Below, piece by piece: positions 1-64,000 of a DNA stretch of 64,000 nucleotides. Under the pieces are notes generated by a model. That model searched no databases, was not told the DNA's origin, and worked only from the letters and a program-made list of their open reading frames with translations. A program made the position numbers and the translations under genes. This DNA is from Neorhizobium sp. NCHU2750. GTDB taxonomy: Bacteria > Pseudomonadota > Alphaproteobacteria > Rhizobiales > Rhizobiaceae. The stretch lies in assembly GCF_003597675.1 (NCBI RefSeq), contig NZ_CP030829.1, forward strand, positions 248,001-312,000. The letters run 5' to 3'. Each line of letters begins with the position of its first letter. Position 1 is the stretch's first letter.

Positions 1-1
1 G

Positions 2-535
2 GAAGGCGAATCGATCATCATCAATGGCGGTACGACGACCTTCCAGATGGTGCATTACATGGCATTGCGCCGGTTGCAGGTGATGACCAATTCCTTTGCC
101 ATCGCCGAGCACCTGGTCAAGCATTCGAAGAACAATGTGACCATACCGGGCGGCACGATCTATCGCGAACAGAGCCTTATCCTGTCGCCTTTCGATAACG
201 ACGCCATTCGCAATTTCTATGCGCGGCGCATCTTCATCGGCGCCCAGGGGATTGGGCAGCTCGGTATCATGGAGCCGGATGCGCTGGTCATCCAGAGCGA
301 GCAGAAGCTGATGCACCAGGCCGAAGAGCTGGTGGTCATGGCCGACTCGTCGAAATTCCAGCGCCGGTCGAGCATGATCCTGTGCCCGCTGGAGAGGGTC
401 ACCACAATCATTACCGATGATGGCATTTCAGAAGACGCCGCGCGAATGGTCGAGGACGCGGGCGTCAAACTGATCATTGCCGGCCAGACAGATGCCGTTC
501 TGACGGACAAGGAGGATACCACGTCGGCCGCGTGA
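2..535 (+). CDS. rhaR: DeoR-family regulator RhaR, C-terminal part (5' end outside window)
   Basis: The reading frame is open from base 2, so the gene starts upstream of the window and only about 177 C-terminal residues are visible. They form the DeoR-type sugar-phosphate sensor domain: a GGTTT loop near the start, then VMTNSF and MADSSKF blocks and a VTTIITDD segment, all typical of this domain. The N-terminal DNA-binding domain is missing from view. It lies 52 bases upstream of rhaS on the same strand, the place of rhaR in the Rhizobium leguminosarum rhamnose locus, where it is known as the negative regulator of rhamnose genes. The gene name rests on this context; the family call rests on the sequence. 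Confidence 0.85.
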   Translation, partial: EGESIIINGGTTTFQMVHYMALRRLQVMTNSFAIAEHLVKHSKNNVTIPGGTIYREQSLILSPFDNDAIRNFYARRIFIGAQGIGQLGIMEPDALVIQSEQKLMHQAEELVVMADSSKFQRRSSMILCPLERVTTIITDDGISEDAARMVEDAGVKLIIAGQTDAVLTDKEDTTSAA

Positions 536-587
536 GGCGTCGGCGGGAGGAAATGCAGACAGTTCAATCTTTGGGAGGAGAATTGAC

Positions 588-1583
588 ATGAAATTTGCGA
601 AGAAACTGGCAATCGGCGTGGCACTTGCCGCCGCCATGATGTCATCGGCGGCGAGCGCCGCCGACATGAAGATCGCGCTCGTGGTGAAATCGCTCGGCAA
701 CGGCTTTTTCGAGGCCGCCAACAAGGGTGCCGAGGAAGCCGCCAAGGAGCTTGGCGGCGTGCAGATCATCTATACCGGACCGACGACGACGACGGCGGAA
801 GGTCAGATCGAAGTCATCAACTCGCTGATCGCCCAGGGTGTCGATGCGATCGCCATCTCGGCCAACGATCCCGACGCCGTCGTGCCGGCACTGAAGAAAG
901 CGGCGCAACGCGGTATCAAGGTAATCTCCTGGGATTCGGGCGTCGCGCCGGCAGGGCGCATCCTGCAGCTCAACCCGTCTTCCAACGCGCTGATCGGCAA
1001 GATGTGCCTGCAGCTCGCCGCCGATCACCTTGAAGGTGGCAAGGGCGATTTTGCCATCCTGTCGGCAACCACCACCTCGACCAACCAGAACATCTGGATC
1101 GGCGAGATGAAGAAGCAGATCAAGGATTTCCCCGGCCTCAACCTGGTGACCACCGTCTATGGCGACGACCTTGCCGACAAGTCCTATCGCGAAGCTCAGG
1201 GCCTTCTTACCTCGCAGCCGAATGTCAAGGTGATCGTCGCCCCGACCACTGTCGGCGTGCTTGCAGCCTCGCAGGCAGTGAAGGACGCCGGCAAGATCGG
1301 CCAGGTCTATGTCACCGGCCTCGGCCTGCCATCGGAAATGGCAGGCGCCATCAAGTCCGGTGCGACCAAGGAATTTGCCATCTGGAACCCGATCGACCTC
1401 GGCTATTCGGCTGCCCAGATTTCCTATCATCTCGTCAAGGGTGACGCTGACGGTAAGCCCGGCTCGGAAATACCGGCCGGACGCATGGGCAAAATCAAGA
1501 TCGGCGAGAACGGCGAGGCCGCCATGGCCGATCCCTTCGTCTACAACGCCAAGAACATCGACCAGTTCTCGAAGATCTTCTGA
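588..1583 (+). CDS. rhaS: Rhamnose ABC transporter, periplasmic substrate-binding protein RhaS
   Basis: This 331-residue protein has a signal peptide (Lys-rich start, hydrophobic stretch, cleavage near ASA at about residue 24) followed by a periplasmic binding protein fold of the sugar family: IALVVKSLGNGFF at the first strand, an AISANDPDAV block and a VISWDSG block. It should bind rhamnose in the periplasm and deliver it to RhaP/RhaQ. The start is supported by a strong GGGAGGAG ribosome site 6-8 bases upstream. It opens the rhaSTPQUK operon, and a hairpin after the gene (1599-1634) may keep its transcript more abundant than the membrane genes. Substrate is inferred from the mutarotase and kinase downstream. 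Confidence 0.88.
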   Translation: MKFAKKLAIGVALAAAMMSSAASAADMKIALVVKSLGNGFFEAANKGAEEAAKELGGVQIIYTGPTTTTAEGQIEVINSLIAQGVDAIAISANDPDAVVPALKKAAQRGIKVISWDSGVAPAGRILQLNPSSNALIGKMCLQLAADHLEGGKGDFAILSATTTSTNQNIWIGEMKKQIKDFPGLNLVTTVYGDDLADKSYREAQGLLTSQPNVKVIVAPTTVGVLAASQAVKDAGKIGQVYVTGLGLPSEMAGAIKSGATKEFAIWNPIDLGYSAAQISYHLVKGDADGKPGSEIPAGRMGKIKIGENGEAAMADPFVYNAKNIDQFSKIF

Positions 1584-1598
1584 TCTCTCCCGAGACCC

Positions 1599-1634
1599 TG
1601 AGGCCCGGTGCTTAAGAGGCGCCGGGCCACCTCA
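1599..1634 (+). terminator. Intercistronic hairpin between rhaS and rhaT
   Basis: GGCCCGG at 1602-1608 pairs perfectly with CCGGGCC at 1622-1628. There is no T-run, so an mRNA-stabilising or partial-attenuation hairpin is more likely than a full terminator. Such hairpins are common after the substrate-binding protein gene in ABC operons. Confidence 0.5.
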
Positions 1635-1658
1635 AGTTTCCAATTGGCAGACATAATC

Positions 1659-3212
1659 ATGACCGTAGTCGAAAAGACGAGGCTAGAGATGCCGCATATC
1701 CAAGATCCGATGCCGGGTGAAAAACCGGCTCCCATCCTGGAAATGCGGGGGATCTCCCAGATTTTTCCGGGCGTCAAAGCGCTGGACGGTGTCAGCATCG
1801 CGCTTTATCCCGGCGAAGTGACGGCACTGATCGGCGAGAACGGTGCCGGCAAATCGACCCTCGTCAAGATCCTCACGGGCATCTATCGCCCCACAGAGGG
1901 CGAGATCGTCATCGACGGCCGGCCGGTCACCTTTTCCAGTCCTCAGGATGCCATCGATGCCGGTGTCACCGCCATCCATCAGGAAACCGTCCTGTTCGAC
2001 GAGCTCTCCGTCGCCGAGAACATATTCCTCGGGCACGCGCCGCGCACCCGCTTCGGTTTCATCGACTGGCGCGTCATGAACCAGCGCTCCGGCGAGTTGA
2101 TGCAGGCGCTCGAAAGCGAAATCGATCCGACGATCCGGCTGAAGGACCTCTCGATCGCCCAGCGCCATCTGGTGGCGATTGCCCGTGCGCTGTCCGTCGA
2201 GGCACGTATCGTGATCATGGACGAGCCGACCGCCGCCCTATCGCGCAAGGAGATCGACGATCTCTTCCATATCGTCGAGGGGCTGAAGAAGCAGGGCAAG
2301 GCGATCCTCTTCATCAGCCACAAGTTCGACGAGGTCTATGAGATTGCCGAGAATTTCGTGGTGTTTCGCGACGGCCGCGCCGTCGGCCATGGCCGGCTTT
2401 CGGAAACACCGCAGGATACGATCGTCCGCATGATGGTCGGGCGGGATGTCGCCAATGTCTTTCCCAAGATCGACGTGGCGATCGGCCAGACGGTTCTTGC
2501 TGTCGAGAACTACTGCCACCCGACGGAATATCGCGACATCTCCCTCGAACTGAAGCGCGGCGAGATCCTCGGCGTCTACGGGTTGATCGGGGCTGGGCGT
2601 TCTGAATTATGCCAGTCCCTCTTCGGGATATCACGCCCGTCTTCGGGCCGGCTAGTGCTGGAAGGCGAGGTCCTCGACATTCGCTCGCCGGGCGATGCGA
2701 TCGCCGCCGGCATCGTCTACGTGCCGGAAGAACGCGGACGCCACGGCCTGGCACTCCCCATGCCGATCTTCCAGAACATGTCGCTGCCCTCGCTTGCCCG
2801 CACCTCACGCTCGGGCTTCCTCAAGGCCGCCAACGAGTTGGCGCTGGCACGCAAATATGCCGAACGGCTCGATCTGCGTGCAGCGGCTCTGTCGGTGCCG
2901 GTCGGCACACTGTCGGGCGGCAACCAGCAGAAGGTGGTGATCGGCAAGTGGCTTGCGACCCTGCCCAAGGTGATCATCCTCGACGAGCCGACCAAGGGCA
3001 TCGATATCGGTTCCAAGGCTGCCGTTCACGGCTTCATCAGCGAACTCGCGTCTGAGGGGCTGTCGATCATCATGGTCTCGTCGGAACTGCCGGAAATTCT
3101 CGGCATGTCGGATCGTGTCCTTGTCATGCGCGAGGGCCTGTCAGCCGGCATTTTCGATCGCGGCCAGCTCAGCGCCGAAATGCTGGTGCGCGCCGCCACC
3201 GGCAATGCGTGA
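1659..3212 (+). CDS. rhaT: Rhamnose ABC transporter, ATP-binding protein RhaT
   Basis: This is a double-ATPase subunit of a carbohydrate ABC importer, about 517 residues, powering RhaP/RhaQ at the inner membrane. The first half carries a Walker A GENGAGKST (about residues 59-67) and a Walker B ending in DEPTAALS. The second half has the degenerate GLIGAGRSE P-loop usual for this family, a signature LSGGNQQK and DEPTKGID. The frame is open from a GTG at 1608, but that lies inside the rhaS-rhaT hairpin. ATG 1659 is given here; ATG 1689 has a better ribosome site (GAGG six bases upstream) and is a real alternative. The ATG of rhaP follows the stop by 9 bases. Confidence 0.87.
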   Translation: MTVVEKTRLEMPHIQDPMPGEKPAPILEMRGISQIFPGVKALDGVSIALYPGEVTALIGENGAGKSTLVKILTGIYRPTEGEIVIDGRPVTFSSPQDAIDAGVTAIHQETVLFDELSVAENIFLGHAPRTRFGFIDWRVMNQRSGELMQALESEIDPTIRLKDLSIAQRHLVAIARALSVEARIVIMDEPTAALSRKEIDDLFHIVEGLKKQGKAILFISHKFDEVYEIAENFVVFRDGRAVGHGRLSETPQDTIVRMMVGRDVANVFPKIDVAIGQTVLAVENYCHPTEYRDISLELKRGEILGVYGLIGAGRSELCQSLFGISRPSSGRLVLEGEVLDIRSPGDAIAAGIVYVPEERGRHGLALPMPIFQNMSLPSLARTSRSGFLKAANELALARKYAERLDLRAAALSVPVGTLSGGNQQKVVIGKWLATLPKVIILDEPTKGIDIGSKAAVHGFISELASEGLSIIMVSSELPEILGMSDRVLVMREGLSAGIFDRGQLSAEMLVRAATGNA

Positions 3213-3221
3213 GGAGAACCG

Positions 3222-4211
3222 ATGAAAAATCTGCTCAGACATCGCGAACTGCTTCTCGTCGGCATCGTCGCCATCATGATTGCCGGTTTCTCGACCCGCG
3301 CTGCAGGCTTTGCCACGCCCGGAAATCTCGCAAACATATTCAACGACACGTCGATCCTGATCATTCTGGCGCTCGGCCAGATGACCGTGATCCTCACCAA
3401 GTCGATCGATCTTTCGGTTGCGGCAAACCTCGCATTCACCGGCATGGCCGTGGCGATGATGGACGCCGCCTATCCCGGCCTGCCTCTGGCGTTGATGGTG
3501 GTTGTCGCGATCGGTCTCGGTGCAGTCCTTGGCGCCATCAACGGCTATCTCGTCTGGGCCCTGCAGATCCCGCCGATCGTCGTCACGCTCGGCACGCTGA
3601 CCATCTACCGCGGCATGGCCTTCGTCCTGTCCGGGGGCGCATGGGTCAATTCCCACCAGATGACCCAGACATTCCTCAACTTCCCGCGCCTGCCGGTTTT
3701 CGGCCTGCCGATACTCTCCTGGATTGCCATCGCCATCCTTCTTATGATGTGGGGGCTTTTGACCCGCACGCCATTCGGACGCTCGGCCTATGCCGTCGGG
3801 GGCAACCCGACAGCCGCCGTCTATGCCGGCGTCGATATCGGCTGGACCCGTTTTCGCGCCTTCGTGTTGTCCGGTGCTCTCGCCGGACTGGCAGGCTATC
3901 TCTGGGTGTCGCGCTATGCGGTTGCCTATGTCGATGTCGCCGCAGGTTTCGAGCTCGATACAGTCGCAGCCTGCGTCATCGGCGGCATTTCGATCGCCGG
4001 CGGTATCGGTTCCGTAGCAGGCGCAGTGCTTGGCGCCCTGTTTCTCGGCGTCATCAAGAATGCGCTGCCGGTCATCGGCATCTCCCCCTTCGCCCAGATG
4101 GCCATTTCCGGCATCGTCATCATCGCGGCGGTCGTCTTCAATGCCCGGGCCGAACGCCGCGCCGGGCGCATCATCCTGAGGGATCGCGGCGCCCCGGAGA
4201 TATCAGCATGA
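3222..4211 (+). CDS. rhaP: Rhamnose ABC transporter permease RhaP
   Basis: This 329-residue polytopic membrane protein belongs to the ribose-type (RbsC-like) permease family, with about eight to ten hydrophobic segments. It shows the family landmarks LALGQMTVILTKSIDLSV near residue 50, a PPIVVTLGT block and an AVGGNPTAA block before the cytoplasmic coupling loop. It pairs with RhaQ to form the transmembrane channel. It overlaps the start of rhaQ by four bases (ATGA), so translation is probably coupled. A longer open frame covering this gene in another phase is a shadow that fuses into rhaQ. Confidence 0.87.
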   Translation: MKNLLRHRELLLVGIVAIMIAGFSTRAAGFATPGNLANIFNDTSILIILALGQMTVILTKSIDLSVAANLAFTGMAVAMMDAAYPGLPLALMVVVAIGLGAVLGAINGYLVWALQIPPIVVTLGTLTIYRGMAFVLSGGAWVNSHQMTQTFLNFPRLPVFGLPILSWIAIAILLMMWGLLTRTPFGRSAYAVGGNPTAAVYAGVDIGWTRFRAFVLSGALAGLAGYLWVSRYAVAYVDVAAGFELDTVAACVIGGISIAGGIGSVAGAVLGALFLGVIKNALPVIGISPFAQMAISGIVIIAAVVFNARAERRAGRIILRDRGAPEISA

Positions 4212-5230
4212 GCGACCTGACAACCGAACACAAGGGCGCCTCGACACATGTCCGCCAGCAGATCCCCGACCGATTGGGGACGCCCGTCAGCCGTCTGCTC
4301 GGCAGCTGGGAAGTGCTGCTCTTCGGCGTGGCGGTAGTGATCTTCATCGCCAACTGCTTCGCCTCCCCTTATTTCCTCAATGCCTGGAACCTGTCGGACG
4401 CCACGTTCAACTTTACCGAAAAGGCGATGATCGCCTTTGCCATGGCGATGCTGGTGATTGCCGGCGAGATCGACCTTTCGGTCGCCGCCATCATCGCGCT
4501 TGCCTCCACCGCCATGGGGGCGGCCGCGCAGATGGGTGTCGATACCGCAGGACTAGTGGCGATCGGCATCGGCGTCGGCCTTGCCTGCGGCGCCATCAAC
4601 GGCGCCCTCGTCTCGGTGTTGAAACTGCCCTCCATCGTCGTCACGATCGGCACGATGAGCCTGTTTCGCGGCATTTCCTACATCGCGCTTGGCGATCAGG
4701 CCTATGGGAATTATCCGGCCGACTTCGCCTATTTCGGCCAGGGCTATGTCGTCTGGGTATTCTCGTTCGAATTCGTTCTCTTCGTCGTGATGGCCGTCAT
4801 TTTCGGTGTCGTTCTGCATGCCACCAATTTCGGCCGACAGATCTTCGTCATCGGCAACAATGAGTTTGCCGCCCGCTTTTCCGGCATCCCGGTCGAGCGG
4901 ATCAAGTTCAAGCTTTTCCTGCTCACCGGCTTGATGTCCGGCATCGCAGCTGTCTGCCTCACGTCGCGGCTCGGCTCCACGCGCCCATCGATCGCGCAGG
5001 GCTGGGAACTCGAAGTGGTGACCATGGTCGTGCTCGGCGGCGTATCCATTCTCGGCGGTGCGGGCACAATCGCGGGTGTCGTCATCGCCGCCTTCGTCAT
5101 GGGCCTCGTCACCTTCGGCCTCGGCCTGCTGAACGTGCCGGGCATCGTCATGTCGATCTTCGTCGGCCTGCTTTTGATCATCACCATTGCCGTTCCCATC
5201 ATCGCGCGCCGTATCCGGGAGATGCGCTGA
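4208..5230 (+). CDS. rhaQ: Rhamnose ABC transporter permease RhaQ
   Basis: This second RbsC-like permease has 340 residues, with a hydrophilic N-terminus of about 35 residues and then multiple membrane segments. The family blocks [22 protein letters not shown] and [13 protein letters not shown] are present. It should dimerise with RhaP in the inner membrane. The frame stays open far upstream (to 3209) because GC-rich rhaP leaves few stops, but ATG 4208 overlaps the rhaP stop by four bases and starts a normal permease. Its stop overlaps the rhaU start by one base. Confidence 0.87.
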
Positions 5231-5550
5231 TGGAGACGGAGAAATACGCGTTCCGCATGAAGCTCAATCCCGGCATGGAGGCCGAATACAGAAAGCGGCA
5301 TGACGAAATCTGGCCCGAACTCGTCGATCTGCTGCATGAGACCGGTATCAGCGACTACTCGATCTATCTCGACCAGCAGACCGACATTCTGTTTGGTGTG
5401 CTGACGCGGCCGCAAGGTCACGGGATGAAGAGCCTGCGGGATCACCCTGTGATGCAACGCTGGTGGGCACACATGGCCGACATCATGGAGACCAATCCGG
5501 ATAACTCACCGGTCCAGACCGATCTCGTCACCGTGTTTCATCTGCCATGA
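5230..5550 (+). CDS. rhaU: L-rhamnose mutarotase RhaU
   Basis: This 106-residue cytosolic enzyme of the RhaM/RhaU family interconverts alpha- and beta-L-rhamnose pyranose, so that imported sugar is presented as the form the next enzyme uses. The ferredoxin-like fold is recognisable from the [19 protein letters not shown] segment with its conserved His, from SIYLD, and from the C-terminal WWAHMADIM motif with paired Trp and a His. Length matches the family (about 104). It overlaps rhaQ by one base and rhaK by four, so all three are translationally coupled. Confidence 0.93.
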
Positions 5551-6944
5551 GCCCACCTCGCAAGGTTGCCGTCATCGATATCGGCAAGACCAATGCCAAG
5601 GTTGTCGTGCTCGACTGTGCCCTCAGCAAGGAGATTGCCGAATTCCGCACGGCCAATCGGGTCATCTCCGGCCCGCCCTATCCCCATTTCCATGTCGACG
5701 GCCTGTGGGATTTCATTCTCACATCTCTTGTCGCGCTCGGCCGAGAGCCGGGATTTGATGCGATCTCGATTACCACGCACGGCGCCTGCGCGGTATTGCT
5801 CGATGAAGACGGTGCGCTGGCCCTGCCGGTCCTCGACTACGAGCATCTTTATCCCGAAGAGATCCGGCGCGACTATGCCGCCATCCGGCCTCCCTTCGCC
5901 GAAACCTTCTCTCCGGCACTTGCCGGCGGCCTCAATCTCGGCGCTCAGCTTCATTATCAGAAAACAGCCTTTCCAGCGGCGTTTTCACGCGTCAAGACGA
6001 TCCTGACCTATCCGCAATACTGGGCCTTTCGCCTCACCGGCGTGGCAGCCAACGAGGTGACTTCGCTCGGCTGCCATACCGATCTCTGGTGTCCGCGCGA
6101 CGACCACTATTCGACGCTGGTCGATACACTCGGCCTTCGCGACAGTCTTGCGCCATTGCGCAGCGCCTTCGATGTCCTGGGTTTTGTCACGCCGTATATC
6201 GCGGGAAGGATCGGGGTGCCCGGCGAAGTGCCAGTAGAATGCGGTATTCACGATTCCAATGCCTCGCTGCTGCGTCACCTCATTGGCCGAGAAGGACCGT
6301 TTGCCGTCGTCTCCTCCGGTACCTGGGTGGTCAATTTCGCCGTCGGCGGAGATCTCGATCATCTCGATCCGACGCGTGACACACTTGCCAATGTCGATGC
6401 CTATGGCCGCGCCACTCCGTCCTCGCGTTTCATGGGAGGACGCGAGTTCGAACTGCTGACGGCGGCGCTCGGTCCGCTTGATCAACAGGCGGCGATGTCC
6501 GCCATGCCGGCGGCAATCGCCAGACAGATCATGCTCCTGCCCAATCTGGCGGAGGGGTCCGGTCCGTTTCCCGGCAGGCGTGCGTTCTGGCTGAATGCCG
6601 AGAATGCATCGATCGCCGAACGATGGGCTGCCGCCTGCCTCTATCTGGCATTGATGACCGATACCTGCCTTTGCCTGATCGGAGCCGGTGGCCCCACCCT
6701 GGTCGAAGGGCCGTTTGCCCAGAACCGGGTCGCGCTCGCTGCGCTGGCGGCGCTGCTCGGCCGGGACGTGATTGCGCTGGCGGGAGATACCGGGACGAGC
6801 CAGGGGGCGGCTCTCCTGGCGGGCGCGAGCCCCGCATCGGCGGATGGCGGGGCTCGCGTCGCACCTCTCGCGGCCATCGGCCTCCATGCCTACGCGGATA
6901 GCTGGCGCTCGATATCGGCCCGCCGCGACAAAAAGCGAGCATGA
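5547..6944 (+). CDS. rhaK: FGGY-family sugar kinase RhaK
   Basis: This 465-residue kinase has the two-domain actin-like fold of FGGY carbohydrate kinases: an N-terminal phosphate loop [10 protein letters not shown], a central HDSNAS segment and a VVSSGTWVV block in the second domain, then a C-terminal [12 protein letters not shown] loop. In R. leguminosarum the equivalent RhaK is needed both for rhamnose catabolism and for activity of the rhamnose ABC transporter. No aldolase or isomerase follows here, so the downstream steps must be encoded elsewhere, probably divergently upstream of rhaR. It ends the operon; a hairpin follows at 6961. Confidence 0.87.
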
Positions 6945-6960
6945 CGGATTTGCCGGCGCG

Positions 6961-6982
6961 GTCACGCTCATAATTGCGTGAC
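6961..6982 (+). terminator. Hairpin after rhaK
   Basis: GTCACGC (6961-6967) and GCGTGAC (6976-6982) form a perfect 7-bp stem with an 8-base loop, 16 bases after the rhaK stop. There is no clean T-run, so termination is likely but not certain. Confidence 0.45.
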
Positions 6983-7028
6983 GGGTCTTCCCTCCGTCGA
7001 AGAACCGGTGTTATGTTCCATCCATGAC

Positions 7029-7101
7029 AGGGGCGTCTGGCGCAAGCCGGGCTGAGAAGCACCCTTTGAACCTGAACCAGATCATGCTGGCGGAGGGAGT
7101 C
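7029..7101 (+). promoter_or_regulatory. TPP (thiamine pyrophosphate) riboswitch
   Basis: The leader of the thi operon contains the TPP-aptamer landmarks in the right order: a GGGGCG 5' strand (7030), CTGAGA at 7052-7057, ACCC, GAACCTGA at 7068-7075, and a 3' segment GCGGAGGGA. It sits about 60 bases upstream of thiM, whose product salvages a thiamine precursor, so repression by TPP is the expected control. An ATG inside the aptamer (7024) opens a frame into thiM but is not a credible start. Confidence 0.93.
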
Positions 7102-7138
7102 GTTAGGGCCTTTACGTCATCGTTCGGCCCGTTGCGCC

Positions 7139-7156
7139 TCACCCCGCCAGGGGAGG
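7139..7156 (+). promoter_or_regulatory. Candidate Shine-Dalgarno-sequestering hairpin (riboswitch expression platform)
   Basis: CCCC at 7142-7145 pairs with GGGG at 7150-7153 across a 4-base loop, with C7140-G7155 and U7139-G7156 outside an A-A mismatch. The GGGGAGG strand is the ribosome-binding site of thiM (ATG at 7162). No T-run is present, so control of translation initiation rather than termination is suggested. Confidence 0.5.
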
Positions 7157-7161
7157 AGCAA

Positions 7162-7977
7162 ATGCAAGTCGAAAGCCCCATTCATCCAACACCAGGTGCG
7201 TTGCTCGCGGCGATGCGCGATCGAAATCCGCTCGTTCAGAATATTACAAATTTCGTTGCAATGAACATCGCGGCCAATGTGATGCTCGCCGCCGGCGCCT
7301 CGCCAGCCATGGTTCACGCTACGGAAGAGGCCGGAGAATTTGCCGGAATCGCGGCGGCAGTGACCATCAATATCGGGACCATCTCCCCCGATTTCCTCGC
7401 AGGGATGCTGGAGGCGGCAAAAGCCAGCACTATGGCGGGAAAGCCCTGGATCTTAGACCCTGTTGCCCATTTCGCCACCGCCTACCGGCGAGACGCCATT
7501 GCCCGACTGCTGGATCTTCGACCGACAGTCATTCGCGGCAATGCTTCGGAAATCATCGCTCTGGCCGGTGCGCATTCCAGGGGGCAGGGCGTCGATGCCG
7601 GTGACAGCGTCGCCTCCGCCGAACAGGCCGCCATCGCTCTGGCGACAGAAAGGACCTGCGTTGTCGCTGTTACCGGTGACATCGACTTCGTCACCGATGG
7701 CCAGCGTAAAATCCGCATCCATGGCGGCTCACCACTGATGCCGCAGGTTACCGCACTTGGATGTTCGCTGACTTGCCTTGTCGGCGCTTTCGTTGGTGCA
7801 GCACCGGACACGCCTATCGAGGCAACGGTCGCCGCACTGGCGCTCTTCGCGCTGGCGGGCGAAGGAGCGGCCGAAACGGCACAGGGGCCCGGCAGCTTTC
7901 TTCCCCTATTCCTGGATCGGCTGGCTGCCACGACACCCGACATGCTGGATGCCGGGGCACGGATCGTCAGCGCATGA
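7162..7977 (+). CDS. thiM: Hydroxyethylthiazole kinase ThiM
   Basis: This 271-residue kinase phosphorylates 4-methyl-5-(2-hydroxyethyl)thiazole in thiamine salvage, giving the phosphate used by ThiE. Diagnostic segments are PLVQNITNFVAMNIAANVMLA near the N-terminus, GASPAMVHATEEA, PWILDPVAH, and a VTALGCSLT block carrying the catalytic Cys near the anion hole. ATG 7162 follows a GGGGAGG site and gives the usual length; the upstream in-frame ATG lies in the riboswitch. It overlaps thiE by four bases. Confidence 0.95.
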   Translation: MQVESPIHPTPGALLAAMRDRNPLVQNITNFVAMNIAANVMLAAGASPAMVHATEEAGEFAGIAAAVTINIGTISPDFLAGMLEAAKASTMAGKPWILDPVAHFATAYRRDAIARLLDLRPTVIRGNASEIIALAGAHSRGQGVDAGDSVASAEQAAIALATERTCVVAVTGDIDFVTDGQRKIRIHGGSPLMPQVTALGCSLTCLVGAFVGAAPDTPIEATVAALALFALAGEGAAETAQGPGSFLPLFLDRLAATTPDMLDAGARIVSA

Positions 7978-8609
7978 GGCCGTTCGATCTCTCCCTCTAT
8001 CTTGTCCTCAACCCCGATCTTTGCAGTCCTATCGGCATGGTGGAAACGACGAGGCTTGCCGTCAGGGGCGGCGCCACGCTGGTCCAGCTGCGCGACAAGC
8101 ATGCGACGACCGAACAGATGATTGCCACCGGCCGGCTGCTGAAAGCGGTGCTTTCCGGCACCGGCGTTCCGCTGATCGTCAATGACGATGTCGAGGCCGC
8201 AATCGCCATCGGCGCAGACGGCGTGCATGTCGGCCAGAGCGATCTGGCGGCGGTGATCACCCGCCAGCGGGTCGGGCCGGACATGATTGTCGGCCTCTCG
8301 GTGGAAACCGAGGATCTGGCTCGCACCATCGATCCGGCGATTGTCGACTATGCCGGCGTCGGCCCCGTCTTCGCCACGGCAACCAAGGCGGATCACGAGG
8401 CACCGATCGGCTTCGACGGGCTCGCCCGCATTGTCGCCGCCGCCCCGGTACCGACCGTCGCCATCGGCGGGCTGAAGACGGCCCATGTAAGATCCGTCCT
8501 CGCGGCCGGCGCAGATGGACTTGCGGTCGTGTCAGCCATCTGCGGAACCGCGTCGCCTGAAGATGCTGCAAGAACCATCCATTACGAAATCCGGAAGGCA
8601 CGCCCATGA
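7974..8609 (+). CDS. thiE: Thiamine-phosphate synthase ThiE
   Basis: This 211-residue TIM-barrel enzyme joins hydroxymethylpyrimidine pyrophosphate and thiazole phosphate to make thiamine monophosphate. The family blocks TLVQLRDKHATTEQM, PLIVNDDVEAA, GADGVHVGQSD, GVGPVFATATK and VAIGGL all appear in order. ATG 7974 overlaps the thiM stop and ATG 8606 of thiD overlaps its own stop, showing a coupled operon. It receives substrates from ThiM and ThiD, so the three genes form a complete salvage path from thiazole alcohol and hydroxymethylpyrimidine. Confidence 0.95.
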   Translation: MRPFDLSLYLVLNPDLCSPIGMVETTRLAVRGGATLVQLRDKHATTEQMIATGRLLKAVLSGTGVPLIVNDDVEAAIAIGADGVHVGQSDLAAVITRQRVGPDMIVGLSVETEDLARTIDPAIVDYAGVGPVFATATKADHEAPIGFDGLARIVAAAPVPTVAIGGLKTAHVRSVLAAGADGLAVVSAICGTASPEDAARTIHYEIRKARP

Positions 8610-9415
8610 CAGTCCGCAATGTTCTTTCAATTGCCGGCTCCGATCCTTCGGGCGGTGCCGGCATACAGGCAGACCTCAAGGCGTTCTCCGCACGCGGCAC
8701 CTATGGCATGGCCGCTCTGACTGCACTGACAGCCCAGAACACCCAAGGCGTGACGGCCGTCCTGCCGCTTCCCGTCGATTTCGTCATCAGTCAGATCGAC
8801 GCCATCCTTGATGACATAAGGGTCGATGCGGTCAAGATCGGAATGATCGCCAATGCGGAAATCGCCGATGCACTCGCCGACCTGCTGGCCCGGCGATGCG
8901 AAGGCATTCCAATTGTCCTGGATCCGGTCATGATGGCCAAGGGCGGCTCACCGCTTCTCGCCCCGACGGCGATCGCTGCCGTCCGGGATCGTCTGGTACC
9001 GCTGGCCACCGTCATGACGCCCAACCTGCCGGAAGCCGCTGCCCTGCTTGGCGAAGCGGAGGCCACGAACCGCGAGGCCATGGCCGATCAGGCAAAGCAG
9101 CTGCACCTCACAGGCCCCGATGCGGTGCTGATCAAGGGCGGCCATCTGGATGGCGGACATAGCCCCGACGTCCTGGCGCAGGCCGCCGGCTTGTCCTGGT
9201 TCGAGGCGCAAAGGGTCGCCACCAGGAACACCCACGGCACCGGGTGCACCCTGTCGAGCGCCATTGCCGCCGAGATCGCCAAGGGTGTGCCCGTCACCGA
9301 CGCCATCACGATCGCCAAGGCCTACCTGACCTGCGCGATCGCTGAAGCCGACAGCCTTTCCGTTGGAAGCGGGCACGGTCCCGTCCACCATTTCATCGAC
9401 CTCTGGAGACAATGA
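8606..9415 (+). CDS. thiD: Hydroxymethylpyrimidine / phosphomethylpyrimidine kinase ThiD
   Basis: This 269-residue ribokinase-fold enzyme phosphorylates hydroxymethylpyrimidine twice to the pyrophosphate used by ThiE. The N-terminal SIAGSDPSGGAGIQADLKAF motif, the MTPNLPEAA block, VLIKGGH and the C-terminal TRNTHGTGCTLSSAIAA anion-hole and catalytic Asp-type region are all typical. It starts within the thiE stop (ATGA). The SDR gene begins 3 bases after its stop. Confidence 0.95.
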   Translation: MTVRNVLSIAGSDPSGGAGIQADLKAFSARGTYGMAALTALTAQNTQGVTAVLPLPVDFVISQIDAILDDIRVDAVKIGMIANAEIADALADLLARRCEGIPIVLDPVMMAKGGSPLLAPTAIAAVRDRLVPLATVMTPNLPEAAALLGEAEATNREAMADQAKQLHLTGPDAVLIKGGHLDGGHSPDVLAQAAGLSWFEAQRVATRNTHGTGCTLSSAIAAEIAKGVPVTDAITIAKAYLTCAIAEADSLSVGSGHGPVHHFIDLWRQ

Positions 9416-9418
9416 AGA

Positions 9419-10186
9419 ATGAGCCTCGCCCTCAATCAACAGATCGTCCTTGTGACGGGAGCCAGCCGTGGCCTGGGTGCCGCGATCGCAGCGGCTTTCG
9501 CCCGGGAAGGCGCCCGCGTCGCCATCAACTATCACCAGAGCAAGGACAAGGCAGACGCACTTGCCGCCGAACTCGGCCCGAACGCCCATGCCTTCGGGGC
9601 GGATGTTCGTGATCCGGCTGCCGTCCGCGCGATGATATCAGAAATCGAGACAGTCTTCGGCGCTCCGCCGACCACCGCCGTCCACAATGCGCTGACCGAC
9701 TTCTCCTTCAACGGTGATGCCCGCTCAAAGCTGGATGAGATGTCCTGGAGTGAAATTTCGGCACAGCTTGACACCGCACTCAAGGGCGCACTGAATGTCA
9801 TCCAGGCCGTCAGGCCCGCGATGGAGAAGGCAGGCTTCGGCCGCATCGTGACGATCGGCACCAATCTCTTCCAGAATCCCGTGGTGCCCTATCACGATTA
9901 TACCGCTGCCAAGGCTGCGTTATTGTCGCTGACCCGCACTGCCGCGGCCGAGCTTGGCCCGGTCGGCATCACGGTCAACATGGTCTCCGGCGGGCTGTTG
10001 CAGACAACCGATGCCAGCCGCGCGACACCCGATGCGGTCTTCGACATCATTGCAGCCAATACGCCGCTAAGACGTGTCACCACGCCGGAGGAAGCCGCGG
10101 ATGCGGTGCTGTTCTTCGCCAGCCCCTGGGCAAGATCCGTTACCGGACAAAACCTGATCGTCGATGGTGGTCTGGTTTACGGCTGA
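9419..10186 (+). CDS. Short-chain dehydrogenase/reductase (3-oxoacyl-ACP reductase-like)
   Basis: This 255-residue Rossmann-fold oxidoreductase has the NAD(P) motif TGASRGLGAAIA (residues 14-25), a catalytic YxxxK (YTAAK, with YHD before it), and a C-terminal TGQNLIVDGG block. It begins three bases after thiD, so it is part of the riboswitch-controlled thi operon. The Asn of the usual NNAG is replaced by HNA in VHNALTD. Its substrate is unknown; the operon position suggests a role tied to thiamine or precursor chemistry, but this is inference only. Confidence 0.85.
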   Translation: MSLALNQQIVLVTGASRGLGAAIAAAFAREGARVAINYHQSKDKADALAAELGPNAHAFGADVRDPAAVRAMISEIETVFGAPPTTAVHNALTDFSFNGDARSKLDEMSWSEISAQLDTALKGALNVIQAVRPAMEKAGFGRIVTIGTNLFQNPVVPYHDYTAAKAALLSLTRTAAAELGPVGITVNMVSGGLLQTTDASRATPDAVFDIIAANTPLRRVTTPEEAADAVLFFASPWARSVTGQNLIVDGGLVYG

Positions 10187-10187
10187 A

Positions 10188-10206
10188 GATGAGGCAAACC
10201 CTCGTC
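10188..10206. terminator. Convergent hairpin between SDR gene and GntR gene
   Basis: GATGAGG (10188-10194) pairs with CCTCGTC (10200-10206), one pair being G-U, in the 24 bases between two convergent stop codons. It could serve both directions. Confidence 0.4.
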
Positions 10207-10210
10207 CTCG

Positions 10211-10867
10211 CTATTCGCCGTGGCGTTCCAGCGATTTGAGAACCGTCCGTTCGGACAGGGTGAGGTAGACTTCCATTTCGGCAGCTGCCTCATTCGCCTT
10301 GCCGTCCTCGACAAGCCGGAGAATGTTCTCGTTCAACTCGACGAATGGTGCGTGCAACTGTTCCGGATTGGCAAGAAGGCCGAAACCGAGGCGCAGTTCT
10401 GCAGCGATGCGCTCGTAGAATTCGCTCAGCCGCGTGCTGTCGGCAAGATCAACCACCGCTGCATGAAAGCGCATGTTGGAACTGCCGACATCAACCCAGT
10501 CCAGTGCCTCACGTCCGCGCTTGGCCTTCTCGACCGCCTCGTGCATCACAGCGACAGCGGTATGACGAGGCCAGGACTGGCGCAGCGCGCCGCACTCCAC
10601 CATCCGGCGCACCCGATAGATATCGATGATCGTCGCCATGTTCGGCACAGCGACGAACACGCCGCGATTGGCTTCGTGGCGCACAAGGCCGTCCTTGGTC
10701 AGAAGGCGGAATGCCTCGCGCAGCGAATTGCGCGACACGTCGAAACGCTCGCTGAAGGCAGCCTCAGACAGGCGCTGGCCGGGCGCGAGTTCGCCTGAAA
10801 TCAGAAGACTGCGAATCTCCCGCGCCAGCCGATCCGATAGCGGCAAGCCGTCCAGGTTTTTACTCAT
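10211..10867 (-). CDS. GntR/FadR-family transcriptional regulator of the 5-oxoproline operon
   Basis: This 218-residue protein has an N-terminal winged helix (about residues 10-75; SERFDVSRNSLREAFRLL is the recognition region) and an all-helical FCD ligand domain (about 85-210) with an RRMVECGAL helix and metal-site-type residues (Asp/Asn/His in SSNMRFHAAVVDLA). It is transcribed away from the NRAMP-PxpA operon, and the shared promoter region holds an AT-rich palindrome that is a plausible binding site. It replaces KipR, the IclR-type regulator found in the comparable Bacillus cluster. The effector might be 5-oxoproline or glutamate; this is a guess from context. Confidence 0.88.
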   Translation of the reverse strand: MSKNLDGLPLSDRLAREIRSLLISGELAPGQRLSEAAFSERFDVSRNSLREAFRLLTKDGLVRHEANRGVFVAVPNMATIIDIYRVRRMVECGALRQSWPRHTAVAVMHEAVEKAKRGREALDWVDVGSSNMRFHAAVVDLADSTRLSEFYERIAAELRLGFGLLANPEQLHAPFVELNENILRLVEDGKANEAAAEMEVYLTLSERTVLKSLERHGE

Positions 10868-11012
10868 TGCGCCCTATCCTCAAACCCGCTGGCAGTTCTT
10901 CTCTGAGACTCCGGCATTGTCGTCTCGCCGCTCTTAGCACAATCGGTGAGCAAATCACCTGATTTCCTGCCAAAACCTTGGCCTTAAAGTCCAACAAATA
11001 GACAATATAATG

Positions 11013-11044
11013 GAACAATATGATAGAATTGTTGAACAATATTG
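11013..11044. promoter_or_regulatory. Candidate GntR operator in the divergent promoter region
   Basis: ATTGTTGAACAAT at 11028-11040 is a palindrome around a single central G. GAACAATAT also occurs twice as an exact direct repeat (11013-11021 and 11034-11042), 21 bp apart, that is about two helical turns. This is in the only AT-rich block between the divergent GntR gene and the NRAMP-like gene. Confidence 0.6.
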
Positions 11045-11115
11045 ACATTCCTCCGAAACCAGCCAAGATCGGCCAGCATCCGCGAGGGGCGGATAGCAAT
11101 AACCGGAGAAACGCC

Positions 11116-12369
11116 ATGCAGCAGAACGAGCTTGCACAAAGCGCCCCGCAGCCCACCGAGAAGAGCGCTACCAGCCATCGCTACGCCTTGTTTTCGGCCA
11201 TGTTCCTGATGTCGATGTCGGCGGTTGGGCCCGGCTTCATCACCCAGACAGCAACCTTCACCGTCAAGCTCGGTGCGGCCTTCGCCTTCGCGATCCTGAT
11301 TTCGGTGATCGTAGACTTCGCCGTGCAGGCAAACATCTGGCGGATCGTCGCCGTAACCAAGATGCGCGCCCCCGCCATCGCCAATGCCGCGATCCCTGGC
11401 GCCGGCTTCCTGCTCGCCATCATCGTCATCATCGGCGGCCTGTTCTTCAACGTCGGCAATATCGGCGGCGCCGGGCTCGGTCTCAACGCCATGATCGACA
11501 TGGACCCGAAGATCGGCGGCGCCATCGGTGCCATCGCTGCGATCGGCATCTTCCTGTCGCGCCGCGCCGGCGTTGCCATGGACCGCGTGGTCTTCGTCGC
11601 CGCCTTCGTCAAGGCTGCGCTGATCATCTATGCAACCATCGAATCCGGCCCACCCGTCGCGGAAGCCTTCCACCAGACCTTCTTCCCGAGCAACATCGAT
11701 TTCGCCACTATCACCACGATCGTCGGCGGCACCGTGGGCGGCTATATCACCTATGCCGGTGCCCATCGCCTGCTCGACAAGGGTACGGTCGGTGTCGAGA
11801 ACCTCGCGGCAGTCAACCGCGCGGCTCTGAGCGGCATCGCCATCACCGGTGTCCTGCGCTACATCCTCTTCCTCGCCATCCTGGGCGTCGTCGCCAGCGG
11901 TGTCGTCATCGACCTCTCCGGCAAGGCAGCCAACCCGGCCGGCCAGGCCTTCCATTCCGCGGCCGGCGATATCGGTTTCCGCCTCTTCGGCGCGGTCTTC
12001 CTTGCCTCCGCGATGACCAGCATCATCGGCGCCGCCTACACGTCGGTGTCGTTCCTCACCGCCTTCAAGCCCGACATGACGGAGCGTCAGCGCAATATCG
12101 CCACCGTCGGCTTCATCGCCATCTCGCTGATCGCCTATATTCTGATCACGACGCCACCTGCAGCCATGCTGGTCTTCGTCGGCGGCCTGAACGGTCTCGT
12201 CCTGCCGATCGGCCTGTCGATCTTCATGTATGCGGCCTGGAAGCGTACGGACCTGATGCACGGCTATCGCTATCCGCGCTGGCTGCTGATCATCGGCGTT
12301 CTGACTTGCATCCTGACCTGGTACATGGCCTACAACTCGGTCGGCGCCATCTTCGCCCTGCTTAAATAG
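11116..12369 (+). CDS. NRAMP-family transporter of the 5-oxoproline cluster (YcsG-like)
   Basis: This 417-residue integral membrane protein has about eleven hydrophobic segments and the NRAMP-like openings SAVGPGFITQTATFT and NIGGAGLGLNAM. The DPGN metal-binding signature of true metal importers is not seen in the first helix (it reads GPGF), which fits the YcsG-like branch that accompanies 5-oxoprolinase genes and probably carries an organic substrate. The open frame extends to 11020 through the operator region; ATG 11116 has a GGAGAAA site and is the better start. It is first in the operon. Confidence 0.8.
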   Translation: MQQNELAQSAPQPTEKSATSHRYALFSAMFLMSMSAVGPGFITQTATFTVKLGAAFAFAILISVIVDFAVQANIWRIVAVTKMRAPAIANAAIPGAGFLLAIIVIIGGLFFNVGNIGGAGLGLNAMIDMDPKIGGAIGAIAAIGIFLSRRAGVAMDRVVFVAAFVKAALIIYATIESGPPVAEAFHQTFFPSNIDFATITTIVGGTVGGYITYAGAHRLLDKGTVGVENLAAVNRAALSGIAITGVLRYILFLAILGVVASGVVIDLSGKAANPAGQAFHSAAGDIGFRLFGAVFLASAMTSIIGAAYTSVSFLTAFKPDMTERQRNIATVGFIAISLIAYILITTPPAAMLVFVGGLNGLVLPIGLSIFMYAAWKRTDLMHGYRYPRWLLIIGVLTCILTWYMAYNSVGAIFALLK

Positions 12370-12422
12370 AACCTGAGCCGGCAGAACGCTAAAACAGAAA
12401 CGACCACTGAGGAGACACGAAC

Positions 12423-13190
12423 TTGGCTGCTATCGACCTCAACAGCGACCTCGGCGAAAGCTACGGCGCCTGGACCATGGGAGACGACGACGCGATGCTG
12501 ACAGTCGTCTCAGGCGCCAACATCGCCTGTGGCTTCCATGCCGGAGATCCGGCAGGGCTTTACCGCACGGTAAAGAACGCTGTACAAAAGGGCGTCGTCA
12601 TCGGTGCACATGTCTCCTATCCGGATCGCGTCGGTTTCGGCCGCCGCGATCTGGATGCCACGTCGGAAGAACTCACTGCCGACGTCATCTATCAGATCGG
12701 CGCCTTGAAAGGCATTGCCGCTGCCGCTGGCACGTCGGTTCGATACGTCAAGCCACACGGCGCTCTCTATAACCGGATTGCCACCGACCCGAAGCAGGGC
12801 CAGGCCGTCATCGATGCAATCAAGGCGATCGATCCGTCGCTGGTGCTGATGGGCCTCGCCAATGCGCCGATCCTCGACCTTGCGAGAAAGTCGGGACTGA
12901 CTGTCATCGCCGAAGCGTTCGCCGATCGCGCCTATACGCCGCAAGGTAATCTCGTATCGCGCCGCGAGGCCGGCGCGGTACTGCATGACGCCCAGAAAAT
13001 CGCTGACCGCATGGTCGGGCTTGCCCGCAACGGCACGCTCGAAGCAATCGATGGCAGCATGATCCGCGTCGAGGCGCAATCGATCTGCGTCCATGGCGAC
13101 AGCCCCGGCGCTGTCGCCATCGCCCAGGAAATCAGCAATCGCTTCAAGGCGGAAGGTATCGCCATCCGCTCCTTCATTGCAGAAACGTGA
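12423..13190 (+). CDS. pxpA: 5-oxoprolinase subunit A (LamB/YcsF family)
   Basis: This 255-residue protein starts at a TTG: the family's N-terminal signature [14 protein letters not shown] follows at residue 4, a GAGGAG site lies 8 bases upstream, and the next Met is inside the fold. Other family blocks are [38 protein letters not shown] and CVHGDSPGA. PxpA acts with PxpB and PxpC in ATP-dependent opening of 5-oxoproline (pyroglutamate) to glutamate in bacteria. It sits between the transporter and the DUF1445 gene. Confidence 0.92.
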
Positions 13191-13200
13191 GCACGGCGCC

Positions 13201-14010
13201 ATGACGATCCCGACAGCCTATCTCGACCATGTCGATACCCGTGCAGCACAGGATGCGCGTGCCACCTATCGCAACGGCCTCGTTGCCCCGACATCCGGCA
13301 TAGCTCCGGGCTTCACCCAGGCAAACATGATCGTGCTGCCGCGCGACTGGGCTTTCGACTTCCTTCTCTATGCGCAGCGCAATCCGAAACCCTGCCCTGT
13401 TCTTGATGTATCCGATCCGGGTTCTCCAACGACGCTGCTTGCCCCCGGCGCCGATCTGCGGACCGACCTGCCGCTCTACCGTATCTGGCGCGATGGCAAG
13501 CTGGTCGAGGAAACGGCGGACGCAACGAAGGCCTGGGCTGAACGTGACGATCTGGTCTCGTTCCTGATTGGCTGCAGCTTCACCTTCGAGACGCCGATGG
13601 TCGAAGCCGGCATCGAGATCCGCCATATGACGGACAAGTCGAACGTGCCTATGTATCTCACCAACCGGCCTTGCCGACCGGCCGGTCGCTTCAAGGGCAA
13701 CATGGTCGTCTCCATGCGGCCGATCCCGGCATCCCGCGTGGCCGACGCAGCAACGATTTCCGGCCGCTTCCCGGCCGTCCATGGCGCCCCCGTCCATGTG
13801 GGCGCACCCGAGGAACTCGGCATCAAGGATCTGTCGAAACCGGAATTCGGCGACGCCGTGCGTATCGAACCGGGCGAGGTTCCAGTCTTCTGGGCCTGTG
13901 GTGTTACCCCTCAGGCCGCAGTCATGGCGTCCGGCGTGCCCTTCGCCATTACCCATGCGCCCGGGCACATGTTCATCACCGATATCCCAGACACCGCCTA
14001 CCACGCGTGA
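13201..14010 (+). CDS. DUF1445 family protein, YcsI / D-glutamate cyclase-like
   Basis: This 269-residue protein has the family features [22 protein letters not shown] near the start, [10 protein letters not shown] in the middle and the C-terminal [12 protein letters not shown] followed by [11 protein letters not shown]. The related mitochondrial protein DGLUCY converts D-glutamate to 5-oxo-D-proline, and bacterial members (YcsI) are often annotated as putative hydro-lyases. Placement among 5-oxoprolinase genes fits a role in forming or isomerising 5-oxoproline. The frame runs upstream inside pxpA; ATG 13201, 10 bases after the pxpA stop, gives the standard length. Confidence 0.85.
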
Positions 14011-14017
14011 CGCCATA

Positions 14018-15619
14018 ATGCGATTTCTCCCCGTCAGCCTCACCACCATCCTCGTCGAACTTGCCGATCTCGATGAGACACTGGCCCTCTTCGCCTCGCT
14101 TTCCGCCGAACCCATCGATGGGGTGGAAGAAACCGTACCGGCCGCGCGCACGCTGATGATCCGCTTCCGACCGGACACGATCAGTGCCGAGCGGCTCGCA
14201 AACGCGCTCAGCCGACGTGATCTGTCTGTCAGACCCGAGCCATCCGACAAGCTCGTCGAGATCCCGGTTCGCTATGACGGCGAGGATCTCGACGACGTGG
14301 CGCGTCTGACCGGCATGACCGTCGAAGAAGTCATCCGCCGCCATACCGAAAGCGAATTCACCGTCGCCTTCTGTGGCTTCGCACCGGGCTTCGGCTATCT
14401 CGCCGGCGGTGATCCGGCCCTCACGGTCCCGCGCCGGCAAAGTCCGCGTACCCGTATTCCACCCGGTTCAGTGGCGCTGGCCGGCGCCTTCAGCGGCGTT
14501 TATCCGCAGGCAAGCCCGGGCGGCTGGCAGATCATCGGTACCACGCCCGAGAAGATGTGGGACATCGATCGCGAACCGGGTGCGCTGTTCCAGCCCGGAT
14601 ATCGGGTCCGCTTCTACGATATGCGGAAGCGACAGGCGCCGACCGAGGTTTCGCCCCATGCACCGACCGCCACTCGCCTGGATCAGGCCATTGAAGATGC
14701 ACCGCATTTCAAGATCCTGACTGCCGCGCTTCCGGCCTGCTTCCAGGATCACGGCCGGTTCGGGCAGACGGGACAGGGCGTTTCAGCCTCCGGCGCGCTT
14801 GATCAGTCGGCATTCCGGGCCGCAAACCGCATCGTCGGCAATCCGGCAGGAACCGCCTGTATCGAGATCACGCTCGGTGGGTTCTCCTTTCAGAGTAACG
14901 CACGGGCCGTCATCGGCATTACCGGCGCGCCCTGCCCCATTACTGTTTCCGCCGCCGGAAACGTGATCGCGCACACGACCTATCAGCCGATTTCGATCGA
15001 ACCCGGTGATATCGTCACTCTCGGCAATCCGACGGCCGGCATGCGCAGCTATCTCGCGGTGCGCGGCGGCTTTGAGGTTGCCCCCGTGCTTGGCAGCGCG
15101 GCGACCGACACGCTTGCTGTCGTGGGCCCCGCTCTGGTCAGGACCGGAACAATCCTTGGCCTTGCAAACAATTCGCGCGGATTGGCAAGCGTCTCCCTCG
15201 ACGAGTTGCCCGCGATCGAGTTTCCCTCCGCGCCGGATATCGTGACGCTCGATATCGTGTTCGGCCCGCGCACCGATTGGTTCACCGACAAGGGGCTCGA
15301 GACACTGACCGGCCAGGTCTGGCAGGTGACGCCGCAATCGAACCGGATCGGCGTTCGTCTTCTGGGCGAGACACCCGTCGAGCGCAAGGACAGTGCCGAA
15401 TTGCCGAGCGAGGGGACGGCTACCGGCGCCATCCAGATCCCGCATAACGGCCAGCCGGTACTGTTTCTCGCCGATCACCCGCTGACCGGAGGCTATCCCG
15501 TCATCGCGGCGGTCGCCGAGCATCATCTCGATCTCGCCGGGCAACTGCCCATCAATGCAAAAATCCGTTTCCGTCCGATCGCGCCGTTTGCCGAGATCTC
15601 GACCGAGACCACGATATGA
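14018..15619 (+). CDS. Fused 5-oxoprolinase subunits B and C (KipI-KipA / AHS1-AHS2 fusion)
   Basis: This 533-residue protein joins two normally separate subunits. Residues about 1-215 are PxpB/KipI-like (ending in [14 protein letters not shown] and a [13 protein letters not shown] block); about 225-525 are PxpC/KipA-like ([52 protein letters not shown]). The two domains are homologous to the carboxyltransferase region of urea carboxylase. ATG 14018 is chosen because it begins the KipI domain and follows the upstream gene by 7 bases; the open frame beyond is a shadow. It overlaps or abuts the biotin carboxylase gene. Confidence 0.9.
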
Positions 15620-15636
15620 ATATCAAGGAGAGCCCC

Positions 15637-17364
15637 ATGAAGAAGGTGCTGATTGCCAACCGCGGCGAGATTGCGGTGCGCATCATCCGCGCGTGCCGCG
15701 ACTACGGCCTGACATCCGTCGCCGTCTATGCCGATCCCGATCAGAATGCTCCCTTCGTACAGATGGCCGACGAGTCCTATGGGCTGGACGGCGTTCGCCC
15801 GTCGGAAACCTATCTCGACATCGGCAAGCTGATCGCCACTGCCAAGCGCTCCGGTGCGGATGCCGTGCATCCCGGCTACGGTTTTCTGTCTGAACGTGCC
15901 GAATTCGCACAGGCGGTCATCGATGCCGGTCTGATCTGGATCGGTCCTGCTCCATCGGTCATCGAAGCGCTCGGCGACAAGGTGGAGGCGCGCCATATCG
16001 CCCGCAGCGTCGGCGCACCGCTGGTTGCCGGCAGCGATGGCCCGGTTTCCTCTGCCGACGAAGTCATCGCCTTTGCACGCGAGCATGGTCTTCCGGTCGC
16101 CATCAAGGCCGCCCATGGCGGCGGTGGGCGCGGTCTCAAGGTCGCCTGGAATATGGAAGAGATCGCCGATCTCTATGCTTCGGCAGTTCGCGAGGCGACA
16201 GCCGCCTTCGGTCGCGGTGAATGTTTCCTCGAACGCTTCCTCGACCGGCCTCGCCATATCGAGGCGCAGGTGATCGCAGACACGCATGGCAACGTCCTTG
16301 TCGTCGGAACGCGTGACTGCTCCCTTCAGCGACGCAACCAGAAGCTCGTAGAAGAGGCGCCCGCCCCCTTCCTCAGTGATGATCAGCGCCGCAAGGTGCA
16401 TGACGCGGCAAAGGCGATTTGCGCGGCGGCCGGCTACGTCGGCGCCGGCACCGTGGAATTCCTGCTCGGCATAGACGGCACGATCTCCTTCCTGGAGGTC
16501 AACACCCGCCTGCAGGTCGAACATCCGGTGACCGAAGAGACGACCGGCATCGACCTCGTCATCGAGCAGTTCCGCATTGCCGAGGGACTGCCGCTGCGGG
16601 TGCTCGAAACACCTGTGCCGCGAGGTCATTCGATGGAATTCCGCATCAATGCCGAAGATCCCGGCCGCGGCTTCCTGCCCACACCGGGCAATATCACCAC
16701 CTTTGTCCCGCCCGCCGGTCCCGGCATCCGGCTCGATAGCGGCGTTACGGCAGGTTTTGCCGTGCCGGGCGTCTTCGATAGTCTCATTGCCAAGCTGATC
16801 GTCACCGGCTCGACCCGCGAAGAGGTTATCCGCCGCGCGCGCAGGGCTCTCGACGAGTTCGAGATCGGCGGCATCGCCACGGTTCTGCCTTTCCACCGCG
16901 CCGTGCTCAACGCGGAGGATTTCGTCAATCCTGATGGCATGAAAGTACATACACGGTGGATCGAGACGGAATTTGCCGCGATGCCGGACGCAATGGAGCG
17001 CCCGGAACCGGCCGACGACACCACGCTCGTGCACACCTATCTTGAAATCGACGGCAAACGCGTCTCGGTCGGCCTGCCTGCCGTCCTCCTTGCAGGTCTC
17101 GCTGCATCGGGCGGCACAGCATCCGCTGCTGCTCCGATCTCCCCGGTTGCCGATCAGGGCGTCACCGCATCTGTTTCCGGAACGGTGCAGTCACTCAAGG
17201 TGAAAGATGGCGACATGGTAACCGAAGGCACCCTGCTCGCCGTGCTCGAGGCGATGAAGATGGAAACGCAGGTCGTTGCGCCCCGGGCCGGCAAAGTCAG
17301 GCTGCGGGTAAAGGAAGGCGACTACGTGACGGCCGGAGAGGCTTTGATCACGCTCGACGATTGA
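15637..17364 (+). CDS. Biotin carboxylase fused to biotin carboxyl carrier protein
   Basis: This 575-residue protein has a full biotin carboxylase (residues about 1-450: [31 protein letters not shown], an ATP-grasp Gly-rich loop [26 protein letters not shown]) and a C-terminal biotinyl domain (about 500-575) with the modified lysine in LEAMKMET. It can carboxylate its own biotin from bicarbonate and ATP, but it has no carboxyltransferase domain. A start at 15616 overlaps the preceding stop, yet ATG 15637 has an AAGGAG site six bases upstream and matches the family N-terminus. It is the last gene of the operon. Confidence 0.93.
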
Positions 17365-17434
17365 TGCCGTGACGCCCGTGTGACGCTCAATCGGCGATCA
17401 CGCTGACACAACCTTGTTCCCTGTCGGTTGCACC

Positions 17435-17472
17435 TCGGCCGTTGCGCTTCAACCCCGCTGCGCAACGGCCGA
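17435..17472 (+). terminator. Strong hairpin after the 5-oxoproline operon
   Basis: TCGGCCGTTGCGC (17435-17447) pairs perfectly with GCGCAACGGCCGA (17460-17472), a 13-bp stem with a 12-base loop, about 70 bases after the biotin carboxylase stop. Only a weak pyrimidine tail (TCTTCACT) follows. It is the most likely end of the operon transcript. Confidence 0.55.
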
Positions 17473-17502
17473 TCTTCACTCGGTTTAGGCAAAGTTTATC
17501 CC

Positions 17503-17592
17503 ATGACCTTCAGATCGTTTCTCGTCGGCGGTATGTTCTTGGCGTCTCTCTGGCTGATCGGAGCCGGCTCACTGGCGCTGGTCTATTCATGA
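17503..17592 (+). CDS. Possible 29-residue single-span membrane peptide
   Basis: A short frame ATG 17503 to TGA 17592 encodes 29 residues: a short polar start MTFRS, then about 22 hydrophobic residues, ending LVYS. It looks like a minimal membrane peptide. There is no clear ribosome site (the upstream bases are AAGTTTATCCC), and it lies just after an operon-end hairpin. Without conservation data it may be chance. The rest of 17365-17658 shows no other gene. Confidence 0.25.
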   Translation: MTFRSFLVGGMFLASLWLIGAGSLALVYS

Positions 17593-17658
17593 ACATCACC
17601 GACAACCGAGCCGTGGGCGGCTAGATTATCTTCTCTTGAGGCGACAGCAGTTCAGCAC

Positions 17659-18222
17659 TCAGCCGATCTTTCCCCAGTCTGGAATAATCTTTTCTATCGG
17701 AAGTGGGTCTACGCTTTGGTAATGGTTGGCGTTGTCGCAAAATTCAAAGCGCCAGCGACGGCTACCTTCAATCGTTTCGATCACCCTATAGCCATTGACG
17801 ATCTCATCCGTGACTTCGACGTCATAGCCCCAAAGCCATCCGCCATAACGGGTTCCCTGGCTGGATCGCAGGACAATCTCGAAAAAATATCCACCTTCCG
17901 CTTCTCTCATACGAAAGATCAGATCCAGATTGTCCTCGTCAGCTTCCAGGACATCACCGGCAGATAAACGGCTCGCAGCGATCCGGGTATTGGCAAGCGC
18001 TCCTATCGGGTAGTAGGGCCGGCCCTTGAACGACATGAACTCGGCAATCGCATAGCCGACATCATCGGCGCGCTGATATGGCTCCGTGACAGCGGTGAAT
18101 GCCATATAGGAACGACCGAACACGATCGGGTTTGCCATTTTTCCTGTCATCGGTATCACTACAACATAGAGCTGCATCGCCTGCGATTCCAGCATGGCGA
18201 ACAACGTCATAAGTTGCGTCAC
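17659..18222 (-). CDS. Hypothetical protein divergent from the YcaO-TfuA operon
   Basis: This frame encodes up to 187 residues and I do not recognise a family. It is Tyr/Trp-rich with acidic patches (VLEADEDNLDLIFRM, YGGWLWGYDVEV) and no obvious membrane span after the first 25 residues. The start is unsure: GTG 18222, ATG 18210, ATG 18195 or ATG 18177 are all in frame and none has a strong ribosome site. It is transcribed away from the BTAD regulator with about 80 bases between them, so shared regulation with the YcaO operon is possible. Confidence 0.6.
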   Translation of the reverse strand: MTQLMTLFAMLESQAMQLYVVVIPMTGKMANPIVFGRSYMAFTAVTEPYQRADDVGYAIAEFMSFKGRPYYPIGALANTRIAASRLSAGDVLEADEDNLDLIFRMREAEGGYFFEIVLRSSQGTRYGGWLWGYDVEVTDEIVNGYRVIETIEGSRRWRFEFCDNANHYQSVDPLPIEKIIPDWGKIG

Positions 18223-18299
18223 ACCGACGTCAAATCGGAATTTCTATCACTTTCAATTTGGTGAAAGTCATTGTTAGATATCGGAACTGGAGTTCGACC

Positions 18300-20207
18300 G
18301 TGGCCGCATCAGACGATCCGATATCTCTTCATTTCTTTGGCGTCCCCCGATGGGCGGACAACAATGCCTTTTTCCCGCAGAAGGGCTTCGTGCTCCTCGC
18401 TGCTTTGCTTTTGTCGCCCGGCAATACCCTCACTCGCCAGGCGCTCGCCGCACTGCTCTGGGAAGACGTCGAACAGAAGCGCGCTCTTGCAAACCTACGT
18501 CAGCTATTGTCGAGGCTCCAGCAGTTTGGAGGCAACGAGCCCCTACTTCTTGCCAGCGGCAGCAGCCTGACGGCTGGCCCGAAGGCGTATCGCTCCGATC
18601 TCGGATGTTTTCTCGGCTCCATCTCATCGACGGATATAGCCATTCGAAAAGAGGGCCTGCTTGCCGTGCGCGGCGAACTCCTGCAGGCCTGCGAAAGTGG
18701 CCAGGAGGAATTTTATCTCTGGCTGCTATCGGAGAGAGGCCGGCTGAAAAGCATCTTCTTCTCCTCGGTCGGGCAACTGCTTGAGGATATAACGCGGTTT
18801 GGTGGCCAAAGATCGCATGAGATTGCCGCCATCGCCGATTGTGCCTTGACGCTGGAGCCCGATCGCGAAGAAACCTACCGTAGTGTCATGGCCGCGTACG
18901 CTCGCCTTGGCGACATTGGCCGCTACGAGCATACCTCCGAAAACCTGAACCGCATGCTTCGGCTCGAAGCACGGGCACCGGAGCCCGCCACCCTCGCGTT
19001 GCGCCGCCGGGTTCGTGCCGATCTTATCGACAGCGAACCGGAGCATCTTCCTAAGCCACGTGTGGAGAAGATGCGAGTGGCGTTCATGTTGCCATCCAAT
19101 GCCGACGATTCGGCTGCGGCACCGATCGTCCGCTCGTTTATCGAAGATGTCGCAAATAGCCTCGTGCGCTATCGCACCTTCACGGTCCTTGCCCCGCACA
19201 GCACGTTCGCGGCAAGCGCTGCAGGAAAACAGGGACAGGCTGTGTCGCTGCGGCCCGACTATGTGGTTGTGACGACGGTCTTTGCCGATATGCGCGCTTC
19301 CCTTTCTCTCATCGCGGAGAGCACGGGCGAAATCGTCTGGTCGCTGGAGGTCTCGCTTAGCGACCATGAACTGCCGGCGATTTTCAGGATTCTTTCCAAG
19401 CAAATTGCGGCCTGTCTGGCCGAGACACTTGAGCAAAGGCAGATCGCTCCATCCCGCAGGCACGCAGCGCCCGCCTACCTTCACCTCCTGCAGGGGCAGC
19501 AGCTCATCAAGGGAAAATGCGACCTGCCGCTTCTGCGCAGGGCAAGGGCCGAATTTCGCAAGGCTGTCGAACTCGATCATGGAATGGCGGTTGCCAGGGG
19601 AAGGATCGCGCAGACGCTACAGCTCGAATGGCTGATGCTCGGGGGTGGCGATCCCCATCTCCTGCATCGGGCGAAAGCCGAGGCCGAAGCATCGGTGGCA
19701 ATCGACGCCGCTTCGGGTATCGGGCAATGGATGTGCGCCGTCGTAGCACTACATCAGCGCGACTTCGACACATCCGCCGAACAGTTCCTGGAGGCGGAAG
19801 CTTTGGCCCCGAACTCTGCCGATCTTCTGTTACAGCATGCCGATGCCTTAGCGCATTTCGGCCAGACGGATCATGCCTGGGAACGGTTCGAACGGGCGAT
19901 CGACCTCAACCCGCTGGCACCCGACATTTACTGGTGGGCCGGCGCGAGTATCGCTCTGAAGCGGGAGGAATATACAACCGCGATAGAGCTGTGTGGACGA
20001 ATGGAGAATGACGAGCCGGCCCTTCGTGTGCTGACCGTCAGCCACGCATTGGGCGGCGATATCGACACAGCAAGGCGTTACGGCGATCGTCTGAAAGAGA
20101 ATCATCCGGGAATGACGGCGCGTCAGATCAGCCTGTTATCTCCTGATCGCAATCCGCAGGTAAATGAGAAGTTGTTTCAAGCGTATCAATTGGCCGGTAT
20201 CAAATAG
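18300..20207 (+). CDS. BTAD (SARP-like) transcriptional regulator with C-terminal TPR repeats
   Basis: This large regulator has about 635 residues. The N-terminal part resembles an OmpR-type winged helix plus bacterial transcriptional activation domain: FGVPRW, LLLSPGNTLTRQALAALLWED, RALANLRQLLSRLQ, then helices to about residue 245. A middle domain (about 265-400) resembles the TolB-like N-terminal domain that often follows. The C-terminus (about 430-620) has TPR-like helix pairs (AEFRKAVELDHGMAVA, AWERFERAIDLNPLAPD). GTG 18300 is chosen over GTG 18258 because a GGAG site lies 7 bases upstream. The next gene starts 10 bases after its stop, so it is the operon's first gene and likely its activator. 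It lacks an ATPase domain. Confidence 0.8.
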   Translation: MAASDDPISLHFFGVPRWADNNAFFPQKGFVLLAALLLSPGNTLTRQALAALLWEDVEQKRALANLRQLLSRLQQFGGNEPLLLASGSSLTAGPKAYRSDLGCFLGSISSTDIAIRKEGLLAVRGELLQACESGQEEFYLWLLSERGRLKSIFFSSVGQLLEDITRFGGQRSHEIAAIADCALTLEPDREETYRSVMAAYARLGDIGRYEHTSENLNRMLRLEARAPEPATLALRRRVRADLIDSEPEHLPKPRVEKMRVAFMLPSNADDSAAAPIVRSFIEDVANSLVRYRTFTVLAPHSTFAASAAGKQGQAVSLRPDYVVVTTVFADMRASLSLIAESTGEIVWSLEVSLSDHELPAIFRILSKQIAACLAETLEQRQIAPSRRHAAPAYLHLLQGQQLIKGKCDLPLLRRARAEFRKAVELDHGMAVARGRIAQTLQLEWLMLGGGDPHLLHRAKAEAEASVAIDAASGIGQWMCAVVALHQRDFDTSAEQFLEAEALAPNSADLLLQHADALAHFGQTDHAWERFERAIDLNPLAPDIYWWAGASIALKREEYTTAIELCGRMENDEPALRVLTVSHALGGDIDTARRYGDRLKENHPGMTARQISLLSPDRNPQVNEKLFQAYQLAGIK

Positions 20208-20217
20208 GGGGTTTAAA

Positions 20218-20649
20218 ATGGCTAATTCTCAGTTCTATGTCATTGGCAAGAAGGGTAGCGGCGTTCTCTTCGTACGCACCGAACCGCTGCGGGTGGCTTC
20301 GGTTTCCCACGACGTCATCGCCGAATATGAAGCAAGCCATCCGGGCGTGGATGGCTATGCCCGCGTGGCTGCCGCTGCAAAGGGAATGCTTGTGGGCCAG
20401 GACGGGCAGCCTGAAACCACGCTCGACCAGGTTCAGGCCCAAGGCATCGAGACGGTCATTGCATCGGGTGCCGTGATGTCGGATGCCGACTTCGCCTTTG
20501 TCGGCGACGTCGTCGATGCCGGCTGGGACTTCAACCGTGTCATCCAGTTGCCGATTGAAAGCGCACTGAAGGCCGTCGGCCCCTCGGGCATTGCCTCGGG
20601 AGACCTTTTCGCGGCGATCCTGTCCGACACGCCGAACAAGGCTCCCTGA
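20218..20649 (+). CDS. 143-residue Cys-free protein, candidate substrate or scaffold of YcaO-TfuA
   Basis: I do not recognise this family. The 143-residue protein has no Cys, no signal peptide and no membrane span. It starts with a beta-rich segment QFYVIGKKGSGVLFVRTEPL, has Ala/Val-rich middle parts and ends SDTPNKAP. ATG 20218 follows an AGGGGG site; the frame upstream overlaps the regulator and is rejected. It starts 10 bases after the regulator and its stop overlaps the ycaO start by one base. In YcaO operons the gene in this place often encodes the modified protein or a recognition partner; here it would be modified at Gly, Ser or Thr rather than Cys. That role is inference. Confidence 0.8.
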   Translation: MANSQFYVIGKKGSGVLFVRTEPLRVASVSHDVIAEYEASHPGVDGYARVAAAAKGMLVGQDGQPETTLDQVQAQGIETVIASGAVMSDADFAFVGDVVDAGWDFNRVIQLPIESALKAVGPSGIASGDLFAAILSDTPNKAP

Positions 20650-21869
20650 TGACTCCGGGAATGGCGCCTGCAGGCGAGACTGCTTGCGGGCGTCGCTCAG
20701 TCCGGCACACGGAAACGGCCGTGATCTATGATCCCGGTTTCCTCCATCACTTCGGTATCACCAGGGTCGGCGACGTCACCGGGCTGGATGTCATCGGCAT
20801 GCCGGTCTGGTTTGCCACGCGCCCCAATTCCCGCGGCCTGTCGGTCGCACAGGGAAAGGGGTTGACGGATCAACAGGCGCAGCTTTCTGCCATCATGGAA
20901 GCGATAGAAGGCGCGGTTGCGGAAGATACACAGGGCCATCTGTGCGACTTCTGCTCTATTGACGCTCTGCACCGGCGTGGAGTGAGAACCATACCTTTCG
21001 AAGGCGTGTCCCGCGTCCGATCGAATAGCATAGATTTTTCGCACGAGAGGGCCTGGGTCGAAGGCTACAGCTTGCGCCACGATCACGCGGTGCTGGCCCC
21101 ATTCGAGCTGGTCGGCTTGGACTTCCGGGCCGATTTCCCATGGGACAGGGATGCCTTCCTGATGAGTTCCCAAGGTCTGGCCGCCGGCTTCGATTTTGAC
21201 CGCGCGGCCCTGCATGCCATCCTCGAACTCGTCGAGAATGACGCCTGCCTGCTCATCGACGCCCTGGCAATGCAGGGAGCTGCGACACGTCCGATCGCCT
21301 TCGCGCGCGGACAGTCGGCCGATCTGGACGCTCTTATCGAGATGCTCGAAGCCGTTTATCTGGATGCACGCTTTTTCGACCTGACCGGGGCAAATGGCAT
21401 TCCAGTCGTTCTGGCAAGCATACCGCGCATATTAAGCACCGAGGATGGTCCGGGAAGCCGAGCCTCGGCGGGTGTCGCCTGCCGTCTCAATATGGCGGAG
21501 GCTGCATCATCCGCTCTGCAGGAAGCCATACAATCCCGCCTGACCGATATCAGCGGCGCCCGCGACGACCTCTCGCCGGGCCGCTACCGGGCTGATCGTG
21601 CTGCGCCGGTCAGAGGGGCGTCCTCCAGCGAAAAGCCGAGACCGGTGCAGGCAACGAACCTTCTCCCGGACAACAAGGCCGGTCCGCTCTGGCGAAGCCT
21701 TGCCGAGCACCTGTTTTCCTGCGGCGTTTCCGATATCTATCTATTTCCGCTGAAAACGGGGCGTGCCGATGTCTTCGTGGTGAGAGCGCTTGCCTGCGGC
21801 ATGACCACCGCCAACGGGGTGGAAAGCAAACTCAACCTCGGCGCACTCAACAGTATTCTCGGGGGTTAG
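20649..21869 (+). CDS. YcaO-domain ATP-dependent cyclodehydratase/thioamidase
   Basis: This 406-residue protein has the YcaO ATP-binding motifs: SAIMEAIEG at residues 80-88 (S80, E84, E87), ILELVENDA at 191-199 and ALQEAIQSRLTDISGARDD at 289-307. YcaO enzymes phosphorylate backbone amides to form azolines or, with TfuA, thioamides. The C-terminus ends NLGALNSILGG and has no PxPxP tail, a motif seen in many azoline-forming members. No partner E1-like (ThiF) or dehydrogenase gene is next to it, but tfuA follows 3 bases later, which points to thioamidation-type chemistry. Confidence 0.9.
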   Translation: MTPGMAPAGETACGRRSVRHTETAVIYDPGFLHHFGITRVGDVTGLDVIGMPVWFATRPNSRGLSVAQGKGLTDQQAQLSAIMEAIEGAVAEDTQGHLCDFCSIDALHRRGVRTIPFEGVSRVRSNSIDFSHERAWVEGYSLRHDHAVLAPFELVGLDFRADFPWDRDAFLMSSQGLAAGFDFDRAALHAILELVENDACLLIDALAMQGAATRPIAFARGQSADLDALIEMLEAVYLDARFFDLTGANGIPVVLASIPRILSTEDGPGSRASAGVACRLNMAEAASSALQEAIQSRLTDISGARDDLSPGRYRADRAAPVRGASSSEKPRPVQATNLLPDNKAGPLWRSLAEHLFSCGVSDIYLFPLKTGRADVFVVRALACGMTTANGVESKLNLGALNSILGG

Positions 21870-21872
21870 GCC

Positions 21873-22601
21873 TTGAACAGGATCGTCTTTGCCGGCCCCT
21901 CCATTCATGGGATCGATCTTTCCAACTATCGGGGCATTCAGTTGCACCCACCCGCGGCCGCTGGCGATATGCTGTCGGCTGTCGATGCCGGCTTCGACGT
22001 CATTGGATTGATCGACGGGTTGTACAAGGACCAAGCGGCCGTCTGGCACAAGGAATTGCTCTACGCCCTGTCGAAAGGTGTCCTTGTTCTCGGCGCGGCC
22101 AGCATGGGGGCGTTGCGGGCGGCGGAATGCGACAGCTTCGGCATGATCGGACTGGGGCAGGTCTATCAGGCCTATCGCACAGGTATGCGGACGTCGGATG
22201 CGGATGTCGCCGTGCTTCACGCACCGACAGAAATGGGCTTTCGGCCTCTGACGATCGCGCTTGTCGATGCCGAAGCGACGATCGAAAGCTTGCGCGAAAG
22301 AATTGGCGACGAGCAAGCGGCACACCTCCTGCAGGCCGCGCGAACACTTCATTTCAGCCGGCGGTCGTGGCGGCAGATCGTAACAGGCGCCAAGCTGGAT
22401 CGAGAGCTGATTGCTGTCCTCTCCGCCAACCCGATATCGGTGAAACGGTCGGATGCAGAGCTTCTGCTCTCGACCGTGCGGAACAACGCTTTCAGCCGTC
22501 AGCGACCGACTGGCTGGACATTCCAGAGGACGATATTCTTCGACGCACTTGCCGCACGCAATGGCTCGTCTCTGAAGAACAGCGAAGGTCCGCACGGATG
22601 A
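21873..22601 (+). CDS. tfuA: TfuA-like protein, YcaO partner
   Basis: This 242-residue protein has the TfuA core: N-terminal VFAGPSIHG, PPAAAGDM, VIGLIDGLY, then the strongly conserved GVLVLGAASMGALRAAEC and VAVLHAP segments. TfuA proteins act with YcaO enzymes; in methanogens the pair makes the thioglycine of methyl-CoM reductase, with TfuA thought to help deliver sulfide. The start is TTG 21873, three bases after the ycaO stop, with a GGGGG site upstream, and it gives the normal N-terminus. Its stop overlaps the next gene by four bases. Confidence 0.9.
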   Translation: MNRIVFAGPSIHGIDLSNYRGIQLHPPAAAGDMLSAVDAGFDVIGLIDGLYKDQAAVWHKELLYALSKGVLVLGAASMGALRAAECDSFGMIGLGQVYQAYRTGMRTSDADVAVLHAPTEMGFRPLTIALVDAEATIESLRERIGDEQAAHLLQAARTLHFSRRSWRQIVTGAKLDRELIAVLSANPISVKRSDAELLLSTVRNNAFSRQRPTGWTFQRTIFFDALAARNGSSLKNSEGPHG

Positions 22602-23722
22602 AGCTTCTGGCGGATTGCGGCGGGCTTGTCCGGCGGATCGCACTTGCCATTCCGGCAACGTTTTTCGATAGGATAAACCAGCCAGGCGATTGGGCTCCAT
22701 TGGCGCCGATCGGCAATCTCCTGGATTCGATGCCCAATGGGATAGAAGCCATCCTCCTCGTGGACAGGATCGTGATGGCGCATGCCGAACGATGGGTTGC
22801 CGGTCTGACAACGGTCTGCGACGTCACCGTTTGCCCTGTCTCAGATGCCGCTCACCCGATTTCGATCCCATGGCTTCAGGATGTCTTCCACGTTCGAGAG
22901 CTTTCTTCCGTCTCTGGCGCCGGACACGAATATCTGTCTTTTTCGGGCGCAGGCGCGGCAATGGATCTGGCCACCCTTCAGGGAGCCGCTTCGAAAATCC
23001 TTCCGTTCCATCTCGACGGCGGTAATCAGTTGATTGGATCCGACTTCCGGATCATCGGCCATTCGGACTTCGGCAAGATGGAAGCCATTCGAGCGCTGGA
23101 CAAGCGACCGGTCCATGTTTTCGGCTATCGGGTGAATGATATCGTTCGCCCGCCGGCAGGTCTGAAGGGTATGCCTGAGGCCGATCACCATGACTTGGCG
23201 AGTGGCATGAGGCAGCATTCCAAGATGCATCAGTTCGGCTACCATGTCGACCAATTCGTCACCCTGACCGGCCTGGAGCGCGTCGGCAAGCCTCTGCTGG
23301 TGGTCGGCGAGCCTGTTGCGGATGGCCGTTTTTCCCGTGCCATCGATGTCGCGCGCTGCAGCCTCGACGCATCGGTAATCTTTCTGGAAGAGCAGGGTTT
23401 CGAGGTGATCCGCAATCAAGTGCCCTTCGCCGTCACGACAGACACGCGCAAGCTGCTGCCGCGCCTCTACAACAACGCCATGCTGGAAAACGACCTTCGC
23501 GAAGGCAAAGATCGCCCCTTGATCTGGCTGCCACAATTTTCAGACAGCGAAGCGCTGGACGAGACCGACCAATCCAATGCCACGCTTTGGGAAGACCTGG
23601 GATTTGAGGTCAGGAAAGTCTTCGGCTGGAGCCATCTTGCGAGCAGAAGCGGCGCCTTGCGATGCATCTCGAAAGTGATCGAGCGGTGTGCACGACAGGG
23701 TAAACTCAACGCTAAAGTCTGA
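22598..23722 (+). CDS. Pentein-fold enzyme (deiminase / amidinotransferase / hydrolase-like) in the YcaO-TfuA operon
   Basis: This 374-residue protein shows the pentein (guanidine-modifying enzyme) active-site landmarks in order: PWLQDVF at 91-97 in place of the W-x-R-D motif, HLDGGN at 138-143, HVDQF at 216-220 with the catalytic His216 and Asp218, YNNAMLEN at 291-298, and SGALRCIS at 351-358 with Cys356 where the nucleophile is expected. Family members act on guanidinium groups (arginine, agmatine, dimethylarginine, peptidyl-arginine). The subfamily here is not one I recognise. ATG 22598 overlaps the tfuA stop (ATGA), so it is translated with the YcaO-TfuA pair, and a role in modifying the same product is the natural reading. 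Confidence 0.8.
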   Translation: MKLLADCGGLVRRIALAIPATFFDRINQPGDWAPLAPIGNLLDSMPNGIEAILLVDRIVMAHAERWVAGLTTVCDVTVCPVSDAAHPISIPWLQDVFHVRELSSVSGAGHEYLSFSGAGAAMDLATLQGAASKILPFHLDGGNQLIGSDFRIIGHSDFGKMEAIRALDKRPVHVFGYRVNDIVRPPAGLKGMPEADHHDLASGMRQHSKMHQFGYHVDQFVTLTGLERVGKPLLVVGEPVADGRFSRAIDVARCSLDASVIFLEEQGFEVIRNQVPFAVTTDTRKLLPRLYNNAMLENDLREGKDRPLIWLPQFSDSEALDETDQSNATLWEDLGFEVRKVFGWSHLASRSGALRCISKVIERCARQGKLNAKV

Positions 23723-23787
23723 CTCGTCTCTTTGTTGCGCGTATGCGATGACTCCACCTATAGTGATCCGCCCGCAGAAGGCAGGCA

Positions 23788-24234
23788 ATGGAGACTGGAA
23801 TGAGGGCGAGAACACCAAACGCGATCGACGTCCATGTCGGTTTTCAGATAAAGATGCATCGCAAGGCATTGCGGCTCAGCCAGACAGCCCTTGCCGATCG
23901 GCTCGGTATTACCTTCCAGCAGATCCAGAAATACGAAAAGGGCACCAACCGCGTCGGCGCCTCCCGATTACAATCGATTGCCGCCATTCTCGGCATCGAG
24001 GTCGCATCGCTTTTCGAAGGCAGCCCGACCAATGATGCGACACCATTGGCTGTCAGGGACCCGGAGCAACTGGCTTTGCGGGAATTCCTGCTTTCGACAG
24101 ACGGTTTTGAGCTCAACCAGGCGTTCTTCAAAATCCGCAGCGCCGATACGCGCCGCCAGATTGTCGCTTTGGCCCGCAGCCTGGCGGAAGACGCCCCGGA
24201 CGAGGATAACGGAGAGATGAGCGGGGGCCTGTGA
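23788..24234 (+). CDS. XRE-family helix-turn-helix regulator
   Basis: This 148-residue protein has a Cro/C1-type HTH at about residues 18-75 (RLSQTALADRLGITFQQIQKYEKG is the helix-turn-helix with recognition helix) and a C-terminal helical segment of about 60 residues ending in an acidic tail. The domain layout is common for rhizobial XRE regulators of 130-150 residues. It starts 65 bases after the pentein gene, so it may be a separate unit or the end of that operon. A second ATG four codons downstream is also possible. Confidence 0.85.
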   Translation: METGMRARTPNAIDVHVGFQIKMHRKALRLSQTALADRLGITFQQIQKYEKGTNRVGASRLQSIAAILGIEVASLFEGSPTNDATPLAVRDPEQLALREFLLSTDGFELNQAFFKIRSADTRRQIVALARSLAEDAPDEDNGEMSGGL

Positions 24235-24324
24235 CGCCACTCGACGCTCGGTGTGACGATGCTGTGACGGGCACTGTGATGCAGTTGATCACGGCAATCG
24301 GCCGCATCGCTCAACGGAGCCTCA

Positions 24325-24546
24325 ATGATCGAGAAATTCGCCGACACCGACGATAAGGCCGCAGAGATCCTAGCGCTGGGTCGCATGGTTTCCTACGCCC
24401 GCCAGCAGGCGCAGGCGATGGATCTCGAATTCTCGACCTATTGCCTCGATGTCGCGCTCCGGTCCATCGTTCAGGACATCGCCAAGAAGGGCTTCTGTTT
24501 CGCGGCGAATGAAAACATGGTGTCTTTGTCCAACGAGCGGAACTGA
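24325..24546 (+). CDS. Small hypothetical protein (73 residues)
   Basis: This small acidic-to-neutral helical protein has no Cys-rich or membrane features (two Cys: STYCLDV and KKGFCFA). It follows the XRE gene by about 90 bases on the same strand. Its codon pattern matches the neighbours and the N-terminus begins with a clean ATG after CAACGGAGCCTCA (GGAG). I recognise the general type as short rhizobial hypothetical proteins but know no function. Confidence 0.65.
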   Translation: MIEKFADTDDKAAEILALGRMVSYARQQAQAMDLEFSTYCLDVALRSIVQDIAKKGFCFAANENMVSLSNERN

Positions 24547-24638
24547 TATACAGCCCAAGCGAGGGTGATGCCGGGTTGCCCCGCCATCATCCTGTCCCGA
24601 CACGGATCGCGCGAATAAGTGGCGATCCGGCCAGACTG

Positions 24639-25508
24639 TCAGCCACCCAGTACGAAGCGAGAGAAAGCGAGAGAGTTCCGGGCATCCTCGTCCATCTTCG
24701 CCTCGTCTGCACCATCTGTAAGATCACGCCAGACCTTGATATCGGACCCGATGGTTCCGCCCGTCTTGACGAAAGGCTCCATCACCACAGCGCCGGTGTA
24801 GTTGATATCGCGAAGCGCGAGACCAATCTCCTGCCACGGAATTCGACCCTTGCCCGGAACACGGCGATTGCTTTCCCCCGTGTGGAAGTGACCGAGCAAT
24901 GGGCCGGCAGTGCGGATAGCCTCACCGAAACTGTCCTCCTCGATATTCATATGGAACGTATCGAGCATGACCTTGACGTTCGGCTTGCCGACATCCTTGA
25001 CGAAAGCGACGCCTTCGGCCGCAGTGTTGAGAACATGGTTCTCGAAGCGATTGAGCACCTCGATGCAGAGGTTAATTCCGAGATTGCCCGCGAAATCGGC
25101 AATGCCGTGAATACCTTCGACACCACGGGCGCGGTCGCCCTCCTTATCGACCGGCTTTGAATAGTCCACCGGCCAGTAGGAATGCAGCGCGCCGCCGATC
25201 GTGCCGATGTCGAGCTTGGCGACATTTGTCAGCGTCTGCTCGAAAAACGCCTTGCCTGCCTTGCGGACCTCCGCATCGGGGGACGACAGGTTCTTCGTCT
25301 TGGATGGACCAATGCCGGCCGTCAGGATGATACCGTTATCCTTGGCGCTCTGCTTGATCGCCGTAAGATCCGCGTCGCTGTATTCGTTGATGTGATGCGC
25401 CGCGACCTCGATCACGTCGAAACCGAGCTTGGCGACCTTCTCCACGTAAGGGCCGAACTTGGCGCTCCATTCATGTTCCCAATAGGAATAGTAGATTCCG
25501 TGCTTCAT
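24639..25508 (-). CDS. D-psicose (D-allulose) 3-epimerase
   Basis: This 289-residue TIM-barrel enzyme interconverts D-allulose and D-fructose using a divalent metal. Its N-terminus KHGIYYSYWEHEWSAKFGP and the residues E150, D183, H209 (metal ligands) plus E156, H186 and R215 (substrate) fall at the numbers known for the Agrobacterium tumefaciens enzyme, also 289 residues. A TTG five codons upstream is in frame, but ATG 25508 has a GAAGGAGG site just before it and gives the family N-terminus. It is last in the sugar operon, after the kinase gene. Confidence 0.95.
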   Translation of the reverse strand: MKHGIYYSYWEHEWSAKFGPYVEKVAKLGFDVIEVAAHHINEYSDADLTAIKQSAKDNGIILTAGIGPSKTKNLSSPDAEVRKAGKAFFEQTLTNVAKLDIGTIGGALHSYWPVDYSKPVDKEGDRARGVEGIHGIADFAGNLGINLCIEVLNRFENHVLNTAAEGVAFVKDVGKPNVKVMLDTFHMNIEEDSFGEAIRTAGPLLGHFHTGESNRRVPGKGRIPWQEIGLALRDINYTGAVVMEPFVKTGGTIGSDIKVWRDLTDGADEAKMDEDARNSLAFSRFVLGG

Positions 25509-25630
25509 AAGAGCCTCCTTCAATTTCCAGCCTTGGTGTCAGGCTTCTGCTGTGCTGGCCAAAAGGTTTGCCTGCATGGCACCTCTTCCTCCGGGCCGAT
25601 TTTCAAGATTCTCGGGTGACCGAATTTCTG

Positions 25631-26287
25631 CTAGTTGCTGCCCGGGTTCTTCACCCGAAGGTCGGGTTCGGCACTCGTCGAGATGATCGACAGACCGTTG
25701 GGCAGATCGTTCTCCTCGACCTTCCTCGTGATCTCCGCAGCGCTGAGACCGAAGCCGTGCCAGCGCTCCTGAAGGCGAGCGCGCAGATCAGCTTCGTCGA
25801 CATCGACGAAGACGGTGAAATCGAAGATCGGCTTCAGGCGATCCCAAGGTGCCTGACGCGAGAGCAGATAATTACCCTCGCAGACGATGATATCGACCGA
25901 TTGCGGGATCAGGCGTCCGCCGGCGCGCGCAATTTCGATGGCACGATCGAAGACCGGAACCGCAATCACGTCGTCCCGGTTGGCCTTGAGGCGCTCCAGC
26001 ATATGCCGGAGCCCATGGGCATCGAACGTATCGATCGCCCCTTTGAACGGGCGGCGCCCCATCTGTTCCAGCACGGCGTCATCATAGTGATAGCCATCCA
26101 TGGGAAAGAGCGCGGCCGAGACATCGCCCTTGCCGTTCAGCTGGCTCACGACCTCTTCGGCAATCGTCGATTTTCCCGATCCCGGCGCGCCCGCAATCGC
26201 AACCATCACCCTTCGCCCCTTCTTCTGGCCGAAGCGCTGGCGGGCTCGTGCGGCGATTTCGCGTGCATTGTCTGCTATTGTGCTCAA
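25631..26287 (-). CDS. P-loop sugar/nucleoside kinase-like protein (FrcK-like)
   Basis: This is a 218-residue P-loop kinase of the phosphoribulokinase/uridine kinase fold. Walker A is VAIAGAPGSGKSTIAEEVV near residue 30; a MDGYHYDDAVL substrate loop and IIVCEGNYLL Walker B-like strand follow. FrcK in the Sinorhizobium fructose locus has this architecture. TTG 26287 is chosen because a GAGGA site lies five bases upstream and it gives a compact protein; the longer frame to 26416 overlaps the epimerase gene. Here it probably phosphorylates the fructose formed by the allulose epimerase or a related ketose; the exact substrate is inferred. Confidence 0.8.
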   Translation of the reverse strand: MSTIADNAREIAARARQRFGQKKGRRVMVAIAGAPGSGKSTIAEEVVSQLNGKGDVSAALFPMDGYHYDDAVLEQMGRRPFKGAIDTFDAHGLRHMLERLKANRDDVIAVPVFDRAIEIARAGGRLIPQSVDIIVCEGNYLLSRQAPWDRLKPIFDFTVFVDVDEADLRARLQERWHGFGLSAAEITRKVEENDLPNGLSIISTSAEPDLRVKNPGSN

Positions 26288-26345
26288 GGTGGTCCTCGCC
26301 ACGATTATTGAAAAAGGACCGAACGCCTGAAGGGCGGCCGGACAA

Positions 26346-27194
26346 TTAAAAGAGGCGGTACTGCTCCGCCTTGTTGCGCAGGAATGCAACGCCGTTATCA
26401 AGCACTTCGTCTGCATTGCGGGCGACCGGACGCCATGTCGAGATATCGCCCGGCATCACCGCCTGCATGGTGACGAAACTTTCCAGTGTCAGCAGTCCCT
26501 TGAAGCCGATTGCCGCCAGTGCCGCGAAAAGCTCGTCCCAGGCCACATTGCCCTGACCCGGAGTACCTCGGTCGCTTTCGGACATATGCATGCATTTCAG
26601 ATGGTCACGCGCGGCTATGATGCCGTTGACAATGCCCTTCTCCTCCATGTTCATATGGAACGTGTCGAGATGGACGAAGACATTGTCGAGGCCGATCCGC
26701 TCGACCAGCGCAACCGCCTGCTCAGCGGAATTGACGAGATGGCTCTCGTAGCGGTTGACCGCCTCAATGCCGAATTCCAGTCCGAGCGTTTTGGCATGTT
26801 TTGCGGCAGTGCCGAGCGCGCGGGTGAGATTATCGTATTCGCCTTCAGTCGGCGGAAAGCCGGTGCGCTCGTTGGTGCCACCGAAGGTCACGCCGGTCAG
26901 GGCCTCGGCGCCAATCTCCTTCGCCTTGTCGAGAGCTGCCGTCAGGTGTTCGATCGCAGCATCCGGACGAACCGAAGCCCATGCCCTTTCAGGCAACACA
27001 AGCGAGCAGACAGAACGAAGACCATGCTTTTCCAGCAGGGCGCGGGTATGCACCGCGTCGACCGCCGGAATATCGATCAGCGGGATTTCGATGTAATCCT
27101 GGCCGTATCGTGCCGCACCGGCAATCGCGCGCTCGGCGCCGGCATGGTCCCAGACGGTCGACCACATCATTGCGTGAATACCGAAACCTTTCAC
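26346..27194 (-). CDS. Sugar phosphate isomerase/epimerase family protein (ketose 3-epimerase-like)
   Basis: This 282-residue TIM barrel is of the same family as the allulose epimerase. The presumed metal ligands are visible as FGIEAVNRYESH, VFVHLDTFHMNMEE, KCMHMSESDR and LLTLESF. The start is a GTG (27194) one base after the permease stop, with an AGAAGGTC ribosome-site-like sequence upstream. A second epimerase in the operon suggests that more than one rare ketose, or two sequential epimerisations, are handled. Its substrate is not determined by sequence. Confidence 0.85.
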   Translation of the reverse strand: MKGFGIHAMMWSTVWDHAGAERAIAGAARYGQDYIEIPLIDIPAVDAVHTRALLEKHGLRSVCSLVLPERAWASVRPDAAIEHLTAALDKAKEIGAEALTGVTFGGTNERTGFPPTEGEYDNLTRALGTAAKHAKTLGLEFGIEAVNRYESHLVNSAEQAVALVERIGLDNVFVHLDTFHMNMEEKGIVNGIIAARDHLKCMHMSESDRGTPGQGNVAWDELFAALAAIGFKGLLTLESFVTMQAVMPGDISTWRPVARNADEVLDNGVAFLRNKAEQYRLF

Positions 27195-27195
27195 G

Positions 27196-28191
27196 TCAGA
27201 CCTTCTTTCTGCGGGATACGAAATAGGCGGAGGCGAGCGTGCGTGCCGCCATCACGACGATCATCAGAACGCCCCAGAGCGCGGTTGCCAGATGCTGGTT
27301 GGCGCCCATCAGGTTGAGGCCCGACGACAGGAGCTGCAGCACGACGAGCGCCACGAAGACCGGCAGCACGCGCCCGAAGCCACCGAACGGATTGATGCCT
27401 CCGAGAAATGCGGCAAGCACCGTGATCAGCAGGTAGGATTCCCCGTGGCCGACCCGAACGGAGTTGAAACGGGCAAGCATGATGATACCGGCAATGGCGC
27501 ACATCAGCCCGGACAGCGTGTAGACCAGAATGATGATCCGGCGAGTGTTGAGGCCAGAATACTGCCCGGCCTCGATGTTCGAGCCGATCATCAGCAGGCC
27601 GAAGCCGAGCTTGCTGCGGGTTAAAAGAACCTGCCAGAGCGCGACACAGACGATGAAGATCAGAAGCGGGATCGGCAGGCCGAAGATCGATCCGTGCCCG
27701 ATCGGCGACATGTAGCTCGGGAAGCCGGAAATATCGCCACCGCGCGTCAGGAACTCACCGAGACCACGCAGGAAGATCATCATCGACAGGGTGACGAGGA
27801 TCGGATGGGCGCGGGTATAGGCGATTGCCGCTCCGGTCATGAGGCCCGCCGCAGCGCCGGTTGCCAGCGCGGCAGTGACTGCAAGCGCGAAGGCACCTCC
27901 TGGCGCATCGACGCCACCGAAGGCCTGCAATACGCCGGCGGCAGCGAGCCCGGAGAGATTGGCGGTAAACGTCACCGACAGGTTGATCCCGCCGGTCAGG
28001 AGCGGCAGCAGCATGGCGAGTGTCAGCAGGCCGAGTTCGGGTAGCTGGAAGGCCACCGATCCGAACGTGCCGAGCGACAGGAAGTTATCCGCGCCAAGAC
28101 CGAAGATCACCATCACCGCGATGAAGGCGATGATCGGGCCGGCCATATCGGCGCCGAAGGTGCGGTTGAACGAGTTGACAAGCGACGTCAT
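27196..28191 (-). CDS. Sugar ABC transporter permease (second)
   Basis: This 331-residue RbsC-like permease has about nine hydrophobic segments. The family blocks LPLLTGGINLSVTFTANL, HPILVTLSMMIFLRG and MIGSNIEAGQYSGLN are present. It pairs with the permease at 28191-29204, whose TGA shares one base with this ATG. Ends with a Lys/Arg-rich tail on the cytoplasmic side. Confidence 0.88.
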   Translation of the reverse strand: MTSLVNSFNRTFGADMAGPIIAFIAVMVIFGLGADNFLSLGTFGSVAFQLPELGLLTLAMLLPLLTGGINLSVTFTANLSGLAAAGVLQAFGGVDAPGGAFALAVTAALATGAAAGLMTGAAIAYTRAHPILVTLSMMIFLRGLGEFLTRGGDISGFPSYMSPIGHGSIFGLPIPLLIFIVCVALWQVLLTRSKLGFGLLMIGSNIEAGQYSGLNTRRIIILVYTLSGLMCAIAGIIMLARFNSVRVGHGESYLLITVLAAFLGGINPFGGFGRVLPVFVALVVLQLLSSGLNLMGANQHLATALWGVLMIVVMAARTLASAYFVSRRKKV

Positions 28192-29204
28192 CAGCGTGTC
28201 CTCCCCTTCTGGATACCGCCCTTGGCAAATGACGGCAGGAGCTTGTCGATCCGCGTCGAGGAGAGTGTGATGGCCACGAGAATGATTGCACCGACGATCA
28301 TCTTGAAGGCGAAGGGCGAAACGCCCATCAGGTTGAGGCCGTTCTGGGTAATCGACACCATCAACACGCCGAGCACACAGCCGATGACCGATCCCTTGCC
28401 GCCGCCAAGGCGCGCACCACCGAGAACGGTTGCGGCCAGCACATCGAGTTCACGGCCGTAAAGCGCGTTGGGTACCACTTCCTCGGCATAATGCGCCTGC
28501 ATCAACCCACCGATGCCAGCCATCAGGCCAAGCCAGCCGAAGGAGATGTAATGCATGGCGCCGATATTGATGCCGAAGCGGCGCGCGCCTTCCGGATTGT
28601 CGCCAAAGGCATAGAGCTGGCGGCCGATCGTCGTGCGCGAAATCATGAACCAGGTGGCGACGCAGCAGAGGATCATCACCACCACCGGCAGTGTCAGTTC
28701 CAGCCAGGACCCGTCGGCCATTTCTCGCTCGTAGAAGACGACACGCGTCGTCAGCCATTCCGGAAGGTCGTAGATCGACACGCCCTTGGTGAAGAACATC
28801 AGGAGGCCGAAGAAGATGTTGAAGGTCGAGATGGTCGCGACGATCGAGATGATCTGCAGCTTATAGACGAGTGCCGCATTGATCAGGCCGAGCCCGATGC
28901 CGACCGCTCCAGCGATGATGAAGCCTTCGGCCCAGTTGCCGCCGCCGAGCGATGCCAGCGCCAGCGCGGTGACGTATTGCACCACCGAGGCTGCGACCGC
29001 AAACGAGATATCGATGCCGCCTGAAATCAGCACGACGAGCAGGCCGACGGCAAAGATGATGTTGACGGCCGAGACGTTGAGGACATCGAAGGCGTTGGAG
29101 ATGGTGAAGAACCGGTCCGTCGCCAAGGACAGCGCGACGCACAGCACGATCATCACCGCAAACAGCGTGAATTCTGTCGTATGGCCCAGCATCAACCTAC
29201 GCAT
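28191..29204 (-). CDS. Sugar ABC transporter permease (first)
   Basis: This RbsC-like permease has 337 residues from ATG 29204, which has an AAGGAG site six bases upstream. The frame also extends to 29249, but that would overlap the ATPase gene by 50 bases. It has the blocks VVLISGGIDISFAVAASV, ISIVATISTFNIFFG and AFGDNPEGARRFGIN. The start overlaps the end of the ATPase gene by eight bases (ATGCGTAG), showing coupled translation. Confidence 0.88.
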   Translation of the reverse strand: MRRLMLGHTTEFTLFAVMIVLCVALSLATDRFFTISNAFDVLNVSAVNIIFAVGLLVVLISGGIDISFAVAASVVQYVTALALASLGGGNWAEGFIIAGAVGIGLGLINAALVYKLQIISIVATISTFNIFFGLLMFFTKGVSIYDLPEWLTTRVVFYEREMADGSWLELTLPVVVMILCCVATWFMISRTTIGRQLYAFGDNPEGARRFGINIGAMHYISFGWLGLMAGIGGLMQAHYAEEVVPNALYGRELDVLAATVLGGARLGGGKGSVIGCVLGVLMVSITQNGLNLMGVSPFAFKMIVGAIILVAITLSSTRIDKLLPSFAKGGIQKGRTR

Positions 29205-30690
29205 AGACTTCTCCTTCCAGCTCAACCAACGACATTTGCCGCGGGTCATAGGTCGCCTTTATCCGGCCCTCGGCCATGTGGATGATGCGATCGGCGTTGA
29301 AATAGACTTCCGGCGGCTCGTCGGAGATGAGGATGATCGACAGGCCCTCGGCCGCAAGTTTGCGCACGATCTCGAAGATCCCCGCCCGGGCGCCGACATC
29401 CACACCGACCGTCGGCGCATCGAGGATGAGGATTTTCGGTCCGATCGCCAGCCATTTGGCGATCGCGACGCGCTGCTGGTTGCCGCCGGACAGCGTCCGA
29501 ATCGGATCTTCCGCTCTGCCGATCTTGACGCCGAGTGCCGAGATCCAATGCGCGACGACATTTTCTTTTTTTGACGGCGAGATCAGCCCGCCGGAGAGGA
29601 TGCGATCAAGCGAGGCCATGACGAGATTGTCGGCAATCGATTGCGGCTGGTTGAGCCCGAGCGACAGGCGATCTTCCGACAGATAGGCGACACCGGCGCG
29701 GATCGCCTCCCGATTGGAGCTGAAATGGACTGGCTTGCCATCCAGCATGATCTCACCTGCATTGGGATGACGCATGCCGAAAAGGGTCAACGCCAGTTCG
29801 GTGCGGCCGGCGCCGAGGAGCCCGGTGATGCCGAGCGTTTCGCCACGGCGCAGATCGAAGGAAATGTCATCGAATTCGCCCGCCCTGGAAAGACCGCGGA
29901 CAGAGAGCACGACCGGCTGGTCGTCATGGTCGGCGGCGATGACGGCGCTGTCGAAATTGCGGCCGGTCATCAATTCGGTCACCCGCGACTGGGTCATGCC
30001 TTCGACCGGGAAGACTCCGACCAGCGCCCCGTCGCGCAGCACCGTCATGCGGTCTGAGATCTCCAGCACTTCGGCCAACCGATGCGAAACGAAGACGACC
30101 GCAACACCGGATGCCGAAAGGTTTCGAACGATCTCGATCAGGTAGTCGGTCTCGGACTGGGTGAGCGACGCCGTCGGCTCGTCCATGAAGACCAGCCGCG
30201 CCTCGCCCACCAGAGCGCGGGCGATGGCAACGATCTGGCGCTGGGCGATTGGCAATTCCTTCAGCGGCATGTGCAGGTCGAGTGTGACACCGAGACGGGC
30301 AAGCGCCTTTTCGGCCGCCGTCTCCATCGCACGCTTGTCGACCAGCCCATATTTGCCGCTGACCGCGTATTGAAAGCCGATATTTTCGGCAACCGTCATC
30401 TCACCGAACAGCGCCAGATCCTGCCAGATTACCTGGATGCCGAGCGACAGCGCCATGCTCGGTGTCATGGCGGTGATTGGCTTTCCGTCGAAAAAGAATT
30501 CCGCCCCTTCTTCAGGCTTGTAGACGCCGGTAATGATCTTGATCAGGGTACTCTTGCCGCAACCGTTCTCGCCGGCGAGGCAATGCACCTCACCGGGATT
30601 GACCTCGAACGATACGCCTTTCAGGGCGCGAACACCGCCGAACGAGATCTTGATATTGTTGAGGGACAGGAGCGGTTTCGCGCTCATCAT
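29197..30690 (-). CDS. Sugar ABC transporter ATP-binding protein (two domains)
   Basis: This 497-residue double ATPase has Walker A GENGCGKST and DEPTASLT in the first half, and the degenerate GLLGAGRTE, LSGGNQQR signature and DAPTVGVD in the second half. The second-half Walker B ends DAPT rather than DEPT, so its catalytic Glu is replaced by Ala, as often seen in the nonhydrolysing half of this family. It energises the two downstream permeases. A hairpin separates it from the binding-protein gene. Confidence 0.9.
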   Translation of the reverse strand: MMSAKPLLSLNNIKISFGGVRALKGVSFEVNPGEVHCLAGENGCGKSTLIKIITGVYKPEEGAEFFFDGKPITAMTPSMALSLGIQVIWQDLALFGEMTVAENIGFQYAVSGKYGLVDKRAMETAAEKALARLGVTLDLHMPLKELPIAQRQIVAIARALVGEARLVFMDEPTASLTQSETDYLIEIVRNLSASGVAVVFVSHRLAEVLEISDRMTVLRDGALVGVFPVEGMTQSRVTELMTGRNFDSAVIAADHDDQPVVLSVRGLSRAGEFDDISFDLRRGETLGITGLLGAGRTELALTLFGMRHPNAGEIMLDGKPVHFSSNREAIRAGVAYLSEDRLSLGLNQPQSIADNLVMASLDRILSGGLISPSKKENVVAHWISALGVKIGRAEDPIRTLSGGNQQRVAIAKWLAIGPKILILDAPTVGVDVGARAGIFEIVRKLAAEGLSIILISDEPPEVYFNADRIIHMAEGRIKATYDPRQMSLVELEGEVYA

Positions 30691-30751
30691 GGCAAATCTC
30701 TTCGCTCAGCCGCCTTATGGGCGGATGCTGTGAATCAGGGATTTAAGCGAT

Positions 30752-30781
30752 GGGGCGCGCCAAGCGCACTCGGCGCGCCCC
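30752..30781 (-). terminator. Intercistronic hairpin between sugar-binding protein and ATPase genes
   Basis: GGGGCGCGCC (30752-30761) pairs perfectly with GGCGCGCCCC (30772-30781), a 10-base loop between them. On the minus strand it follows the binding-protein gene and has no T-run, so partial termination or 3'-end protection is likely. Confidence 0.55.
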
Positions 30782-30794
30782 GGGCCCGGGAGGA

Positions 30795-31772
30795 TCAGAG
30801 GCCCATGGATACCAGCTTGTCGATGCTGTCCTTGTCGATCTTCAAGAGCTGATCGACCACGATGGTGTTGCCTTCGGGATTGATCTTGCCGAGACCCGGA
30901 ATGTCGTCGCCGGCCTTCGGGTCCTGGCCCTTGGCGATACGATCGGCAAGCGTGATGAAGACTTCACCCGCCTGCTTGGGGTTCCACATGAACCCGCCGG
31001 TCAACGCGCCGGACTTGATCAGCTTGGCGCCCTGGCCGGGCGAGAACGGACCGATAACGAAGACCTTGCCATCCTTGCGGCGCTCTTCGACGGCGCGTCC
31101 GGCACCGATCGGACCCTGCGAGCCGAAGGCGAGGAAGCCCTTGAGATCAGCATTGGCCGCCATCAGGTCGAGTGCGGTCGAGCGGCTCTTGTCGACGTCC
31201 TCGGCCACGCCGTAGCGGTCGCCGATAAGCTTCATGTCGGGATAATTGGCCTTGATATAGGCGATTGCGCCATCCGCCCAGGCATTGTGAAGCGGCACGG
31301 TCAGCGAGCCGACAAAGACGGCATAGGAACCCTTGCCGCCCATCTTCTCAGCAAGCAGCTTGCCGTGGGCTTCACCAAAGCCCTTGGCGGAAGCAAGTTC
31401 GAAATCCCAGGTCGCACCGACCTGTTTCGGTGATTCATGGGTAATGACCTTGATGCCGGCGTCCTGCGCCTTCTTCAGCACCGGTTCCAGCACCTTCGCA
31501 TCATTCGGCACGACGCCGATGAAATCCACCTTCTGGGCGATCAGATCCTCGATCGCCCGAACCTGCAGCGCCGGGTCGGCACTGGTCGGGCCGACCATGA
31601 AGCCCTGGACGCCGAGCTTGGCGCTCTGTTCCTTGATGCCCGCTTCCATGGCGTTGAACCACGGAATGCCGCCGATCTTGACGACGACGCCGACCTTCGG
31701 TCCATCGGCAAACGCTGCGGATGCAAGCAACGCCAAAGACAGGCCCATAGCGGCCGCGATTATTTTTTTCAT
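30795..31772 (-). CDS. Sugar ABC transporter substrate-binding protein
   Basis: This 325-residue periplasmic protein has a signal peptide (KKIIAAAMGLSLALLASAAFA, cleavage near residue 22). The RbsB-type fold follows: KVGVVVKIGGIPWF, DFIGVVPNDAKVLEPVL and VITHESP blocks. It starts the operon of importer, epimerases, kinase and allulose 3-epimerase, so the likely ligand is D-allulose or a similar rare ketose. Its promoter faces the divergent LacI gene and is the likely target of that repressor. Confidence 0.9.
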   Translation of the reverse strand: MKKIIAAAMGLSLALLASAAFADGPKVGVVVKIGGIPWFNAMEAGIKEQSAKLGVQGFMVGPTSADPALQVRAIEDLIAQKVDFIGVVPNDAKVLEPVLKKAQDAGIKVITHESPKQVGATWDFELASAKGFGEAHGKLLAEKMGGKGSYAVFVGSLTVPLHNAWADGAIAYIKANYPDMKLIGDRYGVAEDVDKSRSTALDLMAANADLKGFLAFGSQGPIGAGRAVEERRKDGKVFVIGPFSPGQGAKLIKSGALTGGFMWNPKQAGEVFITLADRIAKGQDPKAGDDIPGLGKINPEGNTIVVDQLLKIDKDSIDKLVSMGL

Positions 31773-31899
31773 GGGTGATCCTCCTCCAAAGACACATCGG
31801 CAGGCAGATCCTCACGCGGCAACTCTTCCCAGCCGCATTTGAAATCCACCGTCTCGACTATTCGAGACACTCCCTTGCCGCTCCCAGCAACCATCCACA

Positions 31900-31939
31900 G
31901 CACAATCGATATTGCTTTTTTGCACAATCGATGGTGCAA
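31900..31939. promoter_or_regulatory. LacI-type operators in the divergent sugar promoter
   Basis: At 31920-31939 is TTGCAC, eight bases centred on ATCGAT, and GTGCAA: 18 of 20 positions are symmetric. A weaker copy, GCACAATCGATATTGC, lies at 31900-31915. Both share ACAATCGAT with a central CG, the hallmark of LacI-family operators, and both lie between the divergent binding-protein and LacI genes. Confidence 0.75.
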
Positions 31940-32012
31940 TAACAATAACACGAAGATGCCTTTCGTCAAGAGGACGAATATCCTAGCAATCGGAATCATT
32001 CGGGAGATGAGG

Positions 32013-33101
32013 ATGACGGACCAGACATCCAAGAAAGCCACCATCTACGACCTGTCCGTTCTGTCAGGTGCCTCGGCCTCGACCGTCAGCGCGGTGCTGA
32101 ACGGATCATGGCGCAAACGGCGGATTTCCGAAGAGACGGCAGACAAGATACTCTCGCTTGCCAAGGCACAGCGCTACACGACCAATCTTCAGGCGCGCGG
32201 CTTACGCAGTTCGAAATCCGGCCTTGTCGGGCTGCTGGTCCCCGTCTACGACAACCGCTTCTTCTCCTCGATGGCGCAGACCTTCGAGGCGCAGGCGCGC
32301 CTCCGCGGCCTGTCTCCGATGGTCGTTTCCGGTCGGCGCGATCCCGAGGAGGAGCGGCGAACCGTCGAGACACTGATCGCCTATTCGATCGATGCCCTGT
32401 TCATAGCCGGCGTTACCGACCCCGACGGCGTCCATCAAGTCTGTGCCCGCGCCGGCCTTCCTCATGTCAATATCGACCTGCCCGGCAAGCTCGCATCCTC
32501 GGTCATCTCCGATAACCGCAATGGTGCGGAGGTCCTGACGTCGGCAATCCTTCGCCATGCCGCACAGGGCGGCCCTCTTGGCCCGGATGATGTCGTGTTG
32601 TTCGGCGGCCATGACGACCACGCAAGCCGCGAACGTATTGCCGGCTTTCACGCGGCCAAGAAGAGCTTCTTCGGCATGGAGGCCGGCGACGACATCGAAA
32701 TCACCGGCTATTCGCCGCGCATGACCGAGCTCGCCTTCGAACGGTTCTTTGCCCGCGAAGGCCGCCTGCCCCGCTGTCTTTTCATAAACTCGTCGATCAA
32801 CTTCGAAGGCTTGCTGCGCTTCATGGGCCGGCATGATGGAGAGATCGTCGGCGATATCGTCGTCGGTTGCTTCGACTACGATCCGTTCGCATCCTTCCTG
32901 CCGTTTCCCGTCTACATGGCCAAGCCGAACATTTCCGAAATGCTCGAAAAGGGGTTCGAGCTCCTAAAGGCTCCACCAGCCCGACCGGTCATCACGATTG
33001 TCGAGCCGCAATTGATCCCCCCAAGAACCGCGCTCGAAGGACCTCTCGACGACATAAGGGATCCCATGCCTTTGCCGGGCGCCCTGCAGCGGCAGGCTTG
33101 A
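32013..33101 (+). CDS. LacI-family repressor of the rare-sugar operon
   Basis: This 362-residue regulator has the LacI DNA-binding head (ATIYDLSVLSGASASTVSAVLNG, about residues 10-32, with a hinge region near AQRYTTNLQARGLRS) and a periplasmic-binding-protein-like effector domain. ATG 32013 is chosen because GGGAG lies six bases upstream; the frame upstream to 31839 covers the operator region. It is divergent from the ABC operon and the two operators lie between them, so it probably represses that operon and itself until the sugar binds. Confidence 0.88.
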   Translation: MTDQTSKKATIYDLSVLSGASASTVSAVLNGSWRKRRISEETADKILSLAKAQRYTTNLQARGLRSSKSGLVGLLVPVYDNRFFSSMAQTFEAQARLRGLSPMVVSGRRDPEEERRTVETLIAYSIDALFIAGVTDPDGVHQVCARAGLPHVNIDLPGKLASSVISDNRNGAEVLTSAILRHAAQGGPLGPDDVVLFGGHDDHASRERIAGFHAAKKSFFGMEAGDDIEITGYSPRMTELAFERFFAREGRLPRCLFINSSINFEGLLRFMGRHDGEIVGDIVVGCFDYDPFASFLPFPVYMAKPNISEMLEKGFELLKAPPARPVITIVEPQLIPPRTALEGPLDDIRDPMPLPGALQRQA

Positions 33102-33249
33102 CTCCCCCCCAAAAAAAACGCCCACCGTGGCGCATCAATATCACACGTTGCCAAGCGTTATTGTGCACCGCAGAATCGTTTAAACTTGACTCTTTAAATC
33201 ACGTTATATAGGTCAGCACAGTTGACTTATTTTACGCGGGGAGTTGAGC
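33102..33249. other. Intergenic leader upstream of gltB-like gene
   Basis: The 148 bases contain a run of seven C followed by eight A at about 33104-33118 and a possible promoter, TTGACT (33186-33191) and TATAGG (33207-33212) with a 15-base spacer, shorter than usual. The ribosome site GGGGAG (33238-33243) precedes ATG 33250. No operator or RNA element is clear. Confidence 0.35.
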
Positions 33250-36200
33250 ATGGGCGCGACGAATGAAGGCTTCGGTCTGTATGATCCCGCTGACGAGAAA
33301 AGCAGCTGCGGCGTCGGCTTCATAACGCGAAAGAGCGGCATTCAGACCCATGACGTCCTGCTCAAGGGCCATGAGGCGCTCTGTGCCGTGCCCCATCGCG
33401 GCGGCATGTCCGCCGAAGGTGTGGGCGATGGAGCGGGTATCTCTGCGGACCTATCTCTCGGTTTCTTCCGCAAGCTGACCGGGCGCCCGGATCTTCAGGC
33501 ACGGCGCTTCGGCGTCGGCAATTTCTTCCTGCCCGCCGATCCCGCCTTTCACGTGGAAGCCGAGCGCCTTATCGAGACCGCCCTTGCCGAGCAGGGACTG
33601 GGTCTGCTCCTGAAGCGCGACGTGCCTGTCGACAATGATGCCATCCGCCCTGCAGCGGTGCGGTTCCAGCTGCCGATCCGCCAATGGGTGTTCAGCTGCC
33701 ACAGCGAAACCGCGTCGCTGGAAGAATTCGATTTCCGTATCCACAAGGCGTTGCTGGCGATCGAGGGCGAGGCCTATACGCGGGCGGAGCTCGGCGGCCT
33801 TTATCCGATCTCGCTCAGCGCCCGCACGCAGGTCTTGAAGGGCCGGTTGAATTCCGACGAAGTCATCCCCTATTTCCGCGATCTGGTGGATCCGGATCAT
33901 GCGATCCATACCATGTATTTCCACACCCGGTTCTCCACCAATACCGACCCGCATCCGTCGATGGCGCAGCCGTTCCGCCAGATGGCCCATAACGGTGAAC
34001 TCAATACCGACCGCAAGAACCGGCTGTCGGAAGCGGCGATCGCCGCTGCCAAGAATGCCTCGATCATCCGGCCCAAGGGGCAGTCCGACAGTTGTCGCCT
34101 CGACCAGACGCTGCAGTCGCGCGTGGTGGAGGACGGGCTCGATCTCGTGACCGCCGTCGTGTCGATGATGCCACCGGCATGGGAGAACGACGACACGCTC
34201 TCGGCCGATGTCGTCGCTATGCTCGAATATTTCTCGCTCTATGAAGAGAAGAACGACGGTCCGGCCGCCCTGATCTTCGGCAATGGCGATGTCATCGGCG
34301 CACGTCTCGATCGTCTTGGCCTCCGCCCGCTGCGCACCGTCGAGACGCAAGACTATCTCTGCGTCATGTCGGAAGCCGGCCAGATCGCCTTTCCGCCGGA
34401 AACGGTTCTGCGCCGCGGCCGCATCGAGGCGGGCGGCATGCTGGTCTACGACCATACCGAAAAGCGCGCCTATGGCACGATCGAGGCACTGGAAATGCTG
34501 GCGGCGCGGCGTCCCTACCGCGATCTTCTCGTCGGCGCGCGTGTCCGTCTCGTCGACCTGCCGGAAATCCCGGCCGAAGCCCAGGGGTCGCCGCTGCGCT
34601 ACAATGGCGATCTAGAACGCCATCAGCGCTACGTCGCCTATTCGCTCAACCAGGAAAGCTTCAAGTTCCTGATGGACCCGATGCTGGCAACCGGCGCGGA
34701 AAAGATCTCCGCCATGGGTTATGGCAATGCCATCAATGCGCTCTCCGACCAGGAAGGCGGCGTTGCCAAGTATTTCTCCCAACGCTTCGCCCAGGTCACC
34801 AACCCGCCGCTCGACAGTATCCGTGAGGCGGATGGCATGACGCTGCGCATCGCGCTCGGCGCCAAGCCGAATATCGGTGCGAAGGCCGCCCGCCAGATTG
34901 TCGTGCCCTCCCCAATCCTTACCCATCTCGACATGCTGCGACTGCGCGAACAGGCGGAAACGCCGGTCCGTCGTTTCGAAATGCTCTATACGCCCGTTCT
35001 CGACGATGCCGGGATCAATTCCCAGGCATTGGAAGAGGGCATCGACAGGCTCTGCAATTCTATCGCCGCCTTTGCGCGCGAAGAAGGCGGCATCGCCATC
35101 GTCACCGACCGGCATGTTGCGAGAGATCGTGCGGCTCTGCCGATGATCCTTGTCGTTTCGGCGATCAACCAGAAGCTCATCGAGGAAGGGATGCGCCTGC
35201 GCGTCTCGCTGGTGGTCGAAAGCGGCCAGATCTGCTCCTCACATCATGTGGCGGCAGCCCTCGGTTTCGGTGCAGCGGCAGTCTATCCGCTCGGCGTGCA
35301 GTTTCGCGCCGAGGAGAAGTTCGGGGCCGAGGCCGACAAGGCGTTCAAGCGCTTCGCCAAGGCTGCCGAAAAGTCGCTGATGAAGACCATGGGCAAGGTC
35401 GGGCTCTGCACTGCCGAAAGCTATGTCGGCGGCGAATTCTTCGAGCCGAACTTCCTCGATACCAGCGATCCGGTCCTGAAGCGTTACTTCCCCAACGTGA
35501 AGACGCCTGTCGGCGGCGTGAACTTCAAGGTGATCGCCCAGGCAGTTGCCGACTGGCACGCCAAGGCGCTGACGGTGGCGGCAGAAGACGACATCCCCCT
35601 GCTCGGCCTGTTCAAGGAGCGCGCCGAGGGTGCGGGCCATTCCTTCGGCACTACGGCGGTGCGGGGTTTCGTCGACATGACGGAGGAGAAGCTGGCCTTC
35701 TCCGAACCGGATGGTGAGGAAGACCCTTTCCTGCGCCTGCTGACGCTCAACCGGCTCGATGATGCCTTCGGCATCAACGATGCAGCCTACACGAACACCA
35801 GCTACGACCGGCTGTCGCCGCAGGCCATCGACCGGTTTGCCATCACGCCAGGCTATCGGGCCTTCGTGCGGATGATGACCGAAGAGCGTGCTCGCCGGCC
35901 GGCTGCGCTCCGCGATGTGCTGGCCTTCCCGGCCGACGTCACCTATGCCACATCGCCGGAAGATTTCCGCAAGGAGATGAAGCGGTTCTCCCGCAAGGGC
36001 AATAACAGCTTCCTGGTCCGCGGCCTCACCTGCCAGGCGATCGACGATGACACGTTCCGGCTCGGCCTGACCGGCCCTCTCGGCGGTGATCTGGCAAGGC
36101 TTGCCGCACTCGGCCAATCGCTGGTCACGCGTTTCGGCACCGACATCCTCGGCCACTGGCTGGAAGGCGGGGCGCTTGCCATTCACGCCGAAGGACAGGC

Positions 36201-38745
36201 GCTCGCCTATCTGCGGCTTCTCGGCACAGCCGCAGCCGGTATCGCGCTCGACGAGGTACAGCCGGCAAGCGACATCACCCCGTTGCTTGCATCCGGCGCC
36301 ATGAGCCATGGCGCGCTTGTTGCCAATGCCCACGAGGCGGTCGCCCACGGTACCAACATGGTCGGCGGCATGTCGAATTCGGGCGAAGGCGGCGAGCATA
36401 TCTCGCGCTACGGCACGATCCGCGCCTCGCGTATCAAGCAGTTCGCCTCAGGCCGCTTCGGCATCTGGGCGGGCTATCTCGCCGATCCGATGCTGGAGGA
36501 ACTGGAGATCAAGATCGGTCAGGGCGCTAAGCCCGGCGAAGGCGGCCAGCTTCCGGCAGCCAAGGTGACGGTCGAGATTGCCGCGGCCCGTGGTGGCACA
36601 CCCGGCGTCGAGCTCGTCTCGCCACCGCCGCATCACGACACCTATTCGATCGAGGATCTCGCGCAGCTGATCCACGATTGCAAGGCGGCGCGGGTGCGCG
36701 TCATCGTCAAGCTCGTCTCCTCCGAAGGCATCGGTACGATTGCCGTCGGCGTCGCCAAGGCGGGCGCCGATGTCATCAACGTCGCCGGCAATACCGGCGG
36801 CACGGGTGCGGCCGCGGTCACCAGCCTGAAATATACCGGCCGTGCCGCCGAAATCGGCATTGCCGAGGTGCATCAGGCACTCTGCGCCAACGGGCTACGC
36901 CAGAAGGTGACGCTGCGTTGTTCCGGCGCCCACCAAACGGCAAGCGACGTGGTCAAGTCGGCGCTGCTTGGCGGCGACAGTTTCGAATTCGGCACGACGG
37001 CGCTGATGATGCTGAAATGCGTGATGGCGAAGAACTGCAACATCAAGTGCCCGGCCGGTCTCACCACCAATGCGGAAGCCTTTGATGGCGACCCGCGGGC
37101 GCTGGCGCAATATCTGCTCAACATCGCCCATGAAACACGCGAAATCCTGGCGTCGCTGGGCCTTCGGTCTCTGCGCGAGGCCCGCGGGCGCAGCGATCTC
37201 CTCCACCTCCTCGACCACCCTTCCAGCGTCGGGCAGCTTGACCTCCGCGCGATGCTGCAGGTGGTCGAGGAGGTGAAGATCGCCGACCCGGTCTATATGG
37301 AAAAGGATTATGCGGTCGACGACGCCTTCATCGACATGGTGCGCTCGGCGCTCATCGATGGCCGCCATCCGGTGGTCGAGCTTGGCGGCAACCAGCACCT
37401 CAACAATCGCAACAAGAGCGTCGGCGGCCAGTTGTCGGTCGATATCGAGCGCATGCTGAACTATGAGCTGACGGAGGATCAGGCGCGCGGCCTCCCCGCC
37501 GTGCGGCAGGACGGTCGCGGCCGCCGGTTCCTCGATGCAGGCTCGGTGAAGATCGCTACATCCGGCTCGGCCGGGCAATCCTATGGCGCCTTCTGCAACG
37601 ATGGCCTTGCACTCACCCACACCGGCACCTGCAATGACGGCGTGGGAAAGAGCGCCAATGGCGGGACGATTTCGGTGCGCTCGCCGGGCGGCGGCTCTGC
37701 TGAGGCCGGCGGCAACGTGCTGATCGGCAACTTCGCGCTGTTCGGCGCTACCGGTGGACGGCTGTTCGTCGAAGGCCAGGCAGGTGACCGCTTTGCCGTG
37801 CGCAATTCCGGTTCGACTGCAGTCGTCGAGGGCGTCGGCGATTTCTGCTGCGAATACATGACCAATGGTGCGGTGCTTAACCTCGGAGCCTTCGGCAAGG
37901 GCGTCGGCAACGGCATGAGCGGCGGTTTCTTCTATCAGTATGATCCCTATGGGGACCTGCCGAAGAATGCGAGCCACGACTCAGTCATCATCGGCTCGAT
38001 CGCCGATCCGGCGGATCCCCATGCCGCCTTCCATGCGGATGCGATCCGCATGATGCTGGAATGGCATGTCGAGGCGACCGGGTCGGAAAAGGCCCGCTGG
38101 CTCATCGAGAACTTCGAGAGCGAAAGACAGAACTTCGTCTATGGCCTGCCGCGGGCGCTGCTGCTCTATCAGGATACCGACGCCATTCTCAAGGCGAAGA
38201 GCCGAAAGGACCTGATCGAGGAGCTGTCGACGGCACTTGCCGCCCATCAGGTGCGCAAGTTCAAGCTCGCCTATCGCGACCGCAAGCCGATCCTCAATGG
38301 CAAGGCGCCCGGTCACGGCGAGACCGACAGCGAAGAGATGTTCACGCTTCTCAACAACTACACGGTTCTTTCCATGGCCCAGTCGCTGGCCATGGCACGC
38401 GTGCCGAACGCGCTCGGCCCCTCGGAGCCGGCTGTCGAGAAGGCGGTGCGCAATCTGATCCTGACGGAAGACTTCGCTCTGATGCAGAAGATCTCCCGTT
38501 ACGCCCGCGAGGCGGTGGCCGATTACGACGACCAGGGCCTTGCCGTGCTGGTTTCCGAAAAGCGGCTTTCCGACTATCGCCGGGCCCTGGCGGGACGCAA
38601 CACGTTGTCGATCGATTGCCCCGGCACCTATGGCTGGATCATCCAGCAGACGGAAAGCAACCGCGACCGGATCGGCCGTATCCCGAGTTTCGAGGAACTC
38701 TTCGCCGCCAAGGCTATCGGCAACCTTGCTCCTGCCCGACCGTAA
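33250..38745 (+). CDS. GltB-like glutamate synthase large subunit with C-terminal extension
   Basis: This 1831-residue protein follows the glutamate synthase alpha-subunit layout: class-II glutaminase domain with the nucleophile in SCGVGF (Cys20, after a short propeptide), central domain, FMN/synthase barrel (VELVSPPPHHDTYSIEDLAQLI and GTGAAAVTSLK, about 1100-1230) and GXGXG beta-helix (about 1417-1570). GltB usually has about 1500 residues; here about 260 more follow the beta-helix. The cluster cysteines are C1257, C1263 and C1267 (CX5CX3C) where GltB normally has CX5CX4C, and the usual HDGGTG reads NTGGTG. No gltD follows; a CysJ-like diflavin reductase does. ATG 33250 has a GGGGAG site. 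Function may not be ordinary GOGAT. Confidence 0.8.
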   Translation: MGATNEGFGLYDPADEKSSCGVGFITRKSGIQTHDVLLKGHEALCAVPHRGGMSAEGVGDGAGISADLSLGFFRKLTGRPDLQARRFGVGNFFLPADPAFHVEAERLIETALAEQGLGLLLKRDVPVDNDAIRPAAVRFQLPIRQWVFSCHSETASLEEFDFRIHKALLAIEGEAYTRAELGGLYPISLSARTQVLKGRLNSDEVIPYFRDLVDPDHAIHTMYFHTRFSTNTDPHPSMAQPFRQMAHNGELNTDRKNRLSEAAIAAAKNASIIRPKGQSDSCRLDQTLQSRVVEDGLDLVTAVVSMMPPAWENDDTLSADVVAMLEYFSLYEEKNDGPAALIFGNGDVIGARLDRLGLRPLRTVETQDYLCVMSEAGQIAFPPETVLRRGRIEAGGMLVYDHTEKRAYGTIEALEMLAARRPYRDLLVGARVRLVDLPEIPAEAQGSPLRYNGDLERHQRYVAYSLNQESFKFLMDPMLATGAEKISAMGYGNAINALSDQEGGVAKYFSQRFAQVTNPPLDSIREADGMTLRIALGAKPNIGAKAARQIVVPSPILTHLDMLRLREQAETPVRRFEMLYTPVLDDAGINSQALEEGIDRLCNSIAAFAREEGGIAIVTDRHVARDRAALPMILVVSAINQKLIEEGMRLRVSLVVESGQICSSHHVAAALGFGAAAVYPLGVQFRAEEKFGAEADKAFKRFAKAAEKSLMKTMGKVGLCTAESYVGGEFFEPNFLDTSDPVLKRYFPNVKTPVGGVNFKVIAQAVADWHAKALTVAAEDDIPLLGLFKERAEGAGHSFGTTAVRGFVDMTEEKLAFSEPDGEEDPFLRLLTLNRLDDAFGINDAAYTNTSYDRLSPQAIDRFAITPGYRAFVRMMTEERARRPAALRDVLAFPADVTYATSPEDFRKEMKRFSRKGNNSFLVRGLTCQAIDDDTFRLGLTGPLGGDLARLAALGQSLVTRFGTDILGHWLEGGALAIHAEGQALAYLRLLGTAAAGIALDEVQPASDITPLLASGAMSHGALVANAHEAVAHGTNMVGGMSNSGEGGEHISRYGTIRASRIKQFASGRFGIWAGYLADPMLEELEIKIGQGAKPGEGGQLPAAKVTVEIAAARGGTPGVELVSPPPHHDTYSIEDLAQLIHDCKAARVRVIVKLVSSEGIGTIAVGVAKAGADVINVAGNTGGTGAAAVTSLKYTGRAAEIGIAEVHQALCANGLRQKVTLRCSGAHQTASDVVKSALLGGDSFEFGTTALMMLKCVMAKNCNIKCPAGLTTNAEAFDGDPRALAQYLLNIAHETREILASLGLRSLREARGRSDLLHLLDHPSSVGQLDLRAMLQVVEEVKIADPVYMEKDYAVDDAFIDMVRSALIDGRHPVVELGGNQHLNNRNKSVGGQLSVDIERMLNYELTEDQARGLPAVRQDGRGRRFLDAGSVKIATSGSAGQSYGAFCNDGLALTHTGTCNDGVGKSANGGTISVRSPGGGSAEAGGNVLIGNFALFGATGGRLFVEGQAGDRFAVRNSGSTAVVEGVGDFCCEYMTNGAVLNLGAFGKGVGNGMSGGFFYQYDPYGDLPKNASHDSVIIGSIADPADPHAAFHADAIRMMLEWHVEATGSEKARWLIENFESERQNFVYGLPRALLLYQDTDAILKAKSRKDLIEELSTALAAHQVRKFKLAYRDRKPILNGKAPGHGETDSEEMFTLLNNYTVLSMAQSLAMARVPNALGPSEPAVEKAVRNLILTEDFALMQKISRYAREAVADYDDQGLAVLVSEKRLSDYRRALAGRNTLSIDCPGTYGWIIQQTESNRDRIGRIPSFEELFAAKAIGNLAPARP

Positions 38746-38761
38746 GAATGAGAACCGGACG

Positions 38762-40504
38762 ATGATGATCCCGCATATTCCCGAGGACGCCCCGTTCAAC
38801 AGCGACCAGCGCGCATGGCTAGCCGGCTTCATGGCCGGTCTGAACTCGCGCCTTGTCGCCGGGGAAAGCACGGCTAGCGCATCGGCAACCGGCGCTGCTC
38901 AACCGATCCACATCCTCTACGGCACCCAGACCGGCAATGCCGAACAGGTGGCGATGGACGCGGCCACCGCGGCACGCGCGCTCGGCATGGCGCCGGAGGT
39001 CAAGGGCCTCGACGACATCGACATGACCGCGCTCGGCGCCATGCGCCATGTCGTCGTGGTAACCTCCACCTATGGCGAGGGCGAGATGCCGGACAATGCC
39101 CAGCTGTTCTGGGAGGCATTGTCGGCGGACACGGCTCCGCGTCTCGAGGGCCTGAAATTTGCCGTGCTGGCGCTGGGCGACACCGGCTATGACGGGTTCT
39201 GCCAGGCCGGAAAGCTGATCGACACCCGGTTGGAACAACTCGGCGCAACCCGCATCGCCACCCGGCGCGACTGCGATATCGATTTCGAGGATGCCGCCGC
39301 CGAATGGCTTGGCGAGACCCTGCCGCTTGCATCTGAGGTGCCTGAAGCCGGGACACCGGTCGCCGTCGTTGCGGCCCCGATACGCGAGGTGACCGGCTGG
39401 GGCCGCAAGAATCCTTACGCCGCGACACTTGCCGTCAATCGCCGCCTGTCGGGGTCGTCCTCGACCAAGGAAATCCGCCACTACGAATTCGATCTCGCCG
39501 ATAGCGGGCTTACCTACGAAGCCGGGGATGCGCTGGGCGTGATGCCCGTCAACGACCCGGCACTGGTCGATCTCCTCGTTGCAAGGCTCGGGGCAACCGC
39601 AGACACCGAAGTCCAAGGGGCGCCGCTCGGCCAGCTGCTTTCGGCGCATTACGAGATCTCGACGCCATCACGCGACCTGATTGCCGAAGTCGAGCGCCGG
39701 GCCGGCCACGAGGAACTGACCCGCGTGATGCGCAATGGCGACAAGGAGGCGCTGGAGGCCTTCCTGTGGAGCAAAGACAGCCTCGACCTCATCTCGCTGA
39801 TCCCGCAGGGCGTTCTCAACGCAGCAGAGTTCGTCGGCCTGTTGAAGCCGCTGCAGCACCGCGCCTATTCGATTTCTTCGAGCCCGAAGGAGGCCGAAAG
39901 CCGGGTGCATCTCACCGTCGCAAGCGTCCGCTACCACGCAGCAGGTCGCCATCGTGGCGGGGTCTGCTCCACCCATATGGCCGACCGCGTGGCCGAGGGC
40001 GCGACAGCCGGGATATTCGTGTCGCAGAACAAATCCTTCCGCGTTCCCGGCAATGACGATGCACCGATGATCATGGTCGGCCCCGGCACGGGCATCGCGC
40101 CCTTCCGCGCATTCCTGCAGGAACGCCGCGGGCGTGGCGCCAAGGGCCGCAACTGGCTGTTCTTCGGCGACCAGCGCCGCGAAAGCGACTTCATCTACGA
40201 AGACGAGCTCTCCACCATGAGCCGTGACGGTCTGCTGACGCGCCTCGACCTCGCCTTCTCGCGTGACCAGGATGCCAAGATCTATGTACAGACCCGCATG
40301 AAGGAAAACGGCAAGGCATTGTTCTCCTGGCTGGAGGATGGTGCATCCTTCTATGTCTGCGGTGATGCGACGCGCATGGCGCGCGATGTCGATACGGCGC
40401 TTGGCGAGATCATCGCCGAACATGGCGGGATGACGCCCGAGAAGGCAGCGGATTATCTGGCAAACCTCAAGCGGGACAAGCGCTACCTTCGCGATGTCTA
40501 CTGA
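38762..40504 (+). CDS. CysJ-like diflavin reductase (sulfite reductase flavoprotein-like)
   Basis: This 580-residue protein has the CysJ N-terminal segment FNSDQRAWLAGFMAGL (about residues 12-27), a flavodoxin/FMN domain (ILYGTQTGNAEQVA, TSTYGEGEMPDNA), FAD-binding blocks (RAYSISSSP, GVCSTHMAD), an NADPH domain (PGTGIAPFRAFLQER) and the C-terminal signature KRYLRDVY. It should move electrons from NADPH through FAD and FMN to a partner. No cysI is nearby; the partner in context is the GltB-like protein 16 bases upstream. Two ATGs in a row (38762, 38765) begin the protein; the frame extending upstream overlaps the GltB-like gene. Confidence 0.88.
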   Translation: MMIPHIPEDAPFNSDQRAWLAGFMAGLNSRLVAGESTASASATGAAQPIHILYGTQTGNAEQVAMDAATAARALGMAPEVKGLDDIDMTALGAMRHVVVVTSTYGEGEMPDNAQLFWEALSADTAPRLEGLKFAVLALGDTGYDGFCQAGKLIDTRLEQLGATRIATRRDCDIDFEDAAAEWLGETLPLASEVPEAGTPVAVVAAPIREVTGWGRKNPYAATLAVNRRLSGSSSTKEIRHYEFDLADSGLTYEAGDALGVMPVNDPALVDLLVARLGATADTEVQGAPLGQLLSAHYEISTPSRDLIAEVERRAGHEELTRVMRNGDKEALEAFLWSKDSLDLISLIPQGVLNAAEFVGLLKPLQHRAYSISSSPKEAESRVHLTVASVRYHAAGRHRGGVCSTHMADRVAEGATAGIFVSQNKSFRVPGNDDAPMIMVGPGTGIAPFRAFLQERRGRGAKGRNWLFFGDQRRESDFIYEDELSTMSRDGLLTRLDLAFSRDQDAKIYVQTRMKENGKALFSWLEDGASFYVCGDATRMARDVDTALGEIIAEHGGMTPEKAADYLANLKRDKRYLRDVY

Positions 40505-40518
40505 CGGATATTGATTCT

Positions 40519-40550
40519 CGGGCGGCAAGTCGTGCGGCCGCCCGTTTCTT
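40519..40550 (+). terminator. Rho-independent terminator after the diflavin reductase gene
   Basis: CGGGCGGC (40519-40526) pairs with GCCGCCCG (40537-40544) and is followed by TTTCTT, 14 bases after the stop codon. Confidence 0.85.
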
Positions 40551-40574
40551 CATCAGCGTTGGCGCGCGACAATG

Positions 40575-41183
40575 CTATGCAGCGGAATGTCTTTTCCTGC
40601 CGGATCGCGACCGCCACGCCGCGAATGGCACACCGACGAAGGCCAGAACGACGCCGGCGCTTGCCAGGCTTGGTCCATGCGACAGGGCACCCATCCAGTC
40701 CGGCATGATAAACTCAGCAGAATTGTATCCTTCATCGGAATATTGACAGCCGACGAGTTCGGCACCGCTGAGGATCGCCTCGTTCTCGAACTGGGAATTC
40801 AGCTCATTTGCGGCCGGCCCGATATCCGGCATTGCTCTCATGTGGAGAAGCAGCGCCTTGGCGGCAGCCAGATCGGCATGCGCGCATTCGTTGAACGGGC
40901 TGGTTTCGTCTCCGACCGTTCCAGGAACAGCGGTCCAGAGGCACAGCGCATGCTGGATTTCCGTGTAGTTGAGGAGCACGCGAAAGCGCGGATCGGTGAC
41001 TACAGCCCGATGTGCCAGGGCGACGATTGCGGAGCGATAATGCGTCAGGATCGCCATTTCGCCATGCGTGACGGCAGGTATCGGCAATCCCGTCTGATTG
41101 GAGGGCAGCCGGCCGCTATGAGCGAGAGCCTCACCGGCAAAGAAGACCGGCAGGATGAGACTGAAAAGAGCAAGCCGTCTCAT
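40575..41183 (-). CDS. Exported or membrane-anchored protein downstream of cbtBA
   Basis: This protein of about 202 residues has a signal peptide (RRLALFSLILPVFFAGEALA), a periplasmic part with several His and Cys (NYTEIQHALCLW, NECAHADL, LVGCQYSDE) and one C-terminal membrane span followed by a basic tail (WRSRSGRKRH). I do not recognise the family. Placement behind cbtA suggests a periplasmic role linked to cobalt uptake. The start is uncertain: ATG 41183 is used, while GTG 41231 has an AGGAGG site but lies inside a strong hairpin (41228-41256) that may be a cbtA terminator. Confidence 0.65.
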   Translation of the reverse strand: MRRLALFSLILPVFFAGEALAHSGRLPSNQTGLPIPAVTHGEMAILTHYRSAIVALAHRAVVTDPRFRVLLNYTEIQHALCLWTAVPGTVGDETSPFNECAHADLAAAKALLLHMRAMPDIGPAANELNSQFENEAILSGAELVGCQYSDEGYNSAEFIMPDWMGALSHGPSLASAGVVLAFVGVPFAAWRSRSGRKRHSAA

Positions 41184-41227
41184 GCTATGAAGTCCTGTCA
41201 AACGATCGAGACGTATAAATTTTGAAG

Positions 41228-41256
41228 CCACTCCCATCCTCCTGGGATCGGAGTGG
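41228..41256 (-). terminator. Hairpin after cbtA
   Basis: CCACTCC (41228-41234) pairs with GGAGTGG (41250-41256), extended by ATCC/GGAT inside a single mismatch. On the minus strand the tail reads CTTCAAAATTTAT. It may end the cbtBA message or partly attenuate the downstream gene. Confidence 0.5.
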
Positions 41257-41294
41257 TATTCACATTAGTCGGCGCTAACTTGACGAGCCCAGTT

Positions 41295-42035
41295 CTACCG
41301 TGCTGCGATGGCATTCCGGTAGTGACCGGAGTTCTTCATCAGGGCCTCGGCCATCACGCCGAAGATCAGGGCCGTGCCTGCCCAGACGATCGCCTGGATA
41401 CCGACGCTCGCGATGCGGAAGTTGTACAAGGTCACGGCCGAGAAGTTTTCCGGTACTTCGTTGATCGCAGGCAGCAGGAATTGCACCGCGGCGATAAAGG
41501 CGATGTAGCACAGGCCGGCCACGATCGAAGCGTTCCAGCCTCCCATCCGGGCCACCAGCGCAGAGCGGATCAGATACGCCACCACCATTGCCGCAATCGA
41601 CACGACCATCATGATGAAGAACAGCCCCGTCCTGATACCGATCGTATCGGGATTTCCGACAGCTGGCGGATTTGGCGGGTATTTGAGATCGGGCACGACG
41701 ATGATCGCCAGGAAGGCAAGCACACCGAGGATCGCGGAAAGCCCACGCGGGCTGATGCGGCCGGTTCTGCCATAGAGCCCGGCGAAGACCAGCGCAAAGA
41801 TGCCGCCGATGGCGACACTATAGCAGACCACGCCCGTCAAAAGGCCGATACCGGCCTGGGTCTTGCGCGAAACGAGTTCCGGCTCCGCCGGCTCATTGGC
41901 CGCGGCGGCTTCCTGCTCTTCGAAGGCGATCGCACGATCGACCAGAGGCTCACCAAAAGTGCGAGCGAAACCGAAGGCAAGCAGTCCCGCGATGAGACCG
42001 GCAATCATGCCTCTCAACAACAAGTTTCCAATCAT
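41295..42035 (-). CDS. cbtA: CbtA-type cobalt transporter, membrane subunit
   Basis: This 246-residue protein of the predicted cobalt transporter CbtA family has an N-terminal span with Gly/Arg spacing (LLLRGMIAGLIAGLLAFGFARTFGEPLVDRAIAFEEQ), a cytoplasmic segment and further hydrophobic segments (about five in total). CbtA and CbtB form a small cobalt uptake system known from comparative genomics of B12 regulons. It lies 11 bases after cbtB and under the cobalamin riboswitch upstream of cbtB. Confidence 0.9.
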   Translation of the reverse strand: MIGNLLLRGMIAGLIAGLLAFGFARTFGEPLVDRAIAFEEQEAAAANEPAEPELVSRKTQAGIGLLTGVVCYSVAIGGIFALVFAGLYGRTGRISPRGLSAILGVLAFLAIIVVPDLKYPPNPPAVGNPDTIGIRTGLFFIMMVVSIAAMVVAYLIRSALVARMGGWNASIVAGLCYIAFIAAVQFLLPAINEVPENFSAVTLYNFRIASVGIQAIVWAGTALIFGVMAEALMKNSGHYRNAIAAR

Positions 42036-42046
42036 GTCAGAGCCCC

Positions 42047-42256
42047 TTAGTGGCAGGGAAAGCCGAGGAGATGACGGCCGTCATGCACGAATTCGTGCAC
42101 TTCCATGCCGGAGATCAGCGAGGTCGCGCCTTCTTCGGCACCGACGAAATAGATCGCCATCAGCATGAGCAGGCCGCCGAACACGGCCCATGGAAGCAAT
42201 TGTCCGACGGGAATCGGGGTGACTGTGATTTCGGGAGCGTAAGTGGCGTTGGCCAT
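42047..42256 (-). CDS. cbtB: CbtB-type cobalt transporter, small subunit
   Basis: This 69-residue protein has a single hydrophobic span in the middle (LLPWAVFGGLLMLMAIYFVGAE) and the C-terminal His-rich tail HEFVHDGRHLLGFPCH, a likely cobalt-binding site and the hallmark of CbtB. It is first in the riboswitch-controlled operon. ATG 42256 is preceded by GGAAGAACGCC. Confidence 0.93.
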   Translation of the reverse strand: MANATYAPEITVTPIPVGQLLPWAVFGGLLMLMAIYFVGAEEGATSLISGMEVHEFVHDGRHLLGFPCH

Positions 42257-42295
42257 GGCGTTCTTCCGTGAATTGCGCGTTCAAAGGGATCGTCC

Positions 42296-42400
42296 TATTG
42301 CAACAGGGTCTGGCTCTCGACGGATCGATTACAGTGGCGCGACCGCGACAGGATTTCACTGTCTTCCCGAATGCAATAAGACAAACGTGTATCAGTGCGC
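42296..42400 (-). promoter_or_regulatory. Cobalamin (B12) riboswitch upstream of cbtBA
   Basis: Read on the minus strand, the cbtB leader contains the aptamer landmarks GGGAAGACAGTG, a GCGCCACTGTAA core and the B12-box-like GCCAGACCCTG (near 42303-42320), in the correct order and spacing. Cobalt transport genes under B12 riboswitches are well established. No clear terminator is seen between aptamer and ATG, so control may be at translation. Confidence 0.85.
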
Positions 42401-42463
42401 GTTCCCGTAAGTCAAACGCATTTAGGGGCCGCGCGCCAGCCGACAGTAGGAAAGGCTCCGAGC

Positions 42464-43030
42464 ATGTCACGATCGACCCGCCTGTTCTTGATCTGTCATG
42501 GCCCGACGACCGCCGCTCGCAACGCGACGTTTCCGCATGATGAGCCGCTCGTCGATGGCGACATCGATACGATTCATGCGTTCATACCCCCCGATCTGTT
42601 GCGTGAAGCCTACCTGGTCTGCTCGCCGGCGCGATCCACAGTCCAGATCGCCGAAGCGATCTCCTCGTCATACGAAGTCGACCATCGGTTGGCCGATCTC
42701 GATCATGGCCTCTGGTCGGGGCGATCTCTGGAAGACGTTGCGCGCAGTGAGCCGGAGGCGTTGAAAGAATGGATGACCGAGCCTGATTTCTCGCCTCCCG
42801 AAGGAGAGAGTATCGTCCACCTGATCCAGCGCTCACAGGCGTGGCTGGACGGAAATCTGCAGCGAGGCGGAAAGATCGTCGCCATCACGCATCGCGCCGT
42901 CTGCCGGGCAATGATCGTCAGTGCGTTGGGTGCACCGGCAGACGCATTCTGGAAGATCGATATCGGCTTTCCGGGCAAGACAACACTGACAAGTGATGGG
43001 CGACGCTGGTCGCTTAGTGGCATCGAGTGA
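42464..43030 (+). CDS. Histidine-phosphatase-fold protein next to cbtAB, catalytic Arg replaced
   Basis: This 188-residue protein has the phosphoglycerate-mutase fold, but the N-terminal RHG motif reads CHG (LFLICHGPT), so the first catalytic Arg is missing while the His stays. The second conserved blocks are present: SPARSTVQIAEAI with its Arg, and VAITHRAVCRAM with its His. True alpha-ribazole phosphatase CobC keeps RHG. Divergent from the cbtBA operon, it may take part in cobalamin metabolism, but normal phosphatase activity is doubtful. ATG 42464 is chosen over an earlier in-frame ATG 42395 that lies in the leader region. Confidence 0.75.
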   Translation: MSRSTRLFLICHGPTTAARNATFPHDEPLVDGDIDTIHAFIPPDLLREAYLVCSPARSTVQIAEAISSSYEVDHRLADLDHGLWSGRSLEDVARSEPEALKEWMTEPDFSPPEGESIVHLIQRSQAWLDGNLQRGGKIVAITHRAVCRAMIVSALGAPADAFWKIDIGFPGKTTLTSDGRRWSLSGIE

Positions 43031-43259
43031 GATAATATCGCGACGGTAAGCCCGGTTCGGCATGGCAACGGCAGGATCAGGTTATCTGGATGGCGAGGAT
43101 GGCTGGCATGAACCCTCTACTGACGAGAGTTTCACATAGCCTTTCCTCGTTAAGCTTTTGGTAACCATGATGATGCCTATCTGCCCTGTCCGCCAGATAT
43201 TCGGCAGCACCGGACGATTGCCATGGCGCCGACCATTGACCACTTCAGGAGCAATTCCG

Positions 43260-44264
43260 TTGCCTTCCTCTTTCAGGCTTGATTTCACGATCAAAATTCT
43301 TGCAGCCGCGCTGCTCACGGCTGTGTCTGCGCAGGCAGCAAGCGCACAGCATCTGCCGCCTGCCCCCGAGTGGCTCAAAGGACATATCGGAGAAGGCGAT
43401 GGACAGATTGCACCCACGGTCTTCGAGCGGGCCCGGGCGCTCTATTTCAGCAAGGTCGCCGAGGGCAAGGTGAAAAATCCCTGCTACTTCGCCATGGACG
43501 CGACACGCCCGAACGACCTGACCGATGGCAAGGCAGGCGGGCGATTCTACACGATCTGCGAAGCCAGTCAGACGTTCAGCGTGATTTCTTCAGGCCATGG
43601 CAGCGGCCGCAAACTGCCCGGCGTGGTGGATTTCTCCAATGACCGTGCATGCGCAAGGAATTTCGGCAACGCTCTGGACTCCAATCTGACCGCTGGAGGT
43701 GCCTATCTCACCAGCGAGATCAAGACGTCGTTCAAGGGCTATTACCGGACCGGTTCGGGCGGACAGGCCCTGTTGACGCGATCCTTCGTGCAATTCGACG
43801 GCGTCGGCGAGACGGCGAATGCACGGCAGCGCGCCATAGGCGGACATGCCGCAGCACTGGTTTCCGGTATCTGCATGCAGAAGAAACCGGAGAGCCCCTA
43901 TGCAAACCGCGATGGATACGTTCCGCTCGGCAAACTGGTGAACTATGCCGGTGGTCGCAGCGACGGCTGCACGAGCTGGTCACCAGCAGAGGCCCCGATG
44001 GTCCTGTCCACAGTGAAGGACAATCCGACCACGGTCTATATCTACCCCGAGTCGCGAGATATCGCAGCCATGTCCAAGGCACTCGCATCGGGCCGGCCGG
44101 GCAGTCATGCCGGTGTCTACTGGAACTCGGATTGCCTCAAGGAAATCGGCACGCCGCGATTCTGGAACAAGGAAACCCTCGAACCGCTCATCGCCCAATA
44201 CAAGAAGGACCACCCGGCTCCGCCGCCGAAGCCGGTTCCAATCTGCGATCCCCAGATGAATTGA
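43260..44264 (+). CDS. Secreted murein L,D-transpeptidase-like protein (YkuD_2 type)
   Basis: This protein of about 334 residues has a signal peptide (IKILAAALLTAVSAQAASA) and a C-terminal catalytic-looking region: VISSGHGSG, a RAIGGHAA block with His, and GRSDGCTSWSP with the candidate nucleophile Cys. That set resembles the L,D-transpeptidase catalytic family that crosslinks or trims peptidoglycan. It ends in a Pro/Lys-rich tail. TTG 43260 has an AGGAG site and yields a standard signal peptide; an ATG-rich frame from 43158 would add 34 residues that do not look like a leader. It is followed by a terminator hairpin. Confidence 0.7.
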   Translation: MPSSFRLDFTIKILAAALLTAVSAQAASAQHLPPAPEWLKGHIGEGDGQIAPTVFERARALYFSKVAEGKVKNPCYFAMDATRPNDLTDGKAGGRFYTICEASQTFSVISSGHGSGRKLPGVVDFSNDRACARNFGNALDSNLTAGGAYLTSEIKTSFKGYYRTGSGGQALLTRSFVQFDGVGETANARQRAIGGHAAALVSGICMQKKPESPYANRDGYVPLGKLVNYAGGRSDGCTSWSPAEAPMVLSTVKDNPTTVYIYPESRDIAAMSKALASGRPGSHAGVYWNSDCLKEIGTPRFWNKETLEPLIAQYKKDHPAPPPKPVPICDPQMN

Positions 44265-44663
44265 CGGGCACACGCTCTCTCCTGGACGGCCCCAACCCTC
44301 AGGGTTGGGGCCACAGCAGTTGCAGCATCCGTATCGCTTGATTTGATGTTGTATCCTCATGGATTGACACCTCATGCTTGACGGGAGAATCTGCAATCTT
44401 GGGTTGGTAGACGATCGCCAGACATTGGAGCGATGCATCCGCCCGTAACGGCCACGGGCTCGACATGCGCGGAAGAGCGGCCGCGGCCGGCTGGTGCATC
44501 TAGGCCGCCGGACAACTGCGACGATCTGATCGAAAGGCATAAGAGAATGACACCTGCATCGAAGCATCACTGTCAGGCCAATTCAGGGAAATGACGCGGT
44601 CGACATCCGCCTCATTTCGAGCAGCAAGACAACGGTCTATCAAAATCAGCAAGGACAGATGAC
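44265..44663. other. Gene-free intergenic stretch (399 bases)
   Basis: Apart from the hairpin at 44288-44312, no convincing gene, RNA element or repeat is visible between the transpeptidase-like gene and copC. Only short shadow frames occur. Confidence 0.5.
44288..44312 (+). terminator. Perfect hairpin after the transpeptidase-like gene
   Basis: GGCCCCAACCC pairs with GGGTTGGGGCC around a 3-base loop, 23 bases after the stop codon. There is no T-run, so it may be an I-shaped or bidirectional terminator. Confidence 0.6.
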
Positions 44664-45029
44664 ATGTTTCGCTCTATCAAGATCACCCTATTCGCTCTCA
44701 CCGCCGCCGCCGCCGTTTCCAGCCAGGCCTTTGCCCATGCGCATCTGAAGACCTCAAATCCGGCCGACAAGGCTTCAGTCACATCCCCGTCCGAACTCGA
44801 CCTTACGTTCACCGAGGGACTGAACCTCAAGTTCAGCGGCATCACAGTGACCGATGGAGATGGAAAGACGGTTGGTCTGGGTGAGAGCAAGCTCAGCGAA
44901 GGCGACAAGACGCTTGTCGTTCCCGTCTCAGCCCCGCTTTCCCAAGGCACCTACAAGGTCGAATGGCATGTTCTCTCGACCGATGGTCACAAGACCAACG
45001 GCGCTTACAGTTTCACCGTGAAGCCGTGA
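44664..45029 (+). CDS. copC: CopC-family periplasmic copper-binding protein
   Basis: This 121-residue protein has a signal peptide ending SSQAFA, which would leave His25 as the new N-terminus (HAHLKTSNPAD), the copper site of CopC proteins. The Ig-like domain ends with the conserved WHVLSTDGHKTNG block supplying the other His ligand. It binds Cu(II) in the periplasm and hands it to CopD. Its stop overlaps the copD start by three bases (GTGA). Confidence 0.92.
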   Translation: MFRSIKITLFALTAAAAVSSQAFAHAHLKTSNPADKASVTSPSELDLTFTEGLNLKFSGITVTDGDGKTVGLGESKLSEGDKTLVVPVSAPLSQGTYKVEWHVLSTDGHKTNGAYSFTVKP

Positions 45030-45919
45030 TCACGCCGGACACGGTTTTCGTCGTTATCCGTTTCGCTTTCGACCTGGCGGTGCTGTTTCTATGGGGCAGC
45101 GCCGCCTATCTGCGATTTCTTGTGCAGAGCGACCTTCGCGCGCAAATCTGGTCGAGGATCAGATGGGCTCGCATTGCCTCCGTCTTTGCGGTGCTGGTGG
45201 CGGCAATTCTTACCCTGCCGGTCCGATCGGCAATGCTCGGCAATGGATGGCAGGACGCAATTGATCCGCAGACGATCATGGACATCGTCGCCGCGACGAG
45301 CATCGGCAGCGCATGGCTGTACCAGCTTGTCGGGGCCGTGGCGCTGTTTGCCTGTTCGGTATTCGCAACCGGCAATGCAGCGATCTTCGTGACCGCCTTG
45401 GTGTCGGCCTTTCTGATTGCCGGGTTGACGATGATCGGTCATGCCGCCATGAATTCCGGCTGGATCGGCACGTTTCAGCAAGTGAACGACACCACCCATA
45501 TGTTGGCCGCGGGAGCTTGGCTGGGCTCTCTGCTGCCGGTAGCCATCATTCTCGGCCTGATGCGCAAGCCTCCTCTTGTCGATCACGCTAGGCGCGCACT
45601 CATGCGATTTTCCAATGCCGGCCATATCGCCGTCATCGTCGTCGTCCTTTCCGGGGCCGTAAACACAATCCTTATCCTAGGCGGATTTCCGCTCGACTGG
45701 TCGCAGCCATACCAGTTGCTTCTCGCCGCAAAGATCATGCTGGTTGGACTGATGATCGTCATCGCGATCGTCAATCGCTATTACATCGTGCCGAGGATCA
45801 CATCGTCGCGGTCGGCGGAATCGGCCGTGAAGGTGGCAACAGTCACCGAATTCGGCTTGGCGATAACGGTCGTCGCGCTCGTCGCCTGTTTCGGCATGCT
45901 GGAGCCGACCGCAGCCTGA
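45026..45919 (+). CDS. copD: CopD-family copper membrane protein
   Basis: This 297-residue polytopic protein of the CopD/PcoD family starts at GTG 45026, overlapping the copC stop. It has about eight hydrophobic segments; conserved features are MIGHAAMNSGWIGTFQQVNDTTHMLAAGAWLGSLLPV with His residues in membrane spans. It is thought to import copper delivered by CopC. The earlier in-frame ATG (44963) lies within copC and is rejected. Confidence 0.88.
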   Translation: MITPDTVFVVIRFAFDLAVLFLWGSAAYLRFLVQSDLRAQIWSRIRWARIASVFAVLVAAILTLPVRSAMLGNGWQDAIDPQTIMDIVAATSIGSAWLYQLVGAVALFACSVFATGNAAIFVTALVSAFLIAGLTMIGHAAMNSGWIGTFQQVNDTTHMLAAGAWLGSLLPVAIILGLMRKPPLVDHARRALMRFSNAGHIAVIVVVLSGAVNTILILGGFPLDWSQPYQLLLAAKIMLVGLMIVIAIVNRYYIVPRITSSRSAESAVKVATVTEFGLAITVVALVACFGMLEPTAA

Positions 45920-46017
45920 TTTCCGATCGCCGGCAAAAGCCCCGATGCCAGCGTGGCCACGCATCGTCATCCATGACATATCCAGTCCCTCATGGACGGC
46001 CGCCGCCCAACTCGAAT

Positions 46018-46064
46018 TGCAATCGATTTCATTGAATGATAGTTGCGCATGTAATCGATTACAT
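46018..46064. promoter_or_regulatory. LacI-type operators upstream of the GH3 glycosidase
   Basis: ATGTAATCGATTACAT at 46049-46064 is a perfect 16-bp palindrome with a central CG. A second near-copy, TGCAATCGATTTCA, is at 46018-46031. The same motif occurs at 49547-49560 in front of the LacI gene, so a shared repressor is likely. Confidence 0.8.
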
Positions 46065-46114
46065 TAAGGATCCGTCGAGAGATTGAGTCTGAATTGTTTT
46101 TCCATGAGGCAGAA

Positions 46115-48382
46115 ATGACCGAGGATACAATCGAGCAGAACATTCTGGCATTCGCCGACGAAGCGCTGGCATTGACGACTGGTGCGGACTACTGGACGAC
46201 GCCCGCCGCGCCCGGTCTCGGGATACGCTCTGTCCGGCTCGCTGACGGTCCGCACGGCCTGCGTGTGCAGAATGACGAGAACCCCGACCATTTGGGCCTG
46301 GAGCGCAGTCATCCTGCGACTTGCTTCCCCCCGGCGGTCACGCTGGCCTCTTCCTGGGATGTCGATCTCATCGAACGCGTTGGTCAGGCTCTGGCGGTGG
46401 AAGCGAGAGCGGCGGGCGTCGATGTCGTGCTGGGGCCAGGCCTCAACATCAAGCGCAGCCCGCTTTGTGGCCGCAACTTCGAATATTACTCAGAGGATCC
46501 TCTGCTTGCCGGTATGCTGGCGGGAGCGATAGCCCGCGGATTGCAGTCTCAGGGCGTTGCTGCCTGCCTCAAGCATTTTGCCGTCAACAACCAGGAGACC
46601 GATCGGCTGCGGGTCAGCGCCAATGTCGACGAGCGCGCCTTGCGGGAAATCTATCTTCGCGCCTTCCAGATCGCTATCGAGCAGTCCAATGCCTGGACGA
46701 TCATGACGTCCTACAACCGCATCAACGGAACCTACGCATCGGAGAATTCCTGGCTGCTCAAGACCGTGCTGCGTGACGAATGGGGTTACGACGGCGTCGT
46801 CGTTTCCGACTGGGGCGCGGTCCACGATCCGGTCGGCTCGCTAAAGGTTGGCCTCGATCTGCGCATGCCGGGCAGACCCGGCGATGAGCGGGTGCGTAGA
46901 GCCTTTGCGCAGGATAAGCTGGATATCGGGGTAATCACGGAAACCGCCCGGCGCATGCAGCTGCTGGCGGAAAGAACGGCGCCGCAGGATGCGTCCGCTG
47001 AACCGGACTATCACAAACACCACGCCCTGGTCAGGGAAGTAGCCGCGAAATCATCCGTACTGCTCACGAATGACGGGGCGCTGCCCGTGTCAATATCCCC
47101 CGGCCTGCGTGTGGCCGTGATCGGCGAACTGGCCCGCAAGCCGCGATATCAGGGAGCCGGCAGTTCCCGCGTCAATGCGATCAAGGTTACGAACGGCCTT
47201 GAGGCGCTTGCCGCGCGCGTCGAGATGGCTGGCGGTTCATTGGAGTTTTCCCGCGGCTACGCGCTTGACAAGGTTGCCCAATCCACAACGCTGATCGAGG
47301 ACGCGGTTGCCGCAGCCAAGCGCTCGGATGTGACTATCCTGTTTCTCGGCCTGCCGGACAGTTATGAGGCGGAGGGCAGCGACCGCAATTCAATCGAGCT
47401 ACCGGCCAACCAGCTCGAACTTCTGAAGGCGCTGCAGGCGGCAGCCCCAAAAACGATCGTCGCCATGAGCAATGGATCGGCCGTAACAACCGCATCCTGG
47501 CGTCACTCGGTCAACGCCATCGTCGAATTTTGGCTGACGGGGCAAGCCCATGGAGAAGCCATCGCCGACATTCTGTTCGGCGACGTCAACCCAAGCGGCA
47601 AACTTTCCGAAACCATCCCCCTGCGGCTGGAGGATACCCCCGCCTATCTGAACTTCCCCGGTGAACACCAGAACGTCACCTATGGCGAGGGCATTTATGT
47701 CGGCTACAGGTCCTACGACGCGCGCCGACAAGATGTCGATCACCCGTTCGGCCACGGCCTTTCCTACACGACGTTCGATTATTCCGCACTTGAGATCGAT
47801 GTTCGCCCTCTATCGGACGAAATCGCCGTCACCGCCCGTCTCTTGATCCGCAACACCGGCACGCGCCGCGGCGCAGAGGTGGTCCAGCTCTACGTCCATG
47901 ATCATGACGATATCGTCATCACGCCTCCGATCGAACTGAGGGGATGGCACAAGATCGAGCTGGACCCCGGCGCCACCGAAACGGTCGAGATTGCCGTGCC
48001 CCGTTCACGCCTGGAGCATTGGAGCAGCAGTCTCAACGCCTGGATCTTTGGTGGCGGCACGGTGACGATACATGTGGGCTCATCGTCCCGCGATCTTCGC
48101 CTGAGCGAGACAGTCAGCCTGCCGGGCGATCCCGTTACTGCGCCGCTGACGACATGGTCGACATTCGGCGAGTGGCTGGATCATCCGGTTGCCGGCCAGC
48201 GCCTGCGATCACTGTTTGACGCACGCGGCGGACTGAAGGGACGGATCAGTGATCTGCTGTCGGACGAGGTGGGGAAAAACTCCGTGCGGGCCTCCCCGAT
48301 GGTCAGCATCGCGGAGTTTCCCGGTGTGCCGATTCAACCCGAGGACCTCGAAGCGATCTGCATCGAGGCGCGGACCGTCTGA
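46115..48382 (+). CDS. Glycoside hydrolase family 3 beta-glucosidase-like enzyme
   Basis: This 755-residue enzyme has the GH3 N-terminal barrel with catalytic nucleophile Asp232 in VVVSDWGAVHD, the substrate segments RLADGPHGLR and KHFAVNNQETDR, and then the second alpha/beta domain (LFLGLPDSYEAEGSDR) and a fibronectin-like C-terminal domain (GAEVVQLYVHD). No signal peptide is seen, so it is probably cytoplasmic. ATG 46115 with a GAGG site is preferred over TTG 46094. The upstream LacI operators and the divergent-regulon LacI at 48420 suggest sugar-inducible expression, likely for beta-glucosides. Confidence 0.9.
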   Translation: MTEDTIEQNILAFADEALALTTGADYWTTPAAPGLGIRSVRLADGPHGLRVQNDENPDHLGLERSHPATCFPPAVTLASSWDVDLIERVGQALAVEARAAGVDVVLGPGLNIKRSPLCGRNFEYYSEDPLLAGMLAGAIARGLQSQGVAACLKHFAVNNQETDRLRVSANVDERALREIYLRAFQIAIEQSNAWTIMTSYNRINGTYASENSWLLKTVLRDEWGYDGVVVSDWGAVHDPVGSLKVGLDLRMPGRPGDERVRRAFAQDKLDIGVITETARRMQLLAERTAPQDASAEPDYHKHHALVREVAAKSSVLLTNDGALPVSISPGLRVAVIGELARKPRYQGAGSSRVNAIKVTNGLEALAARVEMAGGSLEFSRGYALDKVAQSTTLIEDAVAAAKRSDVTILFLGLPDSYEAEGSDRNSIELPANQLELLKALQAAAPKTIVAMSNGSAVTTASWRHSVNAIVEFWLTGQAHGEAIADILFGDVNPSGKLSETIPLRLEDTPAYLNFPGEHQNVTYGEGIYVGYRSYDARRQDVDHPFGHGLSYTTFDYSALEIDVRPLSDEIAVTARLLIRNTGTRRGAEVVQLYVHDHDDIVITPPIELRGWHKIELDPGATETVEIAVPRSRLEHWSSSLNAWIFGGGTVTIHVGSSSRDLRLSETVSLPGDPVTAPLTTWSTFGEWLDHPVAGQRLRSLFDARGGLKGRISDLLSDEVGKNSVRASPMVSIAEFPGVPIQPEDLEAICIEARTV

Positions 48383-48419
48383 GCGAGGCAATCTGCCATC
48401 AAAGGCAGTCTACCCGCTA

Positions 48420-49448
48420 TCAGCGGGCAGACGCCGGAGGAGCGGTGCTGTCGCGCAACACGAGATCGACGTCCAGCATCACGTTTTCTCTTTCAATGGG
48501 CTTTTCCTCGATCACATCGAGCATCATCCGGGCAACCGTAGTACCGATCGCCCGCCGCGGCTGATGGATCGTCGTCAATGCCGGATAGATATGAGCGCAG
48601 ATCTCGATGTCGTCGAAGCCGACGACAGAGACCTGATCGGGCACCTTGATGCCCGCCCGCGTCACGTGGCCGATAAAGCCACAGGCTATTTCATCGGAAT
48701 CGCAGAATACCGCCGTCGGCCGCTCGCTCATATCGAGCCAGACCTGCGCAGCCGCTCGTCCTGATGCCAGCGAGAATTCCCCCGGCAGTATGCAGTCTTC
48801 CCGCAGAAAGAGCCCGGCCTCCTCCAGCACATCCCGCAATCCCTGCAACCGTGTTTCTGTGGTAAAGTTGCCACGAGGACCGCTGGCGAAGCCGATATCG
48901 CGGTGGCCTAGATCGATCAGATGCCTGGCAGCCAGCCTTCCAGCCTCGCGGTTGTCGATCGTGACACGCGGCGTCTCGGGAGCTTCCGGCCATTCGCCAA
49001 CCTGGATGACCGGTGGAACGGATGGCCCAGCAAGGGCCGTTCGAAGAGTATCTGCCGGCAGGCTGCCCAACAGAACGATGACGCCATCCGTGCGGCGCCT
49101 CGTGAAATATTGAAGCGCTGCATCATCCGCACGGCGGCCGTAATTCGTGTCGACCACGAGCAGATTATAGCCCGTGCCGGCAAGCGCCTCGGAAATTGCA
49201 GACAGGATAGTGGAATAATAGGGATTGGCGATGTTGGGCAGAAGCGCGACGATCGAACCGGTACGTTGCCGGCGAAAATTGCTCGCCGCCTCATCGAGCA
49301 CGTAACCGGTCTTGTCCACCGCTGCCAGAACATTTTTACGGGTTTCATCGCTCACCTTGTCGGGGTTCGACAAGGCCCTGCTCACCGTCGCGGTAGACAC
49401 ACCCGCAGCAAGCGCGACATCTTTTATTCGAACAGTGGGCTTTCGCAC
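48420..49448 (-). CDS. LacI-family transcriptional regulator of the glycoside locus
   Basis: This 342-residue protein has a typical LacI head (VRIKDVALAAGVSTATVSRALSNPDKVSDETR, starting at about residue 5) and an effector domain with the blocks SIVALLPNIANPYYSTIL and VSVVGFDDIEICAHIYPALTTIHQP. It lies between the GH3 gene (convergent) and the substrate-binding protein gene (divergent). Operator copies of TGYAATCGATTACA type are found upstream of both the GH3 gene and the binding-protein gene, so it probably controls both and its own promoter. Confidence 0.92.
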   Translation of the reverse strand: MRKPTVRIKDVALAAGVSTATVSRALSNPDKVSDETRKNVLAAVDKTGYVLDEAASNFRRQRTGSIVALLPNIANPYYSTILSAISEALAGTGYNLLVVDTNYGRRADDAALQYFTRRRTDGVIVLLGSLPADTLRTALAGPSVPPVIQVGEWPEAPETPRVTIDNREAGRLAARHLIDLGHRDIGFASGPRGNFTTETRLQGLRDVLEEAGLFLREDCILPGEFSLASGRAAAQVWLDMSERPTAVFCDSDEIACGFIGHVTRAGIKVPDQVSVVGFDDIEICAHIYPALTTIHQPRRAIGTTVARMMLDVIEEKPIERENVMLDVDLVLRDSTAPPASAR

Positions 49449-49546
49449 CGTTTCCTCCCATTCCGGCCTCGACAGCGCGCGGAACGATAAAACCGCGGCA
49501 GGCCAGATAGGCTATTGTAAAGGCTTACACCCTATGTCAAGCTCAA

Positions 49547-49560
49547 TGCAATCGATTACA
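49547..49560. promoter_or_regulatory. LacI-type operator between the LacI gene and the binding-protein gene
   Basis: TGCAATCGATTACA matches the palindrome at 46050-46063 in 13 of 14 positions. It lies about 100 bases upstream of the LacI start and about 150 bases upstream of the binding-protein ATG. Confidence 0.75.
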
Positions 49561-49706
49561 TATTGCATCAGAAGGACCTTGATCTGCCGTTGCAAGCACT
49601 ATCCAGCGCGCAGTGTGGCGCCGTTTGTGAGGCAATCAAGATCCAATCTGAAACGCTTCCACCTCGAAAATCACCGCATCGCTATAATCATAAAATGGGA
49701 ACAAGC

Positions 49707-51251
49707 ATGAGAAGATTTTTACTGGCCGCCACATTGCTGCTTTCGGGCGCAAGCTTCACATTTGCCGCCGAGGATGGCGGGCGCTTGAACTTGATCGTGC
49801 AGCCTGAGCCACCGGGTTTGATGCTCGGCATCGTTCAGAACGGCCCGGCCTCGCTGGTCGCAGGCCAGATATACGAAAGCCTTCTCAGATATGACGACAA
49901 GCTCCAGCCCCAGCCGTCGCTGGCCAAGAGCTGGGAGATTTCGGCGGATGGCCTCACCTACACATTCCATCTGCAGGACAATGTGAAGTTCCACGACGGC
50001 GTACCGATGACGGCCGCCGATGTGCTGTTTTCCGTCAACGAATTCCTGCCGAAGACGCTTTCCAAGCACCGCAATACGATGACCCGCGTCGCGTCCGTCA
50101 CGGCACCTGACGACAAGACCATCGTCTTCAAGCTCAAGGCTCCGTTCGAACCCTTCATCCGCGCCATGGATTTCGGTGCGATGCCGATCATTCCCAAGCA
50201 TCTCTATGAGGGAACGGATTACGCCACCAACCCGAACAACGAAAAGCCGATCGGTACCGGCCCCTTCAAATTCGCCGAGTGGAAGAAGGGAAGCTATATC
50301 AAGCTCGTCAAGAACCCAGATTATTACATCAAGGGCAAGCCGTATCTGGACGAGATCTATTACCAGATCATTCCGGACGCCGCCGCGCGCGCCGTGGCAT
50401 TCGAATCGGGCGCGATCGACGTTCTTCCGGGCGGCACGGTGGAGAATTTCGACATCCCCCGCGTCTCGGCGCTTCCCCACACATGCGTGACCGACAAGGG
50501 CTGGGAATATTACGCGCCGATGTCCTGGCTGTGGCTCAACAACCGCACCAAGCCGATGGACAATCCGAAATTCCGTCAGGCGATCATGTATGCGATGGAT
50601 CGCGAGTTCGCCAAGGATGTGCTCTGGAATGGCATGGGCAGGGTCGCGGACGGTCCCTTTTCGTCCAAACTGCCTTTCCACAGCGATGGCGGACCGCAAT
50701 ATCCACATGATCCGGCCAAGGCCAAGGCGCTCCTGAAGGAAATCGGTTATGACGGAAAGCCGTTGCGCCTGCTGCCGCTTCCCTATGGTGAAACCTGGCA
50801 ACGCTGGGCCGAAGCGGTGAAGCAGAACCTCGCGGAGGTCGGCATTCCGGTCGAGATCGAGGCGACCGACGTTGCCGGCTGGAACCAGCGTGTCGCCAAC
50901 TGGGACTACGACATGGCCTTTACCTATCTTTATCAGAACGGCGATCCGGCAATCGGTGTCGACCGCAACTACAAGACCGATCAGATCCTGAAGGGCTCGC
51001 CCTGGAACAATGTCGAAGGCTATTCCAACCCGGAGCTGGACGGCATCTTCGAAAAGGCGGCACTCGCCTTTCCGGCGCAAAACCGGCAGGCTCTCTACGA
51101 TCGCGCTCAGGAGATCTTGCGGAAGGATGTTCCAGTTGCGTGGCTGACGGAACTCGCATTTCCGACCATCTACAACTGCAAGGTCCAGGATCTCGTGACG
51201 ACCAGCACAGGCCTCAGCAACTCGCTCCGCGATACCTGGATCAAGAAGTAA
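49707..51251 (+). CDS. Family-5 extracellular solute-binding protein without transporter genes
   Basis: This 514-residue DppA/OppA-type binding protein has a signal peptide (RRFLLAATLLLSGASFTFA) and the family signature LAKSWEISADGLTYTFHLQDNVKFHDG (about residues 70-95). Such proteins bind peptides, but some bind oligosaccharides. No permease or ATPase gene follows; a strong terminator comes 10 bases after the stop. Shared operators with the GH3 gene suggest an oligosaccharide ligand. ATG 49707 is preferred (GGGA site); ATG 49695 and a longer frame to 49563 are in frame. Confidence 0.88.
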   Translation: MRRFLLAATLLLSGASFTFAAEDGGRLNLIVQPEPPGLMLGIVQNGPASLVAGQIYESLLRYDDKLQPQPSLAKSWEISADGLTYTFHLQDNVKFHDGVPMTAADVLFSVNEFLPKTLSKHRNTMTRVASVTAPDDKTIVFKLKAPFEPFIRAMDFGAMPIIPKHLYEGTDYATNPNNEKPIGTGPFKFAEWKKGSYIKLVKNPDYYIKGKPYLDEIYYQIIPDAAARAVAFESGAIDVLPGGTVENFDIPRVSALPHTCVTDKGWEYYAPMSWLWLNNRTKPMDNPKFRQAIMYAMDREFAKDVLWNGMGRVADGPFSSKLPFHSDGGPQYPHDPAKAKALLKEIGYDGKPLRLLPLPYGETWQRWAEAVKQNLAEVGIPVEIEATDVAGWNQRVANWDYDMAFTYLYQNGDPAIGVDRNYKTDQILKGSPWNNVEGYSNPELDGIFEKAALAFPAQNRQALYDRAQEILRKDVPVAWLTELAFPTIYNCKVQDLVTTSTGLSNSLRDTWIKK

Positions 51252-51260
51252 GATGCGTGA

Positions 51261-51291
51261 GGGCGGAGCAAAACGCTGCTCCGCCCCTTTT
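51261..51291 (+). terminator. Rho-independent terminator after the binding-protein gene
   Basis: GGGCGGAGCA (51261-51270) pairs perfectly with TGCTCCGCCC (51277-51286), followed by CTTTT. It may also serve the convergent gene at 51317. Confidence 0.9.
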
Positions 51292-51316
51292 CAACAAGTG
51301 TCGATATCAGTGCCGG

Positions 51317-52114
51317 TCAGGCGATGCCAAGGCTGAACAATCGTCCGAGGCCCTCCAGCGGCTGGCTGTAGCCGGCAAGTCGCAGCATGTGCCATGCCAG
51401 CGCGTGATTGCTGGAGGTGACCGGCTTGCCGAGCTTTGCCTCCACGTCGGCCACGATACGCGCAACCCGCATGCTGGTGCAGGAAACGAACACGGCATCG
51501 CATTCGTCGGAACTGCCGAGATCCAGAATGGCCTGCTCGATAGATGCCGGCGTGATGCGCGCAACACGGTTGTCGTCGGGTTCGTGGAAAGATCCCATGA
51601 CCGGGATGTCCATGCCTCTCGCCATCAGCGAGGCACGCAGCGAATGGTTGATCTCCGGCATATAGGGTGTCAGCAAGGCAACACGCCGTGCACCGAGGGC
51701 CGCGACCGCGGCTCGGGCGGCCGTGACCGGGTTGGTCACTTTCACGCCCGGCATCCGCTCATGAACACGCTCCGCGATCCGCTCCTCACCGATGACCAGC
51801 GATCCCGACGTACAGGCAAACCCCACGACATCGAATGTCACGTCCGGCAACAGCCCGACCGTACCGGGAATTTCGTCCGACATTTTCATCAGATTGGAGG
51901 GTGTGATCTCGACATCGCTGTAGAGCCTAGCCTCGTAGAGAGCCACGCCCGAAGATGGCAGCGCAAATCGGAACTCGTCTTCGATCGTCTGGTCGGTTCT
52001 CAGTACAAGCAGACCGAGATTGGCAAGCGTGCCGATGCCATCGTCGATCTCGAAGGCCAACCCTTCCCTGTTGACGGCAAGCGGCGGCGTATTCTGGGGG
52101 GAGTGTATAGTCAT
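51317..52114 (-). CDS. Asp/Glu racemase / maleate isomerase-family protein
   Basis: This 265-residue protein has two Cys-containing catalytic-type motifs in the pseudo-symmetric halves: GFACTSGS (first half) and VFVSCTSMR (second half), plus a TPYMPEINHSLRASL segment. These are features of the maleate cis-trans isomerase and arylmalonate decarboxylase branch of the Asp/Glu racemase superfamily. Located at the end of the Liv-type transporter operon, it may racemise an amino acid or isomerise a dicarboxylate. The start ATG 52114 lies 30 bases after livF. Confidence 0.82.
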   Translation of the reverse strand: MTIHSPQNTPPLAVNREGLAFEIDDGIGTLANLGLLVLRTDQTIEDEFRFALPSSGVALYEARLYSDVEITPSNLMKMSDEIPGTVGLLPDVTFDVVGFACTSGSLVIGEERIAERVHERMPGVKVTNPVTAARAAVAALGARRVALLTPYMPEINHSLRASLMARGMDIPVMGSFHEPDDNRVARITPASIEQAILDLGSSDECDAVFVSCTSMRVARIVADVEAKLGKPVTSSNHALAWHMLRLAGYSQPLEGLGRLFSLGIA

Positions 52115-52143
52115 GTTTGGTCTCCGATAGCGCAGGATGCGTG

Positions 52144-52863
52144 TTAGTGGCCGTCACCGCCGAGATAAAGCGATCGCATCGCCGGATCGGCGAGCAAGTC
52201 GGATGCATCGCCCTCGATCGCTACGCTGCCGAGCGACAGGACATAGGCCGTGTCCGACACATGCAGCGCCTCGAAGGCATTTTGCTCGACCATCAGGATG
52301 GAGGGCCCCTCGCGGCGCTTGACGTCGGCGATTGCCTCGAAGACATCGTGCATCATGCGCGGGGAAAGACCGGCGGAAGGTTCATCAAGGAGCAGGATCG
52401 AAGGTTCGGAAATCAGCGCGCGGGCCAGCGAAAGCAACTGCCTTTCCCCACCGGATAGCGCCGAAGCTCTCCTGTTCTTCTTCGCCGCGAGGCTCGGATA
52501 TTGGTGGAGCAGCTCGTCGAAACGCCGGCCGCGATCCTTCTTGTCCATCAGCCGGCCGCCGATCAGGATATTTTCCGCTACGGTCATGGTGGCAAAGACA
52601 TTGTCGGTCTGGGGCACGAAGCCGACCCGGTGATGGCGTACCTTCTGATAGGTCGGGATATCGGTGACCGCCTCCCCCGACATGCGCACGCTGCCTGCCC
52701 TCGGCCTGACAAACCCGGCGATGCATTTCAGCAGTGTCGACTTGCCACAGCCGTTGGGGCCGAGGATCGTGACAATCCTGCCCGGTTCGGCCTTCAGCGA
52801 AATACCGTTGAGGATATCGGGTCCGTCTCCATACCCGGCTCTGACCTCCGTGACTTCGATCAT
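52144..52863 (-). CDS. livF: Branched-chain-amino-acid-type ABC transporter ATPase LivF
   Basis: This 239-residue single-domain ATPase has Walker A GPNGCGKST, signature LSGGERQLLSLARAL and Walker B LLLDEPSAGLS, with the LivF-style MIEVTEVRAGYG start. Its N-terminus overlaps the livG stop by four bases. The frame extends upstream to 52980 but ATG 52863 gives the proper start. It acts on the cytoplasmic side with LivG to drive LivHM. Confidence 0.9.
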   Translation of the reverse strand: MIEVTEVRAGYGDGPDILNGISLKAEPGRIVTILGPNGCGKSTLLKCIAGFVRPRAGSVRMSGEAVTDIPTYQKVRHHRVGFVPQTDNVFATMTVAENILIGGRLMDKKDRGRRFDELLHQYPSLAAKKNRRASALSGGERQLLSLARALISEPSILLLDEPSAGLSPRMMHDVFEAIADVKRREGPSILMVEQNAFEALHVSDTAYVLSLGSVAIEGDASDLLADPAMRSLYLGGDGH

Positions 52864-53618
52864 GCCATCACCTTCTTCTGCCTGGCGTTGCCGAGATAGG
52901 CCTCGACCACCTGCTCGTTGGATGTGAGTTCCGAGGGCCGGCAGTCGGCAATCACCGCACCACGATCCATCACCACGCAACGGGTGCAGAGTTCACGGAT
53001 GAAATGCATGTCGTGCTCGACGATCAGCAGGGTAATGCCGGCGGCGTTGATGCGCCTGAGAAGCCCGACCATGTGATGGCGCAGGTTGGGATGAACACCG
53101 GCCGTCGGCTCGTCCAGGCAGATCATCTTGGGCGATGTCCGCAAGGCCAGCGCGATCGACAGAAGTTTCTTCTGGCCGCCCGACAAGGATGCCGCCGGCA
53201 AGTGCCTGACATTCGAGAGAGCCAGATCTGCCAGCAGTCTTTCGACCTCGGCCCTGTCATCGACATCACGCCGGAACAGGCTGCCGAAACCGGCCCTGCT
53301 TGCGGAGGCGGCATAAAGCAGTTCAGCCACCGTCATTCTTTTCGGCATGGAGGGAAGCTGAAAGGTGCGGACAAGGCCACGCCCGGCAATCCGGTCCATG
53401 CCCTTGCCGCCGATATTCTCACCATTGAAGGTGATCGTTCCGGCATCGGCGGACAACACGCCGGAAATGAGATTGAGCAGGGTCGACTTGCCACAGCCAT
53501 TCGGCCCGAGCAGGCCGACGATCTCTCCCTGCCCTATCCTGAAGCCGACATTTGCGAGAACCTGGTTGGCGCCGAAGGATTTGGCAACGCCATCGACGGT
53601 GAGAACGATATCAGACAT
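52860..53618 (-). CDS. livG: Branched-chain-amino-acid-type ABC transporter ATPase LivG
   Basis: This 252-residue ATPase has Walker A GPNGCGKST, signature LSGGQKKLLSIALAL and Walker B MICLDEPTAGVHP, with the LivG C-terminal segment TLLIVEHDMHFIRELCTRC. ATG 53618 overlaps the livM end by eight bases; the frame upstream to 53678 is within livM. It pairs with LivF in the cytoplasm. Confidence 0.9.
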   Translation of the reverse strand: MSDIVLTVDGVAKSFGANQVLANVGFRIGQGEIVGLLGPNGCGKSTLLNLISGVLSADAGTITFNGENIGGKGMDRIAGRGLVRTFQLPSMPKRMTVAELLYAASASRAGFGSLFRRDVDDRAEVERLLADLALSNVRHLPAASLSGGQKKLLSIALALRTSPKMICLDEPTAGVHPNLRHHMVGLLRRINAAGITLLIVEHDMHFIRELCTRCVVMDRGAVIADCRPSELTSNEQVVEAYLGNARQKKVMA

Positions 53619-54504
53619 AGCGGCCTCCCCCGACGCGCTCCGGCACGATGCCGGACTGTCTCCAGACGATGAAGGCAATCAGCCCTCCCCCGGTCAGGAA
53701 CAGTCGACCGGCCGCGACATATTCGGTCGGCAGGCCGATCCAATCCTTGACGAACGGAATGAAGGCGAAGGTGAACTGCAGCAGGAAGGCCCCCACGATA
53801 GCACCGGCATTGTTGCCGAGACCACCGACGACGATCATCGCCCAGATCAGGAATGTTTCGGAACTGTCGATTTGTTCGGGCCCGACAAAGCTGACATAGC
53901 GGGCGAACAGGAAACCGGACACCGCAGCCAGAAGTGCGGCAATGACTGTCAATTGACGCTTGATGGCAATCGTGTCGTAGCCGAGAGACGCGGCAAGCTG
54001 GGGTTCCTCACGCATCATCTTGATGGCTAGCCCATATCGGCCTCCCATCAAATGCCGGCACAACAGTCCCGCCGCAATGACAAGCAATGCCACCGTCACG
54101 AGGATTGCGATCTGGCGCAACTGATTATCCAGGCCCGGATAAAGCGGTGGGATGCCGCCGATGCCTTGGGCTCCACCAGTCAGCCAGTCCTCGTTCGTGG
54201 CGACGATGCGGATGACCTCGGCCAGAGCGAGAGTGACGATACCCCAGTAGTCGGCCTGGAGATTGCGGCCGACGCTTGCAAACGCCCAGCCCAGGATGCC
54301 GGCTGCAACCATGGCCAGGACGAAACCGGAAACCACACCGAGATCGAAGCGGAAAGCGAGAGCAGAAGCATAGGCACCACAGGCGAAAAGAGCGATCTGG
54401 CCGAAATTCATCAGTCCGCCAAACCCTGCCTGAAGATTGAGGCTCAGCGCCAGCAGTGCGTAAAAGCCTGACATGATGGCAACATGAATGATGAAATCAG
54501 ACAC
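53611..54504 (-). CDS. livM: Branched-chain-amino-acid-type ABC transporter permease LivM
   Basis: This 297-residue membrane protein has the LivM blocks YALLALSLNLQAGFGGLMNFGQIALFACGAYASAL near the start, YWGIVTLALAEVIRI in the middle, and FLIWAMIVVGGLGNNAGAIVGAF before the end. It has about eight hydrophobic segments. Its start overlaps the livH end by eight bases and its stop overlaps livG. Forms the channel with LivH. Confidence 0.88.
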   Translation of the reverse strand: MSDFIIHVAIMSGFYALLALSLNLQAGFGGLMNFGQIALFACGAYASALAFRFDLGVVSGFVLAMVAAGILGWAFASVGRNLQADYWGIVTLALAEVIRIVATNEDWLTGGAQGIGGIPPLYPGLDNQLRQIAILVTVALLVIAAGLLCRHLMGGRYGLAIKMMREEPQLAASLGYDTIAIKRQLTVIAALLAAVSGFLFARYVSFVGPEQIDSSETFLIWAMIVVGGLGNNAGAIVGAFLLQFTFAFIPFVKDWIGLPTEYVAAGRLFLTGGGLIAFIVWRQSGIVPERVGGGRYV

Positions 54505-55390
54505 GCTTCACCTCGCTGACAAAAAGGCCGCGCGGACGCCAGAGCAGTGCCGCAACGAGAAGAAGGAAGGAGATCGCGCTGGCATAGGCGACCGGGAGGA
54601 AGACGACGACCTGTCCCATAAGCGGCCCGAAATTGATGGTGGTGACAGCGGTTTCGGCAATCGAGATCAGCAGCGCTCCGGCAATGGCCCCGAAGGGATT
54701 ACCGAGCCCACCCAATATGGCCGAGGCAAAGACCGGCAGAAGCAGGTCCATGCCCACCTGAATATCAACCTCGCCCTTCAGCGCGATCGACACGCCGCCG
54801 AGTGCCGCCATCATGCCGCTGATCAGCACGATGACGGTTTTCATTCGAGCGGTATTGATGCCGGTCGCGTCAGCAAGAACTTCATTGGTCGATGTCGCCC
54901 GCATGCAGCGACCGAGGTCGGTTTTGAAGTAAAGCAGAGCGAAGGCAGCGATCGCGGCAAGCACTATGACGAAACTGACAAGCTGAGGCTCGGTCACGAG
55001 GGCACCGAGAATGCGCAAGGGGCGGGAGATCGGCAGGGCGAAGCGACTGGGATTGGGCCCCATGGTGACCAGAAAGGCGGCCGAGAAGATCATGCCGACG
55101 GCAAGCGACCCGATCATCGCCGTGGATGAGCCGATCTTCAGCATGCGGTTGAACAGGAACTCATTGAGAAGCACGGCGAGCAGGCCGGTCAGGAGAACCG
55201 AGAAAACGATGGCTGCACCGATCGGCACGCCGGCCTTCTGCAGCACGATCGCCAGCATACCCCCCATCGCCGCATATTGGACCAGAGCGATATTGGGAAA
55301 CTTCATCAGCGAATAAACGGCACTCATCCCGATCGCCACGAGAACGAGGTCACAGGCGCGCATGAGTGTGTCGACAAGGAATTGAAACAT
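54497..55390 (-). CDS. livH: Branched-chain-amino-acid-type ABC transporter permease LivH
   Basis: This 297-residue permease has the family blocks YSLMKFPNIALVQYAAMGGML, CMRATSTNEVLADATGIN and FASAILGGLGNPFGAIAGALLI. It has about eight membrane segments. It lies about 70 bases downstream of the binding-protein gene, in the same order as other Liv operons (binding protein, H, M, G, F). Confidence 0.88.
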   Translation of the reverse strand: MFQFLVDTLMRACDLVLVAIGMSAVYSLMKFPNIALVQYAAMGGMLAIVLQKAGVPIGAAIVFSVLLTGLLAVLLNEFLFNRMLKIGSSTAMIGSLAVGMIFSAAFLVTMGPNPSRFALPISRPLRILGALVTEPQLVSFVIVLAAIAAFALLYFKTDLGRCMRATSTNEVLADATGINTARMKTVIVLISGMMAALGGVSIALKGEVDIQVGMDLLLPVFASAILGGLGNPFGAIAGALLISIAETAVTTINFGPLMGQVVVFLPVAYASAISFLLLVAALLWRPRGLFVSEVKRV

Positions 55391-55462
55391 GATGTCCGTC
55401 CGTTGCGATCAGCGTTAGGTCGGAAGGCGCCAGCGGGCGTTTGCCGGCTAGCGCCCCGGCAA

Positions 55463-56557
55463 TCACTGCGTGGCGACGGCCTTGCCGCTTGCAATCGTCA
55501 GACGCAGATAGGGCTGCGCACTGCGTTGACCGTCCGCATCGAACACGATCGGTCCTGTAGCCCCTTCGTAATTCTTACCAATCTCGGTAATTGCTGTTTC
55601 GATCTTCTGTGGATCGAGCGAATTCGCCTTGTTGATGGCAGCAGCGACCAGCATGACGCCGTCATAAGCGAAACCGTTGAATGTCGACGTGAAGCCACTC
55701 TTGTATTTGGCTTCATAGGCCTTCTGATAATCGGCGCCATTGCCGCCGATATAGTTGAGATCCATACCGATCTGGCCCTCGACATACTGCGGATCGCTGT
55801 CGGCAGTACACATCGTCAGATAAAGGCCGTACCACTTCTTCTCGTTGAGACCGAGCTCGAAGCTCTCGCGGTTGATGGTCGCCGATTCCTTGCCATATGC
55901 CGTATAGACATACAGATCCGGCTCACCGGCCGCGAGCTGCTGCAATTCGCGGCGATAGGTCGTCTGCCCTTCGGTATAAAGCACGGTGGAGGTGATGGCA
56001 CCGCCGAGCGACTTGAATTTTGCCGCAAAGGCTTCCGCAATGCCTTGCCCGTAGGCGTTGTTCGGCGCGATGACCGCAACCTTCTTGGCTCCGCTGGAAA
56101 AGACATCCTGTGCGGCAAACGCGCCGGAAACATCGTCCAGCCCAAGGACACTGAACTCACCTTTGCCGAGCGAGCGGATCTGCGTGCTGGAACTGCCGAT
56201 ATTGATGTTTATCCTCTGCTGCTGAAGCAGATATTGTGCGATCGGTATGGTGATGCCCGACGAGAACTCGCCGAGCACGACAGGCACTTTGTCGACGCTC
56301 ACCAGCTTCTTGGCCGCATCCAGCGCTGTCGCTGTCCGCCCGGCGGAATCTTCTGTGACGATCTTGAGCGGGTGGCCGAGGACACCGCCATCCGCATTGA
56401 TCTTTTCCAGCGCCAGTTCCATACCGCGCCGCTGATCCTCACCCTGCGTCGCGCTGGAACCGGATAGTGGCAGGATGGCGCCGATGACCGCCTCCTGCGC
56501 ATGCGCCGACATGGCAAGCCCGAGAACCAACACGCTGCTCAACAAAATGCGTTTCAT
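55463..56557 (-). CDS. Liv-type ABC transporter substrate-binding protein
   Basis: This 364-residue periplasmic binding protein has a signal peptide (KRILLSSVLVLGLAMSAHA) and a Leu/Ile/Val-binding-protein fold: VIGAILPLSGSSATQGEDQRRGMELA, VPVVLGEFSSGITIPIA and PNNAYGQGIAEAFAAKF. ATG 56557 has a GAGGGG site six bases upstream; the longer frame to 56632 covers the operator. It opens the Liv operon, divergent from the dadA-ridA-gntR operon. The ligand is probably an amino acid, perhaps a D-amino acid given the neighbours; this is inference. Confidence 0.9.
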   Translation of the reverse strand: MKRILLSSVLVLGLAMSAHAQEAVIGAILPLSGSSATQGEDQRRGMELALEKINADGGVLGHPLKIVTEDSAGRTATALDAAKKLVSVDKVPVVLGEFSSGITIPIAQYLLQQQRININIGSSSTQIRSLGKGEFSVLGLDDVSGAFAAQDVFSSGAKKVAVIAPNNAYGQGIAEAFAAKFKSLGGAITSTVLYTEGQTTYRRELQQLAAGEPDLYVYTAYGKESATINRESFELGLNEKKWYGLYLTMCTADSDPQYVEGQIGMDLNYIGGNGADYQKAYEAKYKSGFTSTFNGFAYDGVMLVAAAINKANSLDPQKIETAITEIGKNYEGATGPIVFDADGQRSAQPYLRLTIASGKAVATQ

Positions 56558-56580
56558 GTCATACCCCTCTTGTTGGAATT

Positions 56581-56757
56581 TATTGTCGACAATAGAAACG
56601 ACAATAAATTTTCCCGTCAAGATGCGGCGCAATATTTTTTTTGCGATGCATCAATTTTCGCTATTACAGGCCATTCCGCATCGAATTTCGCTGCGATGCA
56701 AAAGAACGTTGACAGCGGCATCGCATGCACAATAATTGTCGACAATAAATTCGACAA
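56581..56757. promoter_or_regulatory. Paired FadR/GntR-type operators in the liv-dadA divergent region
   Basis: Two perfect palindromes with the core ATTGTCGACAAT lie at 56582-56593 (extended TATTGTCGACAATA at 56581-56594) and 56735-56746, one in front of each divergent gene. Each is followed by a half-site CGACAA exactly 12 bp after the equivalent bases of the palindrome (56599 and 56752). The GntR gene at 58476 is the obvious candidate regulator. Confidence 0.75.
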
Positions 56758-56771
56758 AAGGGGAACTTGCC

Positions 56772-58022
56772 ATGCATGCCTTGATCCTCGGCGGCGGCGT
56801 CGTCGGCATCACCACAGCTTATCAGCTCCTTCAGGACGGGCACGACGTGACCGTGCTGGAACAGGAAAGTGAGGTCGCGGAAAGCACAAGCTGGGGCAAT
56901 GCCGGCATGATCGCGCCCGGCCATTCCTTCGTCTGGTCATCGCCCGCGGCGCCGAAGATTCTGCTGAAATCGTTGTTCCTGAAAGATCAGGCCCTGAGGT
57001 TTCGCCTGTCGGCAGATCCGCATCTCTACAGCTGGTCGCTGCGCTTCCTGATGGAATGCACCGCAGAAAAGGCAAGGTTGAATACGCTTCGCAAGCACCG
57101 CCTTGCGGCCCACTCCCAATCCGTGCTGCGTGATGTCGTCGCCCGCGAAGGCATCCGTTATGACCAGACTGCATCCGGCATCATTTATTTCCACCGGAAC
57201 AAGGCGGCGTTGGAAACCGGCGTCCGCAACATGCGCCTGCTGGAGAGCGACGGTCAGGAAATCCGCGTCATAGACCCCGACGAGATCGTGCGCCGCGAGC
57301 CGGCCTTGCTCGGCTCCCGCAATCTCATGGCCGGCGGAATACTTTGCCCGACCGACGAAACCGGTAGCTCGTCGAAATTCACCAAGGCGCTGGCGGATAT
57401 CGTGCGCAACCGCGGCGGCCGCATTCTCACCGGCACGCGAATTCTCAAACTTGAGCGCAGCGGTGACAGGATCACGCGTGTCGTCACCAGCCAGGGGGAG
57501 TTCACTGCCGACAATTATGTGCTGAGCCTCGGTAGCGAGAGCCCCCTCGTGGCCCGCAAGATCGGATTGTCGCTGCCTGTCTACCCGATCAAGGGATACT
57601 CCCTGACGATCCCGATCACCAACCCGGATCTAGCCCCAAAGGTTCCGGTTCTCGACGAGCACAATCTCGTCGCGATCACGCCGATGGGCGACGCCATTCG
57701 CGTCACCGCAACGGCCGAATTTGCCGGCTATGACCGGTCGCACAAGCCATCCGACTTCGCCTTCATGATGGATGTGACGCGATCGCTGTTTCCGAAGGGC
57801 ATCGCTTACGACCGCGCGCATATGTGGGCGGGCCTGAGACCGATGACCCCCGACAATCTGCCAATTCTCGGACGCCGTAACATCGGCAACCTGTGGCTCA
57901 ATACGGGCCATGGTCATATCGGCTGGACGATGTCGCACGGCTCCGCCCGCATCATCGCCGACCTCATCGCCGGACGAGCTTCTCCGGTCGATCTCGACAC
58001 CCTTCCTCGCGCTGCAGCCTGA
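56772..58022 (+). CDS. dadA: D-amino acid dehydrogenase-like FAD oxidoreductase
   Basis: This 416-residue flavoprotein has the FAD motif ALILGGGVVGITTAYQLLQDG at the start, the WGNAGMIAPG block, the YPIKGYSLT segment and the C-terminal GLRPMTPDNLPILG and NTGHGHIGWTMSHGSARII blocks typical of DadA. It oxidatively deaminates D-amino acids to 2-oxo acids, passing electrons to the quinone pool. ATG 56772 follows the operator and an AAAGGGGAAC site. ridA follows at 58061. Neighbouring Asp/Glu racemase-like gene and Liv-type transporter support an amino acid catabolic role. Confidence 0.9.
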   Translation: MHALILGGGVVGITTAYQLLQDGHDVTVLEQESEVAESTSWGNAGMIAPGHSFVWSSPAAPKILLKSLFLKDQALRFRLSADPHLYSWSLRFLMECTAEKARLNTLRKHRLAAHSQSVLRDVVAREGIRYDQTASGIIYFHRNKAALETGVRNMRLLESDGQEIRVIDPDEIVRREPALLGSRNLMAGGILCPTDETGSSSKFTKALADIVRNRGGRILTGTRILKLERSGDRITRVVTSQGEFTADNYVLSLGSESPLVARKIGLSLPVYPIKGYSLTIPITNPDLAPKVPVLDEHNLVAITPMGDAIRVTATAEFAGYDRSHKPSDFAFMMDVTRSLFPKGIAYDRAHMWAGLRPMTPDNLPILGRRNIGNLWLNTGHGHIGWTMSHGSARIIADLIAGRASPVDLDTLPRAAA

Positions 58023-58060
58023 GGGCAGGCGCGTTCCACCCCACCTCGAAAGGAAATAAT

Positions 58061-58414
58061 ATGAACCAGATCACCCGATTTGGCACCGGTCCACGCATGT
58101 CGCAGGCCGTCACCTATGGAAACCTCGTTTTTCTGGCCGGCCAGGTTGCACTGCGTGCGCCGGGCGCCTCGGTTGCCGATCAGACTGCCGATATCCTCGC
58201 CAGGACGGACGAGCTTCTTGCCGAAGCCGGATCCGACAAGAGCAAGCTTCTTTCCGCATCGATCTGGCTGACGGATATCGAAACGTTCAACGAAATGAAC
58301 ACGGTCTGGGATGCCTGGGTCGCTCCGGGCAACACACCGGCGCGCGCCTGCGTGGAATCGAAGCTTGCCGCACCACAGTTTACCGTGGAAATCGCTGTTA
58401 TCGCCGGCATTTGA
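58061..58414 (+). CDS. RidA-family enamine/imine deaminase
   Basis: This 117-residue protein of the RidA/YjgF family has the conserved segments YGNLVFLAGQVAL, a central SIWLTDIE, and the Arg-containing PARACVESKLAAPQFTVEI near the end, which includes the Arg that contacts the substrate. RidA proteins hydrolyse reactive imines/enamines released by amino acid oxidases such as DadA. ATG 58061 has an AAAGG site seven bases upstream. Placement directly after dadA fits the expected protective role. Confidence 0.93.
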   Translation: MNQITRFGTGPRMSQAVTYGNLVFLAGQVALRAPGASVADQTADILARTDELLAEAGSDKSKLLSASIWLTDIETFNEMNTVWDAWVAPGNTPARACVESKLAAPQFTVEIAVIAGI

Positions 58415-58475
58415 AACCTACCGATGCGGCCGTAGCCGCATGGCCGCATCGGTTTTAATTGACAGGCTGCATGGC

Positions 58476-59207
58476 ATGAGCGCAATGGTCCGCCCGTCTC
58501 ATCGTCACAACCCCAAGGATCAAGGCGTGTTGGCACCGAAACCTGCAAAAACCGGACCTCGTGTATATGAGGAGATCCGCCGTATGGCGATGGAATACCG
58601 GTTCAAGCCGAACGAACGGATCAACGAACTGGAACTTGCAGCCAGGATGCAGGTCAGCCGCAGCCCGATCCGTGAGGCCTTGCAGCGTCTGGTCACCGAA
58701 GGGCTGATCACGTTCCAGGTCAATCGCGGCTTCTTCTGCCGAGGTTTTGACGTCGAGGAAATCCTCAACCTCACCGATGTCCGCATCCTCCTGGAAGAGC
58801 GGGCGGTGCAGATGGCATCGGCACAGGCGTCGGACCGGGACCTGCAAATGCTGGCCGACTGGTGGCACAGGACTTCGGCCATGGCAGATTCACTGTCGAG
58901 TGCGGACCTGACCGCCAAGGACGAGGAATTCCATATGCGCATTGCCCGGCTTTCCGGCAATCCCGAGCTCGCCAAGATGATCGAAGGGATCAATACCCGC
59001 ATTCATTTCGTCCGGCAGATCGAGGTGGAAAAACATCGGCGCCTCTCCACCACCTACACCGAACATAACAATATTGCCGAGGCGATGCTGAAGCGGGATG
59101 GCAAGACTGCCTCCCGGATCATGGGCGAGCATATCAAGATCAGTGCTACCGACGCCATGGAAACGATGAAGCTCGGCCTTGCCCGCATCTTCATGCGGGA
59201 AGCCTGA
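58476..59207 (+). CDS. GntR/FadR-family regulator of the dadA-liv region
   Basis: This 243-residue protein has a winged helix with ELAARMQVSRSPIREALQRLVTEGLI (DNA-binding helix) and a FCD domain (VRILLEERAVQMASAQ, EFHMRIARLSGN, TEHNNIAEAML with His/Asp metal-type residues). The start is not settled: ATG 58476 is used, ATG 58485 and GTG 58527 (with an AAGGAT site) are alternatives. It lies third in the dadA operon and its predicted sites are the palindromes at 56581 and 56735. The DMT gene begins two bases after its stop. Confidence 0.85.
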   Translation: MSAMVRPSHRHNPKDQGVLAPKPAKTGPRVYEEIRRMAMEYRFKPNERINELELAARMQVSRSPIREALQRLVTEGLITFQVNRGFFCRGFDVEEILNLTDVRILLEERAVQMASAQASDRDLQMLADWWHRTSAMADSLSSADLTAKDEEFHMRIARLSGNPELAKMIEGINTRIHFVRQIEVEKHRRLSTTYTEHNNIAEAMLKRDGKTASRIMGEHIKISATDAMETMKLGLARIFMREA

Positions 59208-59209
59208 CG

Positions 59210-60157
59210 ATGTCGGCGATCGACGAAACGAAATTGCCGCGCAATGCATCCTGGAGCGGCATCGGAAACCTGCTCGTCGTCTACCTCGTCTGGGGCAGCA
59301 CCTATTTTGCCGTCAAGATCGCCGTCACCGGTCCGCCGGCCATCGCGCCGCTGCAATTGCAGACCTGGAGAATGTGGGCTGCATCGGCAGTGCTGATTGC
59401 GCTCGGCTTTATAAGGACAAGGCGCCTTCCCGCCCTTTCCGCACGACAGCTTGCAATCTGCGCCATCTCGGGTGTTCTGATGTGGGTGATGGGCAACGGG
59501 CTCGCGACCTTGGCATCACGGCATGCGGCCTCGGGTTTCATCGTCATGGCAATGGGGATGATCCCGATCTGGACGACGCTGATCGCAGGTCTTGCCGATC
59601 GCACCCGGCCGTCGCGCGGTGTCGTTGCGGGGCTCGCCATCGGGCTCATTGGCCTGTCCCTCATTGTGGGACCTCCCATAGTCTTCGCCGGCTCCTCCTC
59701 CGTCGAAAGCGGATACGCCGTCTGGCTCGCTCTCGTCCTCTGCGCGGCAGGTCTCACATGGGCGATCGGCAGCCTCATCCAAAAGCCGCTTCTGGCCGCC
59801 ATGTCACCTTTTTGGGCCGGCGGGCTTCAGACACTGGCTGCCGCCATCGTTCTGACCGGCGTGTGCTGGACGAGCGGGACCGCGATTATTCCGCCGGCCG
59901 ATCTCGCGCCGTTCCAACTGACCGCCTTTTTCTACCTGGTGATATTCGGCTCTGCGATCAGCCTGCTGGCCTATATAACAGTGATGAAGATCTATCCTCC
60001 GGCGGTCGCCTCAACTTTCGCCTATGTAAACCCGCTTGTCGGTGTAGCACTTGGCTGGGGCCTGCTCGGGGAGAAGCCCGGACTGTTTTCCTTGTTCGGC
60101 ATAGCGCTCATCCTCGTTGGCGTTTCGGTGATCATGGCTGCCAGCAAACGAAAATGA
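59210..60157 (+). CDS. EamA/DMT-family transporter
   Basis: This 315-residue membrane protein has ten predicted spans in two EamA repeats; the first begins VVYLVWGSTYFAVKIAV, a classic EamA signature, and the second is marked by FAYVNPLVGVALGWGLLGE. Such transporters usually export amino acids or related metabolites. It starts two bases after the GntR gene, so it belongs to the dadA operon and could export excess product or toxic amino acid. Confidence 0.88.
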   Translation: MSAIDETKLPRNASWSGIGNLLVVYLVWGSTYFAVKIAVTGPPAIAPLQLQTWRMWAASAVLIALGFIRTRRLPALSARQLAICAISGVLMWVMGNGLATLASRHAASGFIVMAMGMIPIWTTLIAGLADRTRPSRGVVAGLAIGLIGLSLIVGPPIVFAGSSSVESGYAVWLALVLCAAGLTWAIGSLIQKPLLAAMSPFWAGGLQTLAAAIVLTGVCWTSGTAIIPPADLAPFQLTAFFYLVIFGSAISLLAYITVMKIYPPAVASTFAYVNPLVGVALGWGLLGEKPGLFSLFGIALILVGVSVIMAASKRK

Positions 60158-60281
60158 TCCGGCAATTCCGCTTGCCCTCGCCGCGGTCGCGATCAACCCG
60201 GCTCTCGGGCACCGATCCCGTTGAAAACATATGCGGCAATGTGGAATACCATGCAGAAGGCGAGGCATGGAGGCATAGTCG

Positions 60282-61220
60282 ATGATCGATCTCAGGGACG
60301 CGACCTATTTCGTCGCGATCGCCGAAGCGGGCAATCTTGCTCTCGCCGCCGAAAAGCTCGGTCGCACGCAGCCAGCGCTGACGAAATGCATCCAACGCCT
60401 GGAGGAAGATCTCCGCACCGAGCTGTTCCGACACGAAGGACGGCGGCTGGCACTGACGGAAGCCGGCAACGTCTTTTACGCGCGCATGCGCAACCTGCTC
60501 TCCTATGCGTCCGAAGTCCGGCGCGAAATCTCCGATCTCGGGACGGGAATTGCCGGGCTGGTGCGGATCGGCAGTGCTGCGACGGCCGCCGAATACATGC
60601 TGCCACCGCTCACTGCGGAATTGATCGCGCAGGCACCCGCCGTCACTCTGGAGCTGACGGTTGGCATGAACGACGTGCTGGTGCGGGCGCTGGTCGAAAA
60701 GAACCTCGATCTGGTCTTTGGTCCGCTGACGCAATTTACCCGCGACACGGAGCGCTTCGAAACCTTTCCGCTCGTGGATGACGATGTGGTCGCCGTCGCC
60801 AGCCATGATCACCCGATCTTCGACAGACCGGTAGCGGTTGACGATCTGGTCAAATACAAATGGGTTCTTTCCGGCCGGGCAGTGGCAACCCGGCAATGGC
60901 TGGAAAACAAGTTCCGATCACTGGGTCTCGAAGGACCGAAAGTACAGATGGAGACCAGCTCCATCTCGCTGCTGCCGAGGCTGATCGCCGAAACCAAGCT
61001 TTTAAGCTTCATTTCGCTGCGCAATCTGGCGCCCGGCGCCGTCGGCTCGCAATTGCGCGAAATTCCCTTGGCCGAGACGAGAATGCGCCGCGAGTTCGGC
61101 ATCATCCGGCTGCGTGAAGCTTATTTCACGCCCGCAGCACGGTTACTCGTGAGGATTGCCAGCGGGAAGACATCGGAACTCATTGACGCCGAAGGTCCTG
61201 TCCCGGAGAGGATGTTCTGA
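60282..61220 (+). CDS. LysR-family transcriptional regulator
   Basis: This 312-residue regulator has the N-terminal LysR helix-turn-helix (LAAEKLGRTQPALTKCIQRLEEDLRTELF, about residues 22-50) and a substrate-binding effector domain (GLVRIGSAATAAEYMLPPL). It lies about 120 bases after the DMT gene on the same strand and is convergent with the CitMHS gene, so its target is not clear from position alone. A terminator follows. Confidence 0.9.
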   Translation: MIDLRDATYFVAIAEAGNLALAAEKLGRTQPALTKCIQRLEEDLRTELFRHEGRRLALTEAGNVFYARMRNLLSYASEVRREISDLGTGIAGLVRIGSAATAAEYMLPPLTAELIAQAPAVTLELTVGMNDVLVRALVEKNLDLVFGPLTQFTRDTERFETFPLVDDDVVAVASHDHPIFDRPVAVDDLVKYKWVLSGRAVATRQWLENKFRSLGLEGPKVQMETSSISLLPRLIAETKLLSFISLRNLAPGAVGSQLREIPLAETRMRREFGIIRLREAYFTPAARLLVRIASGKTSELIDAEGPVPERMF

Positions 61221-61227
61221 AGGGAAC

Positions 61228-61256
61228 ACCGGCAGCACGGCACACGCGCTGCCGGT
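61228..61256. terminator. Terminator between LysR and CitMHS genes
   Basis: ACCGGCAGC (61228-61236) pairs with GCTGCCGGT (61248-61256); on the plus strand ACAGCTTTTTA follows, giving a good T-run for the LysR transcript. The minus-strand gene ends nearby, so it may act in both directions. Confidence 0.8.
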
Positions 61257-61264
61257 ACAGCTTT

Positions 61265-62542
61265 TTACCGATAAAGCGGGATAACGCCGATCAGGATCGC
61301 CATGACAAGCATGATCAGGCATCCGACCAGCGACCAGCGGATGGTATATTTCTGGGTCTCGCCATAGTTCAGATCGAGGCGGCTGACGAGAAGATAGGTC
61401 GAGGCAACCAGCGGGCTGAGAATGTGAACCGGCTGACCCACCAGTGACGCTCGTGCCATTTCCGCACCGGTGATCCCGTAATGGCTGGCGGCTTCGGCCA
61501 GAATTGGCAGCATGCCGAAATAGAACACGTCGTTCGATACGAGCCAGGTAACCGGGATGCTGATCAGCGCCGTGATGACCGCCATATAGGGACCGACGGC
61601 GTCCGGAATGATCGCGACGATCGACTGGGCAAGTGCGTTGGCCATACCGGTCTCGTTGAGGATGCCGATGAAGACGCTCGCCGAAAACAGCATCACCGCG
61701 ACCGACAGGATAGCGGATGCATGGGAGGCGATAACTTCCTGCTGCCGTTCGTAACGAGGGAAGTTGACGGTGACGGCAATCGCGGCGCCGATCATGAACA
61801 TGTAGGACAGCGGCAGCAATTCCAGGACGAGCGAGGCCATCAGCACGATGGTCAGCGCCCAGTTGAAATAAAGGCGCCAGGTCGCAGAGCCGCGATGCTC
61901 GATCAACTGGCTGGAATCGAAGTCGATAGGGCCGATCCGCTTGCGTTCACGCATGCCGAAGATCCAGGCCATGACGAAAGCCCAGACGACACAGGCGAGA
62001 AGCGGCAGGATGAGCGGCGTGAAGACATCCGTCATCTCCACCTTCATCGAGGCGGCAGCACGCGCCGTCGGACCACCCCAGGGCAGGAGATTGCCGATGC
62101 CGGTACACTGCAGCAGCAAACAGGCGACCATCGGAAGCGAGAGGCCGAGACGCCGATAAAGCGGCATGAAGGCCGAAAGCGTGATCATGTAAACGGTAGC
62201 GCCATCACCATCGAGGGCGACGAGATATCCCAGTGCTACGGTGCCCATGAAGATCTTGACCGGGTCACCACCGACGGCTGAGACGATCCGCTTGACGATC
62301 GGATCGAACATGCCTGCATCGGTCATCACCATGAAATACAGCATCGCAAAGATGAGTAGGACACCGGTGCTGGCGATCGTCTTGATACCCTTGACGACCA
62401 TGTCGCCCATATCCGGGCCAAATCCACCGATCAGAGCAAAGACTGTCGGCACAAGAATGAGCACCGCCATCGCCGACATGCGACTGCTGATCAACAGGTA
62501 TATGAAGCACACAAACATTGCGAAGCTGAGCGCTACAAGCAT
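61265..62542 (-). CDS. CitMHS-family citrate/dicarboxylate transporter
   Basis: This 425-residue polytopic protein of the citrate-Mg2+:H+ symporter family has about twelve spans. Typical blocks are LVALDGDGATVYMITLSAFMPLYRRLGL, QCTGIGNLLPWGGPTARAAAS and NDVFYFGMLPILAE. It probably imports a di- or tricarboxylate in complex with a metal ion. ATG 62542 has a GAGGAGG site (spacing about ten); a frame further upstream to 62584 is rejected. It follows the RraA-like and dehydrogenase genes in the same direction. Confidence 0.88.
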   Translation of the reverse strand: MLVALSFAMFVCFIYLLISSRMSAMAVLILVPTVFALIGGFGPDMGDMVVKGIKTIASTGVLLIFAMLYFMVMTDAGMFDPIVKRIVSAVGGDPVKIFMGTVALGYLVALDGDGATVYMITLSAFMPLYRRLGLSLPMVACLLLQCTGIGNLLPWGGPTARAAASMKVEMTDVFTPLILPLLACVVWAFVMAWIFGMRERKRIGPIDFDSSQLIEHRGSATWRLYFNWALTIVLMASLVLELLPLSYMFMIGAAIAVTVNFPRYERQQEVIASHASAILSVAVMLFSASVFIGILNETGMANALAQSIVAIIPDAVGPYMAVITALISIPVTWLVSNDVFYFGMLPILAEAASHYGITGAEMARASLVGQPVHILSPLVASTYLLVSRLDLNYGETQKYTIRWSLVGCLIMLVMAILIGVIPLYR

Positions 62543-62599
62543 TGCAATAATCCTCCTCCCACGGGCCGCCAGCCCGCGAGCCACGTCGTTTTATGTTTA

Positions 62600-62629
62600 T
62601 TCCACGATTGTGTGGAACGCCTATTCCAC
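62600..62629 (-). promoter_or_regulatory. Candidate inverted-repeat operator upstream of CitMHS gene
   Basis: TTCCAC (62600-62605) and GTGGAA (62612-62617) form an inverted repeat with a 6-base spacer, and a third copy ATTCCAC is at 62623-62629. Such TTCCAC/GTGGAA half-sites are reminiscent of IclR-family targets, but no IclR gene is in the window. Confidence 0.5.
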
Positions 62630-62677
62630 TGAAAGATCAGTCGGATGCAGGAGGGCGCCTCCCAAGACGCCGCTCCG

Positions 62678-62714
62678 CCGCGATCTCCGGCCCCTCTGGA
62701 ACCGGAGATCGCGG
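62678..62714 (-). terminator. Hairpin after the RraA-like gene
   Basis: CCGCGATCTCCGG (62678-62690) pairs perfectly with CCGGAGATCGCGG (62702-62714), a 13-bp stem with an 11-base loop just after the stop codon. No T-run follows on the minus strand. Confidence 0.6.
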
Positions 62715-62717
62715 AAC

Positions 62718-63416
62718 TCAGACGGGCAGGCCTTTTGCCCTCAGGATCGCGTCGAAACGCTCCGGATCGGATGTACCCTTGATATTCGTCTCGCGAATTT
62801 TTGCCTCGCGATCGAGATGAGCCAGGGTCTTCGGCAGCAATGCAGCAGCGTCGCAGGCCGGGATCGCGATAACGCCGTCGAGGTCTCCGAGAACGAGATC
62901 GCCCGGCTGAACGACCATGCCGCCGACGGAGACGGGAACGTTGATTTCGCCCGGACCTTCCTTGCTCGGACCGCGATGGGTATGGCCACGCGCGAACACC
63001 GGCATTTCACCTTCGGCCCATTCGGCCAGATCGCGGATGGCGCCGTCGATGACAAACCCGCCGAGCTTCTTGGTCATTGCCGTCGTGCGGATGAGGCCGC
63101 CGATGACCGCCTGGGTCAGGTCTCCACCACCATCGATGACGATGACATCGCCAGCGCCCGCCATCATCATCGCCTTGTGAACCATGAGATTGTCACCCGG
63201 ACGGATGCGCACCGTGACGGCCTGGCCACACATGATCTTGCTGCCATGATAGGAACTCAACCCCATCGTACCGATCGATCGACCCATGCAGTCACCCGCG
63301 ACCGCAACAGGGATCTTTCCGAACGCCTCGAGAAGATCCTGCGGCAGGCTTTCGTGGCGAGGATTGATGCGGTAACCGGCAGGCCACACAAGGTCCTTCT
63401 GGTTCTGGTCGCTCAT
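62718..63416 (-). CDS. RraA-family aldolase/decarboxylase-like protein
   Basis: This 232-residue protein of the RraA/4-hydroxy-4-methyl-2-oxoglutarate aldolase family shows MAGAGDVIVIDGGGDLTQAVIGGL, a GGFVIDGAIRDLAEW block with the catalytic Arg-Asp, and a LGDLDGVIAIP segment. ATG 63416 has an AAAGGAGT site seven bases upstream; the longer frame to 63557 is inside the dehydrogenase gene. With a hydroxyacid dehydrogenase upstream and a CitMHS transporter downstream, a role in hydroxy- or oxo-dicarboxylic acid breakdown is likely. Confidence 0.85.
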   Translation of the reverse strand: MSDQNQKDLVWPAGYRINPRHESLPQDLLEAFGKIPVAVAGDCMGRSIGTMGLSSYHGSKIMCGQAVTVRIRPGDNLMVHKAMMMAGAGDVIVIDGGGDLTQAVIGGLIRTTAMTKKLGGFVIDGAIRDLAEWAEGEMPVFARGHTHRGPSKEGPGEINVPVSVGGMVVQPGDLVLGDLDGVIAIPACDAAALLPKTLAHLDREAKIRETNIKGTSDPERFDAILRAKGLPV

Positions 63417-63420
63417 GGTC

Positions 63421-64000
63421 TTACTCCTTTGATTCCAATGTGATCGGGTTGACGCAAGCGCTGACCGGCGGGGTGTTGCCGGAGAGGAAACCAAGGACGT
63501 TTCGCGCCGCGCCTGTGGCCATGCCGGCGAGAGCTGCAGGCGTCGATCCCCCCACATGCGGCGTCAGCACGACATTGGGCAGTTTCAGCAAGGGACTGTC
63601 CGGCGAAATCGGCTCTTCCGCAGTCGTATCGAGACCGGCGGAATAGAGCTTGCCGCTTTCCAGCGCGGAAATCAGTGCTGCCTCGTCGACTACTTCACCA
63701 CGGGCAGTGTTGATGAGGATCGCCTTGTCCGGCAGTGCGGCCAATGCTGCAGCGTCGATCATTCCACGGGTATGGGCATTGAGCGGAACATGCAGGCTCA
63801 ACACATTGCTTGATGGCAGCATTTCAGCCGGAGAGGCGATCATCGTCACGCCTTCGACGGGAGAGGCCATGCCGATGCCGGGATCGAAGGCCTGCACCTT
63901 CATGCCGATGGCAAGGCAGGCACGCGCGAGCTTCTGGCCTATCTGACCAAAGCCGATGAGACCGAGCGTCTTGCCGGACAGTTCCAATCCGTCCTGCGCC
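63421..64000 (-). CDS. D-isomer-specific 2-hydroxyacid dehydrogenase, C-terminal part (cut by window edge)
   Basis: The frame is open to the end of the window, so only about 190 C-terminal residues of a roughly 320-residue enzyme are seen. They hold the NAD-binding domain (GKTLGLIGFGQIGQKLA), the LINTARGEVVDEAAL block with the catalytic Arg, and the VLTPHVGGSTPAA block with the catalytic His. It belongs to the phosphoglycerate dehydrogenase-like family. Its stop is 4 bases upstream of the RraA-like start, so the two are likely cotranscribed. Confidence 0.88.
   Translation of the reverse strand, partial: AQDGLELSGKTLGLIGFGQIGQKLARACLAIGMKVQAFDPGIGMASPVEGVTMIASPAEMLPSSNVLSLHVPLNAHTRGMIDAAALAALPDKAILINTARGEVVDEAALISALESGKLYSAGLDTTAEEPISPDSPLLKLPNVVLTPHVGGSTPAALAGMATGAARNVLGFLSGNTPPVSACVNPITLESKE

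Follow-up and report, generated by a model that had tools for sequence, protein, structure and literature searches.

A conserved YcaO–TfuA operon encoding a pentein-fold enzyme and a candidate small-protein substrate in Neorhizobium and related bacteria

Architecture of the operon

The window, which denotes the whole 64,000-nucleotide stretch of Neorhizobium sp. NCHU2750 DNA analyzed here, carries five plus-strand genes in one tight run, encoding a BTAD/TPR regulator-like protein, a 143-residue small protein, YcaO, TfuA, and a pentein-fold enzyme. On balance, we favor the interpretation that this is a RiPP-like protein-modification operon, in which the 143-residue protein would serve as a dedicated substrate for YcaO–TfuA thioamidation and for modification by the pentein at an arginine of the same protein. 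YcaO would activate a backbone amide of the small protein in an ATP-dependent manner, and TfuA would deliver sulfur to replace at least one backbone carbonyl oxygen, presumably yielding a thioamide. The pentein, a putative guanidino-modifying enzyme with a cysteine nucleophile, may then act on an arginine, most likely Arg107, with citrulline, ornithine, or an amidino-transfer product as the possible outcome; this order of steps is provisional. The BTAD/TPR and HTH proteins probably control the operon. Since no protease or exporter was recognized in the cassette, the modified protein may stay whole in its mature form or be cut by a host protease. The features of the locus are as follows (positions in the window).

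17659..18222, minus strand: divergent gene, 187 residues, function unassigned; relatives at 25 of 31 loci, preceding the operon in the closer ones
18258..20207, plus strand: BTAD/TPR regulator-like protein; Pfam BTAD 5.4e-8, TPR_11 1.4e-6; present at 30 of 31 loci
20206..20211, plus strand: AGGGGG, clear ribosome-binding-like site, judged by eye, 6 bases ahead of the small-protein ATG
20218..20649, plus strand: small protein, 143 residues, proposed substrate/precursor; present at 31 of 31 loci; no fold match
20536..20538, plus strand: Arg107 codon of the small protein; sole arginine invariant across all 33 aligned rows, 32 of them distinct
20649..21869, plus strand: YcaO; Pfam PF02624 2.2e-45; best NCBIfam match TIGR03266 (McrA thioamidation), below cut-off
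21873..22601, plus strand: TfuA; Pfam PF07812 4.5e-40; NCBIfam NF033432 7.5e-50, below cut-off
22598..23722, plus strand: pentein-fold enzyme of guanidino-modifying type; D95, H216, D218, N293, and C356 conserved; DCGG at residues 6–9
23788..24234, plus strand: HTH (Cro/C1-type) regulator; Pfam HTH_3 1.6e-12; present at 26 of 31 loci

The five genes are packed as originally predicted, with gaps of 10 bases or less, or overlaps. A 10-base gap separates the BTAD/TPR and small-protein genes, the small-protein gene overlaps that of YcaO by 1 base, the YcaO and TfuA genes are 3 bases apart, and the TfuA and pentein genes share an ATGA overlap. The BTAD/TPR frame opens with TTG at 18258, with GTG at 18300 as an alternative start. 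A G run similar to that before the small protein also precedes the TfuA start, as judged by eye. The HTH and divergent genes are conserved and lie just outside the interval first described, 18300..23722. Pfam confirmed the YcaO, TfuA, BTAD, and TPR identities. In the BTAD/TPR protein, the BTAD domain scored above the Pfam cut-off, and Trans_reg_C, for the N-terminal winged helix of SARP/BTAD regulators, scored below it (E 0.0048). For the small protein and the pentein, neither Pfam nor NCBIfam gave a family match at E up to 1; the divergent 187-residue protein had none in NCBIfam and none over the cut-off in Pfam. In the seven cassette proteins, Pfam and NCBIfam revealed no ThiF-like C protein of the azole TOMM type and no protease or exporter, all in agreement with the original prediction.

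Conservation of the cassette across genomes

A pentein search of 394 genomes of the window's family returned eight matches, comprising the window's own protein, six full-length proteins, and a weak fragment (G105) near which no YcaO was found. The BTAD–small protein–YcaO–TfuA–pentein order is identical in all six full-length family matches and in a seventh locus on a Rhizobium daejeonense plasmid, where the BTAD gene is cut by the record end; among these seven loci, the HTH gene follows in five and the divergent gene lies ahead in four. A pentein-profile scan of named genome contigs yielded 31 loci, 7 of which were judged to be the same contigs as genomes from other surveys, spanning Rhizobium, Neorhizobium, Agrobacterium, Ciceribacter, Xaviernesmea, Mesorhizobium, Dongia, and MAGs named only to higher rank. 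All 31 contain the small protein, YcaO, TfuA, and pentein in succession, the presence of the pentein being by construction, as the loci were fetched through it. The single contig without the BTAD gene begins at the small gene. Mesorhizobium albiziae (L046) carries two tandem copies of the small gene, and TfuA is split across two frames in L045.

At the order level, the pentein was matched in 7 of 397 genomes, the window's own included. Two of these, G742 and G632, carry the complete operon. The set in G403 consists of BTAD, a different small protein, YcaO, TfuA, and the pentein, G758 has the parts of the operon on two contig edges, and in G555 the pentein is present with no YcaO found within 19.5 kb. 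Within the family of G403, the pentein occurs in 2 of 20 genomes, again G403 and G758. At the class level, the small protein was found in 4 of 385 genomes, and the three besides the window's own all have the full operon; the pentein profile, applied to 362 genomes, recovered the same four and two weak matches. A distant pentein relative on a Paenibacillus plasmid has no YcaO annotated nearby. As a separate observation from the order-level survey, a pentein fragment at a contig end in G418 adjoins an NHLP bacteriocin export operon.

The gene-order comparison proposed with the original prediction came out in its favor: neither the pentein nor the small protein is lost from neighborhoods of the pentein type. 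The same gene order in all 31 contig loci is more than chance, and sequence comparison supports the pentein, YcaO–TfuA, the small protein, and the BTAD/TPR gene as one co-inherited unit.

Sister operons and the precursor slot

TfuA relatives occur in 124 of the 394 genomes of the family, and 53 other TfuA loci were fetched from the matches listed, mostly high-scoring ones. No pentein was found in any of the 53, each covered over a 7–17 kb stretch. In 39 of them, BTAD and YcaO flank a short ORF (37 arranged as HTH–BTAD–short ORF–YcaO–TfuA, one in which HTH comes last, and one that lacks HTH), and seven are arranged as BTAD–YcaO–TfuA–HTH without the short ORF; the remainder comprise four HTH–TfuA, two YcaO–TfuA, and one YcaO–TfuA–BTAD. 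The idea of a dedicated BTAD regulator is not upheld, as BTAD also precedes YcaO–TfuA pairs without a pentein. Relatives of the HTH protein likewise stand first in the short-precursor operons.

After removal of one identical copy, 38 distinct short proteins remain, with lengths of 67–90 residues and an N-terminal part common to all. Their C-terminal motif (e.g., SGGFMDG) follows a pattern that we composed after inspecting the proteins and that fits 37 of the 38, and the core motif is repeated two or three times in six of them, as in SGGYMDAGGGYMDADGGYMDK. A third peptide family, found in the seven BTAD–YcaO–TfuA–HTH loci, spans 42–52 residues with endings such as NIVHAVRFR; its member in L141 is a 43-residue peptide that starts within a 65-residue ORF. 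Since the sister operons hold core-repeat or short peptides between BTAD and YcaO, this position appears to be a precursor slot, which the 143-residue protein fills in the pentein clade. The comparison thereby supports the small protein as the modified product.

Alignment of the 143-residue and short proteins with hhalign recovered the expected stretch with a score of 18.9, which is not significant and was exceeded by 1 of 100 column-shuffled controls, and the global mode gave no meaningful alignment. The short-protein profile matches the small proteins of two outlier pentein loci, L064 (1.9e-10) and L060 (0.006). In a YcaO+TfuA tree of 70 loci, with four loci dropped for lack of YcaO, all 19 pentein-type loci that we chose fall in one clade with a support of 1.0; these comprise the window, 14 of the 31 contig loci, L058, L061, L069, and L070, with L047 and L070 judged to be the same contig. 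L060 and L064 fall apart from this clade, near other precursor types, and their joining point is uncertain because the clade holding all pentein-type loci has a support of only 0.296. The TfuA bit-score gap between seven pentein-type sequences and the rest is in part built in, because the profile was made from those same sequences.

Features of the small protein

Evolutionary rates were compared over 31 loci, namely the window's own and 30 contig loci, L045 being excluded for its split TfuA, with four divergent loci (L043, L046, L047, and L048) set apart. Across the 351 pairs among the 27 closer loci, mean identity is 75.0% for the small protein, 61.7% for TfuA, 60.1% for YcaO, and 50.2% for the pentein, and the small protein has the highest identity of the four in 332 pairs. 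Between the closer and divergent sets, the small protein has the lowest identity, 31.3%. These rates fit a function of its own conserved within the clade, rather than a fast-changing weapon. With the strongest conservation of the four in this closer set, the small protein differs from many RiPP cores, which also counts against our best explanation. L043 and L046 were judged to be members of the window's own family.

A leader and core are clear in the short relatives but not in the 143-residue protein, for which three strands followed by helices are predicted and whose predicted structure matched no fold. Its description as Cys-free holds for the window's protein and not for the family, as 7 of the 33 aligned relatives contain Cys. 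The protein could be an adaptor or recognition partner, with the enzymes modifying a host protein elsewhere, as for McrA and uL16. Such a role would suit its high conservation over the whole length, its predicted strands and helices, a cassette without a recognized protease or exporter, and the McrA-modifying families that give the best, although below-cut-off, NCBIfam matches of YcaO and TfuA. We nevertheless consider it unlikely, given the core-repeat peptides in the same slot of the sister operons and the duplication of the small gene in M. albiziae. No Pfam family was recognized in the 33 small-protein relatives, which bears neither for nor against an adaptor.

If the small protein is the substrate, Arg107 is a good guess for the pentein target. 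Besides its invariance in the aligned rows, L058 and L061 likewise retain it, as judged by eye, and it follows the strand that precedes the core in the short proteins. All 33 long proteins have Arg in the tail, as do 4 of the 38 short ones and also L060 and L064; the long tails average 44 residues versus 16 and thus have more room for Arg. Arg does not predict a pentein, because the third peptide family carries Arg with no pentein found there, as does L157 with none within 17.9 kb.

The pentein-fold enzyme

The pentein assignment was borne out by both predicted-fold and profile comparisons. The nearest folds are agmatine deiminases, with 10–16% identity among the structural alignments listed. 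The catalytic set of guanidino enzymes (Asp, His, Asp, Asn, and Cys) corresponds to D95, H216, D218, N293, and C356, with the step from agmatine deiminase to PPAD residue numbering being our own. Six agmatine deiminase reference sequences share an invariant Glu in the EGG motif; here it is not conserved, as residue 140 is Asp in 6, Ala in 12, Pro in 12, and Glu in 1 of 31 sequences. An N-terminal DCGG motif is present in all 31 aligned operon penteins and L058, and this position reads DLGG in L061 and SSEG in the outlier L060 and in L010. PAD_porph did not match the window's pentein and matched 1 of 31 relatives at E 0.2. Pentein relatives without a YcaO found nearby are L059, L010, and the fragment L017.

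The similarity to agmatine deiminases and the existence of relatives apart from YcaO (L059 and L010) leave some room for a pentein that acts on a small, agmatine-like guanidine or detoxifies the product, the operon then joining two separate steps. The unconserved agmatine-deiminase Glu, the DCGG motif of the operon penteins, and the close co-inheritance of the pentein with the small protein make this improbable.

YcaO–TfuA chemistry and sulfur supply

YcaO and TfuA are adjacent in 31 of 31 loci, with the Pfam domains covering residues 68–385 and 48–165, respectively. TfuA systems are thought to take sulfur from the thiamin pathway of the cell. ThiS-family and ThiF-family matches over the cut-off exist elsewhere in the genome, so that an operon without ThiF is no objection to thioamidation; the absence emphasized in the original prediction is real for the operon but not distinctive. 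YcaO enzymes also make azolines/azoles and amidines, but formation of such a group, with the pentein working on it, is highly improbable here, given TfuA, the lack of a ThiF/C-protein in the cassette, and the lack of Cys in the window's small protein.

Relation to known systems

In line with the original prediction, no paper combining YcaO–TfuA with pentein chemistry, or TfuA with agmatine deiminase, was found in the open-licence literature, where absence is not proof; four core-motif strings likewise retrieved no related paper there. Thioamidated RiPPs of YcaO–TfuA systems (thioviridamide-like, thiovarsolins, thioamidated thiopeptides, and chimeric lanthipeptides; std, PMC13174530) resemble the present operon in their adjacent YcaO and TfuA with a precursor gene beside them. 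The relevant passages of PMC13174530 mention no pentein, and one states that the std cluster encodes no peptidylarginine deiminase; in contrast, the present operon has a conserved 143-residue precursor candidate predicted to fold, together with BTAD and HTH regulators. The survey of TfuA gene clusters in PMC8120280 lists Rhizobium and Agrobacterium among the dominant proteobacterial cluster families, and loci of the present type are probably in its data; the words deiminase, agmatine, arginine, and BTAD do not occur in its main text. The "TfuA-associated non-TOMM YcaO" of a 2015 TOMM survey (PMC4603692) shares the YcaO beside TfuA and the lack of a C protein; that survey left this group out and gave its substrate as unknown. 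In McrA thioglycine formation (PMC5589413) and the action of YcaO on uL16 (PMC13063428), the thioamide is on a folded protein rather than a peptide, as proposed here, but the protein modified is a host enzyme or a ribosomal protein, and for neither was a dedicated small protein or pentein noted. The pentein fold and the five guanidino-enzyme residues are shared with agmatine deiminase, P. gingivalis PAD, and the bacterial PADs of citrulline-bearing RiPPs (PMC4893104; the RiPP PADs as cited in PMC13174530); the present enzyme differs in its low identity, its unconserved EGG Glu, and its YcaO–TfuA partner.

Discussion

The gene-set observation is confirmed, and the two-chemistry interpretation is partly supported. 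Weighing against the favored reading of a modified small protein, in addition to its conservation, are the non-significant alignment of the long and short precursors, the greater room for Arg in the long tails, the unconserved agmatine-deiminase Glu of the pentein, pentein relatives with no YcaO found nearby, and Arg residues with no pentein found. A two-chemistry mechanism is plausible as a variant of YcaO–TfuA systems. More tentatively, these operons may form a class in which a backbone thioamide and an arginine (guanidino) change are both placed on one dedicated folded protein, as a branch of a wider BTAD-linked YcaO–TfuA family with at least three precursor types and with penteins recruited more than once (the main clade and the outliers L060 and L064).

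For a group of probable thioamide operons, this analysis proposes a substrate, a target residue, and a set of enzymes that can be tested, and the short-precursor operons with core-like repeats would suit co-expression directly. Soil and plant-associated bacteria seem to keep a fixed gene set that makes one small protein and alters it with two kinds of enzymes. If true, this would join two protein chemistries in a combination not found in print and would point to a conserved working protein, not a variable antibiotic.

Precursor-like genes in TfuA operons lacking the pentein gene

Among the 53 other TfuA loci fetched from family genomes (L109–L161), 37 exhibit the gene order HTH–BTAD–short precursor–YcaO–TfuA, with no pentein gene found in the fetched stretch. 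The cores are located at the C-terminal end of the short precursors, and are arranged in tandem in some of them. The literature searches made found no published account of these operons. Examples are as follows:

L131, 3407–3694
L109, 9962–10243

A third precursor-like family, comprising 42–52 residues, is situated between BTAD and YcaO in loci with the order BTAD–YcaO–TfuA–HTH (L141, L149, L153, L156, L158, L159, and L161). Its C-terminal ends adopt forms such as VHAVRFR.

Further TfuA genes, pentein relatives and an ORF in the window

In the TfuA loci L112, L116, L128, and L129, an HTH gene adjoins the TfuA gene, and neither YcaO nor BTAD was found within the fetched stretch. In a Dongia MAG (L045, 9249–9989), TfuA is split over two neighboring open frames.

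A distant pentein relative, annotated as hypothetical, lies on the Paenibacillus polymyxa M1 plasmid (L010, 9746–11062) and adjoins a DNA/RNA non-specific endonuclease gene; the annotation of the neighborhood contains no YcaO. In L062, an NHLP bacteriocin export operon adjoins the C-terminal piece of another pentein relative, which is interrupted by the contig end:

L062, 6813–7124 and 669–6605: C-terminal piece of the pentein relative and NHLP bacteriocin export operon

The ABC1 and HlyD parts of this operon scored above the cut-off, with ABC2 slightly under it.

In the window, an ORF is located 3' of the HTH gene:

24325–24546, + strand: 73-residue ORF

Its relatives occur in the flanks of five of the 14 compared loci, the window counted.
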